Origin: Massilia aquatica
GTDB lineage: Bacteria; Pseudomonadota; Gammaproteobacteria; Burkholderiales; Burkholderiaceae_D
Assembly: GCF_011682045.1 (NCBI RefSeq)
Contig: NZ_VVIW01000024.1
Coordinates: 1-64,000, forward strand
Direction of reading: 5' to 3'
Length of the DNA: 64,000 nt
Shown here: piece after piece, positions 1 to 64,000 of the stretch
How positions within the stretch are numbered: position 1 is the stretch's first letter
Layout of the letters: each line of letters opens with the position of its first letter
Notes under the pieces: generated by a model
Databases searched by the model: none
What the model saw: only the letters and a program-made list of their open reading frames with translations
Told to the model about the DNA's origin: nothing
Program-made: the position numbers and the translations under genes

Positions 1-255
1 CCGCAAACACACCGTGCCACGTTCGATCATTCGACTATAGAGCAGTGATCCGGTCTTGCAAAGCCGCTTATCACCGAACTCCCCGATGCAAGGAGCATCG
101 GCTACCAACATTGTCGCCTCCATCGCCACCTCCACAATCTGACATTATCGCTTCGACATACGCCAACGACGAAGGTTGCAGAAATGTGGGTACACAGTAG
201 CGCGCATGCGGGAAAGACGGACCTTAAGTTAGCGGCATTACCCCTCACCGTAGCC
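1..255. other. No gene recognised; left edge of window
   Basis: No convincing coding frame is seen. The only notable sequence is GACGGACCTTAAG at 216-228 followed by a CATTA, which recurs at 22887-22899 inside the inverted-repeat element. The stretch lies downstream of nsrR and probably holds the 3' region of that gene and of whatever lies outside the window. Confidence 0.5.
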
Positions 256-705
256 CTACTTCCAGACCACGATCGCCTTGTCCGCGCGGCCGCCGGGGCG
301 CGCGCTGTGTGCAATCAGGTCGGCCAGCGTCACCCCGTCGAGCACCTTCAGATACGCCGCCGTCGCCGCTTTCAGCACGCCCTTGAGCGCGCACGACGGC
401 GCCAGCGTGCACGAGCTGCTCTCCGGATCGAAGCACTCGGCCATGTAAAAATCGGTCTCGCTGTGGCGCACCACCGCGCCGATATTGATCGCGTCCGGCT
501 CGAGCCTGAGCCGCAGCCCGCCATTGCGCCCCCGCACCGTCTCCACCATGCCCGACAAGCCAAGCTGGTACACCACTTTCATCAGATGGTTCTTCGAAAT
601 GCCATGTACGTCGGCGATGTCCTGGATGGTGGCCAGGCGATCGCGGTGCATGCCCAGATAGATCAGGGTGCGCAGGGTGTAATCGGTGTAAGCGGTCAGT
701 CGCAT
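256..705 (-). CDS. nsrR: Rrf2-family nitric-oxide-sensing repressor NsrR
   Basis: A 149-residue protein opening MRLTAYTDYTLR, typical of the Rrf2/NsrR winged helix. Cysteines at 91, 99 and 105 are placed as the [Fe-S] ligands of NsrR, which react with NO and release DNA. It is divergent from norB, with 176 bp between the two start codons, and two 23-bp sites resembling the NsrR consensus lie in that gap, one before each gene. Repression of norB and autoregulation are therefore the likely roles. IscR-type members of the family are less likely because of the cysteine spacing and the norB neighbour. Confidence 0.9.
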   Translation of the reverse strand: MRLTAYTDYTLRTLIYLGMHRDRLATIQDIADVHGISKNHLMKVVYQLGLSGMVETVRGRNGGLRLRLEPDAINIGAVVRHSETDFYMAECFDPESSSCTLAPSCALKGVLKAATAAYLKVLDGVTLADLIAHSARPGGRADKAIVVWK

Positions 706-731
706 GGCGTTTCGGCTCGCGGTTGGGTGAA

Positions 732-754
732 ATGAGGCATTCAGTATACATCTA
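732..754 (-). promoter_or_regulatory. Predicted NsrR operator upstream of nsrR
   Basis: Read on the minus strand this is TAGATGTATAC-T-GAATGCCTCAT, an 11-1-11 imperfect palindrome. It matches the classical NsrR pattern AAGATGYATTT-N-AAATRCATCTT at 8 of 11 positions in each half. It starts 27 bp before the nsrR start codon, which fits autorepression. Confidence 0.6.
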
Positions 755-768
755 TTGATCCAGATTAC
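755..768 (+). promoter_or_regulatory. Degenerate FNR/DNR-like half site before norB
   Basis: TTGAT-CCAG-ATTAC has a perfect left half of the TTGAT-N4-ATCAA consensus and a poor right half. Its place between nsrR and norB is suitable for anaerobic activation, but the match is only partial. Confidence 0.3.
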
Positions 769-809
769 ATTGCGGCGCGCTAAAGAAGTATTTAACTTGC
801 TTGTTTAAA

Positions 810-832
810 TAGATGTATCTAGAATCCTTCTT
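810..832 (+). promoter_or_regulatory. Predicted NsrR operator upstream of norB
   Basis: TAGATGTATCT-A-GAATCCTTCTT matches the left NsrR half-site at 9 of 11 positions and the right half-site at 8 of 11, with the usual single central base. It ends 49 bp before the norB start. The core AATAGATGTAT is repeated in opposite orientation at 746-756. Confidence 0.65.
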
Positions 833-881
833 TAACGGGCCGGACTGTACCGCCCCGTTCCAATAACAAGGAAACCACGCC

Positions 882-3158
882 ATGCACGCCTCACGCAAAC
901 TATGGACCTGGCTCGCAGTCATCTGCGTCCTGTCCTTCGCCGTTCTCGGCTGGGTCGGGACCGAGATCTACCTGAAAGCTCCCCCGATTCCCCAACAAGT
1001 CACCAGCCGCCAGGGCGAGGTGCTGTTCTCCGAAGGCCAGGTGCAGCGCGGCCAGCAAGCCTGGCTCAGCGCCGGCGGCCAGCAGCTCGGCTCCGTCTGG
1101 GGACACGGCAGCTACCTCGCGCCCGACTGGTCGGCCGACTGGCTGCACCGCGAAGCGCTGGCCCTGCGCGAGATCTACGCCACCAAACAATTCGGCAAAC
1201 CGTTCGCGCAGCTCGACTTCGAGCAGCAGGCCGCGCTGGGCGAACGCCTCAAGCGTGAAATGCGCGCCAACACCTGGGACGCGCGCACCGGCATCATCAC
1301 CCTCTCGCCCGAACGCGCCCAGGCCGTGCGTGAAGTCGCCACCCACTACAGCGCCCTGTTCGGCGCCGACCCCGCTCTCGACGTCCTGCGCGAGCAATAC
1401 GCCATGAGTTCGGGCAGCCTGACCGATCCCGACGACCTGCGCGCCCTGCCCGCCTTTATCTTCTGGTCGTCGTGGTCGGCGGCCGCCGACCGTCCGGGCG
1501 AAACCGCGATCAGCTACACCAGCAACTGGCCGCACGAACCGCTGGTCGGCAACGCCCCCACCGCCGGCGCCGGCATCTGGTCGATCGCCAGCATCATCCT
1601 GATGATCGCCGCGATCGCCGCCATGATCTTCTACCACGGCCGCGCCCACGAAGGCGACGACCCCGCGCCGCCGAAGACCGACCCGCTGTTCGACATGAAG
1701 CCGACCGCCTCGATGCGCGCCACCCGCAAGTACTTCTGGGTCGTCATCGCGCTGGTGCTGGCACAGGTCGGCATGGGCATCATCACCGCCCACTATGCGG
1801 TCGAAGGCCAGAGCTTCTTCGGCTTCCCGCTCGGCCAGATCCTGCCGTTCACCGTCAGCCGCACCATCCACACCCAGTTCGCCGTGCTGTGGATCGCCAC
1901 CGCCTGGCTGGCCACGGGCCTGTACATCGCTCCCGCCATCTCGGGGCACGAACCGAAGTACCAGGCGCTCGGCGTCAACGTCCTGTTCTACGCGCTGCTG
2001 TTCATCGTGGCCGGTTCCACCGTCACCGGCTGGCTCGGCACCCTGCAACACATGGGCAACGACTACAGCTTCTGGATCGGCAACCAGGGCCTCGAATTCA
2101 CCAGCATGGGCCGCGTGTGGCAAATCCTGCTGTTCGTCGGCCTGCTGATCTGGGTCCTGCTGCTCGGTCGCGGCCTCATGCCCGCCCTGCGCAAGCCATC
2201 CGAGAGCCGTGGCCTGATCGCCATGGTGTTCCTGGCAGCCCTGTGCATCGGCGGCTTCTACGCCACCTCGCTCACCTGGGGTCCGCGCACCCACTACGCC
2301 ATGGTTGAATACTGGCGCTGGTGGCTGGTCCACCTGTGGGTCGAAGGCTTCTTCGAAGTATTCGCCACCGCCGTCATCGCCCTGCTGTTCACGCGCCTCG
2401 GCCTGATCGCCGCGTCCACCGCCAACAGCGCCATCATTCTGGAGACCATCGTGTTCCTGTTCGGCGGCATCCTGGGTACCTTGCACCACCTGTACTTCAC
2501 CGGCACGCCGACGTTTGTGATCGCCATCGGCGCCATGTTCTCGGCACTGGAAGTGGTACCGCTGGCGATGATCGGCGTCGAAGCATGGCGCAATTACCAG
2601 CGCTCGAAAGCGGCGCCCTGGGTGCAAGCCTACAAATGGCCGATCCTGTGCTTCATCGCCGTCGGTTTCTGGAACGTGGTTGGCGCCGGACTGCTTGGTT
2701 TCACCATCAACACCCCGATCGCGCTGTACTACATGCAAGGCATGAACATGACCGCCGCCCACGGCCATGCAGCGCTGTTCGGCGTGTACGGCATGCTCGG
2801 CATCGGCCTGATGTTGTTCTGCCTGCGCGGCCTGACCGAGCGCGCCGCCTGGTCCGACAAACTGCTCGCCCCCATGTTCTGGAGCCTGAACATCGGCCTG
2901 GCGATGATGGTCTTCATGTCGCTGGTTCCTTCCGGGATCTACCAGGCCTGGGCCAGCGTCACGCAAGGCACCTGGTTTGCCCGCTCGCCGGAAGTGGTGC
3001 ACTCGACGGTGATGGAAACGCTGGTCTGGCTGCGCGTGCCGGGTGACGTGGTGTTCGCGGCCGGCTGCGGCTTCCTGGCGCTGTTCGCCATCAAGCTCGC
3101 CACCGGGGCGCGTGGCAGCAATGTCGTCGTCGGCTCGGTCGTCCCGGGCAAACGCTAA
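882..3158 (+). CDS. norB: Quinol-dependent nitric oxide reductase (qNOR)
   Basis: Integral membrane enzyme reducing two NO to N2O with electrons from quinol. At 758 residues it has the fused qNOR form: an N-terminal membrane segment (about 10-30), a periplasmic domain of roughly 190 residues in place of the NorC cytochrome, then about a dozen membrane helices of the heme-copper oxidase fold. The conserved HTQF segment begins at His330, and GHGSYLAPDW and the ITWGPRTHY-like region also fit the family. An AAGGA ribosome site precedes the ATG. NsrR-type operators sit upstream, and DUF2249 and SirB2-like genes follow closely. No norC gene is present, in agreement with the quinol type. Confidence 0.95.
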   Translation: MHASRKLWTWLAVICVLSFAVLGWVGTEIYLKAPPIPQQVTSRQGEVLFSEGQVQRGQQAWLSAGGQQLGSVWGHGSYLAPDWSADWLHREALALREIYATKQFGKPFAQLDFEQQAALGERLKREMRANTWDARTGIITLSPERAQAVREVATHYSALFGADPALDVLREQYAMSSGSLTDPDDLRALPAFIFWSSWSAAADRPGETAISYTSNWPHEPLVGNAPTAGAGIWSIASIILMIAAIAAMIFYHGRAHEGDDPAPPKTDPLFDMKPTASMRATRKYFWVVIALVLAQVGMGIITAHYAVEGQSFFGFPLGQILPFTVSRTIHTQFAVLWIATAWLATGLYIAPAISGHEPKYQALGVNVLFYALLFIVAGSTVTGWLGTLQHMGNDYSFWIGNQGLEFTSMGRVWQILLFVGLLIWVLLLGRGLMPALRKPSESRGLIAMVFLAALCIGGFYATSLTWGPRTHYAMVEYWRWWLVHLWVEGFFEVFATAVIALLFTRLGLIAASTANSAIILETIVFLFGGILGTLHHLYFTGTPTFVIAIGAMFSALEVVPLAMIGVEAWRNYQRSKAAPWVQAYKWPILCFIAVGFWNVVGAGLLGFTINTPIALYYMQGMNMTAAHGHAALFGVYGMLGIGLMLFCLRGLTERAAWSDKLLAPMFWSLNIGLAMMVFMSLVPSGIYQAWASVTQGTWFARSPEVVHSTVMETLVWLRVPGDVVFAAGCGFLALFAIKLATGARGSNVVVGSVVPGKR

Positions 3159-3225
3159 GTCAGCCTTCCCCCGGCGGGCACTTCCAGCCGGGGTTTGCAT
3201 CGATTACACTATCAGGAGTAACAAC

Positions 3226-3483
3226 ATGACACACGCAGTTTTTTCGACCGCTTCCATTGGTCTTTACCCGTTCGACGCGCGCGGCGTGGCCAAGCGCTTC
3301 CGGCACGCCGCCATTTTCGGCGCGCTGGCCGCGCTGGAGCCGGGCGAGACCATGCGCTTTTATAACGACCACGACCCGCTGCCGCTGCTGGCGCAGATCG
3401 AGGCCCATTTCGGTTCGCGCGTAACGATCGCCTATGTGGCGCGCGCGCCGGGCGAAATCATCATCGACTTCGGGATCGCCTGA
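3226..3483 (+). CDS. DUF2249-family small protein in the norB operon
   Basis: An 85-residue soluble protein of the DUF2249 type. These small alpha/beta proteins, related in fold to TusA-like proteins, recur next to hemerythrins and NO/nitrite reductases. Visible family features are the central MRFYNDHDPLPLL segment and the C-terminal IIIDFGIA strand. AGGAG at 3214-3218 selects the ATG at 3226; the frame is open further upstream but overlaps norB. A second, diverged DUF2249 gene lies at 14217. The biochemical role is unknown. Confidence 0.75.
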   Translation: MTHAVFSTASIGLYPFDARGVAKRFRHAAIFGALAALEPGETMRFYNDHDPLPLLAQIEAHFGSRVTIAYVARAPGEIIIDFGIA

Positions 3484-3499
3484 AGGGAAAGAACAAAGA

Positions 3500-3880
3500 A
3501 TGGGTTACCTGGCCGTCAAACACCTGCATATGAGCTGCGCGGCGCTCAGCATCTTCCTGTTCGCGCTGCGCGGCGTGTGGATGCTGCGCGACTCGCCCCG
3601 GCTGGGGCAGCGCTGGGTCAAGAGCGCGCCGCATGTCGTCGATTCGGTGCTGCTGGCCAGTGCCATCATCATGGTGGTATGGAGCGGCCAGTATCCGTTT
3701 GTGCAGCCGTGGCTGGGCGCCAAGGTGGTGGCGCTGGTGGTCTACATCGGGCTGGGCGTGGTTGCGCTCAAGCCGGGGCGCCCGAAAAGCGTGCGCGCCA
3801 TTGCCTTCGGCGCGGCGCTGCTCACGGTCTTCTATATCGTCGCGGTTGCGCTGACACGACGCGTATTGATCGTTGGGTAG
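3500..3880 (+). CDS. SirB2-like small membrane protein
   Basis: A 126-residue protein with four predicted membrane helices (about 7-25, 45-62, 70-90 and 97-118) and the invariant-looking opening VKHLHMSCAALS with two His residues. This matches the SirB2 family, whose function is poorly defined; members are often found beside respiratory genes. It starts 16 bp after the DUF2249 gene, so it is probably the last gene of the norB operon. The His pair could bind heme or quinone, but that is inference. Confidence 0.75.
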   Translation: MGYLAVKHLHMSCAALSIFLFALRGVWMLRDSPRLGQRWVKSAPHVVDSVLLASAIIMVVWSGQYPFVQPWLGAKVVALVVYIGLGVVALKPGRPKSVRAIAFGAALLTVFYIVAVALTRRVLIVG

Positions 3881-3905
3881 TGGTGGTTCGCATCACATCA
3901 ACGCG

Positions 3906-4070
3906 ATGTCTCGACAAGAATGTTCATGCCACTACGGCGTATCTTACGATAGCCTGGAAGCGACGACTGAGCAAATGAAACTCGGATTTGTGCATGAGGG
4001 AACGCTCCGGGACGTCAAATGCAAAACGGTTCGGGGACGAAAATTGGCAACGGTGAAGCGCTGGGAATGA
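3906..4070 (+). CDS. Small unknown ORF coupled to the next gene
   Basis: A 54-residue frame, MSRQECSCHYGVS onward, with cysteines at 6, 8 and 39 and a basic C-terminus (KTVRGRKLATVKRWE). Its stop codon overlaps the likely start of the following gene as ATGA at 4067-4070, an arrangement typical of translational coupling. No family is recognised and the ribosome site is weak. The region is visibly AT-richer than its neighbours, which suggests transfer. It may be a gene of the same cassette as 4067-4468 or a leader ORF. Confidence 0.4.
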   Translation: MSRQECSCHYGVSYDSLEATTEQMKLGFVHEGTLRDVKCKTVRGRKLATVKRWE

Positions 4071-4468
4071 TTTTTCTTGGTGTTTTAGCTGTCGTCGGCA
4101 TGGGACTGTACGACCTTTACAAACCTGCTAAAGAAACAGCTAAAGTCGTAACACAGGTAGCAAGCTGCGGAAAAAACGATTTGCAGTGCCGGGGAAGCAA
4201 TACGCTGGGTAGCGCTGCGGTCTACTGCCGTTCACACGTCGAACGTTTGGCAACGCATGCGGTCAGGTGGACCGACAAAGCGCTGGAGCCTAAGTTCTCG
4301 CGATTTCGTTGGCGAGATCCGGTCGCAGGAGAAATTACCTATATCGGTGACAAAATTGAATTCCAAAATGGATTCGGCGCCTACACGCCAATTATCTATG
4401 AGTGTGACCTCGCTGCAGATGAAAAAACCGTACTTGACGTAAGGGTCCAAGAAGGACGTCTGCACTAA
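4067..4468 (+). CDS. Unknown membrane-anchored protein, AT-rich cassette
   Basis: A 133-residue protein with an N-terminal hydrophobic segment (2-16) and a soluble remainder with four cysteines (about 34, 41, 53 and 112), consistent with an exported, possibly disulfide-bonded domain. The ATG at 4067 is preferred because it overlaps the upstream stop as ATGA; an in-frame ATG at 4019 would add 16 residues. No family is recognised. The base composition is lower in GC than the flanking norB and nirK operons, and an IS6 remnant follows directly, so the pair was probably acquired. Confidence 0.55.
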   Translation: MIFLGVLAVVGMGLYDLYKPAKETAKVVTQVASCGKNDLQCRGSNTLGSAAVYCRSHVERLATHAVRWTDKALEPKFSRFRWRDPVAGEITYIGDKIEFQNGFGAYTPIIYECDLAADEKTVLDVRVQEGRLH

Positions 4469-4475
4469 ATCGCTT

Positions 4476-4725
4476 TTGCGTCGAGCGCGACCTGGTGTTC
4501 GCCGGCTTCGGTCCAGCGCGGATCATTCCATGAACCATCGGGTGACCAAGCCCATGCTCAACTTCAAATTGTTCCGGTCCGCCAGTTCCATGCTGGCTGG
4601 AATTGAGCTGATGCACATGATCCGAAAAGGGCAATTCGGGATCGACGGCGCCGATGCGATGCCATTCGTCGACCAATTTTTTACGCTCGCAGGGATGGTC
4701 CGCCCAGTTTGAGGGCCACAGTGCC
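4476..4725 (+). pseudogene. IS6-family transposase C-terminal remnant and right end
   Basis: The frame ending at 4712 contains PMLNFKLFRSASSMLAGIEL followed by MHMIRKGQFGIDGADAM, the signature C-terminus of IS6/IS26-family DDE transposases (usual form RPMLGFKSF...AGIELMHMIRKGQ). The N-terminal two-thirds, including the catalytic DDE core, is absent. The stop codon lies 13 bp before CACAGTGCC (4717-4725), which resembles the outer end of an IS6-type terminal repeat. The left end was not found, so this is a truncated relic. Confidence 0.75.
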
Positions 4726-4899
4726 GTTCCAGGAAAATTCCGTCCTTCGTTCAACAATGCGACAGAACCCGGCCCACTGGCGACTCGCCAGAATGCCTTG
4801 AAATACAATCTACATCAAGGAATTTCCAGAACGCAAACCTTAGCATTCTGATGACGGCTGCCTTTTGCAACGTCCAACAGAAAAAGAAAAGGTTTTATC
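4726..4899. promoter_or_regulatory. nirK upstream region with an ATCAA half-site
   Basis: Between the IS6 end and nirK. ACAAT-CTAC-ATCAA at 4805-4818 has a perfect right half and a poor left half of the FNR/DNR consensus. The ATCAAGGA that ends it also occurs before nrdD and in the box at 13683, so an anaerobic or NO-responsive CRP/FNR regulator is plausible for nirK. Confidence 0.4.
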
Positions 4900-6318
4900 A
4901 TGCGCTCGCTTCCTCTCCGCCTCGCCGGCACCTGCCTGGCTACCGTTTCCGCCCTCCTTACGCTGCAAGCCCTGCCGGCCGTGGCCGCCGAACCGGCGCT
5001 GCCCGTCATCCACCAGGAACTGCTCGCGCCGCCCGCGCTGCCGCCGCAAATCACGCGCAAGACGCCGGCGCGCGTGGTCGTCAACCTGACCGTCGAGGAA
5101 ATCGAACGCGAGATCGCACCGGGCACGCGCTACACCTTCTGGACCTTCGGCGGCACCGTCCCCGGCAAGATGATCCGCGTGCGCGAAGGCGATACGGTCG
5201 AACTGAACCTGCAAAACCTGGCCGGTAACAAGCTGCCCCACAATATCGACCTGCACGCGGTCACCGGTCCCGGTGGCGGCGCCGGGCAAACCCTGATCGC
5301 ACCGGGCAACCAGGCCAGCTTCACCTTCAAGGCGCTGGCACCGGGCCTGTACGTTTACCACTGCGCCACCGCGCCGGTCGGCATGCACGTCGCGAACGGC
5401 ATGTACGGCATGATCCTGGTCGAACCCAAGGAGGGCATGTCCAAGGTCGACAAGGAGTACTACGTCATGCAGGGCGACTTCTACACCACCGGCGGCTACC
5501 GCGCTCCCGGCCTGCAAGGCTTCGACATGCAGAAAGCGATCGACGAGCGCCCGACCTACGTGCTGTTCAACGGCGCCGACGGCGCACTGACTGGCCAGGG
5601 CACGCTGACCGCCAAGGCGGGCGACAAGGTGCGCATGTTCTTCGGCGTGGGCGGACCGAATACGGTGTCGAGCTTCCACATCATCGGCGCCATCTTCGAC
5701 AAGGTCTATACCGAAGGCGGCAAGCATTTCCAGGAAAACGTGCAGACCACGCTGGTACCGGCGGGCGGTTCGACCATCGTCGAATTCGTGCCCAAGGTGC
5801 CGGGCAACCTGACCTTGGTCGACCACTCGCTCACGCGCGCCTTCAACAAGGGCGCGGTCGGCCTGATGGCGGTCAGCGGACCTGAGCGGCTTGACCTCTA
5901 CGGCAAAGGCGTCAAGACCGCGCTAAACGGCGCCAAGCCGCCTGCCGTAGCGGCCAAGGCGCCACCGGTGCCGGCAGCGACCAGCGCGCAGCGCGTGCGC
6001 GGCAAGTCGGTCTACGATAACACCTGCGCGGCCTGCCATCTGCCGGACGGGAAAGGCGTTCCCGGCGTCTTCCCGCCGCTGGCCAATTCCGACTTTTTCC
6101 AGGAGCGGCCTTACGAAATGGCGCATATCGTGCTGCATGGCCGCAGCGGAGAGCTGGTCGTCAACGGCGAGCATTACAACTCGGTCATGCCGGCGCAGGA
6201 TCTCGATGACGACGATGTCGCCGCCGTCATCAATTACGTCAGCACCGACATGAACGGCGGCAAAGCCGTCATCACGCCGGCCCAGGTCAAGCAGATGCGC
6301 CAGGTCAAAGCCAACTGA
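4900..6318 (+). CDS. nirK: Copper nitrite reductase NirK with C-terminal cytochrome c domain
   Basis: Periplasmic enzyme reducing nitrite to NO. The 472 residues comprise a signal peptide (about 1-30, ending AVAA), two cupredoxin domains (about 55-335) and a C-terminal cytochrome c domain (about 365-450). Copper ligands are visible: His114, Cys155, His163 and Met168 for type 1; His119, His154 and His309 for type 2. Asp117 and His260 are in the catalytic positions. The short YHCATAPVGMH loop is the AniA-like class II form. The tail has a CAACH heme site (376-380) and a likely axial Met430, so the electron donor is built in, as in Ralstonia-type three-domain NirK. Confidence 0.95.
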   Translation: MRSLPLRLAGTCLATVSALLTLQALPAVAAEPALPVIHQELLAPPALPPQITRKTPARVVVNLTVEEIEREIAPGTRYTFWTFGGTVPGKMIRVREGDTVELNLQNLAGNKLPHNIDLHAVTGPGGGAGQTLIAPGNQASFTFKALAPGLYVYHCATAPVGMHVANGMYGMILVEPKEGMSKVDKEYYVMQGDFYTTGGYRAPGLQGFDMQKAIDERPTYVLFNGADGALTGQGTLTAKAGDKVRMFFGVGGPNTVSSFHIIGAIFDKVYTEGGKHFQENVQTTLVPAGGSTIVEFVPKVPGNLTLVDHSLTRAFNKGAVGLMAVSGPERLDLYGKGVKTALNGAKPPAVAAKAPPVPAATSAQRVRGKSVYDNTCAACHLPDGKGVPGVFPPLANSDFFQERPYEMAHIVLHGRSGELVVNGEHYNSVMPAQDLDDDDVAAVINYVSTDMNGGKAVITPAQVKQMRQVKAN

Positions 6319-6325
6319 CCGCGCC

Positions 6326-7120
6326 ATGAAACGTCACCTGATCACGTTTGCCTGTGCGGCGCTGCTGGGCGGCGTCGCCGCCGCAGGCGAGTATGTGGCC
6401 CTGCCCGGCGGCGCGCTGCGCTCCGTCATGCCGGCCGACGGCAAGGATGCCCCGGCCATCGTGGCGCCGTTTTCGATGCGCAGCGCGCAGGTCAGCAACG
6501 CCGAATTCCGCCAGTTCGTGCTGGCGCATCCGGAGTGGCAGCGCGTCCAGGCGCCGGCGGTGCTGGCCGCGCCCACTTACCTGGCGGCGTGGCGCGGCGC
6601 CGCCGATCATGGCGCGCTGGCGCCGGACGCGCCGGTCACCAATGTCAGCTGGCACGCGGCGAACGCCTTTTGCGCCAGCGAAGGCGCGCGCCTGCCGCGC
6701 TGGCACGAATGGGAATACGCCGCCGCGGCCGACGCCACCCGTGCCGACGCCCGCGACGATCCCCAATGGCTGGAGCACATCCTCAACTGGTATGCCCATC
6801 CGGCCAGCACGCCGCCGTCGCGGGTGCGCGCCAATGCCCCGAATTTTTACGGCCTGTACGACATGCACGGCCTGGTGTGGGAATGGGTCGAGGACTACAG
6901 CGCGCTGTTCGTCAGTGCCGATAGCCGCAGCCAGGACCCGCGCAAGCAGCTCGATTACTGCGGCGGCGCGGCGCTCTCGCTGGGCGACCGCCGCAACTAC
7001 GCGGTGCTGATGCGCATCGCCCTGCTGGCCGCGATGGAAGGCGCGCAGGATGGCGGCTACCTGGGCTTTCGCTGCGCGCGCGACGCCGCCAATACACCCC
7101 ATCCGAAAGACTCACCATGA
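6326..7120 (+). CDS. nirV: NirV-like formylglycine-generating-enzyme family protein
   Basis: A 264-residue exported protein: signal peptide about 1-20, then a formylglycine-generating enzyme / sulfatase-modifying-factor fold, seen in VSWHAANAFC, ARLPRWHEWEYAA, GLYDMHGLVWEWVEDY and the terminal GFRCARD. Such NirV proteins commonly follow nirK; their exact role in nitrite reductase function is unsettled. It begins 7 bp after nirK and its stop overlaps the next start (ATGA at 7117-7120). Sulfatase maturation itself is unlikely because no sulfatase is nearby. Confidence 0.85.
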   Translation: MKRHLITFACAALLGGVAAAGEYVALPGGALRSVMPADGKDAPAIVAPFSMRSAQVSNAEFRQFVLAHPEWQRVQAPAVLAAPTYLAAWRGAADHGALAPDAPVTNVSWHAANAFCASEGARLPRWHEWEYAAAADATRADARDDPQWLEHILNWYAHPASTPPSRVRANAPNFYGLYDMHGLVWEWVEDYSALFVSADSRSQDPRKQLDYCGGAALSLGDRRNYAVLMRIALLAAMEGAQDGGYLGFRCARDAANTPHPKDSP

Positions 7121-7707
7121 ACACCTTCAATCCCGTGCGCCGCGCGCTCTTGCGCGCGAGCGTGCTGGCCGCCAGCGTTATCGCGGCCCCGCTGGCGCAC
7201 GCCGATGCGCTGCCGGCCGATTCGCTGTACCGCCTTTCGGTCCCGCTCAAGGACAGCCAGGGGCGCCAGTTCGACTGGCGCGCGCTGGCCGGCCGCCCGC
7301 TGCTGGTGACCATGTTCTACGGCGACTGCAACGCGGCCTGCCCGATCATCATCGAAAACCTGCGCCGCACGGTCGACGCGGTCAAGCCCGCACCGGACCG
7401 GCTGGCGGTGCTGATGGTCAGCCTGGACCCGCTGTACGACACGCCAGGCTCGCTGGCCGACCTGGCCAGATCGCACAAGCTCGATCCGGCCATCTTCCGC
7501 CTGGCGGTGGCCGCCAACGAAACGCATACGCGCGCCATGGCCAGCGCATTGCAGGTCAAGTACCGCGCCGTCACCAAGGGCGAAATCAACCACACCACGC
7601 GCGTGTGCCTGCTCGACGCCGGGGGCAAGCTGCTCGCAAGCAGCACGCAGCTCAGCCCTCTGCCCGACCCCGCGTTTGTCGCCCAGATCCGGCTCGCGGT
7701 CAAATAG
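7117..7707 (+). CDS. SCO1/SenC-family copper chaperone
   Basis: A 196-residue exported thioredoxin-fold protein with a signal peptide of about 29 residues. The copper site is complete: CNAAC (Cys71, Cys75) and His159 in INHTTR. Coupling to nirV through ATGA and the position in the nirK operon suggest that it delivers copper to NirK, or repairs its thiols, instead of serving cytochrome oxidase. This substrate assignment is inference from context. Confidence 0.88.
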   Translation: MNTFNPVRRALLRASVLAASVIAAPLAHADALPADSLYRLSVPLKDSQGRQFDWRALAGRPLLVTMFYGDCNAACPIIIENLRRTVDAVKPAPDRLAVLMVSLDPLYDTPGSLADLARSHKLDPAIFRLAVAANETHTRAMASALQVKYRAVTKGEINHTTRVCLLDAGGKLLASSTQLSPLPDPAFVAQIRLAVK

Positions 7708-7728
7708 CCGGCCCCGAAACCAACCTGG

Positions 7729-7735
7729 ATCAAGG
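7729..7735 (+). promoter_or_regulatory. ATCAAGG half-site before nrdD
   Basis: ATCAAGG preceded by CCAAC-CTGG gives only the right half of an FNR/DNR box. The same ATCAAGGATTTT block follows the good box at 13683-13696, which is why it is noted. It is weak on its own. Confidence 0.3.
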
Positions 7736-7766
7736 ATTTTAAAGACGCGCGAAAACTTCGTTGACC

Positions 7767-7812
7767 ACACTATATACAGTCACTAACCTCTCTCCATGCA
7801 CTACATCTTGTG
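7767..7812 (+). promoter_or_regulatory. Tandem NrdR boxes upstream of nrdD
   Basis: CACTATATACAGTC (7768-7781) and CACTACATCTTGTG (7799-7812) each match 12 of 14 positions of the NrdR-box core CACWATATATWGTG. They are 31 bp apart start to start, which is the fixed spacing of the paired sites bound by the ATP/dATP-responsive repressor NrdR. The second box ends 15 bp before the nrdD ATG. NrdR itself is not in this window. Confidence 0.8.
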
Positions 7813-7827
7813 CCTCATGGAGAGCAA

Positions 7828-9843
7828 ATGATCAATCCACCGCTTCACTTCCCCACCCACATCCGCAAGCGCGACGGCGCCGTCAAGCCGTTCGACGCCA
7901 GCCGCATCAAGTCGGCCATGCAGCGCGCCGCGCAGGCCAGCGGCGAGTTCGATGCCGGCACCGCCCACCGTCTGACCTGGAACGCGGTGCTGCCCGCGCT
8001 GTCGGCACTGGGCATGGACACCCCCGGCGTCGAGCAAGTCCAGGACATGGTGGAAAGCGCCCTGTTCGACGCCGGCCACCGCGCCACCCTGCGCGCCTTT
8101 GTCGTGTATCGCGAGCAGCACCACGGACTGCGGCGCGACCGCAAAAGCCTGATCGACGTCGAAGCGTCGATGAACGAATACCTGGAGCAGCGCGACTGGC
8201 GCGTCAACGCCAACGCCAACCAGGGCTACTCGCTGGGCGGCCTGATTCTCAATGTCTCGGGCAAGGTGATCGCCAACTACTGGCTCGACCACGTGTATCC
8301 GCCCGCCGTGGGCGCGGCCCACCGCAGCGCCGACCTGCACATCCACGATCTCGACATGCTGGCCGGTTACTGCGCCGGCTGGTCGCTGCGCACACTGCTG
8401 CACGAAGGCTTGAATGGCGTGCCGGGCAAGATCGAATCGGCGCCGCCGAAACACATGTCGAGCGCCATCGGCCAGATCGTCAACTTCCTCGGCACCTTGC
8501 AAAATGAATGGGCGGGCGCCCAGGCATTCAGCTCTTTCGACACCTACATGGCGCCGTACGTGCGCGTCGACTCGCTCAGCTACGAGAGCGTCAAGCAGTA
8601 CATCCAGGAGCTGATCTACAACCTGAACGTCCCCTCGCGCTGGGGCACCCAGACGCCGTTCACCAACCTCACCTTCGACTGGGTATGCCCGGAAGACCTG
8701 CGCGAGCAGGTGCCGCACATCGCCGGCGCCGACATGCCGTTTACCTATGGCGACTTGCAGGGCGAGATGGACATGATCAACCGCGCCTACATCGAAATCA
8801 TGATGACCGGCGACGCCAAGGGCCGCGTGTTCACTTTTCCGATCCCGACCTACAACATCACCGAGGACTTTGCGTGGAACAGCCCGAACGCGGAACTGCT
8901 GTTTGAGATGACGGCGCGCTACGGCCTGCCCTACTTCCAGAACTTCCTCAACTCCGAACTGAAGCCGAACATGATCCGTTCGATGTGCTGCCGCCTCCAG
9001 CTCGACCTGCGCGAACTGCTCAAGCGCGGCAACGGCCTGTTCGGATCGGCCGAACAAACCGGCTCGCTCGGCGTGGTGACCATCAACTGCGCGCGCCTGG
9101 GCTACCTGCATGCGGACGACGAGGAAGGCCTGTTCGAGGCGCTCGACCGCCTGCTCGACCTGGGCCGCGACAGCCTGGAAATCAAGCGCAAGGTCATCCA
9201 GCGCCACATGGACAATGGCCTGTTCCCGTACACGAAGCGCTACCTCGGCACCTTGCGCAATCACTTCTCGACCCTGGGCGTGAACGGCGTCAACGAGATG
9301 ATCCGCAATTTCACCTGGGGCGAGCACGATATTGCAAGCGACTGGGGCCACGCCTTCGCCCTGCGCCTGCTGGACCACGTGCGCGCGCGCATGCTCGAAT
9401 TCCAGGACCAGACCGGCCATATGTACAACCTCGAAGCGACGCCCGCCGAAGGCACCACCTACCGTTTCGCGCGCGAAGACCGCAAGCGCCATCCGGACAT
9501 CCTGCAGGCCGGCACCGACGCCATGCCCTACTACACCAACTCCTCGCAACTGCCGGTCGGCTTTACCGACGACCCGTTCGAGGCGCTGGAGCGGCAGGAC
9601 CCACTGCAGCGCAAGTACACCGGCGGCACCGTGCTGCACCTGTACATGAGCGAACCGCTGTCGAGCGCCGACGCCTGCCGGCAGCTGGTCAAGCGCGCCC
9701 TTGGCCGCTTCGGCCTGCCCTACATCACGGTCACGCCCACCTTTTCGATCTGCCCCAAGCACGGTTATCTGGGGGGCAGCCATCCATTTTGTCCCAAATG
9801 CGATCTTGACCTGATCGCGCGCAAGCAACGCGAACTTGCCTAA
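7828..9843 (+). CDS. nrdD: Anaerobic (class III) ribonucleotide reductase, catalytic part lacking glycyl domain
   Basis: Reduces ribonucleoside triphosphates to dNTPs without O2. The 671 residues hold an N-terminal ATP-cone (RKRDGAVKPFDASRI, near 15-30), the ten-stranded barrel with the active-site region SMCCRL (Cys387/Cys388), and a C-terminal zinc site with Cys642, His645, Cys655 and Cys658. The protein stops at KQRELA just after the zinc site, so the usual glycyl-radical loop is missing and is supplied by the next gene. The ATG at 7828 follows GGAGAG; an upstream GTG at 7810 falls inside a NrdR box and is less likely. Confidence 0.95.
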   Translation: MINPPLHFPTHIRKRDGAVKPFDASRIKSAMQRAAQASGEFDAGTAHRLTWNAVLPALSALGMDTPGVEQVQDMVESALFDAGHRATLRAFVVYREQHHGLRRDRKSLIDVEASMNEYLEQRDWRVNANANQGYSLGGLILNVSGKVIANYWLDHVYPPAVGAAHRSADLHIHDLDMLAGYCAGWSLRTLLHEGLNGVPGKIESAPPKHMSSAIGQIVNFLGTLQNEWAGAQAFSSFDTYMAPYVRVDSLSYESVKQYIQELIYNLNVPSRWGTQTPFTNLTFDWVCPEDLREQVPHIAGADMPFTYGDLQGEMDMINRAYIEIMMTGDAKGRVFTFPIPTYNITEDFAWNSPNAELLFEMTARYGLPYFQNFLNSELKPNMIRSMCCRLQLDLRELLKRGNGLFGSAEQTGSLGVVTINCARLGYLHADDEEGLFEALDRLLDLGRDSLEIKRKVIQRHMDNGLFPYTKRYLGTLRNHFSTLGVNGVNEMIRNFTWGEHDIASDWGHAFALRLLDHVRARMLEFQDQTGHMYNLEATPAEGTTYRFAREDRKRHPDILQAGTDAMPYYTNSSQLPVGFTDDPFEALERQDPLQRKYTGGTVLHLYMSEPLSSADACRQLVKRALGRFGLPYITVTPTFSICPKHGYLGGSHPFCPKCDLDLIARKQRELA

Positions 9844-9874
9844 ACACTTTGCGTAACCACTAAAGGAGTTATCC

Positions 9875-10069
9875 ATGTCAGACCTGAGCCAAGCCGTATT
9901 TTTCGTACCCCAAACCATCACCCTCACCGATGCCGAACGCCAGCCGTGTGAAGTCTGGACCCGCGTGATGGGTTATCACCGCCCGGTGTCGTCCTTCAAT
10001 ACCGGCAAGAAGGGCGAGTTCCACGAACGTACCTGGTTCAACGAGCGCGCCATTGCGGCGCGCAGCTAG
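9875..10069 (+). CDS. Separate glycyl-radical domain of NrdD
   Basis: A 64-residue protein containing QPCEVWTRVMGYHRPVSSFN and GKKGEFHER, the sequence normally found at the extreme C-terminus of class III ribonucleotide reductases; Gly33 in RVMGY would carry the radical. It has its own strong ribosome site (AAAGGAG, 9862-9868) and starts 31 bp after the nrdD stop. This is therefore a genuine second cistron and not a simple frameshift. It presumably docks into the NrdD barrel and is activated by NrdG, analogous in principle to the YfiD/GrcA spare part of pyruvate formate-lyase. Confidence 0.88.
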   Translation: MSDLSQAVFFVPQTITLTDAERQPCEVWTRVMGYHRPVSSFNTGKKGEFHERTWFNERAIAARS

Positions 10070-10070
10070 C

Positions 10071-10769
10071 GTGGGCGCCGGCGCGCTGCGGGTGGGCGGG
10101 GTCACCGCCTTTACCGCGACCGATTTCCCCGGCAAACTGGCGGCCGCGGTGTTCATTCAGGGCTGCCCGTGGCGCTGCGGCTACTGCCACAATCCGCACT
10201 TGCAGCCGCGCCGGCGCGGGCCGCACTCGTGGGCCGACGTGATGGCGCTGCTAGTGCGGCGCGCCGGCTTGCTCGACGGCGTGGTGTTCAGCGGCGGCGA
10301 GCCGACCATGGACCCGGCGCTGCCGTTTGCCATGACGGCGGTGCGCCAGATCGGCCTTGCGGTCGGGCTGCACACCGCGTGCATCTACCCGCGCCGGTTG
10401 AAGGAAGTGCTGCCGCTGGTCGATTGGGTGGGGTTTGATATCAAGGCCCCGTTCGACGCGTATCAGAGGGTGACGGGCGTGGCCGGCAGCGGCGAGCCGG
10501 CGCGTGCTTGCCTGGAGATGATCGTCGCCAGCGGCGTGGCGCATGAGTGCAGGACCACGCTGCATCCGGCGCTGTTGTCGGAAGCCGAGGTTGAGGGCTT
10601 GGCCGGTACGCTGGCCGGTGCGGGAGTGCGCAATTACGCCATCCAGACCTTCCGCGCGCAGGGCTGCGCCGATGCCGGCTTGAATGCGACGGCGGGTACT
10701 GTCATGAGCGCAGCGGCGCTGCAACGCATCGGGGCGCGCTTCGAGACCTTCGTACTGCGGCCCGCGTAA
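10071..10769 (+). CDS. nrdG: Radical SAM NrdD-activating protein
   Basis: Generates the glycyl radical on the NrdD system using S-adenosylmethionine. The [4Fe-4S] motif CPWRCGYC (CX3CX2C) and the downstream SGGEPTMD segment are clear. At about 232 residues it is longer than the E. coli type and resembles the pyruvate-formate-lyase-activase-like NrdG group. The GTG at 10071 begins one base after the glycyl-subunit stop; a TTG at 10053 would overlap it. The operon order is catalytic part, glycyl part, activase. Confidence 0.92.
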   Translation: MGAGALRVGGVTAFTATDFPGKLAAAVFIQGCPWRCGYCHNPHLQPRRRGPHSWADVMALLVRRAGLLDGVVFSGGEPTMDPALPFAMTAVRQIGLAVGLHTACIYPRRLKEVLPLVDWVGFDIKAPFDAYQRVTGVAGSGEPARACLEMIVASGVAHECRTTLHPALLSEAEVEGLAGTLAGAGVRNYAIQTFRAQGCADAGLNATAGTVMSAAALQRIGARFETFVLRPA

Positions 10770-10796
10770 GACAGGCACCAAGTTCCAACCCGTTAC

Positions 10797-10833
10797 GATC
10801 CGTCGTCTCCGGCACTGCCGGAGACGACGGATC
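10797..10833. terminator. Hairpin between convergent nrdG and ubi operons
   Basis: GATCCGTCGTCTCCGGC (10797-10813), loop of three bases, and its perfect reverse complement (10817-10833): a 17-bp stem without a T tract. It lies exactly between the two convergent operons and touches the stop codon of the DGC gene, so a bidirectional transcription stop is likely. Confidence 0.7.
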
Positions 10834-11216
10834 TACGGGTTTCGTCCTAAAAGCCTGGCATCGGTGCGCAACTGTTCCGCCAATTGATCGGCGTGCGCCT
10901 TGTCAAAGTCGGCATGCATCTTCTTGCGCACCCCAAGTTCACTGAGCAGCACATGCTGGTCCGGCACCACGCCATGCTGCGCCAGGCACTGGCGCGCGCA
11001 CGCGAGCGGACAACCGTCGATCGCCAGCACCGGGCGCCCCGAGCGGGCCAGCCTGACCAGCGGCGCCACGCCGCCGCCCACGCCGGCGATGCACGACATT
11101 TCAGCCGCGCCGTTGCGGTCGAGCGACAGCGCCAGGTAATTGGCCATCTGCGCCGCGCTCGAACATCCCGAACACGAATACACCAGCGGCAGCACCGCCC
11201 TGTCGGTACCCATCAT
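10833..11216 (-). CDS. DGC-domain putative zinc-binding protein
   Basis: A 127-residue cysteine-rich protein with the family signature IDGCPLACARQCL, plus VYSCSGCSS near the N-terminus and EMSCIAGVGGG. Proteins with this DGC domain are annotated as putative metal-binding and are often found beside anaerobic respiration genes; no reaction is established. It is the last gene of the ubiUVT operon, 9 bp after ubiT. GGGAGG upstream supports one of the two adjacent ATG codons (11216 or 11213). The seven or more cysteines would suit Zn or Fe-S binding. Confidence 0.75.
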   Translation of the reverse strand: MMGTDRAVLPLVYSCSGCSSAAQMANYLALSLDRNGAAEMSCIAGVGGGVAPLVRLARSGRPVLAIDGCPLACARQCLAQHGVVPDQHVLLSELGVRKKMHADFDKAHADQLAEQLRTDARLLGRNP

Positions 11217-11225
11217 CAACCTCCC

Positions 11226-11687
11226 TTACATGGCAGAACCCCGGCGCCAGCGCGCCGGCAGCAAACGCTCCGGATCGAACAGCGCAACGTCAATCGCGTC
11301 GAGCGTGTTCTTCACCAGCAGCCCCAGTTCGGTGTCGCCCTCCATTGTCAGGCGACGTGCAAAAAACAGTGTGTCCGGATCTTCGCGGCGCTGCGCCAGC
11401 AGCAAAAAGTCGCGCGCGCTGGCGCCGATCGACAGGTCCGGCTTCTGCTGCGGCGCAATTGCCACGAAGCGCGATCCGTGCCAGCTCACATCGAAGCGCA
11501 GGCCGGCATCGTTGACGACGATGCAAATCGAGCGATTCTGCATGGCCGCACGCACGTCACCGGGCAGGTGCGGCCCGAGCACGCGCGTCAAGCCGGCTGC
11601 AAACAGCAGCGAACCGGGAAAACGCGGCAGGCGCCCAAGCACGCCGGCCAGCGGCTTGGGCAACAGCGGATACGCGTGCGGCTTCAT
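11226..11687 (-). CDS. ubiT: SCP2-domain lipid-binding protein UbiT
   Basis: A 153-residue protein of the SCP2/YhbT type. UbiT binds ubiquinone precursors for the O2-independent hydroxylation pathway. The N-terminal FPGSLLFAAGLTRVLG helix and the central strand-rich SCP2 core ending FARRLTMEGDTELGLLVKN are visible. Its start overlaps the ubiV stop as ATGA (11684-11687), so the two are translated together, as in other proteobacterial ubiTUV clusters. Confidence 0.88.
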   Translation of the reverse strand: MKPHAYPLLPKPLAGVLGRLPRFPGSLLFAAGLTRVLGPHLPGDVRAAMQNRSICIVVNDAGLRFDVSWHGSRFVAIAPQQKPDLSIGASARDFLLLAQRREDPDTLFFARRLTMEGDTELGLLVKNTLDAIDVALFDPERLLPARWRRGSAM

Positions 11688-12586
11688 GCTGCCTCCCGCT
11701 TGTCGAACGCCATGCCTGGTTTACCGTGCCAGTAGCCGTCGCAGGCTGCCGCCGGCATCAACGGCGCCAGGACCGCCTGCGCCTGGACCGTGTCGATCTG
11801 GCCGTGGCGCGCGCGGTCGAACAGCGCCACCACCGCGTCGGTATGCTGCGCCTGTGGGCTGATACGCAGCACGTCCACGCCCATCGACGCCAATACCGTC
11901 ATTTCGCCCAGCAGGTTATACACCAGGTGCGACTGGATCTGGGTGCCGTTCAGGATCAAAAAGGTATCGGCGTCGCGCGTGCGCAGTTCCAGTCCGTCCG
12001 GGTGCGCCATGCAGCTGAACTGGCAATCGTCCTTGCCCAGGTTGCGGTGGCGCGCCGTAAAGCAGCGCGCGGAAAACGCCAGCGGCATGCGCCCGTAGGC
12101 GAATACCTCGGTCTCCAGCCCCGCCGGGCGGCTTTGCTGCATCGTCGCCAGTGCGGCGCGGCCCATCTCCAACGGCATGACCCAGCGCCGTGCGCCCAGT
12201 TGCGCCATCAGCGCCACGCTGTCTTCGTTGTACAGGTTCAGGTGCGGGCCGGCCACGAACGGCAGCGTGCCGTCCAGGCAGTGCACCGCGCCGATATCGT
12301 TCGCTTCGATCGCAAAGCGCCCGTTGGAGGTGAGTTTGCGCAGGTTGGCCAGGTCGCTGCCCGATTCGAGCAGGGCCTGGGTCGAGAGCACCACCTCCTT
12401 GCCGGCGTCGGCCAGCATGGCTGCGAGCGAGAGCCAGTCGGGCAGGCGCAGCTCGTGGCGGCGCGAGCACACCGTTTCGCCAAGGTAGACGATATCGACC
12501 GAGCTTGCCGCCACTGATTCGTAGAATGCCATCATCGTATCGCGCGGCCAGTAGTACAACACCGGTCCGAGGGCCAGTTTCATCAT
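11684..12586 (-). CDS. ubiV: O2-independent ubiquinone hydroxylase subunit UbiV
   Basis: A 300-residue member of the U32 peptidase-like family, now assigned to anaerobic ubiquinone hydroxylation with UbiU, probably using prephenate as oxygen donor. Cysteines 40, 175, 188 and 192 keep the 13- and 4-residue spacings of the [4Fe-4S] ligands in E. coli UbiV (YhbV). It lies 10 bp after ubiU and overlaps ubiT. The clear ligand set argues against a true peptidase. Confidence 0.92.
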   Translation of the reverse strand: MMKLALGPVLYYWPRDTMMAFYESVAASSVDIVYLGETVCSRRHELRLPDWLSLAAMLADAGKEVVLSTQALLESGSDLANLRKLTSNGRFAIEANDIGAVHCLDGTLPFVAGPHLNLYNEDSVALMAQLGARRWVMPLEMGRAALATMQQSRPAGLETEVFAYGRMPLAFSARCFTARHRNLGKDDCQFSCMAHPDGLELRTRDADTFLILNGTQIQSHLVYNLLGEMTVLASMGVDVLRISPQAQHTDAVVALFDRARHGQIDTVQAQAVLAPLMPAAACDGYWHGKPGMAFDKREAA

Positions 12587-12596
12587 CGTGCCTCCC

Positions 12597-13631
12597 TTAT
12601 TTCCATGAGCGGTGGTAGGCGCCCAGCGTGTGCTGCTGCCCCTCCGCCACCTTGTTCAGATCTGCCATCCATGCCTGTTTGGCCGAAAACCGCAGCGGAC
12701 TGGCGTGGTACTGGTCAATCGCTTCGCGCCACACGCGCGTTACCTGCGCCACGTAGGCGGGACTGCGCTGGCGCCCTTCGATCTTGATCGCGCTTACGCC
12801 CAGTTCGATCAACTGCGGTAGCAGTTCCAGCGTGTTCAGGCTGGCCGGCTCCTCGATCGCGTAAAACTGTTCGCCGGCGACGTCGAAGCGTCCCTTGCAC
12901 AGGGTTGGATAATTGGCCTGCTCGCCGTCGGCGTAGCGGTCGATCAGCACATCGTTCAGGCGCGACTCCAGTCCGGCCGGAGTCTGCTGCCAGCGCACCG
13001 CCTTGGCCGGCGAACACACGCCATGCGTGTTGGGCGACTCGCCCGTGGCGTACGACGACAGCGCGCAGCGCCCTTCGACCATCACGCACAGGCTGCCGAA
13101 GCCGAAGACCTCGATTTCGACCGGCGTATTGCGCACGACCTGCTCCACCTGCGCCACCGACAGCACCCGCGGCAGCACCGCGCGCGCAATGCCGAAGTGG
13201 CGGTGGAAGAAGTTGATGGCCTCGTAATTGGTGGCCGAACCCTGCACCGACAGGTGCAGCCGCAGCGCCGGATAGCGCTCGGCGGCGTAGCGCATCAGGC
13301 CCGGGTCGGCCAGGATGATGGCGTCGATGCCGGCGCCGGCGGCGCGGTCGATGGCGCGCCGCCACAAGGCGCCGGCGGCCGGCTGCGGATAGGTGTTCAG
13401 CGCCAGCAGCACCTTGCGCCCACGCGCGTGGCTGTAGGCGATGCCCTGTTCGATCGCGGCTTCGTCGAAGTTCAGGCCGGCGAAGTTGCGGGCGTTGGTC
13501 GCATCGCGAAAACCGAGGTAGACGCAGTCGGCGCCATTGTCCACGGCCGCCTTGAGGGCCGGCAGGCTACCGGCCGGGCACACCAGTTCGAACGGCGTGG
13601 CGCCGTCGGAGGAATTTGACATCATGTTCAT
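12597..13631 (-). CDS. ubiU: O2-independent ubiquinone hydroxylase subunit UbiU
   Basis: About 344 residues, U32 family. Cys182, Cys189, Cys206 and Cys245 reproduce the 7-17-39 spacing of the [4Fe-4S] ligands of E. coli UbiU (YhbU), and FELVCPAGSLPALKAAVDNG is the standard N-terminus. Starts at 13631, 13625 or 13622 are all possible. It is the first gene of ubiU-ubiV-ubiT-DGC. A near-perfect FNR/DNR box lies about 50 bp upstream, fitting expression when O2 is low. Confidence 0.92.
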   Translation of the reverse strand: MNMMSNSSDGATPFELVCPAGSLPALKAAVDNGADCVYLGFRDATNARNFAGLNFDEAAIEQGIAYSHARGRKVLLALNTYPQPAAGALWRRAIDRAAGAGIDAIILADPGLMRYAAERYPALRLHLSVQGSATNYEAINFFHRHFGIARAVLPRVLSVAQVEQVVRNTPVEIEVFGFGSLCVMVEGRCALSSYATGESPNTHGVCSPAKAVRWQQTPAGLESRLNDVLIDRYADGEQANYPTLCKGRFDVAGEQFYAIEEPASLNTLELLPQLIELGVSAIKIEGRQRSPAYVAQVTRVWREAIDQYHASPLRFSAKQAWMADLNKVAEGQQHTLGAYHRSWK

Positions 13632-13682
13632 TCGTCGTAAGGTGGGGGACTGCACTGTAGCCCGGCGGCCGTCCTAAAATCT

Positions 13683-13696
13683 TTGACCTGCATCAA
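13683..13696. promoter_or_regulatory. FNR/DNR-type box between ubiU and the hemerythrin operon
   Basis: TTGAC-CTGC-ATCAA matches TTGAT-N4-ATCAA at 9 of 10 half-site positions. It is centred about 58 bp from the ubiU start and 66 bp from the hemerythrin start, so it may serve both divergent operons. Whether the regulator is FNR or an NO-responsive DNR cannot be told from the site. Confidence 0.7.
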
Positions 13697-13755
13697 GGAT
13701 TTTTGGACTGCGAAGCGGCGACAATGACGCCATGCACAAACAGCAGGAGAGGACG

Positions 13756-14220
13756 ATGGACACAATCGGAAGCTATCTCGAAGCCGACCATGTGCGCTGC
13801 GACGCGCTGTTCGCAGACGCGCGGCGCGCGGTGCGCAAGGGCCTGTGGCGCGAAGCGGGGCATGCATTCGCCACCTTCTGCCACGCGCTCGAACGGCATT
13901 TGCTGATGGAGGAGCGGATCGTGTTTCCGGCGTTTGAAAGAGCCATCGGCGCCGCCAGCGCGCCCACCGCATCCATGCGCAGCGAGCACCTGCGCATTCG
14001 CGGCGTAGTGCAGCGCTTGTCGAACTCGCTGCGCGAACGCGACACCGAAGCCTTCCTCGATCATGCCAATACGCTCGGCATCGTGCTGTACCAGCACAGC
14101 GAAAAGGAAGAAGGCGTGCTCTATCCAATGATCGAGCGGGTGCTGGCGCCGAGCCGCCACAAGCTGGTGGCGGCCATGCGGGACTTCGGTGCGCTGGACC
14201 AGATGGCCAGCGCCGCATGA
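13756..14220 (+). CDS. Hemerythrin-like domain protein
   Basis: A 154-residue four-helix protein with spaced His/Glu ligands in DH (His12), CHALERHLLMEE, RSEHLRIRG and YQHSEKEEGVLYP, as expected for a diiron hemerythrin. Such proteins near NO reductases are thought to bind O2 or NO or to help repair iron centres. AGGAGAGG at 13745-13752 favours the ATG at 13756 over the one at 13732. Its stop overlaps the next start (ATGA at 14217). The FNR/DNR-type box lies upstream. Confidence 0.85.
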   Translation: MDTIGSYLEADHVRCDALFADARRAVRKGLWREAGHAFATFCHALERHLLMEERIVFPAFERAIGAASAPTASMRSEHLRIRGVVQRLSNSLRERDTEAFLDHANTLGIVLYQHSEKEEGVLYPMIERVLAPSRHKLVAAMRDFGALDQMASAA

Positions 14221-14462
14221 ACGCCACCAGCCCGCAAACCCACCACATCGACGTGCGCGGCCTGGAGCCGCCCGAGCCGCTCGAACGCGTGCTCGATGCG
14301 CTCGACCGCCTGCCCGAAGGCGACCACCTGTGCATGCTGATCGAACGCGAACCGCGCCCGCTGTACCGCATCCTGTCGCAAAACGGCTACGGCCACGCCA
14401 CCACGGCGCTGCCCGACTACCTGTACGAAGTGCGCATCTGGCGCCGCGTGCCGGCCGCCTGA
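14217..14462 (+). CDS. DUF2249-family small protein
   Basis: An 81-residue DUF2249 protein (IDVRGLEPPEPLERVLDALD, then LPEGDHLCMLIEREPRPLY). It is translationally coupled to the hemerythrin gene and is the second such protein in the window. The recurrence of DUF2249 with hemerythrin and NorB points to a shared low-oxygen or NO-related role that is not biochemically defined. Confidence 0.8.
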   Translation: MNATSPQTHHIDVRGLEPPEPLERVLDALDRLPEGDHLCMLIEREPRPLYRILSQNGYGHATTALPDYLYEVRIWRRVPAA

Positions 14463-14465
14463 CCC

Positions 14466-15794
14466 ATGCAGCGCACCCTCTCGCTCGAACAATCGCCGCC
14501 GCTCGGCGCGGTGCTGCGATTTTTTCTGGCCACGCCGCTGTTCGCGCTGCTGGCCGCCGCGCTGCTGCTGTGGCAGGGCGCGCCGGCGCTGGCCTCGCGC
14601 TGGTCGCCGGCCACGCTGGCGCTCACCCACCTGCTCACCCTCGGCACCCTGGGCATGGCCATGACCGGCGCGCTGATCCAGATTCTGCCCGTGGTGGCCG
14701 GCGTGTCGCTGCCGCGTGCGCGCATCCTGGCGCCGGGCGTGCATGCGTTGCTGGCCGGCGGTACGGCCGCCTTGTGCTGCGCCTTCCTGTTCACGCAGCC
14801 CTGGCTGTTCGGACTCGCGCTGGCCCTGCTGCTGCCCGGCTTTGGGTGGCTGATCGGCGCTCTCACAGTCGCCTTGTGGCAGATGCCGCCGCCCGGCGCG
14901 ATCCCGATGACGGCCACCGTCCGGCTGGCGCTCGGCAGCCTGATCGTGACGGTGACGCTTGGCGCGCTGATGGCGTGGGCCTTCGCCTGGCCGGCCCAGG
15001 CCGCGCCGCTGCCGCTGATGCTGGTCACCGACCTGCATGCGCTGTGGGGTGTGTTCGGATGGGGCGGATTGCTGCTGGCCGGGGTATCGTTCCAGGTGGT
15101 GCCGATGTTCCAGGTCACGCCGCTGTACGACAAACCGCTGCCGCAAGTGCTGGGCGTAGCGATCTTTTTGCTGCTGGTGCTGTGGAGCGTGAGCGCCACC
15201 GCCCTGCGCGCGCGCCTGCCCTGGATCGACGCGCTGGCCAGCGCGCTGGTACTTAGCGCCTACGGCATCTTCGCGCTGGCCACCCTGCGCCTGCTGGCGC
15301 GCCGCAAACGAGCGCAGGCCGACGCCATGACCCTGTTCTGGCGCCTGGCCATGGCCAGCATGCTCGCCTGCGCGGCGCTGTGGGCGCTGCCGGCCGGCGT
15401 GGCGGGCGATGGCCGCACCCTGGCAATGGGCGTGCTGATGCTGGTGGGGTTTTTGTACTCGACGATCAACGGCATGCTGTACAAGATCGTGCCCTTCCTG
15501 GTCTGGCGTGAGCTGCAGGAACGCGCCGCCGAAGGCCAGCGCGCCCCGGCCATCAAGACGCTCATTCGCGACGAGGTGGCGCAGCGCCAGTTCTGGCTGC
15601 ATGCCGCAGCCCTGGCCCTGCTACTGGCGGCCTGCTGGTGGCCGGCGCTGCTGGCGCGCCCGGCGGCCGTGGCCATGGGCCTGTCGTCCGGCTGGCTGCT
15701 GGTGAATTTGTCAGTAGCGCTGCGGCGCGGCTACAGTTCGATGGTCACCAGCGTGTCGCACAGCGCCGTGGACGGAAAATCCGTGGTGCGGTAG
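14466..15794 (+). CDS. Polytopic membrane protein of the denitrification neighbourhood
   Basis: A 442-residue protein with about twelve predicted membrane helices. Several intramembrane His residues occur in segments such as LALTHLLTLGTLGMAMTGAL and VTDLHALWGVFGWGG, reminiscent of heme-copper-oxidase-like or NnrS-like proteins. It starts 3 bp after the DUF2249 gene, so it belongs to the hemerythrin operon. The function is unknown; heme or NO-related membrane chemistry is only inferred. Its last 64 bp overlap the end of the convergent gene at 15731. Confidence 0.7.
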   Translation: MQRTLSLEQSPPLGAVLRFFLATPLFALLAAALLLWQGAPALASRWSPATLALTHLLTLGTLGMAMTGALIQILPVVAGVSLPRARILAPGVHALLAGGTAALCCAFLFTQPWLFGLALALLLPGFGWLIGALTVALWQMPPPGAIPMTATVRLALGSLIVTVTLGALMAWAFAWPAQAAPLPLMLVTDLHALWGVFGWGGLLLAGVSFQVVPMFQVTPLYDKPLPQVLGVAIFLLLVLWSVSATALRARLPWIDALASALVLSAYGIFALATLRLLARRKRAQADAMTLFWRLAMASMLACAALWALPAGVAGDGRTLAMGVLMLVGFLYSTINGMLYKIVPFLVWRELQERAAEGQRAPAIKTLIRDEVAQRQFWLHAAALALLLAACWWPALLARPAAVAMGLSSGWLLVNLSVALRRGYSSMVTSVSHSAVDGKSVVR

Positions 15795-16942
15795 CGCGGT
15801 GGATAGCTGGAGTCAAACAGAACCAGGGCGCCGGTCTTGCTCGCCAGTTCGTCCCAATGTACGGCAACCATCCCGAGCGGCTGGCCGTCCGCATCGAGCC
15901 GGTTCAACACCACCATGTCGGTCTTCGGCAGCAGGGTCGCAACGTCCTCGGTCCAGACGCTCATCGTCACCAGCTTGCCGTCGGGGCCGCGCATCAATTC
16001 GCAACCCGCGACGTAAATGTCGATCCCTTTGCGTTCGTGGAATTTGTCGATCCTTTCTTTCTGCAGGCGGTAGTCGAAGGCCATCGTCTTCAGCTGCAGC
16101 GGCATGAGCGCGGCGGCCACCTGTTCATCGGGCACGTACTGCACCGGCCGGCCGTTCTGGAAACGGTACATCAGCGTCGACACCTGCCGTGCTTCCTCTT
16201 CCCCAAAACGCTGCGCCAGGTCGACCATGGCCAGCATGCCTGCGAGGTTGTTGGCGCAGGTGGCAAGCAGGCATCCGCGCGTGGGAATCATCATGACCGG
16301 CTCGCCGCCCAGGTCCAGCTGGTACACCAAGTCCGGCAGCAGCAGGCGCGAGGTATCATAAGAATCGCTCCAGGTACCGACAAACACCCCCGGCGCGACT
16401 TGTTCAAAACGCGATACGCTGCGCTCGCGCAGATTGTCCAGCGCAATCGGCAGGCACTCCTCGATATTCACGCCCCACTCTTTCAGGGTCGCTGTGCCGA
16501 GCGTCTGGAGTGCGTGCTCGCCGTCGTGCGCCAGCATCAGCACCGTGTCGTCGCTGAACGGCAGCGCTGCCAGTGCATCGCCCGGGTCGTCGCTGCCGGC
16601 CAGCTGGTCGAGCCGCATGAACTCCGGCATGGCGCGATTGCGCAGGATCGGCAGCAGGTTTGCGCGGGCATCGGCCAGGCTCGTGGGAACCGTGGGCGGT
16701 GCAAACCCGGTGGCGTACTCGGCAATGATCTGCGCACGATCCCCCTTCGCTGCCCTGCAGTAGTCGTTGTAGGCGTTGTACAGGTTGATCACCCGGCTGC
16801 CATCGCTGCCGATGACCAGGCTGAAAGCGTCCTGATCGAAACGGATCGGCTCTGTGATGCCCTGCTGCCGGATGGTATCGCTCATCAGCGTGGCAAATTT
16901 GGCAGGTGTCGGCTTCAAGCTGAACAGGTCAATGATTCCCAC
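15731..16942 (-). CDS. Uncharacterised protein, possible DUF1444/YtpQ-like
   Basis: A 403-residue soluble protein with no signal or membrane segment. The N-terminal part (FATLMSDTIRQQG, then IRFDQDAFSLVIG and a LLPILRNRAMPEF block) resembles the YtpQ/DUF1444 layout, but the match is from memory of the pattern and is modest. A tandem, broken paralogue follows upstream at 16985-18150, so the pair arose by duplication. The C-terminal coding region overlaps the convergent membrane-protein gene by 64 bp. Confidence 0.6.
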   Translation of the reverse strand: MGIIDLFSLKPTPAKFATLMSDTIRQQGITEPIRFDQDAFSLVIGSDGSRVINLYNAYNDYCRAAKGDRAQIIAEYATGFAPPTVPTSLADARANLLPILRNRAMPEFMRLDQLAGSDDPGDALAALPFSDDTVLMLAHDGEHALQTLGTATLKEWGVNIEECLPIALDNLRERSVSRFEQVAPGVFVGTWSDSYDTSRLLLPDLVYQLDLGGEPVMMIPTRGCLLATCANNLAGMLAMVDLAQRFGEEEARQVSTLMYRFQNGRPVQYVPDEQVAAALMPLQLKTMAFDYRLQKERIDKFHERKGIDIYVAGCELMRGPDGKLVTMSVWTEDVATLLPKTDMVVLNRLDADGQPLGMVAVHWDELASKTGALVLFDSSYPPRYRTTDFPSTALCDTLVTIEL

Positions 16943-16984
16943 GGGTGCCTCGCATGCGTAAAATTAATAGAATGAAATTCTAAA

Positions 16985-18150
16985 CTACAGCGCGATGGGG
17001 GTCAGGGTTTCGCGCAAGGCCTGGGAGGGAAATTCGCCCGTGCGGTAACGCGGCGGATAAGTGGCGTCGAGCAGGGTCAGTGCGCCAGTCTTGTCCGCCA
17101 GCTCCCCCCACTCCAGCAGCAGCGATTCGCGCAGTTTCCCGCTGCCGTCGAGCCGGACCCGCACCACCACATCGGTTTTCGGCAGCAAGCTGGAGACGCC
17201 CTCGGTCCAGGTGCACATGGTGAACGCGCTTTCACCGGCACGTTGCAGCACTTTACAGCTGGAGACGAAGATATCGATCCCTTTGCGCCGATGGAATTTT
17301 TCGAGCAGCCCTTTCTGGAGCTCGTATTCGGATGCCAGTGATTGCGATTGAAACAATTTCAGCTGTCCGAACGGTACATCAGCGCCGACACCTGCCGCCC
17401 CTCCTGGTCCGCGCAACGCTGCGCCAGATCGACCATGGCCAGCATGCCCGCGATATTGTTGGCGGAGCTGGCGATCAGGCGCGAGCGCGTGGGCATCATC
17501 ATCACCGGATCGGCGCCCAGGTTCAGCTGGTGCACGATATCCGGAAACAGCAGGCGCGAGCTGTCGTAGGTATCGTTCCAGGCGCTGAGAAAGACGCCCG
17601 GCAGCGCCTCGTCGAAGTTGCACACGCTGCGGTCGCGCAGATTGTCCAGCGCCGCAGCCAGGCATTCTTCGGCACTCACGCCCCACGCCTTCAGGTCGGA
17701 CGCGGCGAGCGGCTCGACCGCGTGTTCGGTGTCGTAGCCGAGCATCAGCACCGCGTCCTCGCTGAACGGCAGCATCGCCCGCGCATTGTGCTCGCTGTCG
17801 TTGTCGGCCAGCTGCGTCAGGCGCAGCACCTCGGACATCGCGCGGCGGCGCAGGATCGGCAGCAAGCTTTGCCTGCACTGGGCGAACGTTGCCGGCTTGG
17901 GCGGCTGCGACGCTGCGGCGAGACAGACGTCGATCACCTTGGCACGCTCGCCCTTGCCTGCCTGGCAATAATCTGTGTAGACATTGTGCAAATACAGCAC
18001 CCTTGTGTCATCGGTGCCGATGGTGAGGCTGAACGCCTCCGCATCGAAGCGAATCGGCTGCGTCTCTCCCCGCCGCCTGGCCGCGACCGTCATCATCGTG
18101 GCAAATCTGGCTGGCGCCGGTTTGGAGTTAAACAGGTCCAGGATGCCCAC
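16985..18150 (-). pseudogene. Frameshifted paralogue of the 15731-16942 gene
   Basis: The 5' part (18150-17359) encodes 263 residues, MGILDLFNSKPAPARFAT to QVSALMYRSDS, then stops. The same family continues in another frame from about 17370 to 16985 (YELQKGLLEKFHRRKGIDIF to the C-terminus). Compared with the intact neighbour, about 20 residues after LMYR (FQNGRPVQYVPDEQ and following) are missing at the junction. An internal deletion that also shifted the frame explains the break. Function was probably lost. Confidence 0.8.
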
Positions 18151-18328
18151 GGCCAGTCTCGCATAATGGTTAATATAGGGAAATTGTAGCTGCTTGCGGC
18201 ACCAATCTCGCTCCCCTGGCTTAAGTTACGCTGAATACAAAGCCACACAGCAACACGACCGATATGAAATGTTATATCTTGACGCCTGGCGCCGAGCTCC
18301 CTTTGCGCAGTACAACCACGTGGTACAC

Positions 18329-22375
<4,047 letters not shown>

Positions 22376-22410
22376 ACTGTCAGACTCATTCCGTTACCAG
22401 AAAGCACCCC

Positions 22411-22941
22411 ATGGCGAACCGTGCGTACCTGTTTGAGGGGGATGAGCCGATCGCACTCGAACTGCCATGCACGAGCGTGGAGAGGGCAGTGGAGAACCTG
22501 TCGCGGGCATTGCCGCACTTCGAGGCCATTGCCGGCGACAAGGAGATCGGCAAGGCCCACTGGCAGAGGGCGATGGACACGCTGACAGCGCTGCCGCTAC
22601 CCGCCTTGGCCATGAATGCGCTCGAATTCACCTGGCTGGGCAAACCGCTGGCGTTTGCGGCATCGATCAAGCAAGCATGCGGCGGCGGACCGGCGGCAAT
22701 CGCACAGATCAAACAACTCTCCTGCTACAAGGACGGCGGCGCGCCAATGCGCTCGCGTTCGACGGTGGATTCCACCAGCGCGCCCCCTGACTTGATCCGC
22801 CTCAAACCGGGGTCAGAGCCTGATGCCGTCAAGTTAAGCGGATTTTTGGCCACTAACGAAAAACCGTCGTTCCCGCGCAGTGAACTGACGGACCTTAAGC
22901 TCACGCCATTAGGTTCAAACCCCGGTTTGAGCTGGATCAAG
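22411..22941 (+). pseudogene. Unknown protein gene whose 3' end is replaced by an inverted-repeat element
   Basis: The frame begins MANRAYLFEGDEPIALEL and encodes about 126 residues before position 22791, where the 151-bp inverted-repeat element starts. The frame then passes through the element without a stop and runs antisense to the neighbouring DUF535 gene as far as 23382. The gene appears to have lost its own stop and C-terminus. The MANRAYL opening is one I associate with a family of uncharacterised proteins, but no function is known. Confidence 0.55.
22791..22941. repeat. 151-bp MITE-like inverted-repeat element
   Basis: Terminal 23-bp inverted repeats at 22791-22813 and 22919-22941 (left begins CTTGATCCGCCTCAAACC) match at 21 of 23 positions. 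They enclose about 105 bp with no coding sense. The right repeat contains the stop codon of the DUF535 gene, and the left lies inside the upstream ORF. Part of the interior (GACGGACCTTAAG) also occurs at 216-228. No clear target-site duplication was identified. It could be a non-autonomous transposon or a strong bidirectional terminator structure. Confidence 0.6.
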
Positions 22942-23884
22942 GATTGGGTGGCTTGGCCAGGCTGGCCACCAGCGCATCGGCCAGTTCCCGCACCACCGCA
23001 TGACGCTTGCGCGCTTCGGAGCGCTTTTTCGACTGGATTTGCTCCATGTCGGGTTCCGGCACCGGCTCGCAGGCAATCGTATAATCGCCATCGGCACGGC
23101 GCTCGGCTCCCAGTTCGTTCCACATCTGATCGTAGTCGGCCATCACCTTGCCACGTCGAATTGCACCGTGTACAACCCGGTTCGCATTCCCAACCAGCCG
23201 CACGCGACTGCAACCGACAGCATGGCCCAGCTGCCGCACCAGGGTCACCAGCAAATGCTTGGGCCGTGCGCCGTGCAACTCGCGCGTTGCCGTGCGGATC
23301 GCTTCAAGTCCGTCGCTGCCCTTCGGACCCTGGATGCAGCCGATGCACACGATCGGGTGGCCCTCTTCTTCCGCAAAGGTGAACGCCAGCGAAAACACCG
23401 GCGTGCCGCCATCGTACAACTGCAACACCAGCTCGCCTTCGCGTTCCATGGTGGACACGGCGCGCAGTTGCAGCTCATATATTGAGCCGGTTTTGCCCTC
23501 GACCGATCCGAGCGCTACGCCGGCGCGTGCGGCCGCGACGATCAGCGGCCCCATTCCACGGCTGAACACAAAGCCGTAATGCGTCGCCAACACGCGCAGG
23601 CGCGCCTCGGCGCACAGCACATTGCTCATGTAGGGGCGATAGATTTTATACAGCAGCTTCGGCGAATCGCGCACCAGATCGCAAAAAACAGGATGCGCAT
23701 TGAGCACCCGCAACCACTGATCGGTGACGCGCCGATGCATCAGCGCGCGCGCCTGCAGCTTGACGCGCTCGCGCCAGTATTGCAATGTGGGCAAGGTGTC
23801 CGGGACGCCTGAACGGAGGCTGATCGTTGGCGTCAGGAAAACTGTCTCCAGCCCTCCTGCGAAAGGGCCTTCTTGAAAATTCAT
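22937..23884 (-). CDS. DUF535 (VirK/YbjX) family protein
   Basis: A 315-residue protein with the family core LLYKIYRPYMSNVLCAEARL, LQLYDGGTPVFSLAFTF and IVCIGCIQGPKG. VirK/YbjX-type proteins are linked to peptide resistance or virulence-factor expression in enterobacteria, but the activity is unknown. The C-terminus is basic (KKRSEARKRHAVV) and the stop codon falls inside the right repeat of the adjacent element, so the last residues may have been altered by that insertion. Confidence 0.82.
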   Translation of the reverse strand: MNFQEGPFAGGLETVFLTPTISLRSGVPDTLPTLQYWRERVKLQARALMHRRVTDQWLRVLNAHPVFCDLVRDSPKLLYKIYRPYMSNVLCAEARLRVLATHYGFVFSRGMGPLIVAAARAGVALGSVEGKTGSIYELQLRAVSTMEREGELVLQLYDGGTPVFSLAFTFAEEEGHPIVCIGCIQGPKGSDGLEAIRTATRELHGARPKHLLVTLVRQLGHAVGCSRVRLVGNANRVVHGAIRRGKVMADYDQMWNELGAERRADGDYTIACEPVPEPDMEQIQSKKRSEARKRHAVVRELADALVASLAKPPNP

Positions 23885-24164
23885 TACTGGACTCCGCTAA
23901 CAATCAGAAACGATGCAAGCGGGTGTTTCCAATGAAAAACTACCGTTGCAGTGATCTTCTATTGTAAATTAAAAGCGGGGCGGTAAATACATTTAATTTC
24001 CGTTTGGATATATAAGGACGCCATGATTGACGTGCCGGATATCAGCAGCCGCAAGAACGGCCGCTTGCGCATGGTACCGGCTCGCGCTTATCCTTGCCCC
24101 ATATGACATTCATCTTACATTTCTCACGTTCAACCATCTGCGCGCGCGCCTGCGGAAGGCACGC
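23885..24164. promoter_or_regulatory. AT-rich intergenic region
   Basis: Separates two divergent genes and is visibly AT-rich around 23940-24010, fitting promoters in both directions. A 27-codon frame at 24023-24106 (MIDVPDISSRKNGRLRM onward) has a plausible AAGGA site and might be a leader peptide or a relic. Nothing else is recognised. Confidence 0.35.
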
Positions 24165-24713
24165 ATGATCAATATCGACGGTGCATGGTTCGATCGGTCT
24201 ATCCGCCATTTTACTTTCGCCGGAACACGCGATATCGCTCGCATGGCCGAGCTGGGGAAGCTGTGCGAGCTAAGCCACCTGCGCTCTGCGTGCTTTAGCG
24301 GCACCAACCTCGACGATGCCGGGCTGGCCCATCTTGCGAAAGCGAAAAGCATTGAGGACCTGAACCTGCAGTGGACGGAGATCAGCGACCAGGGCCTGGC
24401 GCACCTTGCCACACTGCCACGCCTGACCAGCCTGCGGCTGAAGGAAAATGATCAGCTCACCAACGACTGCATCGTTCACCTGCTAAAGCTCAACAATCTG
24501 GTCAATCTGCAAATTCACGGGACCTCGATCGACCAGTCCGGCTTGGACCGACTGGCGCCGATGACGCAATTAGCGCATATTTGCATCACCCTGGACGGAG
24601 ACAATTTTTCACGCCCGGCGCTGCTGGCCTTGTCGCGACGAATGCCCTGGTGTTCGATATTGGTCAAGGGCAACGGCGAATTTTGTGATGGCGGCTTCGA
24701 AGGCAAATGGTAG
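24165..24713 (+). CDS. Leucine-rich-repeat protein
   Basis: A 182-residue protein with about four LRR units of roughly 24 residues, visible as LDDAGLAHLAKAKSIEDLNL, ISDQGLAHLATLPRLTSLRL, LTNDCIVHLLKLNNLVNLQI and IDQSGLDRLAPMTQLAHICI. GGAAGG at 24154-24159 supports the ATG at 24165; the frame is open farther upstream. No signal peptide is evident. It probably acts as a protein-interaction module, with the partner unknown. Confidence 0.75.
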   Translation: MINIDGAWFDRSIRHFTFAGTRDIARMAELGKLCELSHLRSACFSGTNLDDAGLAHLAKAKSIEDLNLQWTEISDQGLAHLATLPRLTSLRLKENDQLTNDCIVHLLKLNNLVNLQIHGTSIDQSGLDRLAPMTQLAHICITLDGDNFSRPALLALSRRMPWCSILVKGNGEFCDGGFEGKW

Positions 24714-24811
24714 CCATGCCCATGCCTTCAAACTCATCTAATCCCGGCGGGCAACAAATTTACTTGCGGCAGTTCAAGTAAAATGGTGCTTTACCCGACC
24801 GGCCGGCAGGA

Positions 24812-26719
24812 ATGACTTCTCACGACTCCGATATCGCCCCCCTGCCACCTTACCTACGCCTGTTCGGCCCGGTGACCCAGGCACGCCTCATCCGCCTGTT
24901 CCTTCTCTATCTGCTGATGCTCGGCGCAGGAATGGCCTTGCTGTTCCTGACGCACCAGGACCAGCTGCGCATCCTGGGCATGGGCCTGATCCTGCCCGGC
25001 GGCGGCTTTCTCGCCCATGCCGACATCTGCACCGCCAGCGGCGTCGGCCACCTGCTCGCGGCCGCCGCCGGCATGGCCACATTCGCCGTGGCCCTGCTGG
25101 TCTGGTTCGGGACCGGCAACATCCTTGCGCCGCCCGTGGCCTGGCTGGGCATGGCTGTTGGCGCGGCCACCATGCGCCACGGAGCGCTGCGGGCAGCGAC
25201 GATCGACATGGTGCTCTCCGGACTGGCCCTCGCTTTCGTGGCCCTGGCCCTGGCCATGGCCGCGCGCTTCGCCCTCGCGCAGCGCCAACGCAAGATCGAC
25301 AATGCCTGGCTTGCCAGTCAATCGGACCGTTTGAGCCACATTTTCAACGCCGCTCCCGACACCGGCGATGCGCCCGAAATGTCGCTCGATCACCTGCGGC
25401 GCCTGCGCTTTGCCCTCGACCGCGCCCTGCAACCGCTCGACCAGTTCAACGGCTTCGAAAAAATCGACCAGTTCCAGACCGCCGCCACGCGCTACCAGTT
25501 GAACTTTCTCGCGTATGGCGTGGCGCTCACGCAGGCGCGCTACACGCCGGCATTTCGCGGCTACATGCACGCGGCCCAGATCGCGCTGCTCGACAAACAG
25601 GCGCAGCACCAGGTCTGGTCGTACTGGAAGCTGGAAAACCTGTGGGGTAACCTGCAAGCCGACCCGGACCCGGTCGCGCGCGAAAACATCATGTACACCG
25701 GCTTCGTGGCGCTGCAAATGGCGCTGTTCAGTGCCAGCACCGGGCGCCGCGACTTCTCCCAGGCCGGGCGCTTTACGCTCGCCCATCCATCGGGCCGGCG
25801 CTACACGCACGATGCCGGCTCGCTGGTGCGGCGCCTGGAACACGAATATACGACCTCGCCCTACTACCTGATCGCCTGCGAGCCGAACTGGGTCTACCCG
25901 CTGTGTAACACCATCGGCGCGAGCGCCATCATGGCCTTCGACGCGCAGCACGGAGAGCAGCGCTGGGCCGGCCACGCGCACGACTTCCGCCACAACCTGG
26001 AAGCCGAATTCCTCGACGGCTTCGGGCGCTACATCCCCTGCAAGTCGGCGCGCACCGGCCTGGCCCTGCCGGCCATCGGCGGCGCGATGCCGCTGGCGAT
26101 GCCGTGCTTTTTCCTGAACGTGGTCGCCCCGGATCTGGCGCGCCGCCAGTGGCTGCTGCTGCGGCGCCAGTTGTTCGGGCGCGATGGCGCCTTGCGCCGC
26201 CGCGCCTTCTGGCCTATCGACACCGGCAACTACGGTTTCTCGCGCGCCAGCGCCTACAGCGCCACGGCGCTGGCGGCGGCGGAACTGGGCGACAGCGCCG
26301 TCTACGCCGCATGCATGGACGCGCTGGAAGCGGAGTGCCCGAGTGTGCTCAAGGATGGCGTGATCCACCGCTTGCGCGCCTCGGTCTGGGCCCATGGCGT
26401 CGAGCTGATGGCGCGCGCCGGCACGCGCGATGGCTTTCGCCAGGTGATTGGCGCTCCGCGTGCGCTCGCCGGGCCGCAGTTGGACAGCCTGCCCTACCCC
26501 GACATCCTGGTCGCCAGCGCGCATGCCGGCGACAACGGCTTGCACGCGGTGCTGTATGGCGAGGGCGTTCACGCGATCGGCCTGATTGGCCTGCAAGCGC
26601 ACGGACAGTACTTCGCCAACGAGATTGGCTTCATGGCCGATGCCGGGGGCAAGGCCAGCTTGAGCATGGCGTTCGCCGGGCGCACAAATCTGCACGTTCG
26701 CGCCCGGGGAGGAAGATAA
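24812..26719 (+). CDS. Membrane-anchored linalool dehydratase/isomerase-like protein
   Basis: A 635-residue protein with about five N-terminal membrane helices (24-156) followed by a globular domain (about 215-620) resembling Castellaniella linalool dehydratase/isomerase. RYQLNFLAYGVALTQA, ARENIMYTG and IACEPNWVYPLCNTIGAS align in order with that enzyme, and two cysteines (356 and 365) keep its C-X8-C spacing. The His that I recall after ENIMYxG in the enzyme is Phe298 here, so the chemistry may differ. The stop overlaps the next gene (TAATG), placing it in an operon with a 43-residue membrane peptide and DgkA. The substrate is unknown. Confidence 0.75.
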   Translation: MTSHDSDIAPLPPYLRLFGPVTQARLIRLFLLYLLMLGAGMALLFLTHQDQLRILGMGLILPGGGFLAHADICTASGVGHLLAAAAGMATFAVALLVWFGTGNILAPPVAWLGMAVGAATMRHGALRAATIDMVLSGLALAFVALALAMAARFALAQRQRKIDNAWLASQSDRLSHIFNAAPDTGDAPEMSLDHLRRLRFALDRALQPLDQFNGFEKIDQFQTAATRYQLNFLAYGVALTQARYTPAFRGYMHAAQIALLDKQAQHQVWSYWKLENLWGNLQADPDPVARENIMYTGFVALQMALFSASTGRRDFSQAGRFTLAHPSGRRYTHDAGSLVRRLEHEYTTSPYYLIACEPNWVYPLCNTIGASAIMAFDAQHGEQRWAGHAHDFRHNLEAEFLDGFGRYIPCKSARTGLALPAIGGAMPLAMPCFFLNVVAPDLARRQWLLLRRQLFGRDGALRRRAFWPIDTGNYGFSRASAYSATALAAAELGDSAVYAACMDALEAECPSVLKDGVIHRLRASVWAHGVELMARAGTRDGFRQVIGAPRALAGPQLDSLPYPDILVASAHAGDNGLHAVLYGEGVHAIGLIGLQAHGQYFANEIGFMADAGGKASLSMAFAGRTNLHVRARGGR

Positions 26720-26850
26720 TGGCTTGCTGCGTCCTGCTGGCTGCCATTCTTGGAGGCGCCGTCGCAATAACATCGTGGCTGACCATCCCGGCCCGCCGGC
26801 CCGGCGCAGCGCAGGACTGGCGCTTGATCAAACCTACGGACACACCATGA
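26719..26850 (+). CDS. 43-residue membrane peptide coupled to both neighbours
   Basis: A frame of 43 residues, MACCVLLAAILGGAVAITSW then a polar tail, with one N-terminal membrane helix. It has a near-ideal ribosome site (GGGAGGAAG), overlaps the upstream stop as TAATG (26717-26721) and overlaps dgkA as ATGA (26847-26850). This double coupling argues that it is translated. Homology is not recognised; it may be a small partner of the Ldi-like protein or of DgkA. Confidence 0.6.
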   Translation: MACCVLLAAILGGAVAITSWLTIPARRPGAAQDWRLIKPTDTP

Positions 26851-27233
26851 ACGAAACCAAGAACGTCGGCACGCCGCAGCGCTTTTCGCTGGCGGCCCGC
26901 TCCAAGAGCTTCGGCTACGCCATCGCGGGCATTGTGTTCATGCTCAAGACCCAGCACAACGCCTGGCTGCACCTGGCCGCCAGCGTGATCGTGGTCGGCC
27001 TCGGGCTGTACTTCAACGTCAGCAGCGCCGACTGGCGCTGGCTGGTCGCCGCCATGGTGGCGGTGTGGGTGGCCGAAACCATCAACACAGCGGTGGAATA
27101 CGTGTGCGACGTGGTCTCGCCAGGCTACGCGGTCGCCGTCAAGCACGCCAAGGACATCGGCGCCGGCGGCGTGCTCATTGCCGCCGCCGGCGCGGTGCTG
27201 ATCGGCGCGCTGACCTTCTGGCCTTACCTTTAG
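26847..27233 (+). CDS. dgkA: Diacylglycerol kinase
   Basis: A 128-residue membrane enzyme that phosphorylates diacylglycerol to phosphatidic acid, recycling lipid from envelope polymer synthesis. Three membrane helices and the signature [13 protein letters not shown] (catalytic Glu) with [16 protein letters not shown] are clear. It has a longer, polar N-terminus than E. coli DgkA. It is the third gene of the Ldi-like operon, and its stop overlaps the end of convergent arsH by 4 bp. Confidence 0.92.
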
Positions 27234-27928
27234 ACCTGGCGCTGGGCGGCATCGCGGCGTTCGCTGTAGCGGTCCACCAGGTAATCGCCGCGCTCGCGCA
27301 GCAGCAAGGTAAACTTGAACAGCTCTTCCATCACATCGACCACACGGTCGTAAAACGGCGACGGCTTCATGCGCCCCGCCTCGTCGAACTGCTCGTACGC
27401 CTTGGGTACCGACGACTGGTTCGGTATGGTCACCATGCGCATCCAGCGCCCCAGCAGGCGCAGGGTGTTCACGGTATTGAACGACTGCGAGCCGCCCGAC
27501 ACCTGCATCACCGCCAGCGTGCGGCCCTGGGTCGGCCGGGTGGAACCGACTTCCAGCGGAATCCAGTCGATCTGGTTTTTCATCACCGAGGTAATGGCGC
27601 CATGCCGCTCCGGGCTGCACCACACCTGCCCTTCCGACCAGAGCGACAAGGCGCGCAGCTCGGCCACCTTGGGATGGGTGACCGCTTCGCTGTCGGTCAT
27701 GGGCAGGCCGTGCGGGTCGAAAATGCGCACGTCGGCGCCCATGTGCGCCAGGATGCGCGCCGCTTCTTCGGTCAGGAAGCGGCTGAACGAGCGCTCGCGC
27801 AGGGAGCCATACAGCAGCAGGATGCGCGGCGCATGATCGAAGCGCGCAGGCGGCGCCAGTTGGTCCAGCGTCGGCAGGTCGAACTGCGCTTCGGCCAGGT
27901 TCGGCAGGCTCATATCGTTCAGGTCCAT
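27230..27928 (-). CDS. arsH: ArsH NADPH-dependent FMN reductase / organoarsenical oxidase
   Basis: A 232-residue flavodoxin-like protein with the typical ArsH motifs [34 protein letters not shown] and [15 protein letters not shown]. ArsH oxidises trivalent methyl- or aryl-arsenicals. It follows arsC with no gap (27928/27929), so the two form a small operon. No arsR or arsenite efflux gene is next to it. Confidence 0.93.
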
Positions 27929-28285
27929 TCAGGCTTCCTTCGCCGGCAAAATACCCTGTACCAGGTCGCCCGGACGGCACAGGCGCACGCCGAGCGGCGT
28001 GACCACGAAGGGGCGGTTGATCAGGGTCGGATGGGCCATCATGGCATCGAGCAGCGCATCATCGGCGGCATCGGCCAGTCCAAGAGCGGCGTATTCCAGC
28101 TCCTTGGTCCGCATGGCGTCGCGCACCGACAGGCCGGCGCCTGCGATCAGGCCGGCCAGCACGGCGCGCGTGGGCGGTTCGGCGATGTAATCGATGATCT
28201 GCGGGTCAAAACCGCCGGCGAGAATGAGTTCAAGGGCGCGGCGCGAGTTGCTGCAGCGCGCGTTGTGGTAAATCGTGATGGTCAT
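27929..28285 (-). CDS. arsC: Glutaredoxin-coupled arsenate reductase ArsC
   Basis: A 118-residue ArsC/Spx-fold protein reducing arsenate to arsenite. The catalytic Cys11 is in HNARCSNSR and the Arg of INRPFVVT is conserved. It is the first gene of arsC-arsH. The upstream 90 bp contain an AT-rich patch (28316-28330) that could hold its promoter; no ArsR-type operator could be assigned with confidence. Confidence 0.92.
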   Translation of the reverse strand: MTITIYHNARCSNSRRALELILAGGFDPQIIDYIAEPPTRAVLAGLIAGAGLSVRDAMRTKELEYAALGLADAADDALLDAMMAHPTLINRPFVVTPLGVRLCRPGDLVQGILPAKEA

Positions 28286-28342
28286 GGCGGATTCGCGCGC
28301 AATGCGGCTCGTTTTGATAATTCAATAATAGTCGAAATGACC

Positions 28343-28370
28343 CATCAAAACAAGCGCCCGCCGTGGGCGC
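28343..28370 (-). terminator. Rho-independent terminator of the urease operon
   Basis: On the minus strand GCGCCC (28370-28365), a 5-base loop, GGGCGC (28359-28354), then TTGTTTTG. It is placed directly after the ureG stop codon and before the arsC promoter region. Confidence 0.65.
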
Positions 28371-28375
28371 GCCCC

Positions 28376-28990
<615 letters not shown>

Positions 28991-29013
28991 CTTCTGTCTC
29001 TCTTCCTTGTTAA

Positions 29014-29679
29014 TCATGATCGGTACAACCTGCCATGCTGCACCTCGTGCCGCATCGACAGCATGGACAAGCCGGGCGACCAGTTCGACATCTCCTCGTC
29101 GCCCAGCGTTTGCGCGCGCCGCGCCGCCTGTTTGATGTCGGCGCGCAGCGACAGCAGCATGCGCTGCCCCGCCACCTGCCCCAGCGGCACCGACTTGACG
29201 CACACCAGCACCTGGTTTTCAACCCACGCAAACAGCATGGCCAGCAGCGCTTCCTCGTGCGGGATGCCAAGGGCGTCGACCGCACAGGCAAAGGCGGTCG
29301 GCAGCGCCACCTCGGGGCCGAGCGAGGCCACGTCGGCCACGCCCAGCTCCGCGATCAGGCGCGTGAGCGAATAGCCCATCTGGATCGTCTCGGCACGGAA
29401 CTCGGCACTGTCGCGCGAGGCCAGGAAACGCTCGCTCCACAAGGCCACCGAGGCATCGTCATGCGCCTCGAAGGCCTTGAGCAGGCGCCAGAACAGCGGC
29501 GCATCCCACTGCGCCACCACCTCGCCCAGGTGGCGCGCGATCCAGGCGCGGGCGCTGCCGGCGTCGGTGACCAGGCCGGCGTCGAACGCCGCTTCCAGCC
29601 CCTGCGAATAGCTGTAGCCGCCGATCGGCAGCGCCGGGCTGGCAAACTGCAGCAGGTGCAGCAGCGCGGCCGCGTTCAT
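29014..29679 (-). CDS. ureF: Urease accessory protein UreF
   Basis: A 221-residue all-helical protein with [20 protein letters not shown] and [11 protein letters not shown] near the N-terminus, diagnostic of UreF. It bridges UreD-urease and UreG during nickel insertion. Its start overlaps the ureE stop (29676-29679). Confidence 0.95.
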
Positions 29680-30188
29680 GCGGGAGCCGGATCGCCCGGC
29701 CGGTGGATTTTCTGGCGCAGCGGCACCGGCGCCAGAAGATGGCCATCGTGCGCGTGGCTGTGCCCTCCACCCGCGTAAGCCCCCGCCTCCGGCTCGAACG
29801 GCGCGTCTTGCTGCTCCACGCGCGCGCCCAGGCCCTCCACCATCTCCTTGAGCACCGCGTCGACCCGGATGCGCAGAAAACCGTCGCCGATCTGGGCTTG
29901 CGTGTGCCGGTTACCCAGGTGGAAAGCGCAGCGCGCCATGGTCAACGGCGTGTCGCAATGGACGACGTAAGTCGGTTCGCTGGCGGCGACCACGCGCACC
30001 ACGCGCCCTTCGGCGCCCGTCAGCAGTTCGCCGTCGCGCAGCACCGTGCCGCGCACCATGAACAGCGCCACTTCCTCGCCCGACGCCAAACGCGCGCGCA
30101 GGCGGCATTTTTCACGCTGGTCGTAGGCCAGCACCAGCTCATCGTCGATTCGCTCGGCGTGCGCCAGCTTGGTATGCAATGTCATCAT
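29676..30188 (-). CDS. ureE: Urease nickel metallochaperone UreE
   Basis: About 170 residues: a peptide-binding N-domain, then the metal domain with FHLGNRHTQAQI, and a His-containing tail GGGHSHAHDGH that would bind extra nickel. ATG at 30188 or 30185 and GTG at 30191 are adjacent alternatives. It lies between ureC and ureF. Confidence 0.93.
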   Translation of the reverse strand: MMTLHTKLAHAERIDDELVLAYDQREKCRLRARLASGEEVALFMVRGTVLRDGELLTGAEGRVVRVVAASEPTYVVHCDTPLTMARCAFHLGNRHTQAQIGDGFLRIRVDAVLKEMVEGLGARVEQQDAPFEPEAGAYAGGGHSHAHDGHLLAPVPLRQKIHRPGDPAPA

Positions 30189-30200
30189 CACAGGGTTCTC

Positions 30201-31901
<1,701 letters not shown>

Positions 31902-31902
31902 C

Positions 31903-32226
31903 TCAATCGCTCCCGTGCGGTGGCAGTTCGCCCATCACCAGGCCGTTAAAGCCGAACACCATCCGCTCGCCACCGAGTGCGACCAGTTCCACCGTGCGCC
32001 GCTGGCCCGGCTCGAAGCGCACGGCGGTGCCGGAGGCGATATTGAGGCGCATGCCGATCGCCGCACTGCGGGCGAAGTGCAGCGCGGTATTGACCTCGAA
32101 GAAGTGAAAGTGCGAGCCGACCTGGATCGGCCGGTCGCCGCTGTTGGCCACCACCATGGTTCGGGTGGCGCGGCCGGCGTTGAGTTCAATGTCGCCATCG
32201 GCCAGCAGGTATTCGCCAGGGTTCAT
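31903..32226 (-). CDS. ureB: Urease beta subunit
   Basis: A 107-residue structural subunit opening [19 protein letters not shown] and containing [13 protein letters not shown], typical of UreB. It is separate from ureA and ureC, as in most proteobacterial ureases. Confidence 0.96.
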
Positions 32227-32239
32227 GCTTGTCTCGCTC

Positions 32240-32542
32240 TCAGGGAATCGGGTTGTGGACGGTCACCAGCTTGCTGCCGTCCGGGAAAGTCGCCTCGACC
32301 TGGATATCGGGGATCATGTCGGCGATGCCGTCCATGACATCGGCGCGCGTCAGGATGGCGGCGCCGTCGGACATCAGCTGCGCCACCGTCTTGCCGTCGC
32401 GGGCGCCCTCCATGATGGCGGCGCTGATTAGCGCCACCGCTTCCGGGTAATTGAGTTTGAGGCCGCGCGCCATGCGCCGTTCGGCCAGCAAGGCGGCGGT
32501 GAAGATCAGCAGTTTGTCTTTTTCGCGCGGGGTCAGGTTCAT
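32240..32542 (-). CDS. ureA: Urease gamma subunit
   Basis: A 100-residue subunit beginning [20 protein letters not shown] with the conserved [10 protein letters not shown] and [13 protein letters not shown] segments. The ATG at 32542 gives the family's exact length; the frame is open farther upstream into ureD but without sense. Confidence 0.96.
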
Positions 32543-32559
32543 GGATCGTGTTCTCTTTT

Positions 32560-33399
32560 CTAGGTATTCCAGATGCGCGGCAGCGGCGCGGCGCATCCGA
32601 GCAAATGGGGGCGCAGCAGTTGCCACACGCCGAACATGACGCGGCGCGCGCTTTCGCTGTCGTCGCCCAGGTAGCGCGCCACGAACACCGATTTGAGTTG
32701 GGTGATGCCGAGGTGCGGGTCGAGCGCGCGCACGGCGTCGATCAGCGCGGCACCGGCCGGCTTGCCCACGCCGACCAGGGTGGCGCACACGCTGGCGCCG
32801 CTCAGGCCCAGGGGGCTGTGCATGGCCGCGCTGCTGCCAACCAGCGCGCCCTGCTCCCACCACAGCAGCTTGCCGCCGCGGCGGATCTGCGTGTGCTGGG
32901 TGATGGTGCCGCTGTCGAAGGTCTCGCCCGAGGCGCGCCGGCCCAGGCACAGGATGTCGCAGCCGATGTAGCTGGCATCAACCGCCAGCTCGACCCGTTG
33001 TTCGAGCGCCACATGGGCGCCGTTGAAGAAAATGGCTTCCTGCGGCATCCACTCGACGGCCGCGCCGGCGCCGGCGTCGATCATCACGTCCTGGCGCGAG
33101 ATCTTGCCGTTGGCGCGGTACCACTTGGCGGCGCCGGGCGAGGTCAGAAACGCGTGCGCGGATGCACCGGCCGACACGCTCACCGACAGCCGGTCGCCGC
33201 CCACCACGCCACCGGGCGGATGGACGATGATCGCGTGGCAGATGCGCGCGCCTTCCGGATACAGCGGCTTTTGCACCCGCAGCGGCCCGCTATGCGCACG
33301 CTCGAGCAGCCGCGTGGTGCCGCCATCGTCGGCAAAGCGCAGCCGCAGGGTCGCTTGCCATGCACTGTGGGTCGGTTCGGTCGGGTGGCAATCTCGCAT
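32560..33399 (-). CDS. ureD: Urease accessory protein UreD
   Basis: A 279-residue scaffold that binds urease and channels nickel with UreF/Ure[30 protein letters not shown] and [12 protein letters not shown] are hallmark segments. It is the first gene of the operon; the order ureDABCEFG is the common betaproteobacterial one. The promoter should lie in 33400-33518, where an ACGTGCC/GGCACGT hairpin (33419-33441) may end the upstream transcript. Confidence 0.94.
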
Positions 33400-33518
33400 A
33401 CCGTTGAAAGAGCAGGATACGTGCCAGCGCGCGGGGCACGTTCACGGTGCGGCATGCCCGCCGCTGGGGAGCAAGCGCACCGGCGCGGCGCGCACGCACC
33501 GCAGTGGTGCGCACTCGC

Positions 33519-35291
33519 TTAAAACTTGACGCCCATCGACAGCGCCAGTACGTCGCGGTCCACCTGCGTGTTGTAGACGCCGCCCCATACCGGCATATAG
33601 ACCACTTCGGCGACGTAGCGCTTCAGGTATTCCATGCGCACCCCCAGGCTACCGGTGCGCCGGCCTTCGTTGAGCATGAAGTCGTACGACCAGCCCTTCA
33701 CATCGTGCTGGAGCTGCGCCCACGCGTGCAGGTTCAGTCCCGGCCCCACCTGCGCCATGCGCGCGTCCATCCGTATGCGGTACGCATACGCGCTCGGCGT
33801 GACATATCCATCGCTGCTGCACTGGCGGGCGGCGTCGATGGACGTGACGATGCACGTCCCGTTGACCGGGCCATTGCCGTACTGGTCGACCCGTCCGTAG
33901 CGCCGCACGGCCGGATCGGGCAGCGCGGCGACATGCTTGACCACGACTTCCCCAAGGCTGCTCAGAGCGACGCCGCCGACGCGCGGCCAGTCCCGCTGCG
34001 CGCCCGCTTGAAGCTGGACGGTGCGGTAGCGGTCATAGGTGTGATACAGCGCGCCAGGCGCCAGCGCATCGATCTCCTTGCGCAGGAACGATGGAAAGGC
34101 GGAATTGAGCAGTGCCGGCAATGTGTCGCCGGGCGGCAGCTGCATGGGCTGGTTGGCGCGCCATGTCAGCTCTCCGAACACGCTGCCGTGCGCGCGCCGG
34201 TGCATCACAGTCAGGGCAGTCATGGCAATGCCGCCCGCGTATTCGGTGAAGTAACGCATGTTCCTGCCATCAGGATCGCCTGCGATCAGGCCAAAACCAG
34301 GCCGCTGCGCCTTGCGCACGCCAGGCAAGGGGGTGCTGCCAGTGTAGCGCGCATGATACAAGCCCACATCCATCGCCAGCGGCAGCGACTTCCACGTCAG
34401 CGCCACTCCGTACTGGCGCTCGTCGGACGGTGCCGGATTGTCCATCCGTTCTACATAGGCGCGGCCCGCCAGGCGAGTGCGGTCGCTGGCCGTCATCGGC
34501 CCTGCGAACGCCAGGTTGCAGCCTTGCGCCATGTAGTCGGTGGCAGACCAGAAGGTGCCGCACAGGTCGGCCACCGATGGCCGAAAGCTGAGCTGATAGA
34601 AGCCTTCGACGCCCACGCCGCTGCCGGCTTCCAGGCGTGCGAACAACATGGGGGCCGGCACCAGGGTTTCCTGCGGCACGGCGTCCGCACGTCTGCGCGC
34701 CGGGTAGTCGACCGCGCTGAGCGCAGCCAGGCCACCCGCAAAGCCGCTGCGCTGACCCCACGCCAGCGACTGCTGCCCGAGGCGCGTCAGTACACGCACA
34801 TCGTCGACTTGCGCGCGATGCTCGACGAAGGCATCGCCCAGCGCCACGCCCGAAAAACGCGACAGCCGCGCGCCGCCGGCGTCGCCGAGCGGCTCGCCGG
34901 CAGCGTAGCCATTGATACTGTTGCCCCACGCGCGCGCATGGTCGTTCAGGGCGAAATCGTGCCACGCCTTGATGCGCACCAGCGCGCTGACATTGCCTTC
35001 AAAAACGGCCAGATCCACATAGCCCTTGAGCGCGCGCGTGACGGCATCGCCGCGCCGGAAGTTCAGGTTGGCGTCATCGCTGTTCTGGCCCGCGCTGGCG
35101 AGGCCGGCCAGGTCCACCGCATGCGCATTGTATGCAACCAGCATATGCGGGGCCGCTGCCTCGGTGCGGAAGCTGGCGCCGAAGCTGAGCCGCCCGCTCA
35201 CTTGCGTCTCCAGCGCGCATGCGGGCAGCGCGCTCGCCAGAGCGGCGGCCGTGAATGCGGCGTGAACGTGGCGGCGCCCGGTGCTATGCAT
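33519..35291 (-). CDS. DUF1302-type outer-membrane-like protein
   Basis: About 590 residues with a signal peptide (MHSTGRRHVHAAFTAAALAS then ALPACA), followed by a beta-strand-rich sequence ending in the aromatic-terminal strand VLALSMGVKF. This composition and VLTRLGQQSLAWGQRSGF agree with the DUF1302 family, often seen with sterol or lipid degradation and DUF1329 partners. No DUF1329 gene lies next to it. A porin- or channel-like outer-membrane role is inferred. The start at 35291 is preferred because it opens the signal peptide. Confidence 0.75.
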   Translation of the reverse strand: MHSTGRRHVHAAFTAAALASALPACALETQVSGRLSFGASFRTEAAAPHMLVAYNAHAVDLAGLASAGQNSDDANLNFRRGDAVTRALKGYVDLAVFEGNVSALVRIKAWHDFALNDHARAWGNSINGYAAGEPLGDAGGARLSRFSGVALGDAFVEHRAQVDDVRVLTRLGQQSLAWGQRSGFAGGLAALSAVDYPARRRADAVPQETLVPAPMLFARLEAGSGVGVEGFYQLSFRPSVADLCGTFWSATDYMAQGCNLAFAGPMTASDRTRLAGRAYVERMDNPAPSDERQYGVALTWKSLPLAMDVGLYHARYTGSTPLPGVRKAQRPGFGLIAGDPDGRNMRYFTEYAGGIAMTALTVMHRRAHGSVFGELTWRANQPMQLPPGDTLPALLNSAFPSFLRKEIDALAPGALYHTYDRYRTVQLQAGAQRDWPRVGGVALSSLGEVVVKHVAALPDPAVRRYGRVDQYGNGPVNGTCIVTSIDAARQCSSDGYVTPSAYAYRIRMDARMAQVGPGLNLHAWAQLQHDVKGWSYDFMLNEGRRTGSLGVRMEYLKRYVAEVVYMPVWGGVYNTQVDRDVLALSMGVKF

Positions 35292-35390
35292 GTCTGGCCT
35301 GTGGTAGGTTGCGCTAAGCCGACACTCGCCGGCCATTACTTTTGGTTACAATTGAATTTACCACGCGTTACACTGGCTTGTCACGCGTAC

Positions 35391-35978
35391 TTACACACCC
35401 CACACATCGGCCTCGGTAAAGCCCAGTTCCGCGAAATCGTCGGCCCGGTCTTCGGCTTCGCCACGGCTGTAGAATTCATCGAGCTGCGGCGGCTCGACGG
35501 CGGTCCCGGCGAGCATCGCGTGAACCTGGCCACGGTGGTGGATCTGGTGCTGGAACAGGTGCGCCAGCAGGCGCGCCGGCGTGTCGAGCATCAGTCCGTG
35601 GTCGCGCAGGATGCCGACGTCGCGCGCCAGCGTGGGCTCGTCGAGCTGGCGGCAGTAGGCGATCAGGCGCTGGTCGCTCGACTTTTGCGCGGCCCACACA
35701 TCGGCGCAGGTGGCGAACGGCTCTTCCGGCTCGAAAAAGGCGGCGCAGTAATCCGGATGCGGTTCGTCGGCACGCGCCGCCCGCTCCATGGCGTCGATGT
35801 AGAACCAGTCGACCGTCAGGTTGTGATTCAGGGTCCCTTTGATCGACGGGAAAAAACTGGTGCGCGTGGCGAGTTCGAATTCTTCCTGCGACAACTGGGC
35901 GCAGGCGCGCAACAAACGGTGATTGGCCCAGGCGTTGTTGTAGGCCTGGGCGATCAGGTAGCGTAGAAACTGGTTCAT
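35391..35978 (-). CDS. DinB/YfiT-family metalloenzyme-like protein
   Basis: A 195-residue four-helix protein. The metal-ligand histidines are visible as GTLNHNLTVDWFY near residue 50 and HLFQHQIHHRGQVHAML near 140, the usual DinB three-His pattern. Members include thiol-dependent transferases and damage-induced proteins of unknown activity. The start at 35978 avoids overlap with the upstream dioxygenase gene. Confidence 0.85.
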   Translation of the reverse strand: MNQFLRYLIAQAYNNAWANHRLLRACAQLSQEEFELATRTSFFPSIKGTLNHNLTVDWFYIDAMERAARADEPHPDYCAAFFEPEEPFATCADVWAAQKSSDQRLIAYCRQLDEPTLARDVGILRDHGLMLDTPARLLAHLFQHQIHHRGQVHAMLAGTAVEPPQLDEFYSRGEAEDRADDFAELGFTEADVWGV

Positions 35979-36006
35979 GATGTCGGTAAGCGGGGTGGAA
36001 GTCGAT

Positions 36007-36708
36007 TTACGCCGGTGAGCCATACAGCGCCTCGGCGCGCTGGAACAGGATCCACGAGGTGGCGATGTATTTGTCGCCGCTGCGCGCCACGTGGCCCTTG
36101 TGCGAATGAGTAAAGCCGGCCGGCGCGATGATCAGGCGGCCCTGGCGCGCTTCGATTTTGCGCCGCTGATAGTAGAACTCCGTCTCGCCACCGTCGTCCA
36201 CGTCGTTCAGGTAGAACTGGAACAGCAGCGCGCGGTGCAGGCTCTCGCAACTGGCGTTCTGCGGATAGATCTCGGAATGCCAGTGATGATAGCCGCCGCT
36301 GGCCCGCACGTACTTTTGCACGTTGATCTGGCCGGCGCGGTACATCATGCGCATCAGTTCATCGATGTGGGCGGTGCCGCACTCGTCGAAATTCTCCGGC
36401 GACAGCGTGACCGGTTCGCCGGTGCCCGGGTGGATCACCTGCGGCGACAGCGCGCCGATCAGCATCATGCGGTACTTGTCCAGGTAGGCGCACAGATGCT
36501 CGCGCACGGCCTGCATCATGATGGCCGCCACGTCCTGCCATTCCTCGTGGGCCGAGATGGTCAGGTCGTAGCTGTCTTTCTTGCTGGTGTCGACGCCGTT
36601 ACCGGTCTTGCCGCGCACGACCTTGTCGCTGGCGTCGAAGCGCGCCATGACGGCGGCGCACTGTTCGCCGGTCAGCGCGTTGTCGTAAATCTCGATGAAG
36701 TCGTCCAT
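36007..36708 (-). CDS. 2-oxoglutarate/Fe(II) oxygenase, prolyl-hydroxylase-like
   Basis: A 233-residue jelly-roll protein. YHHWHSEIYP supplies the first His and an acidic ligand, here Glu in place of the more usual Asp, and AGFTHSHKGH supplies the distal His; LLFQFYLNDVDDGGETEF is typical of P4H-like oxygenases. The substrate is unknown. The start at 36708 is chosen over an upstream in-frame ATG by fit to the family. The next dioxygenase-like gene upstream suggests linked function. Confidence 0.82.
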   Translation of the reverse strand: MDDFIEIYDNALTGEQCAAVMARFDASDKVVRGKTGNGVDTSKKDSYDLTISAHEEWQDVAAIMMQAVREHLCAYLDKYRMMLIGALSPQVIHPGTGEPVTLSPENFDECGTAHIDELMRMMYRAGQINVQKYVRASGGYHHWHSEIYPQNASCESLHRALLFQFYLNDVDDGGETEFYYQRRKIEARQGRLIIAPAGFTHSHKGHVARSGDKYIATSWILFQRAEALYGSPA

Positions 36709-36781
36709 CGTCACTCTTTCGGGTCTGGGTTTTCTGATACCGGCATAGTACACAAGGCGCGCCGCGGGGTCACTAGCTTAC

Positions 36782-37453
36782 TTACAGGGCGACGTTCCAC
36801 GCCAGCCCGTGCGGAAGAGAGCGCGGTCCAAACACAAAGTGCAGCACGCGGCGCCGGCCCTGCCCCAGCGCCTTGGATGACGCATGCAGCAGCAGCGGGC
36901 GCATCACCAGTGCGCCGCCGATGCCGGCAAGGCACGCCAGCGGCGGCGTGGCGTCGCGCGCGGCGGCGGCGTCAGGCTGCGCAAGCACGCCGGCGCGGTG
37001 CGATCCCGGCACCACCAGCAGCGGACCGTCGTCGACGCCGCACGCGTCCAGGTGCACGCGCACGGCCACCAGTTGTTCCAGCACCGCCGGCGCCGGTTGC
37101 ACGAACAGCGTGCCTTCCTTGAGCGACCAGCCGCGCAGCGCCGGCGCATCGACCCGCGCCGCCACCGGAATGCTCAGGTCCTGGTGCAGCGGCACCAGCC
37201 AGTTGCGGCCCGCCGATTTTTCAAAGTAAGTGCACTGCACCGCCACCGCATCCGGTTCAATCAAGGGTGCCAGCGCGGGATTGGCGCGCAGGCGCGCGGC
37301 CAGCGCGGCGCACCACGGCTCGGCCAGCAGGCAGCGCGTGCCGCCCGAGGCCGCGCCAGCCGGCTGCACCAGCCCGGCCAGACGCGCGCACTCGGCCGCC
37401 GGCAGCACCCGGGGCACGAGCGCATAGCCCACTTGCGCAAACTGCGCTTTCAT
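36782..37453 (-). CDS. Phytanoyl-CoA-dioxygenase-like Fe(II)/2OG oxygenase
   Basis: A 223-residue protein with the HQD iron motif in LVPLHQDLSIPV, VRVHLDACGVDDGPLLVVPGSH, and the distal His in RPLLLHASSKA, as in PhyH-family oxygenases. It is coupled to the upstream sulP gene (ATGA at 37450-37453). The substrate is not evident. Confidence 0.82.
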   Translation of the reverse strand: MKAQFAQVGYALVPRVLPAAECARLAGLVQPAGAASGGTRCLLAEPWCAALAARLRANPALAPLIEPDAVAVQCTYFEKSAGRNWLVPLHQDLSIPVAARVDAPALRGWSLKEGTLFVQPAPAVLEQLVAVRVHLDACGVDDGPLLVVPGSHRAGVLAQPDAAAARDATPPLACLAGIGGALVMRPLLLHASSKALGQGRRRVLHFVFGPRSLPHGLAWNVAL

Positions 37454-39084
37454 CTGACCGCCAGCGCGTCCGCCGCCATGGCCGCGCTCAGGAAAACCCG
37501 GCCATTGATGGCGCCCAGCAGGTCGCTCTCCTTAAGCCGGTCCATCACCGGCCCCTTGACCTCGGCCAGGTGCAGGCCAATGCCGCGCTGGCGCAGCGCC
37601 AGATTCAGTTCGCCCAGCCCGAACAGGGCCGAGGTATCGATCGAGCTGACCGCCGTCATCACCAGCACCAGATGGCGGGCAGCCGGATGCAGCGCCAGTT
37701 CATCCTCGATGCGCGCATTGACCGCTTCCACGTTGCCGAAAAAGAGATTGGCGTCGATGCGCAGCATCAGCACATCGGGCACGGTGCCGGCGGGGTAGCG
37801 CTCGATATTCCTGAAATGCTCGGTGCCGGCGATCCGCCCCAGCACCGCGATATGCGGACGGCTGGCGCGGAGAATCAGGGTGCCGAGCGAGAGCAGCACG
37901 CCGAGAACGACGCCCACATCGACGCCCAGCGCGATGACGCCGCCGGCCGTTGCCAGCAGGGCCAGCGCGTCGCCGCGGTCGTAGCGCCAGGCGGTGCGCA
38001 AGGTGTCCAGTTCCAGCATGCCCAGCACCGCCACGATGATGGTCGCGGCCAGCGCCGGCAGCGGCAGCAGCGCCAGCCAGCCGGTCGGCGCCACCAGCGC
38101 CAGTGCCAGCAGCACGCCGGTGAGGATGCTCGCCAGCGGCGTGTTGGCGCCGGCCGCGAAGTTCACGCCCGAGCGCGACAGGCTGCCGGTAACCGGCAAG
38201 CCGCCCGTGAGCGCGCTGCCGATGTTGGCCACGCCCAGTCCGACCAGTTCCATATTACTTTGCAGTTTTTCCTGGCGCTTGAGCGCGAGCGTCTGGGCGG
38301 CCGACATCCCCAGCAAGAAGATCATGAAGCCGATCAGCAGCGCCGGTTGCAGCAGCGCGCGCCAGTGCGTGCTGGACGTGGCCAGGTTCAGGCCGGGCAG
38401 GCCGGCGGGAACCTCGCCGGTGCTTTGCACGCCCAAACCGGGCAAGTCCAGCAGGCTTGAGAGCAGCATGGCGCCGAGCACCACCAGCATGGGTGCGAGA
38501 CGCGCGCCGATGTCGGCCGCGCTGGAAGACAGACCTGCGCGGCGCAGCAGCGGCGCCAGGTAGCGTTTGGCCAGCAGCAGCACGGCGATGGCGCCGCCGC
38601 CCAGCAACGCGCTGGGCATGTGCACCTGCGCCAGCGTGCCGCCGGCCAGCACTTTTACCTGCCCGAGGGCGATGACGATGGCCGCGCCGATGGTGAAGCC
38701 GCTCATGACGGGACGCGAGAAGAAATTGGCCACGTAGCCGAGCCGCAGCAAGCCGCACAGCAGCAGCACGGCGCCGGAAGCGAGGGCCAGCTGGGCGGCC
38801 AGCACGATGTACAGGCCGGAGCCGGGAGCGGCGAGCGGCGCCAGGGCGGCGGCCGTCATGAGCGAGATGATGGCCATCGGGCCGACCGACTGGGTCATGC
38901 TCGATCCGAAGATCGCGTACAGAATGGGAGGGAGGATGCTGGCGTAGATGCCGGCCACCGGCGGCAAGCCGGCCACCAGGGCGTAGGCCATCCCCTGCGG
39001 GATCATCATGAGGGCGACGACGATGCCGGCGCTGATATCACCGGGCAGCGACGCGCGCCGGTAGTGTCTTAACCATTGCAGCAT
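37450..39084 (-). CDS. SulP-family anion transporter with STAS domain
   Basis: About 544 residues: 12-14 membrane helices (10-400) with the SulP signatures GDISAGIVVALMMIPQGMAY and GLPPVAGIYAS, then a C-terminal STAS domain (about 430-535, DVLMLRIDANLFFGN and SSIDTSALFGL). It transports sulfate, bicarbonate or another anion; the substrate cannot be told. A GTG at 39090 is an alternative start. It is translationally coupled to the PhyH-like gene. Confidence 0.9.
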   Translation of the reverse strand: MLQWLRHYRRASLPGDISAGIVVALMMIPQGMAYALVAGLPPVAGIYASILPPILYAIFGSSMTQSVGPMAIISLMTAAALAPLAAPGSGLYIVLAAQLALASGAVLLLCGLLRLGYVANFFSRPVMSGFTIGAAIVIALGQVKVLAGGTLAQVHMPSALLGGGAIAVLLLAKRYLAPLLRRAGLSSSAADIGARLAPMLVVLGAMLLSSLLDLPGLGVQSTGEVPAGLPGLNLATSSTHWRALLQPALLIGFMIFLLGMSAAQTLALKRQEKLQSNMELVGLGVANIGSALTGGLPVTGSLSRSGVNFAAGANTPLASILTGVLLALALVAPTGWLALLPLPALAATIIVAVLGMLELDTLRTAWRYDRGDALALLATAGGVIALGVDVGVVLGVLLSLGTLILRASRPHIAVLGRIAGTEHFRNIERYPAGTVPDVLMLRIDANLFFGNVEAVNARIEDELALHPAARHLVLVMTAVSSIDTSALFGLGELNLALRQRGIGLHLAEVKGPVMDRLKESDLLGAINGRVFLSAAMAADALAVR

Positions 39085-39163
39085 GCCCACGTGATCTGTT
39101 TACCCTTTTGCCGGTGATGGCCGATTATACAGCAGCGCACTTCTCTGGCCACCACCATCAGCT

Positions 39164-39255
39164 CCGTCTCCCCCGCGCAGGCGGGGGCCCATAGCACCGC
39201 TGCTCAATGGTGCCATAGATCCCCGCCGAGGGCCGCCTTGGCGCGGGGGAGACGG
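39164..39255. repeat. REP-like palindromic element / terminator
   Basis: CCGTCTCCCCCGCGC (39164-39178) and its perfect reverse complement (39241-39255) bracket a 62-bp interior that contains further complementary GGCGGGGG / CCCCGCC arms. It sits between the 3' end of the diguanylate cyclase gene and sulP, so it may end transcription. The nested-arm layout is like dispersed REP elements, but only one copy is in the window. Confidence 0.6.
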
Positions 39256-39285
39256 TGGAAGCGGCGGAGTGTCGGGAACGGCCGC

Positions 39286-40722
39286 TTACGACATCGCCAA
39301 TTCCACGCAATTGCGTCCCGCGCGCTTGGCGCGGCTCAGGGCCGCGTCGACCCGCAGCATCAGCGCGTCCGCGCTTTCCTGGTCGGCCAGCTGCGCCACG
39401 CCCAGTGAAATGGTCAGCCTGTCGCAGCCGGCGATGTCGGTCTGCGCCACCGCCACCCGGATCTTCTCGGCGATCTTGAGCGCATCGATGGCGCTGGTGT
39501 GCGGCACGATAATCAGGAACTCCTCGCCACCCGAACGGACCAGCACATCGCTGGTGCGCAGCGTGGCCTGCACCACATCGGCCACCGTGCGCAGCGCCGC
39601 GTCGCCCACCGGATGCCCGAACTGGTCGTTGATGGCCTTGAAGCGGTCGATGTCGAACCCGATCAACGCTGCCGGCACCCTGTACCTGCGGGCGCGCTTG
39701 ATTTCCAGTTCGAGCAGGTGCTCGCCATGGCGCCGGTTGGCCACGCCCGTGAGCGCGTCGACCGTGGCCATGTGCGTCACGCGTCCCAGCAAGGCTTCGT
39801 TCTCGCGGCTCACCGCCGCCATGCGCAAGCCAAAACCGGCCATCTGGGCCAGCGCCACGAAGGAATCGAGTTCCTCCACGCTGAACTGGCGCGCGCGGCC
39901 GAACATGAGGCACAGCGAGCCGGCCAGCGCGCTGCCCGGCGCGGAACCGAGCGGCAGGCCGATCACCATCTCGACGCCCTTGTCGACCAGCGACAGCGCC
40001 AGTTCCGGCTCGCCTGCCTTGGCCGGCGCATCGAGCAGGCACATTTCGTTGCTGCACGCGGCCACCAGGCCGGGGAAGGCATGCCGCAGCGGCGACTGCA
40101 GCAGCCTGTCGCTGCGGTGAAGCACGCGCGTCAGGTTCAGGCCCGTGGGCGAATACTGCGCTTCGAGCTGCAGGTCGCCCGGCACGTCCATGCGAAACAG
40201 CGAGGCATGCACGGCACCGGCGGCGTCGCACAGCGCCACGCAAATCTGTTCGGCCACGCTGGCCAGGTCGTCGACATCGACCAGCGCCTGCTGCAAGCGG
40301 GTGCGCAGCGCCAGCAGCGAGCGCAGCTCGTCCGCATGGGTGACGCTGGCCTCGGGCGCGCCGAGCTGGGCGTCGATGGCGGCGCGCAGTTCGCCCTCAT
40401 CGAGCGGCGTGATGGCGTACGCGAGCGGGCCGAATGCCATCAGCGCGGGCAGCCAGCCGGCGCTGATGAACGGACACAGGACCAGCACCGGCGCACCGGC
40501 GCGGCGCGCAATCAGTTCACCGAGCGCCTCCAGGTCGAAGCCGCGGTCGAACCGTTCGAGATCGATGATCAGCAGGTCGACCCGCTCCTGGCCCAGCAGC
40601 ACGGTGGCCTGCTCGCTGCCGTCGGCAATGAACAGGCGCGCGAACATGTCGGCATACATGCCCTGGAAATCGACCCGACGCTGTCCTACGGGATTGAGAA
40701 AAAGTCCAATCTGCTGCGTCAT
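39286..40722 (-). CDS. Diguanylate cyclase with GAF-like sensor region
   Basis: 478 residues. The N-terminus (about 1-125) resembles a receiver-type fold (LLIIDLERFDRGFDLEAL, LVLCPFISAG), a central GAF-like domain follows (about 140-300), then a GGDEF domain (about 315-475). The active-site motif is intact as SGGEEF, and the RTSD inhibitory (I-site) motif lies five residues before it, so a feedback-regulated, active c-di-GMP synthase is expected. AAGGGAG supports the ATG at 40722. Confidence 0.88.
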   Translation of the reverse strand: MTQQIGLFLNPVGQRRVDFQGMYADMFARLFIADGSEQATVLLGQERVDLLIIDLERFDRGFDLEALGELIARRAGAPVLVLCPFISAGWLPALMAFGPLAYAITPLDEGELRAAIDAQLGAPEASVTHADELRSLLALRTRLQQALVDVDDLASVAEQICVALCDAAGAVHASLFRMDVPGDLQLEAQYSPTGLNLTRVLHRSDRLLQSPLRHAFPGLVAACSNEMCLLDAPAKAGEPELALSLVDKGVEMVIGLPLGSAPGSALAGSLCLMFGRARQFSVEELDSFVALAQMAGFGLRMAAVSRENEALLGRVTHMATVDALTGVANRRHGEHLLELEIKRARRYRVPAALIGFDIDRFKAINDQFGHPVGDAALRTVADVVQATLRTSDVLVRSGGEEFLIIVPHTSAIDALKIAEKIRVAVAQTDIAGCDRLTISLGVAQLADQESADALMLRVDAALSRAKRAGRNCVELAMS

Positions 40723-40909
40723 TAAATCTCCCTTGAGCACTAAAGTATGCGGCATAAATACGCAGTGGCAACATCCCTTGCGCCCGCCCGTTTCACAGTT
40801 TGCCATAAAGCACCAAACCAGCAAACACGAACGCACGCGCAGTGTGCGCGGGCGCACCGTCAACACAGTAGCACGGTCCGATACTGCGTGTTCTAACGGA
40901 GGAAGCACC

Positions 40910-41905
40910 ATGGCAAATACAGACGAAAACGCAATGAGTTCGCAAGTCGAAGCGGTCGCCGACAAACAGCGCGCGATCCAGAGCCGGCAGGACCAGAAGG
41001 ACGCCTCGGGCGCCACGGAAGAAAGCAAGAAAGCGGTGCAAACGGGCGGCCCGGTGCAGCCGGCGCCACCGCTGCCAGCGCAGCACCTGGTCAAACCGGG
41101 CATCGAAGCGTCGATGGAATTAAAGCCGCGCTTCATGGCCGAAGGCTACAAGGGCAGCGGCAAGCTGCAAGGGCAAACGGCCATCATCACCGGCGGCGAC
41201 TCGGGCATCGGGCGCGCGGTGGCGGTGCTGTTCGCGCGCGAAGGCGCCGACGTGGCCATCTTCTACCTGAACGAACACGAAGACGCCGAGGAGACCAAGC
41301 GCTGCATCGAAGCCGAAGGCCAGCGCTGCATCGCGGTGGCGGGCGACGTCAAGGACATGGCGTTCTGCCAGGAGGCGGTGGACAAGGTGGTGGCCGAATT
41401 CGGGCGCCTCGATGTGCTGGTCAATAACGCCGCCTTCCAGGAGCACGCCGACTCGCTGCTGGACCTGACCGAAGAGCGCTTCGACGAAACTATGCGCACC
41501 AATATCTACGGCTACTTCCACATGGCCAAAGCCGCCCTGCCCCACCTCAAGCGCGGCGCGGCGATCATCAACACCGGGTCGGTGACCGGGCTGCAGGGTT
41601 CTGGCAAGCTGCTCGACTACTCGGCCACCAAAGGCGCGATCCATGCCTTCACGATGTCGCTAGCCTCGAACCTGCTGGACCAGGGCATCCGCGTCAACGC
41701 CATTGCGCCAGGCCCGGTCTGGACCCCGCTCAACCCGGCCGACCAGGCGCCCGACAAGATCGCCCAGTTCGGGCAAAGCACCGACATGCGCCGTCCGGCC
41801 CAGCCGGAAGAACTCTCGCCGGCGTATGTCTTCCTGGCCTCGGCGGTATGTTCGAGCTACATCACCGGCATCGTGTTGCCGGTCACCGGCAGCGTGGGCG
41901 GATAA
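40910..41905 (+). CDS. Short-chain dehydrogenase/reductase, YghA/YhdG-like
   Basis: A 331-residue NAD(P)-dependent oxidoreductase with a disordered N-terminal extension of about 75 residues rich in Gln, Lys and Pro. The cofactor motif TGGDSGIGRA, NNAA (VLVNNAAFQEH) and the catalytic YSATKGA are intact. This N-extended SDR group is often near general-stress genes. GGAGGAAG at 40898-40905 is a strong ribosome site. It starts 15 bp before ku and is probably co-transcribed with it. Confidence 0.9.
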   Translation: MANTDENAMSSQVEAVADKQRAIQSRQDQKDASGATEESKKAVQTGGPVQPAPPLPAQHLVKPGIEASMELKPRFMAEGYKGSGKLQGQTAIITGGDSGIGRAVAVLFAREGADVAIFYLNEHEDAEETKRCIEAEGQRCIAVAGDVKDMAFCQEAVDKVVAEFGRLDVLVNNAAFQEHADSLLDLTEERFDETMRTNIYGYFHMAKAALPHLKRGAAIINTGSVTGLQGSGKLLDYSATKGAIHAFTMSLASNLLDQGIRVNAIAPGPVWTPLNPADQAPDKIAQFGQSTDMRRPAQPEELSPAYVFLASAVCSSYITGIVLPVTGSVGG

Positions 41906-41920
41906 GGAAAGGACCGGCAT

Positions 41921-42907
41921 ATGGGACGCAGTCTATGGAAAGGCGCCATCAGCTTCGGGCTGGTGCATATTCCGGTCGAGATGCATCCGGCCGTGCGCGA
42001 CAACGCGCTCGACCTGACCATGCTCGACCGCCGCGACTTCTCGCCAGTCGGCTTCAAGCGCTACAACAAGGGCAACAACAAGGAAGTGGTGTGGGACGAC
42101 ATCGTCAAGGGCTATGAGTACGCCGACGACGAGTACGTGGTGCTGTCCGACGAAGACCTGCGCCGCGCCAACCCCGAGGCCACCGGCACCATCGACATCC
42201 TGGCCTTTGTCGACGCCGACACCGTGCCGCTGCTGTACTACGAACAGCCCTACTATCTGGCGCCCGGAAAGGGTGGCGACAAGGTCTACGCGCTGCTGCG
42301 CGAGACCTTGAAAAAGGTCGGCAAGATCGGCATCGCCACAGTGGTCATCCGGGTCAAGCAGCACCTGGCGGCGCTGGTGTGCGAAGGCGATACCATCGTC
42401 CTCAATACGCTGCGCTACAGCGACGAGATCCGCCCCACCGATGAACTCAAGATCCCGGGCGCCAGGTCGAAGAGCGCCGCCATCTCCGACAAGGAGCTGA
42501 AAATGGCGATGGCGCTGGTCGAGGGCATGAGCGAGGACTGGGAGCCGGAGCAGTACCACGACACCTATCGCGAAGATATCCTGGCGCTGGTCCAGAAAAA
42601 GGTCAAGGCCAAACAGACCAAGACCATCACCATGCCGGAGAAGGAAAAGGCGCCCGCCAGCAAGAGCAACGTCATCGACCTGGTGGCGCTGCTGCAGCAA
42701 AGCCTGGGCAAGAAGCCGGGCAAGGCCAGCGCCCCACCCGAAGAGAGCGACGCCGAGGACGAGGAGGAAGCGCCGGCCGCCAAACCGCGCAAGGCTGCCT
42801 CAAAAACCGCGAGCCGCACCAAGGCGCCAGCGAAAGCCGCGACCAAAGCGGCCGCCAAGCCTGCGGCCAAAGCCAAGCCAGCGCCGGCCCGGCGCAAGGC
42901 TGCGTGA
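41921..42907 (+). CDS. ku: Non-homologous end-joining protein Ku
   Basis: A 328-residue bacterial Ku with core about 1-255 (MGRSLWKGAISFGLVHIPV, YYEQPYYLAPGKGGDKVYAL) and a long Lys/Ala/Pro-rich tail after about 255. It binds double-strand DNA ends and recruits LigD, which lies 2.8 kb downstream on the other strand. The basic tail may add DNA affinity. Confidence 0.96.
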   Translation: MGRSLWKGAISFGLVHIPVEMHPAVRDNALDLTMLDRRDFSPVGFKRYNKGNNKEVVWDDIVKGYEYADDEYVVLSDEDLRRANPEATGTIDILAFVDADTVPLLYYEQPYYLAPGKGGDKVYALLRETLKKVGKIGIATVVIRVKQHLAALVCEGDTIVLNTLRYSDEIRPTDELKIPGARSKSAAISDKELKMAMALVEGMSEDWEPEQYHDTYREDILALVQKKVKAKQTKTITMPEKEKAPASKSNVIDLVALLQQSLGKKPGKASAPPEESDAEDEEEAPAAKPRKAASKTASRTKAPAKAATKAAAKPAAKAKPAPARRKAA

Positions 42908-42923
42908 CGTAAACAGGAGCCGC

Positions 42924-43160
42924 ATGTACGAAATTTTTGCTTTATTGGAGTGGCCGGCGATGGCGATCAGCCTGGCCGCCGCATGGTGGATGGGTTCAAA
43001 AAAGGCCGGCAAGCGCATCGTCGCTTTCTGGATGCTCATCGTCGGCAACCTGATGTGGATCGCGTGGGGCTGGGGCGAAGCCGCCTGGGCGCTCATTGCC
43101 CTCAACGTCGGCCTGCTGGCCCTGAACGTGCGCGGCATCCGCAAGAACGAGGATGCCTGA
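42924..43160 (+). CDS. Small membrane protein, unknown
   Basis: A 78-residue protein with three predicted membrane helices (about 6-23, 33-50 and 54-70), Trp-rich (WMGSKKAGKR, LMWIAWGWGEAAW). It starts 16 bp after ku behind AGGAG and is probably in the same transcript. No family is recognised. Confidence 0.65.
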   Translation: MYEIFALLEWPAMAISLAAAWWMGSKKAGKRIVAFWMLIVGNLMWIAWGWGEAAWALIALNVGLLALNVRGIRKNEDA

Positions 43161-43361
43161 CAAAAGCTGGCCAGCGACCAGCATGCAATAATGGTCGGCA
43201 TACCGCAGCGAAGCTGCCAATGGGTTTTTCCCTGCGCCTATACTGTCCGGGACGGCGAGGCGGCGCAACCACCGGAAGAGCCGGAAACCCCGCAAGGCTG
43301 ACAGCTTGGTAGATTGATATTCATGTGATAATGTCAATACCCAATTGACAGGACATCACCC

Positions 43362-43712
43362 ATGAAATTCGCCACCCTCGCAGCGGCCGCCCTCCTCGCA
43401 CTGGGAACGGGCGCCGCCCATGCCGAGGTCACCGAGCAAGACGCCATTCAGGCGCAAGTCGCCGGGGCCATGGCCTCGGGCGACTACGCCAGCGCCAACT
43501 GCCCCAACCTGACCGTCGACAAGGAACGCCTGGCCGAACAGATCAAAAAGTCGGGCAAAACGGCGGAACAGCTGCGCGCGAGCGAAGACTATGTCGAGCA
43601 GCGCGATGGCATCAAGGGCATCGCCGCCACCAACAAGGCCCCCTGGCTGTGCCTCTTGCTGCCACTGGCGCATGGCGGATATGGCCGCGGCTTCGTGATC
43701 GAGAAAGAATAG
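43362..43712 (+). CDS. Small exported protein, unknown
   Basis: A 116-residue protein with a clear signal peptide (MKFATLAAAALLALGTGAAHA) and a mature part of about 95 residues with two cysteines (NCPNL and WLCLLL), probably disulfide-bonded in the periplasm. No family is recognised. The 200 bp before it contain a GC-rich stretch able to fold (43250-43310) but no assigned regulatory RNA. Confidence 0.65.
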   Translation: MKFATLAAAALLALGTGAAHAEVTEQDAIQAQVAGAMASGDYASANCPNLTVDKERLAEQIKKSGKTAEQLRASEDYVEQRDGIKGIAATNKAPWLCLLLPLAHGGYGRGFVIEKE

Positions 43713-43750
43713 CAGTAAGCCATTCCCCGGATTGAACCCAGGAGGCAAGC

Positions 43751-44110
43751 ATGGCGAAAAGTCGGATGATGCGGCATGCCGAGGGCGCCGTCGTCAGTGC
43801 GTTCTTCTTGTCGTCGCTACTCCTGGTGGGCGTGCTCGTCGGCGAAGATGCGCTGATCGTGCTCTACTTTTTATGGCCGACGGTCCTGATCGCCGCGGCG
43901 CTGGTCTGGTACCTGACCTTGTCCCCCATGCCCCTCGCAAGCAAAATCCTGCGCCTCGCCTTGTACCTGCTGTTATGCGCCGTGACAGTGGTCGCCGCCT
44001 TCTTCAACATGGCCAAAGACCTGCACCTCACTCTGCAAGCGGCCGCATACCCGGTGCTGGGCATGCTGATCTTCGCCGCGATCTTCCCTGCCCCAAAAAA
44101 AGTGAATTGA
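43751..44110 (+). CDS. Small polytopic membrane protein, unknown
   Basis: A 119-residue protein with four predicted membrane helices (about 14-30, 35-56, 63-83 and 90-110). AGGAGG (43740-43745) precedes the ATG, 38 bp after the previous gene. No family is recognised. Confidence 0.6.
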   Translation: MAKSRMMRHAEGAVVSAFFLSSLLLVGVLVGEDALIVLYFLWPTVLIAAALVWYLTLSPMPLASKILRLALYLLLCAVTVVAAFFNMAKDLHLTLQAAAYPVLGMLIFAAIFPAPKKVN

Positions 44111-44205
44111 TAAAAACTATCGGTCGGATATATTTAATTGCCTTTGACTAACTGATGAGCTCAAATACACTGCCTGCATCGAATCACCACTGAGGAGTTG
44201 CAAGC

Positions 44206-45657
44206 ATGAGCCAAGACCAACAGATCACCACCGCTTCCGGCATCCCGGTCGCCGACAACCAGAACTCGATCAGCGCCGGTCCACGCGGCCCCTTGCTGCT
44301 GCAGGACTTCCACCTGATCGAAAAGCTCCAGCACTTCAACCGCGAGCGCATTCCCGAGCGCGTGGTGCACGCCAAAGGTTCGGGCGCGTACGGCACCTTT
44401 ACCGTCACCGACGACATCAGCCACTTCACCAGGGCGAAACTGTTCAGCGCCATCGGCAAAAAAACGGACACCTTCGCCCGCTTCTCCACCGTGGGCGGTG
44501 AACGCGGCAGCGCCGACACCGAACGCGATCCGCGCGGCTTCGCCCTGCGCTTCTACACGGAGGAAGGCAACTGGGACCTGGTCGGCAACAACACGCCAAT
44601 GTTCTTCATCAAGGACCCGATCAAGTTCCCCGACTTCATCCACACCCAAAAGCGTTGCCCGCGCAGCAACCTCAAGTCGCCGACCATGATGTTCGACTTC
44701 TGGAGTAAGGCGCCCGAAAGCCTGCACCAGGTGACCATGCTGTTCTCGGACCGCGGCACGCCGGACGGCTACCGCCACATGGACGGTTTCGGCAGCCACA
44801 CCTATAGCCTGATCAACGCCGCCGGCGAGCGCGTGTACGTCAAGTGGCACTTCAAGACGCGCCAGGGCATCAAGAACCTCAGTGCCGCCGATGCCGCGCG
44901 CATCGCCGGCGAAGACCCGGACTACGCCCAGCGCGACCTGTTCGGCGCCATCGAGCGCGGCGACTTCCCGCAGTGGGAAGTACGGATCCAGGTGGCGACC
45001 GAGCAGCAGCTGGACGACTGGGAAGCGCGCACCGGCTGGAACCCGTTCGACCTGACCAAAGTCTGGCCGCACCGCGACTTCCCGCTGCACCCGGTCGGCA
45101 TCTTCGAGCTCAATCGCAATCCCGACAACTACCACGCCGAAGTCGAGCAGGTGGCGTTTTCGCCGGCGAACGCGGTGCCGGGCATGGGCTACTCCCCGGA
45201 CAAGATGCTGCAAGGCCGCCTGTTCGCCTACCACGACGCCCAGTTGTACCGGGTCGGCACCAACCACCAGCATCTGCCGGTGAACGCGCCGCGCTGCCCG
45301 TTCCACAACCAGCAGCGCGATGGCGCGATGGCCGCCCATAACGGCGGCGCGGCGCAGAACTACGCCAACGTCAACGCGGCCGGCAGCGCCCCGCGCGGCA
45401 TGGGGCACGGCGAACCGGAACTGGCCCTGCGCGGCGGCGCCGGCCGCTTCGACGGACGCGGCGTGGAAGACGACTACACCCAGGCTGGCAACCTGTTCCG
45501 CCTCCTGACGGAGCAGGAAAAGCTGAACCTGTGCGCCAACCTCGCCGGGCCCCTGAGCCAGGTGAGCGACGAGATCCTGCAGCGCCAGCTGGCCCACTTC
45601 GACAAGGCCGACAGCGCCTACGGCAATGGCGTGCGGGCCGCGCTGAACATCAAGTAA
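44206..45657 (+). CDS. katA: Monofunctional heme catalase (clade 3, small subunit)
   Basis: A 483-residue catalase dismuting H2O2. It opens with the short form TASGIPVADNQNS; the distal His is in ERVVHAKGSGAYG and the proximal heme Tyr in GRLFAYHDAQLYRVG. NADPH-type clade 3 size is typical of cytoplasmic catalases. GAGGAG lies before the ATG. It sits between ku and ligD in a stress-related block. Confidence 0.96.
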   Translation: MSQDQQITTASGIPVADNQNSISAGPRGPLLLQDFHLIEKLQHFNRERIPERVVHAKGSGAYGTFTVTDDISHFTRAKLFSAIGKKTDTFARFSTVGGERGSADTERDPRGFALRFYTEEGNWDLVGNNTPMFFIKDPIKFPDFIHTQKRCPRSNLKSPTMMFDFWSKAPESLHQVTMLFSDRGTPDGYRHMDGFGSHTYSLINAAGERVYVKWHFKTRQGIKNLSAADAARIAGEDPDYAQRDLFGAIERGDFPQWEVRIQVATEQQLDDWEARTGWNPFDLTKVWPHRDFPLHPVGIFELNRNPDNYHAEVEQVAFSPANAVPGMGYSPDKMLQGRLFAYHDAQLYRVGTNHQHLPVNAPRCPFHNQQRDGAMAAHNGGAAQNYANVNAAGSAPRGMGHGEPELALRGGAGRFDGRGVEDDYTQAGNLFRLLTEQEKLNLCANLAGPLSQVSDEILQRQLAHFDKADSAYGNGVRAALNIK

Positions 45658-45668
45658 GCGCAGCATCC

Positions 45669-45693
45669 GGCGCGGGTTTCAACGGCCCGCGCC
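45669..45693. terminator. Hairpin between convergent katA and ligD
   Basis: GGCGCGGG (45669-45676), a 9-base loop and CCCGCGCC (45686-45693), directly adjoining the ligD stop codon. There is no T tract, but the position between convergent genes supports a bidirectional terminator. Confidence 0.55.
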
Positions 45694-48258
45694 CTACTCC
45701 TTCTTGAAGCCCAGCTTCTTCATGGCCGCCGTCAGCGTCTTGGCGGCTTTTGCATAGCCGTCCCACGGCGCGTTGCCGAGGTCGAGCCGGGTGTGTGCGT
45801 TATGCACCGTCCAGTGGGCGCCCGACTTGAGCCCGGCCAGTTCATCCCACCCCACCGGCACCGAAATACCCAGCCCCGGCCGCACCCGCGCCGACCAGGC
45901 GCAGGCCGTGGTGGCGCCACGGGCATTGCGCAGGTAATCGATGAAGATCTTGCCGACCCGGTTTTTCGGTCCGCTCTTGAACGCAAACCGGTCCGGCAGC
46001 GTGAGCGCCATACGGCGCACCACCTCCTGCGAAAAGTCCTTCACCGTATCCCAATCGAGGCCGCCCTTGAGCGGCACCACCACGTGCAAGCCCTTGCCGC
46101 CGCTGGTTTTAAGGAATGATGGCAGGCCCAGTTCGTCCAGGAACGCGTGCATCAGCTGCGCCGCCTCCTGGATCGCGGGCCAGTCGACGCCCTCGCCCGG
46201 GTCCAGGTCGAACACCATGCGGTTGGGCGCTTCGTAGTTCTTGCCGGTCGCGTTCTGGGTGTGGAACTCCACCACGTTCCACTGCGCCGCCGACAGGATG
46301 CCGCCCACCGTTCCCACTTCCAGCATGGGCGGGTGCCCGGGATCGAGCGCCTGGTCCATCCGCTTCACGCCGGGCAGCTTGTCGACTTCCGCGTGCTTCT
46401 GGAAAAACAGCTCGCCGCCCACGCCGCTGGGCGCGCGCACCAGCGACACCGGCCGGCCTTTCAGGTGCTCGAGCATGAGCTGCCCGACCAGCGCGTAATA
46501 GCGAATCAGTTCGATCTTGGTGGTGCCGCTTTGTTCATCGATCACGCGCTCGCCGTTGGTCACTTTCAGGGTAGCGGGCAGCTTGCCTTCGGGCGCGACT
46601 GGTTCGGCCTTGGTTGTCGCGGTTTTCTTTGTTGCGGTCTTCGCTTTGGTCTTGCTCTGCGTCGGCATCGACTCCTCCATGTGTTTGGCGACTTCACGTA
46701 CGATTTTCCTGGCCGGCTTGTCGCTGCGCAGGCCCTGGAACACGGCGTGACGGATTGCCCCGGCGCTGGTCCACTCGGCAAAGCTGACCTCCGCCACCAA
46801 GGTGGGCTTGACCCAGTGATGCTTGCGCCCCGCCACCGCCTTGGGCGGAAACGGGCTCTCGTCGGTATCGAGGGCGCTCAATTTGTCTTTCAGGTCGCGC
46901 AGCACGGCCTGGGTAAAGCCGCTGCCGACGTTCCCGGCGTATTGCAGCAGGCCGTCCTTGTCGTGGGTCCCGAGCAGCAGCGCGCCGATACCTGCGCGCG
47001 AGCCCTGCGGATCGGTGTAGCCGCCGATGACGAATTCCTGGCGCTGGCCGCATTTGAGCTTGATCCAGTCGGGCGAGCGGCGCGTGACGTAGCGCGAATC
47101 GCGCCGCTTGCCGATCACGCCTTCCAGTCCCAGCTTGCAGGCGGCAACGACCAGTTCCTCCGGATCGGTGCCAAACTCGCCCGAAAAGCGCACCGTGTCG
47201 GACGACGCCTTCTCTAACAGCGCGCCAAGCAGCGCGCGCCGCGCTTCGAGCGGCACCGCGCGCAGGTCGTGGCCATTGAAGTACGGCGCGTCGAACAGGA
47301 AGTACACAATGTCGGCCGTGTTCGAGCCGTCGAAGGCCAGTTGCAGCAAGCCGAAATCGGGCCGTCCGTTCTCGTCATGGACCACGATTTCGCCGTCGTA
47401 CCAGCCGTCCGGCAGCTTGAGTTTGACCAGTTCCTTTTGCAGCGGTTCGAGCTTGTGGGTCCAGTCGTTGCCATTGCGCGTAATCAGCTGTACCTGTTTG
47501 TCCTCGATCCGGGCCAGCAGCCGGTAGCCGTCGAACTTGACCTCGAAGATCCACTCGGCCGGGTCGCCCGGGGGCTGGTCGACCAGGGTCGCCAGTTCGG
47601 GCGAGAGCGATGCCGGCAGCGCCGCCTTGAGCGCCTGCGCCGGCAGGCCACGGGTAGCCCCGGGCGCCGCCTTGGGTTGCGCCTTGGCCTTGACCGCTTT
47701 GGCGCCCGGCATCGGCAGTTTGCTCACACTGTCCGGCATCTCGTCGACCACGGAGAACTCGGCGGCGGGCTTGGCATAATCGTCTTTTTCCTTGATCAGC
47801 AGCCAGGGCTCCTGTTTTTCGCCCTTGCCCTTCATCCGCACCAGCACCCATTTGCCGCGCATTTTATGGCCGTGGATCTCGAACTTGAGGTTCCCGCCTT
47901 CGTAGCCCTTGTGCGGATCGTCAAGCGGTTGCCAGGTGCCCTTGTCCCAGATGATCACCTTGCCGGCCCCGTACTGCTTCTCCGGGATGGTGCCCTCGAA
48001 GCTCGAATACGAGATCGGATGGTCCTCCACATGCACCGCCATGCGCTTGTCTTTGGTATCGTAACTAGGTCCCTTGGGCACGGCCCAGCTTTTCATGGTG
48101 CCGTCCAGTTCCAGCCGAAAGTCGTAATGCAGGCGGCTGGCCCAGTGCTTCTGGATGACGAAGGTGAGCGCACCGGCCGCCGCCTCGCCCCCCTCGGCCG
48201 GTTCGGAGGTAATCGAAAAATCGCGTTTGGACTTGTAGACCTTTAATGCATCCGGCAT
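45694..48258 (-). CDS. ligD: ATP-dependent DNA ligase D (PE-LIG-POL)
   Basis: 854 residues in the order phosphoesterase (about 30-165, HYDFRLELDG), ligase (about 215-520, adenylated Lys241 in EVKFDGYRLL) and archaeo-eukaryotic-primase-type polymerase (about 565-850, VFDLDPGEGVDW and LKTSGGKGLHVVVPL). It performs end processing, gap filling and sealing in Ku-dependent end joining. The domain order is the Pseudomonas/Burkholderiales one. An Ala/Thr/Lys linker precedes the polymerase domain. Confidence 0.96.
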   Translation of the reverse strand: MPDALKVYKSKRDFSITSEPAEGGEAAAGALTFVIQKHWASRLHYDFRLELDGTMKSWAVPKGPSYDTKDKRMAVHVEDHPISYSSFEGTIPEKQYGAGKVIIWDKGTWQPLDDPHKGYEGGNLKFEIHGHKMRGKWVLVRMKGKGEKQEPWLLIKEKDDYAKPAAEFSVVDEMPDSVSKLPMPGAKAVKAKAQPKAAPGATRGLPAQALKAALPASLSPELATLVDQPPGDPAEWIFEVKFDGYRLLARIEDKQVQLITRNGNDWTHKLEPLQKELVKLKLPDGWYDGEIVVHDENGRPDFGLLQLAFDGSNTADIVYFLFDAPYFNGHDLRAVPLEARRALLGALLEKASSDTVRFSGEFGTDPEELVVAACKLGLEGVIGKRRDSRYVTRRSPDWIKLKCGQRQEFVIGGYTDPQGSRAGIGALLLGTHDKDGLLQYAGNVGSGFTQAVLRDLKDKLSALDTDESPFPPKAVAGRKHHWVKPTLVAEVSFAEWTSAGAIRHAVFQGLRSDKPARKIVREVAKHMEESMPTQSKTKAKTATKKTATTKAEPVAPEGKLPATLKVTNGERVIDEQSGTTKIELIRYYALVGQLMLEHLKGRPVSLVRAPSGVGGELFFQKHAEVDKLPGVKRMDQALDPGHPPMLEVGTVGGILSAAQWNVVEFHTQNATGKNYEAPNRMVFDLDPGEGVDWPAIQEAAQLMHAFLDELGLPSFLKTSGGKGLHVVVPLKGGLDWDTVKDFSQEVVRRMALTLPDRFAFKSGPKNRVGKIFIDYLRNARGATTACAWSARVRPGLGISVPVGWDELAGLKSGAHWTVHNAHTRLDLGNAPWDGYAKAAKTLTAAMKKLGFKKE

Positions 48259-48457
48259 GGCGGCAACCTCTTCCTGATGGTTTTTTGCCGATTCTGGGGC
48301 CAGCCGGGCCGAACGACTGTTCGCCAGCTAACCAACAGGCTGGCGAGGCTGATTGTAAGTAGTTGTAAATCGCGTCAACTGAGATGTCATGGGCCGCGTT
48401 AGTGACTCTGTAGCACCCAAGAACTGCTCCACCATATAACCACACTGAGGAAACACC

Positions 48458-48787
48458 ATGAAAAAAGTTATCGCATCGTTGATCGCCGGTCTGTTCGCTA
48501 CCTCGGTTTTCGCCCAGGCTCCTGCCGCTCCAGTCGCTAAAGCCGAAGCAAAAGAAGCGAAAGCAGTCGTCAAAGCCGATACCAAAGCTGCAAAAGCCGA
48601 TGCCAAAGCCGATGCAAAAGTAGAAAAAGCTGCCGCTGAAGCCAAATCGGACGTCGCCGAAGCCCATGCCGACGCCACCAAGTCGAAAGCCAAAGCCCAC
48701 TCGAAAGCCAAAAAAGAGAAAGCTGAAGCTAAAAAAGACGCTGCTGTCGACAGCGCAGAAGCCAAAAAAGACGCAGCAATGAAGTAA
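48458..48787 (+). CDS. Exported Ala/Lys-rich low-complexity protein
   Basis: A 109-residue protein: signal peptide (MKKVIASLIAGLFATSVFAQ), then about 85 residues built of Ala, Lys, Glu and Asp in degenerate units such as KAAKADAKADAKVEKAAAEA, predicted as a long charged helix. It resembles histone H1-like or LEA-like proteins in composition only. Codons are AT-richer (AAA, GCT, GAA) than in neighbours, as in strongly expressed genes. GAGGAA lies before the ATG and a strong terminator follows. Confidence 0.75.
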   Translation: MKKVIASLIAGLFATSVFAQAPAAPVAKAEAKEAKAVVKADTKAAKADAKADAKVEKAAAEAKSDVAEAHADATKSKAKAHSKAKKEKAEAKKDAAVDSAEAKKDAAMK

Positions 48788-48810
48788 GTTGTTCCGCAGT
48801 GAGAAGAAAG

Positions 48811-48836
48811 AGACAGGCCCCCCCTGTCTTTTTTTT
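48811..48836 (+). terminator. Rho-independent terminator
   Basis: AGACAGG (48811-48817), a C-rich loop, CCTGTCT (48823-48829) and a run of eight T. It lies 24 bp after the Ala/Lys-rich gene. Confidence 0.9.
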
Positions 48837-48907
48837 CGTCCCGGTTTTTTGTTTCCCCGGATCAAAACACGTTTTTTGAAAAATGTGCATCGACGTCACC
48901 CTGCTTT

Positions 48908-48935
48908 AACCCCTTTTGTCGCCCCGCTCCGTTTC
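48908..48935 (+). promoter_or_regulatory. Candidate ECF-sigma promoter of the first VIT gene
   Basis: AACCCC (48908-48913), a spacer of exactly 16 bp and CGTTTC (48930-48935), 43 bp before the ATG. The same pair with the same spacing precedes the paralogue at 51950, although the spacers differ in sequence. AAC-rich -35 and CGT -10 elements with 16-bp spacing are usual for ECF sigma factors, one of which is encoded at 55935. Confidence 0.6.
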
Positions 48936-48978
48936 ACAGTCAATGCCGGCACCAGCGCCGGCCAACCGGAGCCTCCCC

Positions 48979-51897
48979 ATGTTCAATCGAATCCTGCCCC
49001 TGGCACTGCTGTTTTCCGCCACGTCCTTAGCGCTCGCACAATCGCCGCGCCTGATCCAGCGTCCACCGCCGTTAATGCAGACAGCCGCCGACGCCAGGCC
49101 GATCGAACTGCAATCGCTCTCGATCAGCGCCGACATCAGCGGCGGCATGGCGCAAACCACCGTGCGCATGGAGTTCTACAACCCGAACGCGCGCCAGCTC
49201 GAGGGCAATCTGCAGTTTCCGCTGCCCGACGGCCAGCAGGTCAGCGCCTTCGCCCTCGATATCGACGGCAAGATGCGCCCCGCCGTGCCGGTCGAAAAAG
49301 AGCGTGGCCGCGCCGTGTTCGAAGAAATCGTGCGCGGCCGCGTCGACCCGGCCCTGCTCGAAGTTACCCAAGGCAACAACTTCAAGCTGCGCGTCTATCC
49401 CATCCTGCCGTGCAAGACCCGCACCGTCGAACTGACCTACGCCGGCCCCTTGACCCGCAGCGCCGCCAACTGGCTCTATCGACTGCCGCTGGCCTTTGGC
49501 GAGGTACGCAATTTCGACCTGGCCATCCGCGTCAACGACGCCGCCGAGGCGCCGCAACTGCTCGCCAACGGCCACGAGCTGCGTTTCGAGCGCACCGGCG
49601 GCGCCTATGAAGCGCGCCTGCAGCGCCAGAACTACAAGGCCGAACGCGAGATCGGCATCCAGACCGTGGCCTCAACCGACGCACGCATCTACCGCGAAAC
49701 GCGCCTCGGCCAATCGTGGTTCCTGGCCGAGATTCCGGTCGCGGCAACCCCGGTGGCGCGTGCGCGTGCGCGCGTCATCGGCCTGCTGTGGGACAGCTCG
49801 GGCTCGGGCGAGCAGCGCAACGTCGGGCAGGAACTGGCCGGACTCGATGCCTATTTCCGCGCGCTCGGTTCGGTGCAGGTGCGCCTGACGCGCCTGCGCG
49901 ACCGTCCCGAAGCGCAGCAGGTATTCGACATCCGTGGCGGCGACTGGAGCGCCCTGCGCCGCGCGCTCGAAAGCACCCGCTACGACGGCGCCAGCGCCCT
50001 CAACGACTGGAAGCCGGAAGCGAGCGTCGACCAGTACCTGCTGTTTAGCGACGGCCTGGCCAACTATGGTCCGGCGCGCGCGCCGGTACTGGCGCAGCAC
50101 CAGGCGCTGTTTGCACTGGTTTCGTCCGCGTCGTCCGACACCGGCCGTCTGGCCGCACTGGCCGAACGCAACCGCGGCCAGATCATCCGCATCGACCCGG
50201 CCGCACCTGGCCGCGCCAGCGAGGCCCTGCTGTCGGCGCAGCCGCGCATCGAACAGGTAGCGGCCACCGGCGCCACCGACATCGAAGCCGGCAGCGGCGT
50301 GGTCGAAGGCGGCATGCTGCGCATCGCCGGCCGCCTGCTGGCCGACGACGCCACCGTCAATGTCACGCTGGCCGCCGGCGCCGCCAAGCAAACCGTGACC
50401 CTGCAGATTCGCCCTGACAGCCCGCAGCATCCGCTGGCCGCGTCGACCTGGGCGGCACTGCGCCTGCGCGCGCTGGAAGCGGACCCGGAGCTGCACCGCG
50501 CCGAAATCGGCCGCATCGGGCGCCGCTTCGGCATCCCGACCCGCGAAACGTCCCTGATCGTGCTTGACCGGCTGGAAGACTATGTGCGCTACGAGATCGA
50601 GCCGCCGCAGGACTACCTCGACGCCTGGCGCAAGCTCAGCGACCTGCGCGGCGGCCAGCGTAGCAGCGCGCGCGTCAAGCATCTGGAGCAGGTGGTACGA
50701 CATTTCGAGAGCCGCACCGCATGGTGGAACACGGCCTTCCCGCGCGTTGCCGCCAAACCCGCGCAAGAGCGCTACCAACCGTTCGATAAGCTGATGGCAG
50801 CGCCTTCCGCACCGGTGGCGGCGCCCGCGCCCGCGCCTGTGGAGCAGGCGTTTTCATTTAAGGCAGCGCCGGAGCCGGAGCGCGTCGAGATAACAGCATA
50901 TTCGGTACGACGCCCCGAGATGGCATCGATGCTTACGCCGCAAATGGCGTCTGCCAAGCAAATGAACGTGTCCGAGCGCGCGCCGTCGATCGGCATGGGG
51001 CTGAAAAAATGGGTGCCGAACGCGCCCTACATCAAGCGCTTGCGCGACGCCGACGCCGCCAGCGTCTACGCCATTTACCTCGACCAGAAACCGGATTACG
51101 CCAACAGCAGCGCCTTCTATCTGGACGCCGCCGACATCCTACTCGAAAAACGCCAGCACGACCTGGCGCTGCGCGTGTTGTCCAACCTGGCCGAAATGGA
51201 CCTGGAAAACCGCGCGGTGCTGCGCATCCTCGGCTACCGCCTGTTGCAGGCCGGCGCGCCGCAGCTGGCGGTGCCGGTATTCGAAAAAGTGCTGCGCCTG
51301 GCCGGTGAAGAACCGCAATCGTACCGCGACCTGGGCCTGGCGCTGGCCGCCAGCGGCCGTACGCAGGAAGCGATCGACACGCTCTACGAGGTGGTCGAAC
51401 GGCCGTGGGACGGCCGCTTTCCGGACATCGAAACCATCGTGCTGGCGGAAATCAACGCCATCGTCGCCGCTTCGCCCAAGCCGCTCGATGTGCGCCGCAT
51501 CGACCCGCGCCTGCGCGCCAACCTGCCGCTCGACTTGCGCGTGGTGCTGACCTGGGACGCCGACAACAGCGACATGGACTTGTGGGTGACGGCGCCGGAT
51601 GGCGAAAAATCGAGTTATCTGCACCGCTTGTCCAGCCAGGGTGCGCGCATGACCAACGACTTCACCGGCGGCTATGGTCCGGAAGAGTTTTCGGTGCGGC
51701 GCGCGGCGCCGGGCAAGTACAAGATCGAGGCCAACTATTATGGCAACCGCCAGCAGGTGGTGGCCGGCGCGACCACCTTGCAGGTCAGGCTGTTTACCGC
51801 CTTCGGCACGCCGCGCCAGAAAGAACAGGCGATCACGCTGCGCCTGAAGGACCGCAGCGAAACGGTGTTCGTGGGCGAATTCGACATCAAGCCCTGA
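48979..51897 (+). CDS. Exported VIT/VWA/TPR/DUF2135 protein, copy 1
   Basis: About 972 residues. Signal peptide (1-20, SATSLALAQ), VIT domain (about 40-170: AQTTVRMEFYNPNARQLEGN, NNFKLRVYPILP), a von Willebrand A-like domain with MIDAS DSSGSG near 270, a Pro/Ala-rich linker holding RVEITAYSVRR (635-645), TPR-like helices (about 690-830) and a C-terminal DUF2135-type domain (VLTWDADNSDMDLWVTAPDG). It is probably periplasmic and involved in protein assembly or envelope sensing. The ATG at 48979 opens the signal peptide. The adjacent paralogue and the sigma/anti-sigma genes suggest one system. Confidence 0.82.
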   Translation: MFNRILPLALLFSATSLALAQSPRLIQRPPPLMQTAADARPIELQSLSISADISGGMAQTTVRMEFYNPNARQLEGNLQFPLPDGQQVSAFALDIDGKMRPAVPVEKERGRAVFEEIVRGRVDPALLEVTQGNNFKLRVYPILPCKTRTVELTYAGPLTRSAANWLYRLPLAFGEVRNFDLAIRVNDAAEAPQLLANGHELRFERTGGAYEARLQRQNYKAEREIGIQTVASTDARIYRETRLGQSWFLAEIPVAATPVARARARVIGLLWDSSGSGEQRNVGQELAGLDAYFRALGSVQVRLTRLRDRPEAQQVFDIRGGDWSALRRALESTRYDGASALNDWKPEASVDQYLLFSDGLANYGPARAPVLAQHQALFALVSSASSDTGRLAALAERNRGQIIRIDPAAPGRASEALLSAQPRIEQVAATGATDIEAGSGVVEGGMLRIAGRLLADDATVNVTLAAGAAKQTVTLQIRPDSPQHPLAASTWAALRLRALEADPELHRAEIGRIGRRFGIPTRETSLIVLDRLEDYVRYEIEPPQDYLDAWRKLSDLRGGQRSSARVKHLEQVVRHFESRTAWWNTAFPRVAAKPAQERYQPFDKLMAAPSAPVAAPAPAPVEQAFSFKAAPEPERVEITAYSVRRPEMASMLTPQMASAKQMNVSERAPSIGMGLKKWVPNAPYIKRLRDADAASVYAIYLDQKPDYANSSAFYLDAADILLEKRQHDLALRVLSNLAEMDLENRAVLRILGYRLLQAGAPQLAVPVFEKVLRLAGEEPQSYRDLGLALAASGRTQEAIDTLYEVVERPWDGRFPDIETIVLAEINAIVAASPKPLDVRRIDPRLRANLPLDLRVVLTWDADNSDMDLWVTAPDGEKSSYLHRLSSQGARMTNDFTGGYGPEEFSVRRAAPGKYKIEANYYGNRQQVVAGATTLQVRLFTAFGTPRQKEQAITLRLKDRSETVFVGEFDIKP

Positions 51898-51949
51898 GTT
51901 GGCGGCGCGGCGCATCGGCAACGCTGCGCCGCGTTTAGTCCGCGTGTTT

Positions 51950-51977
51950 AACCCCTTTGTTGCAGGTGGTGCGTTTC
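51950..51977 (+). promoter_or_regulatory. Candidate ECF-sigma promoter of the second VIT gene
   Basis: AACCCC (51950-51955), 16 bp, CGTTTC (51972-51977), 41 bp before the TTG start. It mirrors the element at 48908-48935. Preservation of the two hexamers while the spacer has diverged suggests selection. Confidence 0.6.
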
Positions 51978-52018
51978 ATTGGTATGCCGGCCCGCCCGGC
52001 CAACTGGAGACCACCATC

Positions 52019-54871
52019 TTGACCCGACTTCTTATCCTCGCGCTGCTGTGCATCGCCAGCAGCGCCGTCCATGCCCTCACCCCACCGACTCCCTTGCGCT
52101 TGCCGCGAGTGACCATGCACAGCGCGCAGGGCGACCCGATCGAGCTGCGCCAGCTGACGATCCAGGCGAGCATCAGCGGCAGCATGGCGCAAACAACGGT
52201 GCGCATGGAGTTCTACAATCCGAACCCGCGCCAGCTCGAAGGCAATCTGCAGTTCCCCCTGCTCGACGGGCAGCGGATCGGCGCTTTTGCGCTCGACATC
52301 GGCGGCAGGATGCGCCCGGCGGTTGCGGTGGCCAAGGCACGCGGGCGCGAAGTGTTCGACGAGATCACCCGCGCCAGGGTCGATCCAGCGCTGCTGGAGG
52401 TCACGCAGGGGAACAACTTCAAGCTGCGCGTCTATCCGATCATGCCGCGTAGTAGCCGCGTGGTGGAACTGAGCTACATGGAGCCGCTCGCGCGCCGCGG
52501 CGGCCAGTGGCTGTACCGCCTGCCGCTGGAATACGGCGCGGTGCGCAATCTGGACCTGACCATCCGCGTCAACGATGCCGCTGCGGCGCCCGTGTTTGCC
52601 ACCCCCGGCCCCGGCCTGGACTTCGAACGCGCCGACGGCGTCTACCAGGCCCGGTTGAACCGCAAGGACTACAGCGCCGGCGGCGCGCTCGACGTGCTGA
52701 CCACCGCCAGCACCGAGGCGCGCGTGTACAAGGAAGACCGGCTCGGCGCCACCTGGTTCGTGGCCGAAATGCCGGTGACGAACCTGCCCACGCCGCGCGC
52801 GGCGCCACCCGTCATCGGCCTGCTGTGGGACAGTTCCGGCTCGGGCGAACGGCGCAACCTGGCCGCCGAACTGGCTGCGCTCGACCATTACCTGCGCGCG
52901 CTCGGGTCGGTGCAGGTACGCCTGACGCGCCTGCGCGACCGGCCGGAGGCGCAGCAGATATTCCACATCAGGCGCGGCGACTGGAGCGCCTTGCGGCGCG
53001 CGCTCGAAAGCACCCGTTACGACGGCGCCAGCGCCCTGAACGACTGGAAGCCACAGGACGATGTCGACCAGTACCTGCTGTTTAGCGACGGCTTGTCCAA
53101 CTACGGCTCCGCCAGGGCGCCGCAACTATCGCGCCGTCAGTCGCTGTTCGCGGTCAATTCGGCCAGCGCCGCCGACACGGTGCGCCTGGCGGCGCTGGCC
53201 GAACGCCAGCGTGGGCAGTTAATCGGAATCGACCCGGCCACCCCGCAGGCGCTCGCCAACGCGCTGCTGCATACCCAGGCCCGCATCGAGCACATTGCCG
53301 CTGGCGGCGCCACCGACATCGAAACCGGATCGACCATCATCGAGGCTGGCATGCTGCGCATCGCCGGCCGTGTGCTGGCGCCGGACGCCGCGCTCGATGT
53401 CACCATCGCCAACGGCGGCAGGAACCATATCATCAAGCTGCCGATCGGCGCCGACGCGCCCTATCATCCGATGGCCGCATCGATGTGGGCGGCCTTCCGC
53501 CTGCGCAGGCTGGAAGCGGACGGCGGCTTGCAGCGCGCCGAAATCGGCCGCATCGGCAGCCGCTTCGGCATCCCCACGCGCGAGACTTCCCTCATCGTGC
53601 TGGAGACGCTGGACGACTACGTGCGCTTCGATATCGCGCCCCCGGCCGACATGCTCCAGGCCTGGCGCGAACGGCAAACGGAAGATACCGTCGACAGAGA
53701 GGCGCAGCGGCGCGCTCACCTGGAGCGGGTGGCGCGCGCTTTCGCGCAGCGCAGCGCGTGGTGGAATACCCGATTCCCGCGCCCGGCGTCCAAGCCGCCG
53801 GCGCCAGTCATCCGCGACGGCATGACGATCGTGACGGTCACTGGAACCGTTCACAGGAGAATGGTCGAAGTGGAAACGTCGACCGCGCCTGGCCTTAACG
53901 CGGCGGCCGCCCCAAGCCAAGCGCAGGGCCGGATCGACGCGACGGTCCGCGCGGTCCAGGCCCGCGCCAGCGTGCCATCGTCGACGGCGGACGCCCCCTA
54001 TCTGGCGCGTTTGCGCCAGGCCACGGCAGTCGATGCATATGCTGTCTACCTCGAGCTCAAGCCCGACTATGCCGACAGTAGCGCGTTCTACCTCGATGCC
54101 GCCGGTATCCTGTTCGACAAGGGACGGCGCGAGCTGGCGCTGCGGGTGCTGTCCAACCTGGCCGAGATCGACCTCGAAAACCGGGCGCTCCTGCGCCTGC
54201 TCGGCTACCGCCTGATGCAGGCCGACGCACCGGCGCTGGCCGTGCCGGTCCTGCGCGAAGTGCTGCGCCTTGCCGATGAAGAGCCGCAATCGTATCGCGA
54301 TCTGGGCCTGGCGCTGGCCGCCACCGGGCACGCGCAAGAGGCGGTCGATCTCCTGTACGACGCAATCGAGCGCCCGTGGCACCGCCGTTTTCCCGGCATC
54401 GAAACGATCTTGCTGACCGAGATGAACGCGATCATCGCCACCGCCAGGAAGCCGCTCAAGCTGACCCGCATCGATCCCCGCCTGCTCGCCAGCGAGCCGC
54501 TCGACCTGCGCATGGTGCTGACCTGGGATACCGACAACAGCGACTTCGACTTTTGGGTGACAGCGCCGGACGGCTACATATCGGCGTATGACAGTGCCGG
54601 GCGGTCGCGCCAGGATGGACGTATGTCGAACAATTTCAGGGGCGGCTATGGGCCGGAAGAATACGCGCTGCGCCGCGCCGCCCCCGGCAAATACCGCGTC
54701 CATGCGATGTACATCGGCAGTTCCCAGCAGGTACTGGAAGCGCCGCCCACCTTGCAGGTCAAGGTGACAAGCGCATTCGGTACGCGTCGCCAGAAGGAGC
54801 AGTCGGTCACCATGCGCCTGACGAAACGCTACCAGCAGGAGCTGGTGGGCGAATTCGAGATCAAGCCGTGA
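52019..54871 (+). CDS. Exported VIT/VWA/TPR/DUF2135 protein, copy 2
   Basis: About 950 residues, collinear with copy 1: signal peptide (LTRLLILALLCIASSAVHA), VIT domain (AQTTVRMEFYNPNPRQLEGN), VWA with DSSGSG, a linker with IVTVTGTVHRR (604-614), TPR-like repeats and DUF2135 (VLTWDTDNSDFDFWVTAPDG). The only start that matches copy 1 in position after the shared CCAAC-GGAG leader is a TTG at 52019; no ATG opens the signal peptide. The linker is the most diverged part. The gene ends 6 bp from the convergent anti-sigma-like gene. Confidence 0.8.
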   Translation: MTRLLILALLCIASSAVHALTPPTPLRLPRVTMHSAQGDPIELRQLTIQASISGSMAQTTVRMEFYNPNPRQLEGNLQFPLLDGQRIGAFALDIGGRMRPAVAVAKARGREVFDEITRARVDPALLEVTQGNNFKLRVYPIMPRSSRVVELSYMEPLARRGGQWLYRLPLEYGAVRNLDLTIRVNDAAAAPVFATPGPGLDFERADGVYQARLNRKDYSAGGALDVLTTASTEARVYKEDRLGATWFVAEMPVTNLPTPRAAPPVIGLLWDSSGSGERRNLAAELAALDHYLRALGSVQVRLTRLRDRPEAQQIFHIRRGDWSALRRALESTRYDGASALNDWKPQDDVDQYLLFSDGLSNYGSARAPQLSRRQSLFAVNSASAADTVRLAALAERQRGQLIGIDPATPQALANALLHTQARIEHIAAGGATDIETGSTIIEAGMLRIAGRVLAPDAALDVTIANGGRNHIIKLPIGADAPYHPMAASMWAAFRLRRLEADGGLQRAEIGRIGSRFGIPTRETSLIVLETLDDYVRFDIAPPADMLQAWRERQTEDTVDREAQRRAHLERVARAFAQRSAWWNTRFPRPASKPPAPVIRDGMTIVTVTGTVHRRMVEVETSTAPGLNAAAAPSQAQGRIDATVRAVQARASVPSSTADAPYLARLRQATAVDAYAVYLELKPDYADSSAFYLDAAGILFDKGRRELALRVLSNLAEIDLENRALLRLLGYRLMQADAPALAVPVLREVLRLADEEPQSYRDLGLALAATGHAQEAVDLLYDAIERPWHRRFPGIETILLTEMNAIIATARKPLKLTRIDPRLLASEPLDLRMVLTWDTDNSDFDFWVTAPDGYISAYDSAGRSRQDGRMSNNFRGGYGPEEYALRRAAPGKYRVHAMYIGSSQQVLEAPPTLQVKVTSAFGTRRQKEQSVTMRLTKRYQQELVGEFEIKP

Positions 54872-54877
54872 ACGTGG

Positions 54878-55948
54878 TCAGGGCTTGATCGCGGCGATAC
54901 GGTCGCGCGTTGCGGCCGGCACCGGATAATCGGGATAGGCGGCGCGGAACCTGGTCCATTCGGCCAGCGCGTCCCTGTCCAGCTTCGCCTTGAGCATGGC
55001 GTCGATCACCGCCAGCCAGTCGCGCGCATGTTTGTCGTGCGAATCGGCCGTGGCGATTTTCGACGACTCCGCCACCTTCATGGCCACCTCCTCGGGCTCG
55101 CGCCGTACCTGCGCGGGTTTGGCCGCGCGTGCGTACGACTGAGGCGCTGCCTGTTGCAAGTCGAAGGCATACGCGTCGCGCACCGGCGGCGGCGCTGCGA
55201 GCGCTGGCGCCGGCGGTGCGGCCACTGGCGCCGGGGCGGCGGCCGCCCTCGCCGGCGTCTGCATCTCGGGGACCGGATTGTCGCTGTTGTAGCCTTCGTA
55301 GGATGGGGTGGCGGCCTTCTCCTTGAACACCTGCACCGGCGAACTGGTTTCGGCAGTCCGTCGCTTGATCGAGGAGCCGGTGATTTCCACCCGCTGGAGT
55401 TGCTCGAATTCCGGGGCGGCGGCCACCTGCACCGGCGGGGCCGCTCTGACAGCCGGCTCGGGCGCAGCGGAGGCCACAACGGCCGACGGCGCAGGCATCG
55501 GACTACTGGCGCGCGGCACTGGCGCAGCCGGCGGCATCATCGGCGGCGCCGCCCGCGCCATCTCGGCCGGCATGTTTAACACAACCGGCGCTTGCGCCGG
55601 CTCCGCGGCGGCCATTCGGTCCTCCATGCGCGCGCCGCTGCCCTGGTACGCCTGGTGGCCCAGCACGCCGGCCAGCACGCCGGCCGCGATCCCGGCCGGA
55701 ATGCGCCAGCGCCGGCCCACGCCAGGCGCCAGCAGCGGCGGCGCGCCGTCGATCACGGCGTCGTTGGCCGCCGCCGGCCGCGCCGCCCTGGCCTCCTGTT
55801 CCAGGCCCGCTTTCACGTAGCCCAGGATGGCGGCATCGAGCTTCGGGCTGGAAGCCGGCTGGGTCAACCCTTGCAGACGGCGCGACAGATCGTCTTCCCC
55901 ACGCAGGAAGGCGTCGAACTCGTCGTCGCTCATGTCATCGTTGTTCAC
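54878..55948 (-). CDS. Anti-sigma-like single-pass membrane protein
   Basis: 356 residues: an acidic N-terminus (MNNDDMSDDEFDAFLRGEDD), a probable cytoplasmic part to about 80, one membrane helix (about 82-99), then a periplasmic Pro/Ala-rich region with RVEITGSSIKRR at 186-197 and a helical C-terminus ending in a DWLAVIDAMLKAKLDRDALA module. No zinc anti-sigma HXXXCXXC motif is present. The start overlaps the end of the sigma gene by 14 bp, so the two are coupled. Anti-sigma function is inferred from context and topology; an internal ATG at 55933 is an alternative start. Confidence 0.65.
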   Translation of the reverse strand: MNNDDMSDDEFDAFLRGEDDLSRRLQGLTQPASSPKLDAAILGYVKAGLEQEARAARPAAANDAVIDGAPPLLAPGVGRRWRIPAGIAAGVLAGVLGHQAYQGSGARMEDRMAAAEPAQAPVVLNMPAEMARAAPPMMPPAAPVPRASSPMPAPSAVVASAAPEPAVRAAPPVQVAAAPEFEQLQRVEITGSSIKRRTAETSSPVQVFKEKAATPSYEGYNSDNPVPEMQTPARAAAAPAPVAAPPAPALAAPPPVRDAYAFDLQQAAPQSYARAAKPAQVRREPEEVAMKVAESSKIATADSHDKHARDWLAVIDAMLKAKLDRDALAEWTRFRAAYPDYPVPAATRDRIAAIKP

Positions 55949-56516
55949 TCAGGCTCCCTTCGCGCAGTTTGCGCATGGCATAGCGCAAACGGCTCTTGAC
56001 CGTTTCCACCGGTGCTGCCACCACGGCGGCGATGTCTTCGAGGCTCATGCCGCAAAACTGCTGCAGCACCAGCGCCTCTTTCTGCTCGCTCGGCAGGCCC
56101 GCCAGCGCCACATGCAAGCTGTCGCTCTGCTGTTTTTGTTCGAGCGCGACATCGGGCGAGACCACATCCTGCGCCGCATCGGCCAGCGAGTCAAATACGT
56201 CGCGTCCATCCGTGCCGCTGCCCAGCTCCGCCGCCAGCAAGGGCTGCTGCTGGCGCAGCAGGTCGAGCAGGCGGTTGCGGGCAATCTGGAACAGGTAGGT
56301 GCGAAACGCCGCGTCGGGCTGGTAGCGGCTGCGCGCATGATGCAGGTTGATCCAGCTGTCCTGCACGATCTCGTCGACCCAGTCCGCGCGCGGCGAACGC
56401 CAGGCGACAAAGCGGTACAGGCCCGCATGGTGACGGCGATAGAGCTCCTCGAAGGCGACCAGGTCGCCATCGCGGTAGCGCAGCATGAGCTGCTCGTCTT
56501 GTAGGGTGGCGGGCAT
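55935..56516 (-). CDS. ECF-family RNA polymerase sigma factor
   Basis: A 193-residue sigma factor with region 2 (DLVAFEELYRRHHAGLYRFV, IVQDSWINLHHARSRYQPDA) and region 4 (LPSEQKEALVLQQFCGMSLE, VETVKSRLRYAMRKLRE). The start at 56516 (MPATLQDEQLMLRYRDGD) fits region 2; the frame extends upstream without sense. It is coupled to the anti-sigma-like gene. Likely targets are the two VIT genes. Confidence 0.9.
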   Translation of the reverse strand: MPATLQDEQLMLRYRDGDLVAFEELYRRHHAGLYRFVAWRSPRADWVDEIVQDSWINLHHARSRYQPDAAFRTYLFQIARNRLLDLLRQQQPLLAAELGSGTDGRDVFDSLADAAQDVVSPDVALEQKQQSDSLHVALAGLPSEQKEALVLQQFCGMSLEDIAAVVAAPVETVKSRLRYAMRKLREGSLSEQR

Positions 56517-56551
56517 GTGCCGCCATTGTAGGGCGTGCCCTGTGAATACGC

Positions 56552-56581
56552 AAATGCCGCGGCTGTCCGGCCGCGGCATTT
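56552..56581 (-). terminator. Hairpin after the RND efflux operon
   Basis: AAATGCCGCGGC (56552-56563), a 6-base loop and GCCGCGGCATTT (56570-56581), a perfect 12-bp stem placed 22 bp after the outer-membrane component gene and before the sigma-factor gene on the same strand. Confidence 0.75.
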
Positions 56582-56602
56582 GTCATGGGGATGCCGGCTT
56601 GA

Positions 56603-58069
56603 TTACTGCCAGCCGCCGCCCAGGGAGCGGATCAGCGCCACGGTGGTGACGGCGCGCTCGCCCCGCAGCTGCACCGCATTGCGTTCGACCGCCGCCAGGT
56701 TGCGCTGGGCGTCGAGCAGGTCCAGGTAACTGGAGCGCCCGGCGTTGTACAGCTTTTGCGCCAGGTCGGCCGAACGGCGCGCCGATACCACGGCGGCGTC
56801 GATCTGCTCGGTCTGGCCAGCCAGGATGCGCAGGCCGGCCAGGTTGTCTTCGACTTCGGCAAACGCCACCAGCACGTTCTGGCGGTAGCTCGCCACCGAC
56901 TCTTCCAGCACCGCTTCGCTGCGTGCGATGTTGGCCTTGTTGCGGCCACCGTCGATGATCGGCATCGACAGCAGCGCGCCCAATACCCACGAACGCGCGC
57001 TCCAGTTAAACAGGTTGCCGCCGCTGCCCGATTCGGTGCCAAGGCCACCGGTGAGGCTCAGCGACGGATACATCGCCGTTTTGGCCACCCCGATGCGCGC
57101 ATTGGCGGCGATCATCGCGCGCTGGGCGGCGGTGATGTCCGGGCGGCGCTCCAGCAGGGTCGATGGCAACCCGGCCGGAATGCTTGGGAGCAGCGCCGAT
57201 TCCACCAGCGGGTTGACCCCGGCGCTGAACATGGCCGCCGGTTTACCCAGCAACACGGCCAGTGCGTGCTCGAATTGCACGCGCTGGCGTTGCAGGCCGA
57301 TCGCCTCGGCGCGCACCGTCGACAGTTCGGTCCTGGCGCGGGCCAGGTCGAATTCGCCGATGTCGCCATTGTCGTAGCGGCTCTGGTTCACTTTCACACT
57401 TTGCGTGCGCAGGTCGACCGTGCGCGCCAGGGTGGCCAGTTCGGCGTCCGTTTCGCGCAGCTTGAAGTAAGTCTGGGCCACGTCCGCCTGCAAGGCCAGC
57501 AGCACCGACTTGTAGGTCGCCTCCGATGCCGCCGCGTCGGCGTTGGCGGCGCTGACGTTGGCCGCCACGCGGCCGAACAGATCGAGCTCGTAGCTGGCGG
57601 TCAGCCTGGCCTGGTATACATTGCCAGGTGCGACCGACGCATCGTCGGCCAGGCCGCGCGAGACGCCCGAGTTGCGGCTGCGCTGCGCGCCCATGCCGGC
57701 GCCCACCTGCGGCGCGCGGTCCGCTTGCGAGATGCCGGCCAGCGCCCTGGCCTGCTTGACCCGCGCCGCCGCCACCGCGAGATTTGCGTTGGCGTCGGTC
57801 GCTTCGCGGATCAGCGCGGTCAGGTCGGCGTCGTTAAACGCCAGCCACCATTCGCCGCGCGCCTGCCCTTCGGCCGGCTGCGCCACCTTCCAGCGGGTAC
57901 CGTCGGCCGCCTGCAGCGGCTCGGACGACTCCTTGAAGGCGGACGGCATGTCGAGCGCCGGCGCTTTCAGTTCCGGGATGCTGGAACAGGCTGTCAGCAG
58001 CAGCGCCGCCAGCAATGGCGCAACGAGGGGTGAAATGCGGCTCGTGATTGTTGTCTTCATATCAGCCAT
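56603..58069 (-). CDS. RND efflux outer-membrane lipoprotein, NodT/OprM family
   Basis: A 488-residue TolC-like channel with a lipobox (LLAALLLTACSS, Cys about 28), so lipid-anchored. The repeated OEP domains show YELDLFGRVAANVSAANAD and LLERRPDITAAQRAMIAANA. It overlaps the pump gene by one base (TAATG), and GGAAGGAG supports the ATG at 58069. It is the exit duct of the tripartite pump encoded upstream. Confidence 0.93.
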   Translation of the reverse strand: MADMKTTITSRISPLVAPLLAALLLTACSSIPELKAPALDMPSAFKESSEPLQAADGTRWKVAQPAEGQARGEWWLAFNDADLTALIREATDANANLAVAAARVKQARALAGISQADRAPQVGAGMGAQRSRNSGVSRGLADDASVAPGNVYQARLTASYELDLFGRVAANVSAANADAAASEATYKSVLLALQADVAQTYFKLRETDAELATLARTVDLRTQSVKVNQSRYDNGDIGEFDLARARTELSTVRAEAIGLQRQRVQFEHALAVLLGKPAAMFSAGVNPLVESALLPSIPAGLPSTLLERRPDITAAQRAMIAANARIGVAKTAMYPSLSLTGGLGTESGSGGNLFNWSARSWVLGALLSMPIIDGGRNKANIARSEAVLEESVASYRQNVLVAFAEVEDNLAGLRILAGQTEQIDAAVVSARRSADLAQKLYNAGRSSYLDLLDAQRNLAAVERNAVQLRGERAVTTVALIRSLGGGWQ

Positions 58070-61000
58070 TACACTGCTCCTTCCAGATGCGCAGGCACTG
58101 CCACGCTTGATTTCTTTTCCATCTTCTTGGCGAAGGTACGCAGGATCACGTAGAACACCGGCGTGAGGAACAGGCCGAAGAAGGTCACGCCCAGCATGCC
58201 GCCGAACACCGCTACGCCCATCGCATGGCGCATTTCGGCGCCGGCGCCGCTCGAGAACACCAGTGGCACCACGCCCATGATGAACGCGATCGACGTCATC
58301 AGGATCGGACGCAGACGCAGGCGGCACGATTCGAGCGCGGCTTCCACGATGGTGCGGCCATGGTCTTCGAGTTCGCGGGCGAATTCCACGATCAGGATCG
58401 CATTCTTCGAGGCCAGCCCCACCAGCACGAACAGCGCGATCTGGGTGAAGATATTGTTGTCGCCGCCGGTCAGCTTGACGCCAACCAGTGCGCACAGGAT
58501 CGACATCGGCACGATCAGGATCACCGCCAGCGGCAGGGTCCAGCTTTCGTACTGCGCGGCGAGCACCAGGAACACCAGCAGTACGCACAGCGGGAATACC
58601 AGCACCATCGTGTTACCCGACAAAATCTCCTGGTAAGTCAGTTCGGTCCACTCGTACGACACGCCTTTTGGCAGCGTTTCGGCGGCGATCTTTTCCAGCG
58701 CGGCCTGGGCCTGGCCGGACGAGACGCCAGGAGCCGGGCCGCCGTTCATGTCGGCCGATACGTAGGCGTTGTAGCGCTGCACGCGGTCAGGACCATAGGT
58801 GTCCTTGATGCGCATCAGCGACGACAGCGGGATCATCTCGCCCTTGTCGTTGCGGACCTTGAGCTGGGCGATCTGGTCGGCGTGCGAGCGGAATGGCGCA
58901 TCGGCCTGCACGCGCACCTGGTAGGTACGGCCGAACTGGTTAAAGTCGTTCACGTACAGCGAGCCCAGATTGATCTGCAAGGTCTGGTAGATCGTCGTCA
59001 GCGGCACGCCGAGCTGCTTGGCCTTGACCTTGTCGACGTCGGCGAACAGCTGCGGCACGTTGATCTGGAAGCTGGAGAATACGCCGGCCAGCTGCGGGTC
59101 CTGCCAGGCTTTCATCTGCACCGCTTGCGTCGCCTTGTACAACTCGTCGTAGCCCACGTTGCCGCGGTCTTCGATCATCATCTTGAAGCCGCCCACGGTA
59201 CCGAGGCCATTGACCGGCGGTGGCGGGAACACCATGATGAAGGCATCCTGGATGGCGCCGAGACGCTTGTTCACTTCAGCGGCGATCTCGGGACCCGACA
59301 TGCCTTTGCCGGTGCGCTGCTCGAACGACTTGAGCGTGACGAACACGATGCCGGCGTTGGGCGCATTGGTAAAGTCGTTGATCGACAGGCCCGGGAACGC
59401 AATCGACGATTCCACGCCCGGCACCTTGGCCACGATGTCGGACATCTGGCGAATCACGGCATCGGTGCGGTCCAGCGAGGATGCATCGGGCAACTGGGCA
59501 AAACCGACCAGGTACTGCTTGTCCTGGGCCGGCACGAAGCCGCTCGGCACCGCCTTGAACATGAACACGGCGGCCACGGCCAGCACGGCGTACACGATCA
59601 GCGACAGCCCCTTGCGTTTCAGGACCACGTTCACGCCGCCTTCATACCTGGTCGATGCGCGCCCGAAGAAACGGTTGAACCAGGCGAAGAAGCGGCCGAA
59701 CAGTTTGTCCATCACGCGCGTCAGTCCATCTTTTGGCGCGTGGTGGGGTTTGAGCAAGGCGGCGGCCAGCGCCGGCGACAGGGTCAGCGAGCTGAATGCC
59801 GAAATCACTGTCGAAATGGCGATCGTCAGCGCGAACTGGCGATAGAACTGGCCCGACAGGCCGGCCACGAACGCGATCGGCACGAACACGGCGCACAGCA
59901 CCAGGGCAATCGCAATAATCGGACCGCTCACCTCTTTCATGGCCTGCACCGTGGCGTCGCGCGGGCTCAAGCCGGCTTCGATATTGCGTTCCACGTTTTC
60001 CACCACCACGATGGCGTCATCGACCACGATGCCGATCGCCAGCACCAGCCCGAACAGGGACAGGGTATTGATCGAAAAGCCGAAGCCCAGCATCACCGCA
60101 AAGGTACCGATGATCGACACCGGCACGGCCAAGAGCGGAATGATCGATGCGCGCCAGGTTTGCAGGAAGATGATCACCACCAGCACCACCAGGGCCACCG
60201 CTTCGAGCAGGGTGTGGATGACGGACTTGATCGATGCCCGCACGAACTGGGTTGGATCGTATTCCACGCTGAAGTCGACGCCTTCCGGGAAGTCTTTCTT
60301 CAGTTCCGCCATTTTGGCGCGCACGTCGGACGACAGTTGCAGCGCGTTCGCGCCCGGCGCCTCGAAAATACCGATGGCGGCGGCCGACTTGTTGTTCAAC
60401 AGCGCGCGCAGGGAGTAGGAGTTCGATCCGAGTTCGATCCGCGCCACATCCTTCAAGTGGGTAATGGCGCCGTCGGCACCGGTGCGCACGATGATGTCGC
60501 CGAATTCCTCGACCGAAGTCAGGCGGCCCTGGGTGTTGACGGTCAGCTGGAACTCGGCGCCTTTCGACGGCGAGGCGCCGATCACGCCGGCGGCAACCTG
60601 CACGTTCTGCTCGCGGACTGCGGCGACGACGTCGGGCGCGGTCATGCCGCGCGCAGCGACTTTTTGCGGATCGAGCCAGATGCGCATGGCGTAGTCGCCC
60701 GCGCCGAACAGCTGGGTATCGCCCATGCCCGGGATGCGCGCCAGCTGGTCCTTCACGTTGAGCACCGCGTAGTTACGCAGGTAGACATCGTCGTAACGGC
60801 CGGTTGGCGACAACAGGTGCACCACCATGGTCAGGTTGGGCGAGCTTTTCACCGCCGTCACGCCGATCTGGCGCACTTCTTCGGGCAGGCGCGGCAAGGC
60901 GCGCTGGATGCGGTTCTGCACCTGCGACTCGGCCTGCTCGACGTCGGTGCCGACCTTGAACGTCACGGTCAGCATCAGCGAGCCGTCCGAAGTATTCTGC

Positions 61001-61245
61001 GACGACATGTAGAGCATGTTTTCGACGCCGTTGATCTGTTCTTCCAGCGGCGCGGCGACGGTTTCGGCGATCACTTTCGGGTTCGCGCCAGGATACTGGG
61101 CACGCACCACGACCGATGGCGGCACCACGTCAGGGTATTCGGAGATCGGCAATGCAAAAATCGACAGCAGGCCGGCCACGAATATGATGATCGACAGGAC
61201 GGCCGCGAAAATCGGCCGGTCGATGAAAAATCGTGAAAAGTTCAT
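58069..61245 (-). CDS. RND multidrug efflux pump, HAE1 (AcrB/MexB-like)
   Basis: A 1058-residue inner-membrane proton/drug antiporter opening MNFSRFFIDRPIFAAVLSII. The proton-relay aspartates in GIVVDDAIVVVENVERNIEA are intact, as are the second-half GLASKNAILIVEFAREL motif and the large periplasmic porter loops. Size and motifs match AcrB/MexB/AdeB. It starts 5 bp after the adaptor gene. Confidence 0.95.
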   Translation of the reverse strand: MNFSRFFIDRPIFAAVLSIIIFVAGLLSIFALPISEYPDVVPPSVVVRAQYPGANPKVIAETVAAPLEEQINGVENMLYMSSQNTSDGSLMLTVTFKVGTDVEQAESQVQNRIQRALPRLPEEVRQIGVTAVKSSPNLTMVVHLLSPTGRYDDVYLRNYAVLNVKDQLARIPGMGDTQLFGAGDYAMRIWLDPQKVAARGMTAPDVVAAVREQNVQVAAGVIGASPSKGAEFQLTVNTQGRLTSVEEFGDIIVRTGADGAITHLKDVARIELGSNSYSLRALLNNKSAAAIGIFEAPGANALQLSSDVRAKMAELKKDFPEGVDFSVEYDPTQFVRASIKSVIHTLLEAVALVVLVVIIFLQTWRASIIPLLAVPVSIIGTFAVMLGFGFSINTLSLFGLVLAIGIVVDDAIVVVENVERNIEAGLSPRDATVQAMKEVSGPIIAIALVLCAVFVPIAFVAGLSGQFYRQFALTIAISTVISAFSSLTLSPALAAALLKPHHAPKDGLTRVMDKLFGRFFAWFNRFFGRASTRYEGGVNVVLKRKGLSLIVYAVLAVAAVFMFKAVPSGFVPAQDKQYLVGFAQLPDASSLDRTDAVIRQMSDIVAKVPGVESSIAFPGLSINDFTNAPNAGIVFVTLKSFEQRTGKGMSGPEIAAEVNKRLGAIQDAFIMVFPPPPVNGLGTVGGFKMMIEDRGNVGYDELYKATQAVQMKAWQDPQLAGVFSSFQINVPQLFADVDKVKAKQLGVPLTTIYQTLQINLGSLYVNDFNQFGRTYQVRVQADAPFRSHADQIAQLKVRNDKGEMIPLSSLMRIKDTYGPDRVQRYNAYVSADMNGGPAPGVSSGQAQAALEKIAAETLPKGVSYEWTELTYQEILSGNTMVLVFPLCVLLVFLVLAAQYESWTLPLAVILIVPMSILCALVGVKLTGGDNNIFTQIALFVLVGLASKNAILIVEFARELEDHGRTIVEAALESCRLRLRPILMTSIAFIMGVVPLVFSSGAGAEMRHAMGVAVFGGMLGVTFFGLFLTPVFYVILRTFAKKMEKKSSVAVPAHLEGAV

Positions 61246-61250
61246 GTGAG

Positions 61251-62522
61251 TTATTCCTTGGTTTTAGCCGATGCGTCGGCAACCTTGACTTCTTTTTTGG
61301 TGTCAGCGACGTCGGCGGCCTTGGCGTCCGGGGCCTTGGCATCGTCGGCCTTCGCCTGCGGCGCCTTGCTGTCCTGGTCCATCGCCACCATCTGCGCCGT
61401 CACCGGCGCGCCCGGCTGCACGCGCTGCAAGCCGTTGATGACGATTTTTTCGCCCGGCTTGACGCCGCTGCGCACCACGCGCAGGCCGTTCACGCTCGGC
61501 CCCAGGACCACGGCGCGGTATTCTGCCTTGCTGTCGGCGCCGATCACATACACGAACTTGCGGTTCTGGTCGGTGCCGACGGCGCGGTCGTTGATCAGGA
61601 TGGTCTTGGCCTGGCCGCCTTCGCCGCCGCCCAGCTGCACCCGTGCGAACAGGCCCGGAACGAGGGTGTTGTCGGTGTTGTCGAACATGGCGCGCATGCG
61701 CACGCTGCCGGTGGCCGTGTCGAGGCGGTTGTCGATGAATTCGAGCTTGCCTTCATGCGGGAAGCCGCTCTCGTTGGCCAGGCCAATCTTGACCGGCACC
61801 GTGGTGCCCTTCTGGGCCACGCGGCCGACGCGCAGGTAGGTGTCTTCGTCGCCGTCGAAGGTGGCGTAGATCGGATTACTCGATACCACCGAGGTCAGGA
61901 TCACGGCGCCGTCGACCAGGTTACCGGTGGTGACTTCGGCTTTCGAGACGCGCCCGCCGATCGGCGCGTGCACATTGGTGTAGCTCAGGTTCAGGCGCGC
62001 CGCTTCGAGCGAAGCCTGGGCCGCGCGCACGTTGGCGTCGAGCTCCTTCAGGCCCGATGCCTTTTCGTCGAACTCGCGCTGCGCGATGGCGCGGTCGGCC
62101 AGCAGGCGCTCGGCGCGGGCCAGTTCCACCTTGGCCAGGTCGGCGCGCGCGCGGGCCGAGCTCACGGCCGCTTCGGCGCGATTGGCTTCGGCCTGATAAG
62201 GACGGGCGTCGATCACGAACAGCACGTCGCCCTTCTTGACAACGCTGCCCGGCTTGAAGTTGACCGAGGTGATAAAGCCGTTCACGCGCGCCCGGATGTC
62301 GACGCGGTCGACCGCTTCCAGGCGGCCCGAGAATTCCTGGGTTTCGTTGACCGACCGTTCGATCACGGTGGCGGCGGTGATCGGCGGGCCCGCTGGCGCT
62401 GCCGGCTGGGCCTTGCTGTTCGCCTCTTCACACCCCGCCAGCGACAAGGCCGCCAGTCCCGCCAAGGCCATCGCGGCCGCGAGCGGGCGGGCGAAGGTCA
62501 TTAATCTATTAGTGCTTTTCAT
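61251..62522 (-). CDS. RND efflux periplasmic adaptor (membrane fusion protein)
   Basis: A 423-residue AcrA/MexA-like lipoprotein: lipobox ALSLAGCEEA (Cys about 31), barrel-sandwich/lipoyl and alpha-hairpin regions (about 65-210; GFITSVNFKPGSVVKKGDVL, ARADLAKVELARAERLLADR), and an Asp/Ala/Lys-rich C-terminal tail after about 375 that is longer than usual. It is the first gene of the adaptor-pump-channel operon. A promoter is expected in 62523-62718. Confidence 0.94.
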   Translation of the reverse strand: MKSTNRLMTFARPLAAAMALAGLAALSLAGCEEANSKAQPAAPAGPPITAATVIERSVNETQEFSGRLEAVDRVDIRARVNGFITSVNFKPGSVVKKGDVLFVIDARPYQAEANRAEAAVSSARARADLAKVELARAERLLADRAIAQREFDEKASGLKELDANVRAAQASLEAARLNLSYTNVHAPIGGRVSKAEVTTGNLVDGAVILTSVVSSNPIYATFDGDEDTYLRVGRVAQKGTTVPVKIGLANESGFPHEGKLEFIDNRLDTATGSVRMRAMFDNTDNTLVPGLFARVQLGGGEGGQAKTILINDRAVGTDQNRKFVYVIGADSKAEYRAVVLGPSVNGLRVVRSGVKPGEKIVINGLQRVQPGAPVTAQMVAMDQDSKAPQAKADDAKAPDAKAADVADTKKEVKVADASAKTKE

Positions 62523-62718
62523 TTTATTCCTCTTATTTATGAAAATGTTTAATGAATCAGGCGTAAAACGGACAAGCGGGGGGCCTGCCGCGACCTGCGG
62601 TATTGCTGTAATGCAAAAATATGCAAAAAAGGCGAAAAGGGTCCGTACGCTGCGCCGAGGGTCTCTCAGCGCAGCTGCACGGGGGTAACTGGTGGGGTGC
62701 TACAGGTAATGCGCGGCG

Positions 62719-63564
62719 TCAGGATGGCGCGGGGGGACACTCCAGGCCATGCAAAAAGCTGCCGATTTCCTGCAAGGCCACGGCTCTGCAGGCGCACTCG
62801 TTGCGCGCGGCCGTGTCGTCCAGCGGGGCCGCCGCCATGCGCTTGACCGTGGTGGTCACGCCGCAGGTGGCCAGCTTGGCGCCGTATTGTTCCGCCTCGT
62901 CGCGCAAGGGATCGTCTTCGGCCGACAGGATCAGCGCGGGCGGCAGGTTTTTCAGGCGGCTCGATTGCAGCGGCGACGCGTACGGGTGGGTGCGGTCGGC
63001 CGCATTCGGCAGGTAGCCCCGGTAGCTGGCGGCGCACTGCACGGCCACGCCGGCCAGGCTGGCGTCGTGCGGGATTTCGCGCATCGAACAGGTGGACAGG
63101 CCCGGGTCGAGCATCGGCATGATCAGGATCTGGCCAACCAGCGCCGGCCCGCCGCGGTCGCGCGCCATCAGGGTGCATACGGCGGCCAGGTTGGCCCCGG
63201 CCTCGATGCCCGACACCAGCAGGCGCTTGCCGCTCCATCCCAGCTTGGCCTTGTGCTTCTTGGCCCAGGCCAGCACCGCGTGCGCATCTTCGGCGGCGGC
63301 GGGAAACGGGCGCTCGGTGGCCAAGGTGTAGCGCGAGGCCAGCACCAGATGCTGGGTCGAGCAGCTGGCCAGGTGGCGCAGGAATTCGTCCGCCTCATCG
63401 AGGTCGCCGCCGATAAAGCCGCCGCTGTGGAAGAACACGATCAAGCCATCTTTCTTGGCGCCGGCGTCGCCGCCGGAATACAGACGCGCAGCCAGCGGGC
63501 CTTCGGCCCCCGCAACCTCAAGGTCGCGGATCTTCAGCTGCACTGGCGCGTCCTGGGCGCTCAT
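62719..63564 (-). CDS. Alpha/beta-hydrolase (HSL-like) homologue without catalytic serine
   Basis: A 281-residue protein with the hormone-sensitive-lipase fold: HSGGF (46-50) in place of HGGGF, RYTLATERPFPAA in place of YRLAPEHPFPAA, and SAEDDPLRDE with the acidic residue. The nucleophile elbow reads GIEAG (119-123) where GDSAG is expected, so the serine is Glu121, and no catalytic His-Gly-Phe segment is found near the C-terminus. It is probably not a hydrolase; a ligand-binding or regulatory role is possible. Its start overlaps the small upstream gene (ATGA). Confidence 0.8.
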   Translation of the reverse strand: MSAQDAPVQLKIRDLEVAGAEGPLAARLYSGGDAGAKKDGLIVFFHSGGFIGGDLDEADEFLRHLASCSTQHLVLASRYTLATERPFPAAAEDAHAVLAWAKKHKAKLGWSGKRLLVSGIEAGANLAAVCTLMARDRGGPALVGQILIMPMLDPGLSTCSMREIPHDASLAGVAVQCAASYRGYLPNAADRTHPYASPLQSSRLKNLPPALILSAEDDPLRDEAEQYGAKLATCGVTTTVKRMAAAPLDDTAARNECACRAVALQEIGSFLHGLECPPAPS

Positions 63565-63755
63565 GGCGCTTCCGCCATTTCATCGTCGGCGCCGGCCAGC
63601 AGGGAGGTTCCGAACAGGTCGTGTGCAAGTGCGTCAAAACCGACGCTTTCGGCACTCGCGGCCTGCGGGAATTGATGGGTCAAGGCGGTTCCCGTCAACG
63701 TCAGCATCGCCATCGCGAGTGTCACGATCATCATGATTGCTTTTTGATAACGCAT
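63561..63755 (-). CDS. 64-residue exported or membrane protein
   Basis: Begins MRYQKAIMMIVTLAMAMLTL with a hydrophobic segment (about 6-25), followed by a short acidic tail (GADDEMAEAP). Its stop overlaps the hydrolase-like gene as ATGA (63561-63564), supporting translation. It is the first gene downstream of the divergent LysR promoter region. No family is recognised. Confidence 0.6.
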   Translation of the reverse strand: MRYQKAIMMIVTLAMAMLTLTGTALTHQFPQAASAESVGFDALAHDLFGTSLLAGADDEMAEAP

Positions 63756-63855
63756 TTGAGTAGCCCTTTCCTTCCAGTTGTACCGACATCCTTTGATGCA
63801 GTACGATCACTTTAAACTTGATCTACAATCTGATAAAGAGGGCAAGAGCGAATTG

Positions 63856-63877
63856 ATTGTTCAGGAATCTGAACAAT
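63856..63877. promoter_or_regulatory. Perfect palindrome, likely LysR operator
   Basis: ATTGTTCAG-GAAT-CTGAACAAT, a perfect 9-bp inverted repeat around 4 bp, 11 bp before the lysR-type start codon and 101 bp from the divergent gene. This size and place are typical of LysR-family autoregulatory sites. Confidence 0.7.
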
Positions 63878-63887
63878 ACGGAGATAT

Positions 63888-64000
63888 ATGAATAAATTGC
63901 AAGCCATGGAAGTGTTTGTCCAGGTCGTCGACTCCGGCGGCTTTACGCGCGCGGCCGAGAACATGCAGCTGCCCAAGGCTACCGTCTCTACCCTGGTGCA
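63888..64000 (+). CDS. LysR-family transcriptional regulator (N-terminal part, cut by window end)
   Basis: The 37 complete codons visible encode MNKLQAMEVFVQVVDSGGFT then RAAENMQLPKATVSTLV, the winged helix-turn-helix of the LysR family (CrgA/AaeR-like subgroup by the opening). GGAG lies before the ATG. It is divergent from the small-protein/hydrolase-like pair and probably regulates it, and perhaps the efflux operon beyond. Confidence 0.9.
   Translation, partial: MNKLQAMEVFVQVVDSGGFTRAAENMQLPKATVSTLV

Follow-up and report, generated by a model that had tools for sequence, protein, structure and literature searches.

Class III ribonucleotide reductases of the type described by the NF006126/PRK08270 model contain an ATP-cone, an NRDD domain, finger-loop cysteines, a zinc site and a radical-glycine motif and are accompanied by an NrdG2 activase, and the model describes NrdD as one chain. 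The C-terminal domain of P. copri NrdD consists of the zinc site, then a buried glycine loop and then a tail that runs over the surface, and in the dATP state this domain is mobile and the glycyl radical still forms (excerpts of PMC11226230). Autonomous glycyl radical cofactors are described for pyruvate formate-lyase (PFL), namely GrcA/YfiD of E. coli and Y06I of phage T4, where GrcA rescues oxygen-damaged PflB intermolecularly and Y06I is the phage counterpart (excerpts of PMC12338860). A ribonucleotide reductase that is split is known in the form of the class II enzyme NrdJa/NrdJb (excerpts of PMC9669993), and phage nrdD genes have been reported in pieces, most of the breaks being ascribed to introns, inteins or endonucleases and one being left unexplained (excerpts of PMC3653736).

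Here we analyze a 64,000-nucleotide stretch of DNA from Massilia aquatica (positions 1 to 64,000 of contig NZ_VVIW01000024.1; the window), in which the radical segment of a class III enzyme is a separate polypeptide encoded between nrdD and nrdG. The enzyme of the window shares all of the above features with NrdD of the NF006126/PRK08270 type, except that the one chain of the model is here two. It differs from NrdJa/NrdJb, which is class II and cobalamin-dependent and presumably has no radical glycine, and also from the broken phage nrdD genes, since here the break coincides with a domain border, is conserved, and is followed by a gene with its own start and ribosome site. The 64-aa protein, its extra copies and its phage copies are, like GrcA/YfiD and Y06I, small free-standing glycyl-radical proteins, phage-borne copies occur in both cases, and in both the glycine is thought to be inserted into a large partner. 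By sequence, however, the 64-aa protein belongs to NrdD and not to PFL, whose glycyl-radical domain we take to be Pfam Gly_radical. Moreover, the partner of GrcA/YfiD/Y06I has its own radical domain, which is replaced after damage, whereas the NrdD of the window has none, and the enzyme here makes deoxyribonucleotides, unlike PFL. The small protein would, as proposed by this analogy, work like GrcA and Y06I, yet it is no member of that family. Our preferred reading, to which we give a probability of roughly four in five, is that the locus encodes a class III reductase of two subunits, of which the radical-bearing one is replaceable and is also supplied by phages; docking, radical transfer, exchange and the action of the phage copies on host NrdD are the steps that we infer.

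The three-gene locus of the window

The features of the locus are given in Table 1. They agree with the sequence-only reading, which had claimed that nrdD stops just after the zinc site and that the glycyl-radical segment is a 64-residue cistron of its own 31 bp downstream with its own ribosome site, and which had numbered Cys387/388, Cys642, His645, Cys655, Cys658 and Gly33 correctly. The finger-loop cysteines are Cys387/388, the zinc site predicted from the sequence is Cys642/His645/Cys655/Cys658, and all six of these residues are invariant in an alignment of 26 NrdD bodies. The protein ends 13 residues beyond Cys658, the last zinc-site cysteine. The small ORF is in a frame that differs from that of nrdD, and nrdG starts one base past the small-gene stop.

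Table 1. Features of the split class III ribonucleotide reductase locus in the window.
Feature	Coordinates	Strand	Content or basis
nrdD, class III ribonucleotide reductase catalytic polypeptide (671 aa)	7828..9843	+	ATP-cone, NRDD domain, without glycyl-radical segment
31-nt gap with ribosome-binding AAAGGAG, ahead of the small gene	9844..9874	+	sequence
Gene of the separate glycyl-radical subunit (64 aa), motif CEVWTRVMGYHRPVSSFN, radical site Gly33	9875..10069	+	Pfam, NCBIfam, alignment
nrdG, NrdG2-type radical-SAM activase, GTG start inferred	10071..10769	+	TIGR02495

The relationship between the two polypeptides is evident from the profiles that they match. On Pfam NRDD (562 positions) the nrdD product covers positions 2-528 (E 1.9e-170) and the small ORF positions 530-560 (E 8.2e-18), NRDD being the sole Pfam match of the 64-aa protein up to E 0.1, and on NCBIfam NF006126 (684 positions; score 1110.6 bits against a cut-off of 548) they cover 3-657 and 649-682, respectively. 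The adjoining NrdG activase matches TIGR02495 with 184.2 bits against a cut-off of 131.15. Since in Pfam NRDD and NF006126 alike the small ORF takes up the profile about where the nrdD product leaves off, the three genes are read as one enzyme that is cut just before its radical segment, together with its activase. In a class III enzyme the catalytic chain itself carries the radical glycine at its C-terminus; here the glycine is on a separate ORF, and hence the locus is filed as a split variant rather than as a standard NrdD.

The reading of the locus would have been undermined by a second full-length nrdD elsewhere, as the sequence-only reading had pointed out. The genome from which the window comes (7.47 Mb, completeness 100) contains one NrdD body and one glycyl-radical segment according to Pfam NRDD, and one radical segment was likewise obtained with the 64-aa protein as query. 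A search between positions 7708 and 7827 gave no FNR-type box with up to 2 mismatches, and a PDB sequence search with the 64-aa protein gave no match up to E 1.

Distribution of the split and constraint on the small gene

The division into a catalytic and a radical polypeptide, which had been proposed from the window and is supported by both Pfam NRDD and NF006126, proved to be widespread and old rather than local. The 64-aa query was run on four samples that overlap slightly, and it matched 84 of 294 genomes in the family, 68 of 250 in the order, 33 of 369 in the class and 12 of 299 in the phylum. Among 219 cellular loci, a set in which some genomes occur twice (e.g., L010/L337, L106/L359, L118/L361 and L119/L362) and in which L080 and L342 are the same place, the radical segment was split from an adjacent nrdD in 178 and fused to it in 16 (L334 being counted twice), while 25 radical segments had no adjacent nrdD (some at contig ends) and 2 were on short stretches. 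The contig-end loci L046, L055, L060, L073, L107, L287, L305, L341 and L372 were excluded from the orphans. Fusion was called only if both domains share one ORF; a long open frame was rejected as proof of fusion, since it may be another frame (e.g., L322). With later loci added, there were 177 split cases among 194 classified NrdD loci and 142 among 156 after de-duplication, which are not population frequencies, the sample being biased to this NrdD lineage because most of it was retrieved with the small protein, or with a phage relative, as query. In the de-duplication, NrdD more than 97% identical over the last 380 residues were removed, fragments of fewer than 380 model positions having been removed beforehand, and the set of 194 takes in the viral-contig sequences L126 or L160 if they are above the length limit, plus the phage record L380.

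Carriers of the split form include Cupriavidus necator H16, Sulfuricurvum kujiense, Bradyrhizobium barranii, Sutterella wadsworthensis, Parasutterella secunda, Thauera linaloolentis, Rugamonas rubra, Thiohalocapsa marina and Pararhodospirillum oryzae, as well as metagenome-assembled genomes (MAGs) labeled Actinobacteria (one), Omnitrophota (two) and Elusimicrobia (one), and the fused form was found in Acidiphilium cryptum, Actinomyces oris, Geoalkalibacter subterraneus and a Verrucomicrobiota MAG. A tree was built from the 156 NrdD bodies with the radical segment left out and five divergent fused sequences as outgroup, its support being SH-aLRT only. In the ingroup of 151 NrdD (142 split, 9 fused) the label split or fused changes at least 7 times, and only 2 of these changes are forced by well-supported branches in a tree with many open forks and several long branches, so the number and direction of split-fusion changes are only roughly known. 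Four fused sequences (family code f37) form a clade with support 99 that is nested among split forms and is probably the result of re-fusion.

The split was found in 161 distinct loci, and all three frame relations between the small gene and nrdD occur among them (60, 55 and 46 cases). A Shine-Dalgarno-like match of at least 4 letters is present in 159 of the 161, an upper figure in that the best start per locus was chosen, the median gap between the nrdD stop and the chosen start is 28 nt, with overlap in 28 of the 161, and nrdG is directly downstream in 169 of the 178 split cases. In comparison with 7 congeners, the pN/pS of the small ORF is 0.02-0.35, indicating purifying selection in the genus of the window.

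These data bear on two explanations that would do without a separate subunit. The first is that a full-length NrdD has been broken by a frameshift or stop, as a pseudogene or through the sequencing error that the sequence-only reading had itself named as what would refute it. Broken nrdD genes do exist, as in Massilia sp. H-1, where the locus (L010/L337) is spread over several frames, and in genome G1171, where nrdD lies in two frames. Nevertheless, an identical break point in 161 distinct loci with three frame relations, a start codon and a ribosome site, together with the low pN/pS of the small ORF and the 142 split sequences that remain after de-duplication, leaves the probability of such an error practically nil, and it was rejected on the basis of recurrence and frame relations. 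The second is that the two proteins are joined during or after translation, by ribosomal frameshifting, protein splicing or ligation, so that the working enzyme is one chain. Fused relatives such as L320 and the f37 clade indicate that a covalent link is compatible with function, but because the gaps vary in length up to overlap, all three frames occur and the small gene is also found on its own elsewhere, one recoding signal cannot serve all loci, and we regard joining as most improbable.

The same three genes are present on pHG1 of C. necator H16, where the large gene is recorded as ribonucleoside triphosphate reductase and the small gene as nrdD, anaerobic ribonucleoside-triphosphate reductase. 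Sulfuricurvum has the same three genes as well, the small one again annotated nrdD. The split is visible in existing annotation, where the small gene is often named nrdD. A 1999 paper is reportedly on the C. necator H16 enzyme. Complete denitrification by this organism is stated to require nrdDG (excerpts of PMC2864759), and as H16 shares the layout of the window, a split enzyme apparently functions in vivo. The literature searched gave no expression, EPR or genetic work on the small gene alone and, with most subscription journals outside its scope, no description of an NrdD whose radical segment is a polypeptide of its own.

Further radical genes in cellular genomes and phages

Each of the 17 genomes with extra copies that were checked has one split nrdD-radical pair and one to three further radical genes. 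Ten of the genomes, reached via named loci, have one NrdD of the window's type with an adjoining radical gene and two to four radical segments in total, and two control genomes have one NrdD and one radical segment each. G124, G137, G158, G369, G396, G462 and G533 each have one split pair plus extras. The Sutterella genomes G1171 (with an extra copy) and G1176 (a control) also have a second, distant, fused NrdD of another type, which the query used for the remaining genomes could miss. The association between extra copies and split NrdD comes from few genomes (17) and from a fused control of just 6 of 9 genomes, the f37 family having one segment in each of those 6 and extras in none; in the genus of G124 a segment was found in 6 of 13 genomes, and extras in 3 of those 6. 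Among individual genomes, the extra copy of G462 adjoins degraded nrdD and nrdG remnants, nrdG was not found beside the nrdD-radical pair of G369, and the three extras of G1166 include two that are near-identical stretches of the same contig.

Several of the extra copies are in prophages or phages (L276/L277, L291, L301 and L302), in which 19 of 35, 13 of 20, 22 of 37 and 8 of 19 genes, respectively, match the viral set, compared with 38 of 443 genes around ordinary operons. The radical gene adjoins an integrase in L276, L301 and L302, L032 adjoins a phage lysozyme, and L342 is in a stretch with RecT and WGR genes. In Allochromatium vinosum a copy on plasmid pALVIN01 lies behind a CHAP-domain gene, with nrdD absent within 3 kb. 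The surrounding genes examined gave no phage features for L031, L036, L274, L285 and L300, the neighbors of L035 and L037 had no viral matches, the sole phage criterion applied to them, and L279, L280 and L283 were too short for a call.

Stand-alone copies are also found in viral contigs. Two scans of IMG/VR, of which the best 80 of 142 and the best 80 of 184 relatives were used, gave 153 distinct loci, or 115 by local DNA, with 105 distinct proteins including those of L126 and L160. In stretches of up to 10 kb on each side, nrdD and nrdG are absent from 150 of the 153 in these best-80 sets, the exceptions being L126 with a fused NrdD fragment and NrdG, L160 with a split NrdD, and L125 with an nrdG-like fragment about 9 kb away. 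Fifty long viral contigs (20.8 to 183 kb) were searched whole, and 49 of them have no NrdD like that of the window. The same 49 have no NrdD body according to Pfam NRDD, which also recognizes the E. coli, T. maritima and archaeal types of NrdD; 48 of the 50 contigs match it only at the radical end (513-562), and one has no match. Ten phage neighbor proteins were scanned, of which seven match an endolysin, an integrase, portal proteins (two), a terminase, a head protein and RusA, and the radical gene thus stands alone, without nrdD, among structural, lysis or integration genes. Three queries of 50,697 GenBank phage records gave no solo copy, the hits being annotated NrdD, one fused NrdD (MT835493.1) or weak (a Gordonia phage, E 0.3). 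In PHROGs, phrog_4132 matches the small protein (E 1.1e-8) and an orphan/prophage copy (E 1.3e-7); its profile has 179 positions and no function assigned, and the match is confined to positions 112-157.

The radical motif is conserved in the phage copies. Checked without the R-x-x-G-[YF] pattern, the radical Gly is kept in all 153 phage hits of the best-80 sets that cover the site, though the scans favor the motif, one of the search patterns with the radical Gly being present in 120 of 155 hits. Near the Gly, R, P, N, GK, E and R are invariant in 103 phage fragments and 145 canonical ones, an alignment that required R-x-x-G-[YF] and in which R, G and Y/F are hence fixed by construction; five hits were left out of it (L124 and two pieces each of L196 and L197), and in L196/L197 Cys replaces the Pro that follows YHR. 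In 39 of 39 disjoint pairs of phage copies pN is lower than pS (median ratio 0.20), indicating purifying selection.

It could be asked if such copies serve the enzyme at all. As decoys that occupy NrdD or NrdG they might inhibit the enzyme and lower dNTP synthesis by the host or by a competitor phage, and indeed competition by a free radical domain at the docking site is conceivable, and host-takeover genes are common in phages. A decoy would need no glycine, however, and the conservation of the radical Gly, even allowing for the favored motif, as well as the retention of prophage copies in genomes that have a split nrdD-radical pair, make inhibition an unlikely function. The copies could also be part of an attachment site, the phage integrating into the host radical gene and restoring its end, a possibility raised by the integrases that adjoin the gene in the three prophages named above. 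Within the four nearest genes on either side, however, the integrase cluster is present in only 8 of the 115 viral loci, though other integrases may not cluster, many phage copies are near lysis or packaging genes, the host nrdD-radical pair is elsewhere in the genomes concerned, and in L302 the integrase is between the radical gene and genes without viral matches. An attachment-site role is therefore highly improbable.

A proposed replaceable radical subunit and its significance

The preferred reading, a two-subunit enzyme with a replaceable radical subunit, can be formulated as a mechanism. The large NrdD would contribute the ATP-cone, the barrel, the thiyl-radical cysteine and the zinc site, and the 64-aa protein the radical glycine. 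NrdG would make the radical on the small protein, and the small protein, once activated, would place its glycine loop next to Cys387/388 within the NrdD barrel, a docking in trans that is suggested by the gene layout. Oxygen would cleave the cheap 64-aa subunit alone, and for this reason the enzyme could be repaired by exchange. Chromosomal, prophage, plasmid and phage copies would be further sources of the subunit for the same host NrdD.

The cut is between the zinc site, which stays on NrdD, and the glycine loop. AlphaFold was used to model a natural fused relative and the NrdD of the window, with a mean pLDDT of about 75, that is, moderate confidence. The model of the relative resembles NrdD structures, with VIA Z scores that reach 22.7 for P. 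copri NrdD, its glycyl segment being outside the structural alignment and its glycine loop without placement.

Since the radical segment is missing from the partner NrdD itself, the small protein is taken to be an obligate subunit and not merely a rescue factor. We lean slightly toward the fuller proposal that the radical-bearing part of an essential DNA-precursor enzyme has turned into a free, exchangeable and mobile protein: in one large NrdD lineage the radical segment would be an obligate separate subunit, with up to four genes for it beside a single NrdD in some genomes, and the stand-alone copies of tailed phages and prophages would join the host enzyme in the course of infection or lysogeny. 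The sequence-only reading had suggested that the radical-bearing subunit might be a spare part, as YfiD is for PFL. The extra cellular copies and the stand-alone phage copies lend indirect support to the spare part as such, but the parallel with YfiD is inexact, as the small protein would be obligate here. By the same analogy, the phage copies would be the ribonucleotide-reductase counterpart of T4 Y06I. No description of phage-borne NrdD radical domains was found in the same mainly open literature, and an earlier one is possible.

The split alone can be read from annotation; the surprising part is a radical subunit that is mobile, phage-borne and present in multiple copies. Annotation of NrdD as one chain overlooks both the radical subunit and its extra copies. 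With this locus, a glycyl radical that works in trans for ribonucleotide reduction becomes testable in vivo, as with GrcA for pyruvate formate-lyase, and a function is suggested for phage genes whose nearest family is of unknown function. The finding suggests that phages of oxygen-poor habitats may boost or repair the dNTP supply of their hosts by means of a gene of about 50 codons.

Stand-alone radical genes of phages and prophages

In some of the phage radical proteins, the separately encoded glycyl-radical parts of NrdD found on viral contigs, the N-terminus is extended by a stretch that contains several cysteines (loci L166, L169, L171, L132 and L176). In the first two, the NRDD match reaches as far back as position 513 of the model, as though the extension brought along part of a zinc segment. 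Just 5′ of the radical gene, the phage loci L276 and L211 encode a protein of 116-118 residues (see table), which in L276, going by the called start, overlaps the radical gene by 8 nt. The protein has no Pfam match in either locus, and the L211 copy has no PHROG match either; its cluster adjoins the radical gene in 11 of the 115 distinct viral loci.

L276 and its companion L277 represent the same phage region occurring twice on one 80-kb contig (JAFUSH010000052.1) at a spacing of 42,130 bp, with starts that are identical across 6,141 bases, and the duplication reflects either prophages lying in tandem or a circular genome that was read twice in the assembly.

Interrupted, broken and degraded genes

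In the phage locus L196 (1420-1960), and identically in L197, the radical gene is broken between WTR and VMGYHR by what is likely a group I intron, the interruption matching Rfam RF00028 with an E-value of 1.4e-7 and 36.9 bits, under the gathering score of 50. The split-type NrdD of another viral contig (L160, 7350-9803; 818 residues) contains, at the finger-loop cysteine, a long insertion that ends in THN-C and is probably an intein, its match to Pfam Intein_splicing (E 0.0022) falling under the cut-off.

The radical segment of Massilia sp. H-1 (L010, L337) appears fused because nrdD is disrupted across several frames in the deposited genome, probably as a result of low-quality sequence. At L385, the radical gene is retained next to degraded remnants of nrdD and nrdG.

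Unusual domain arrangements of NrdD

One fused NrdD fragment carries two tandem radical segments on a single chain (L334, 3-1679), and a phage NrdD has a glutaredoxin-like domain joined to its C-terminus (L380, MT835493.1, 3009-5438). Two Sutterella genomes (G1171, locus L394; G1176, locus L395) encode, alongside the split NrdD, a second, distant, fused NrdD with the motif RVCGYLG.

Surroundings of nrdD in Massilia aquatica

Features near nrdD in the window and next to phage radical genes
Feature	Location	Position relative to neighbor	Remark
Copper nitrite reductase with cytochrome-type tail	window, within 4900-13655	upstream of nrdD	
ubiT, ubiV, ubiU	window, within 4900-13655	downstream of nrdD	other strand
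FNR-like box	window, 13683-13696	directly upstream of ubiU	one mismatch
116-118-residue protein	L276, 9655-10008	just 5′ of radical gene	
116-118-residue protein	L211, 6411-6758	just 5′ of radical gene	

In the window, nrdD is surrounded by genes of anaerobic respiration.
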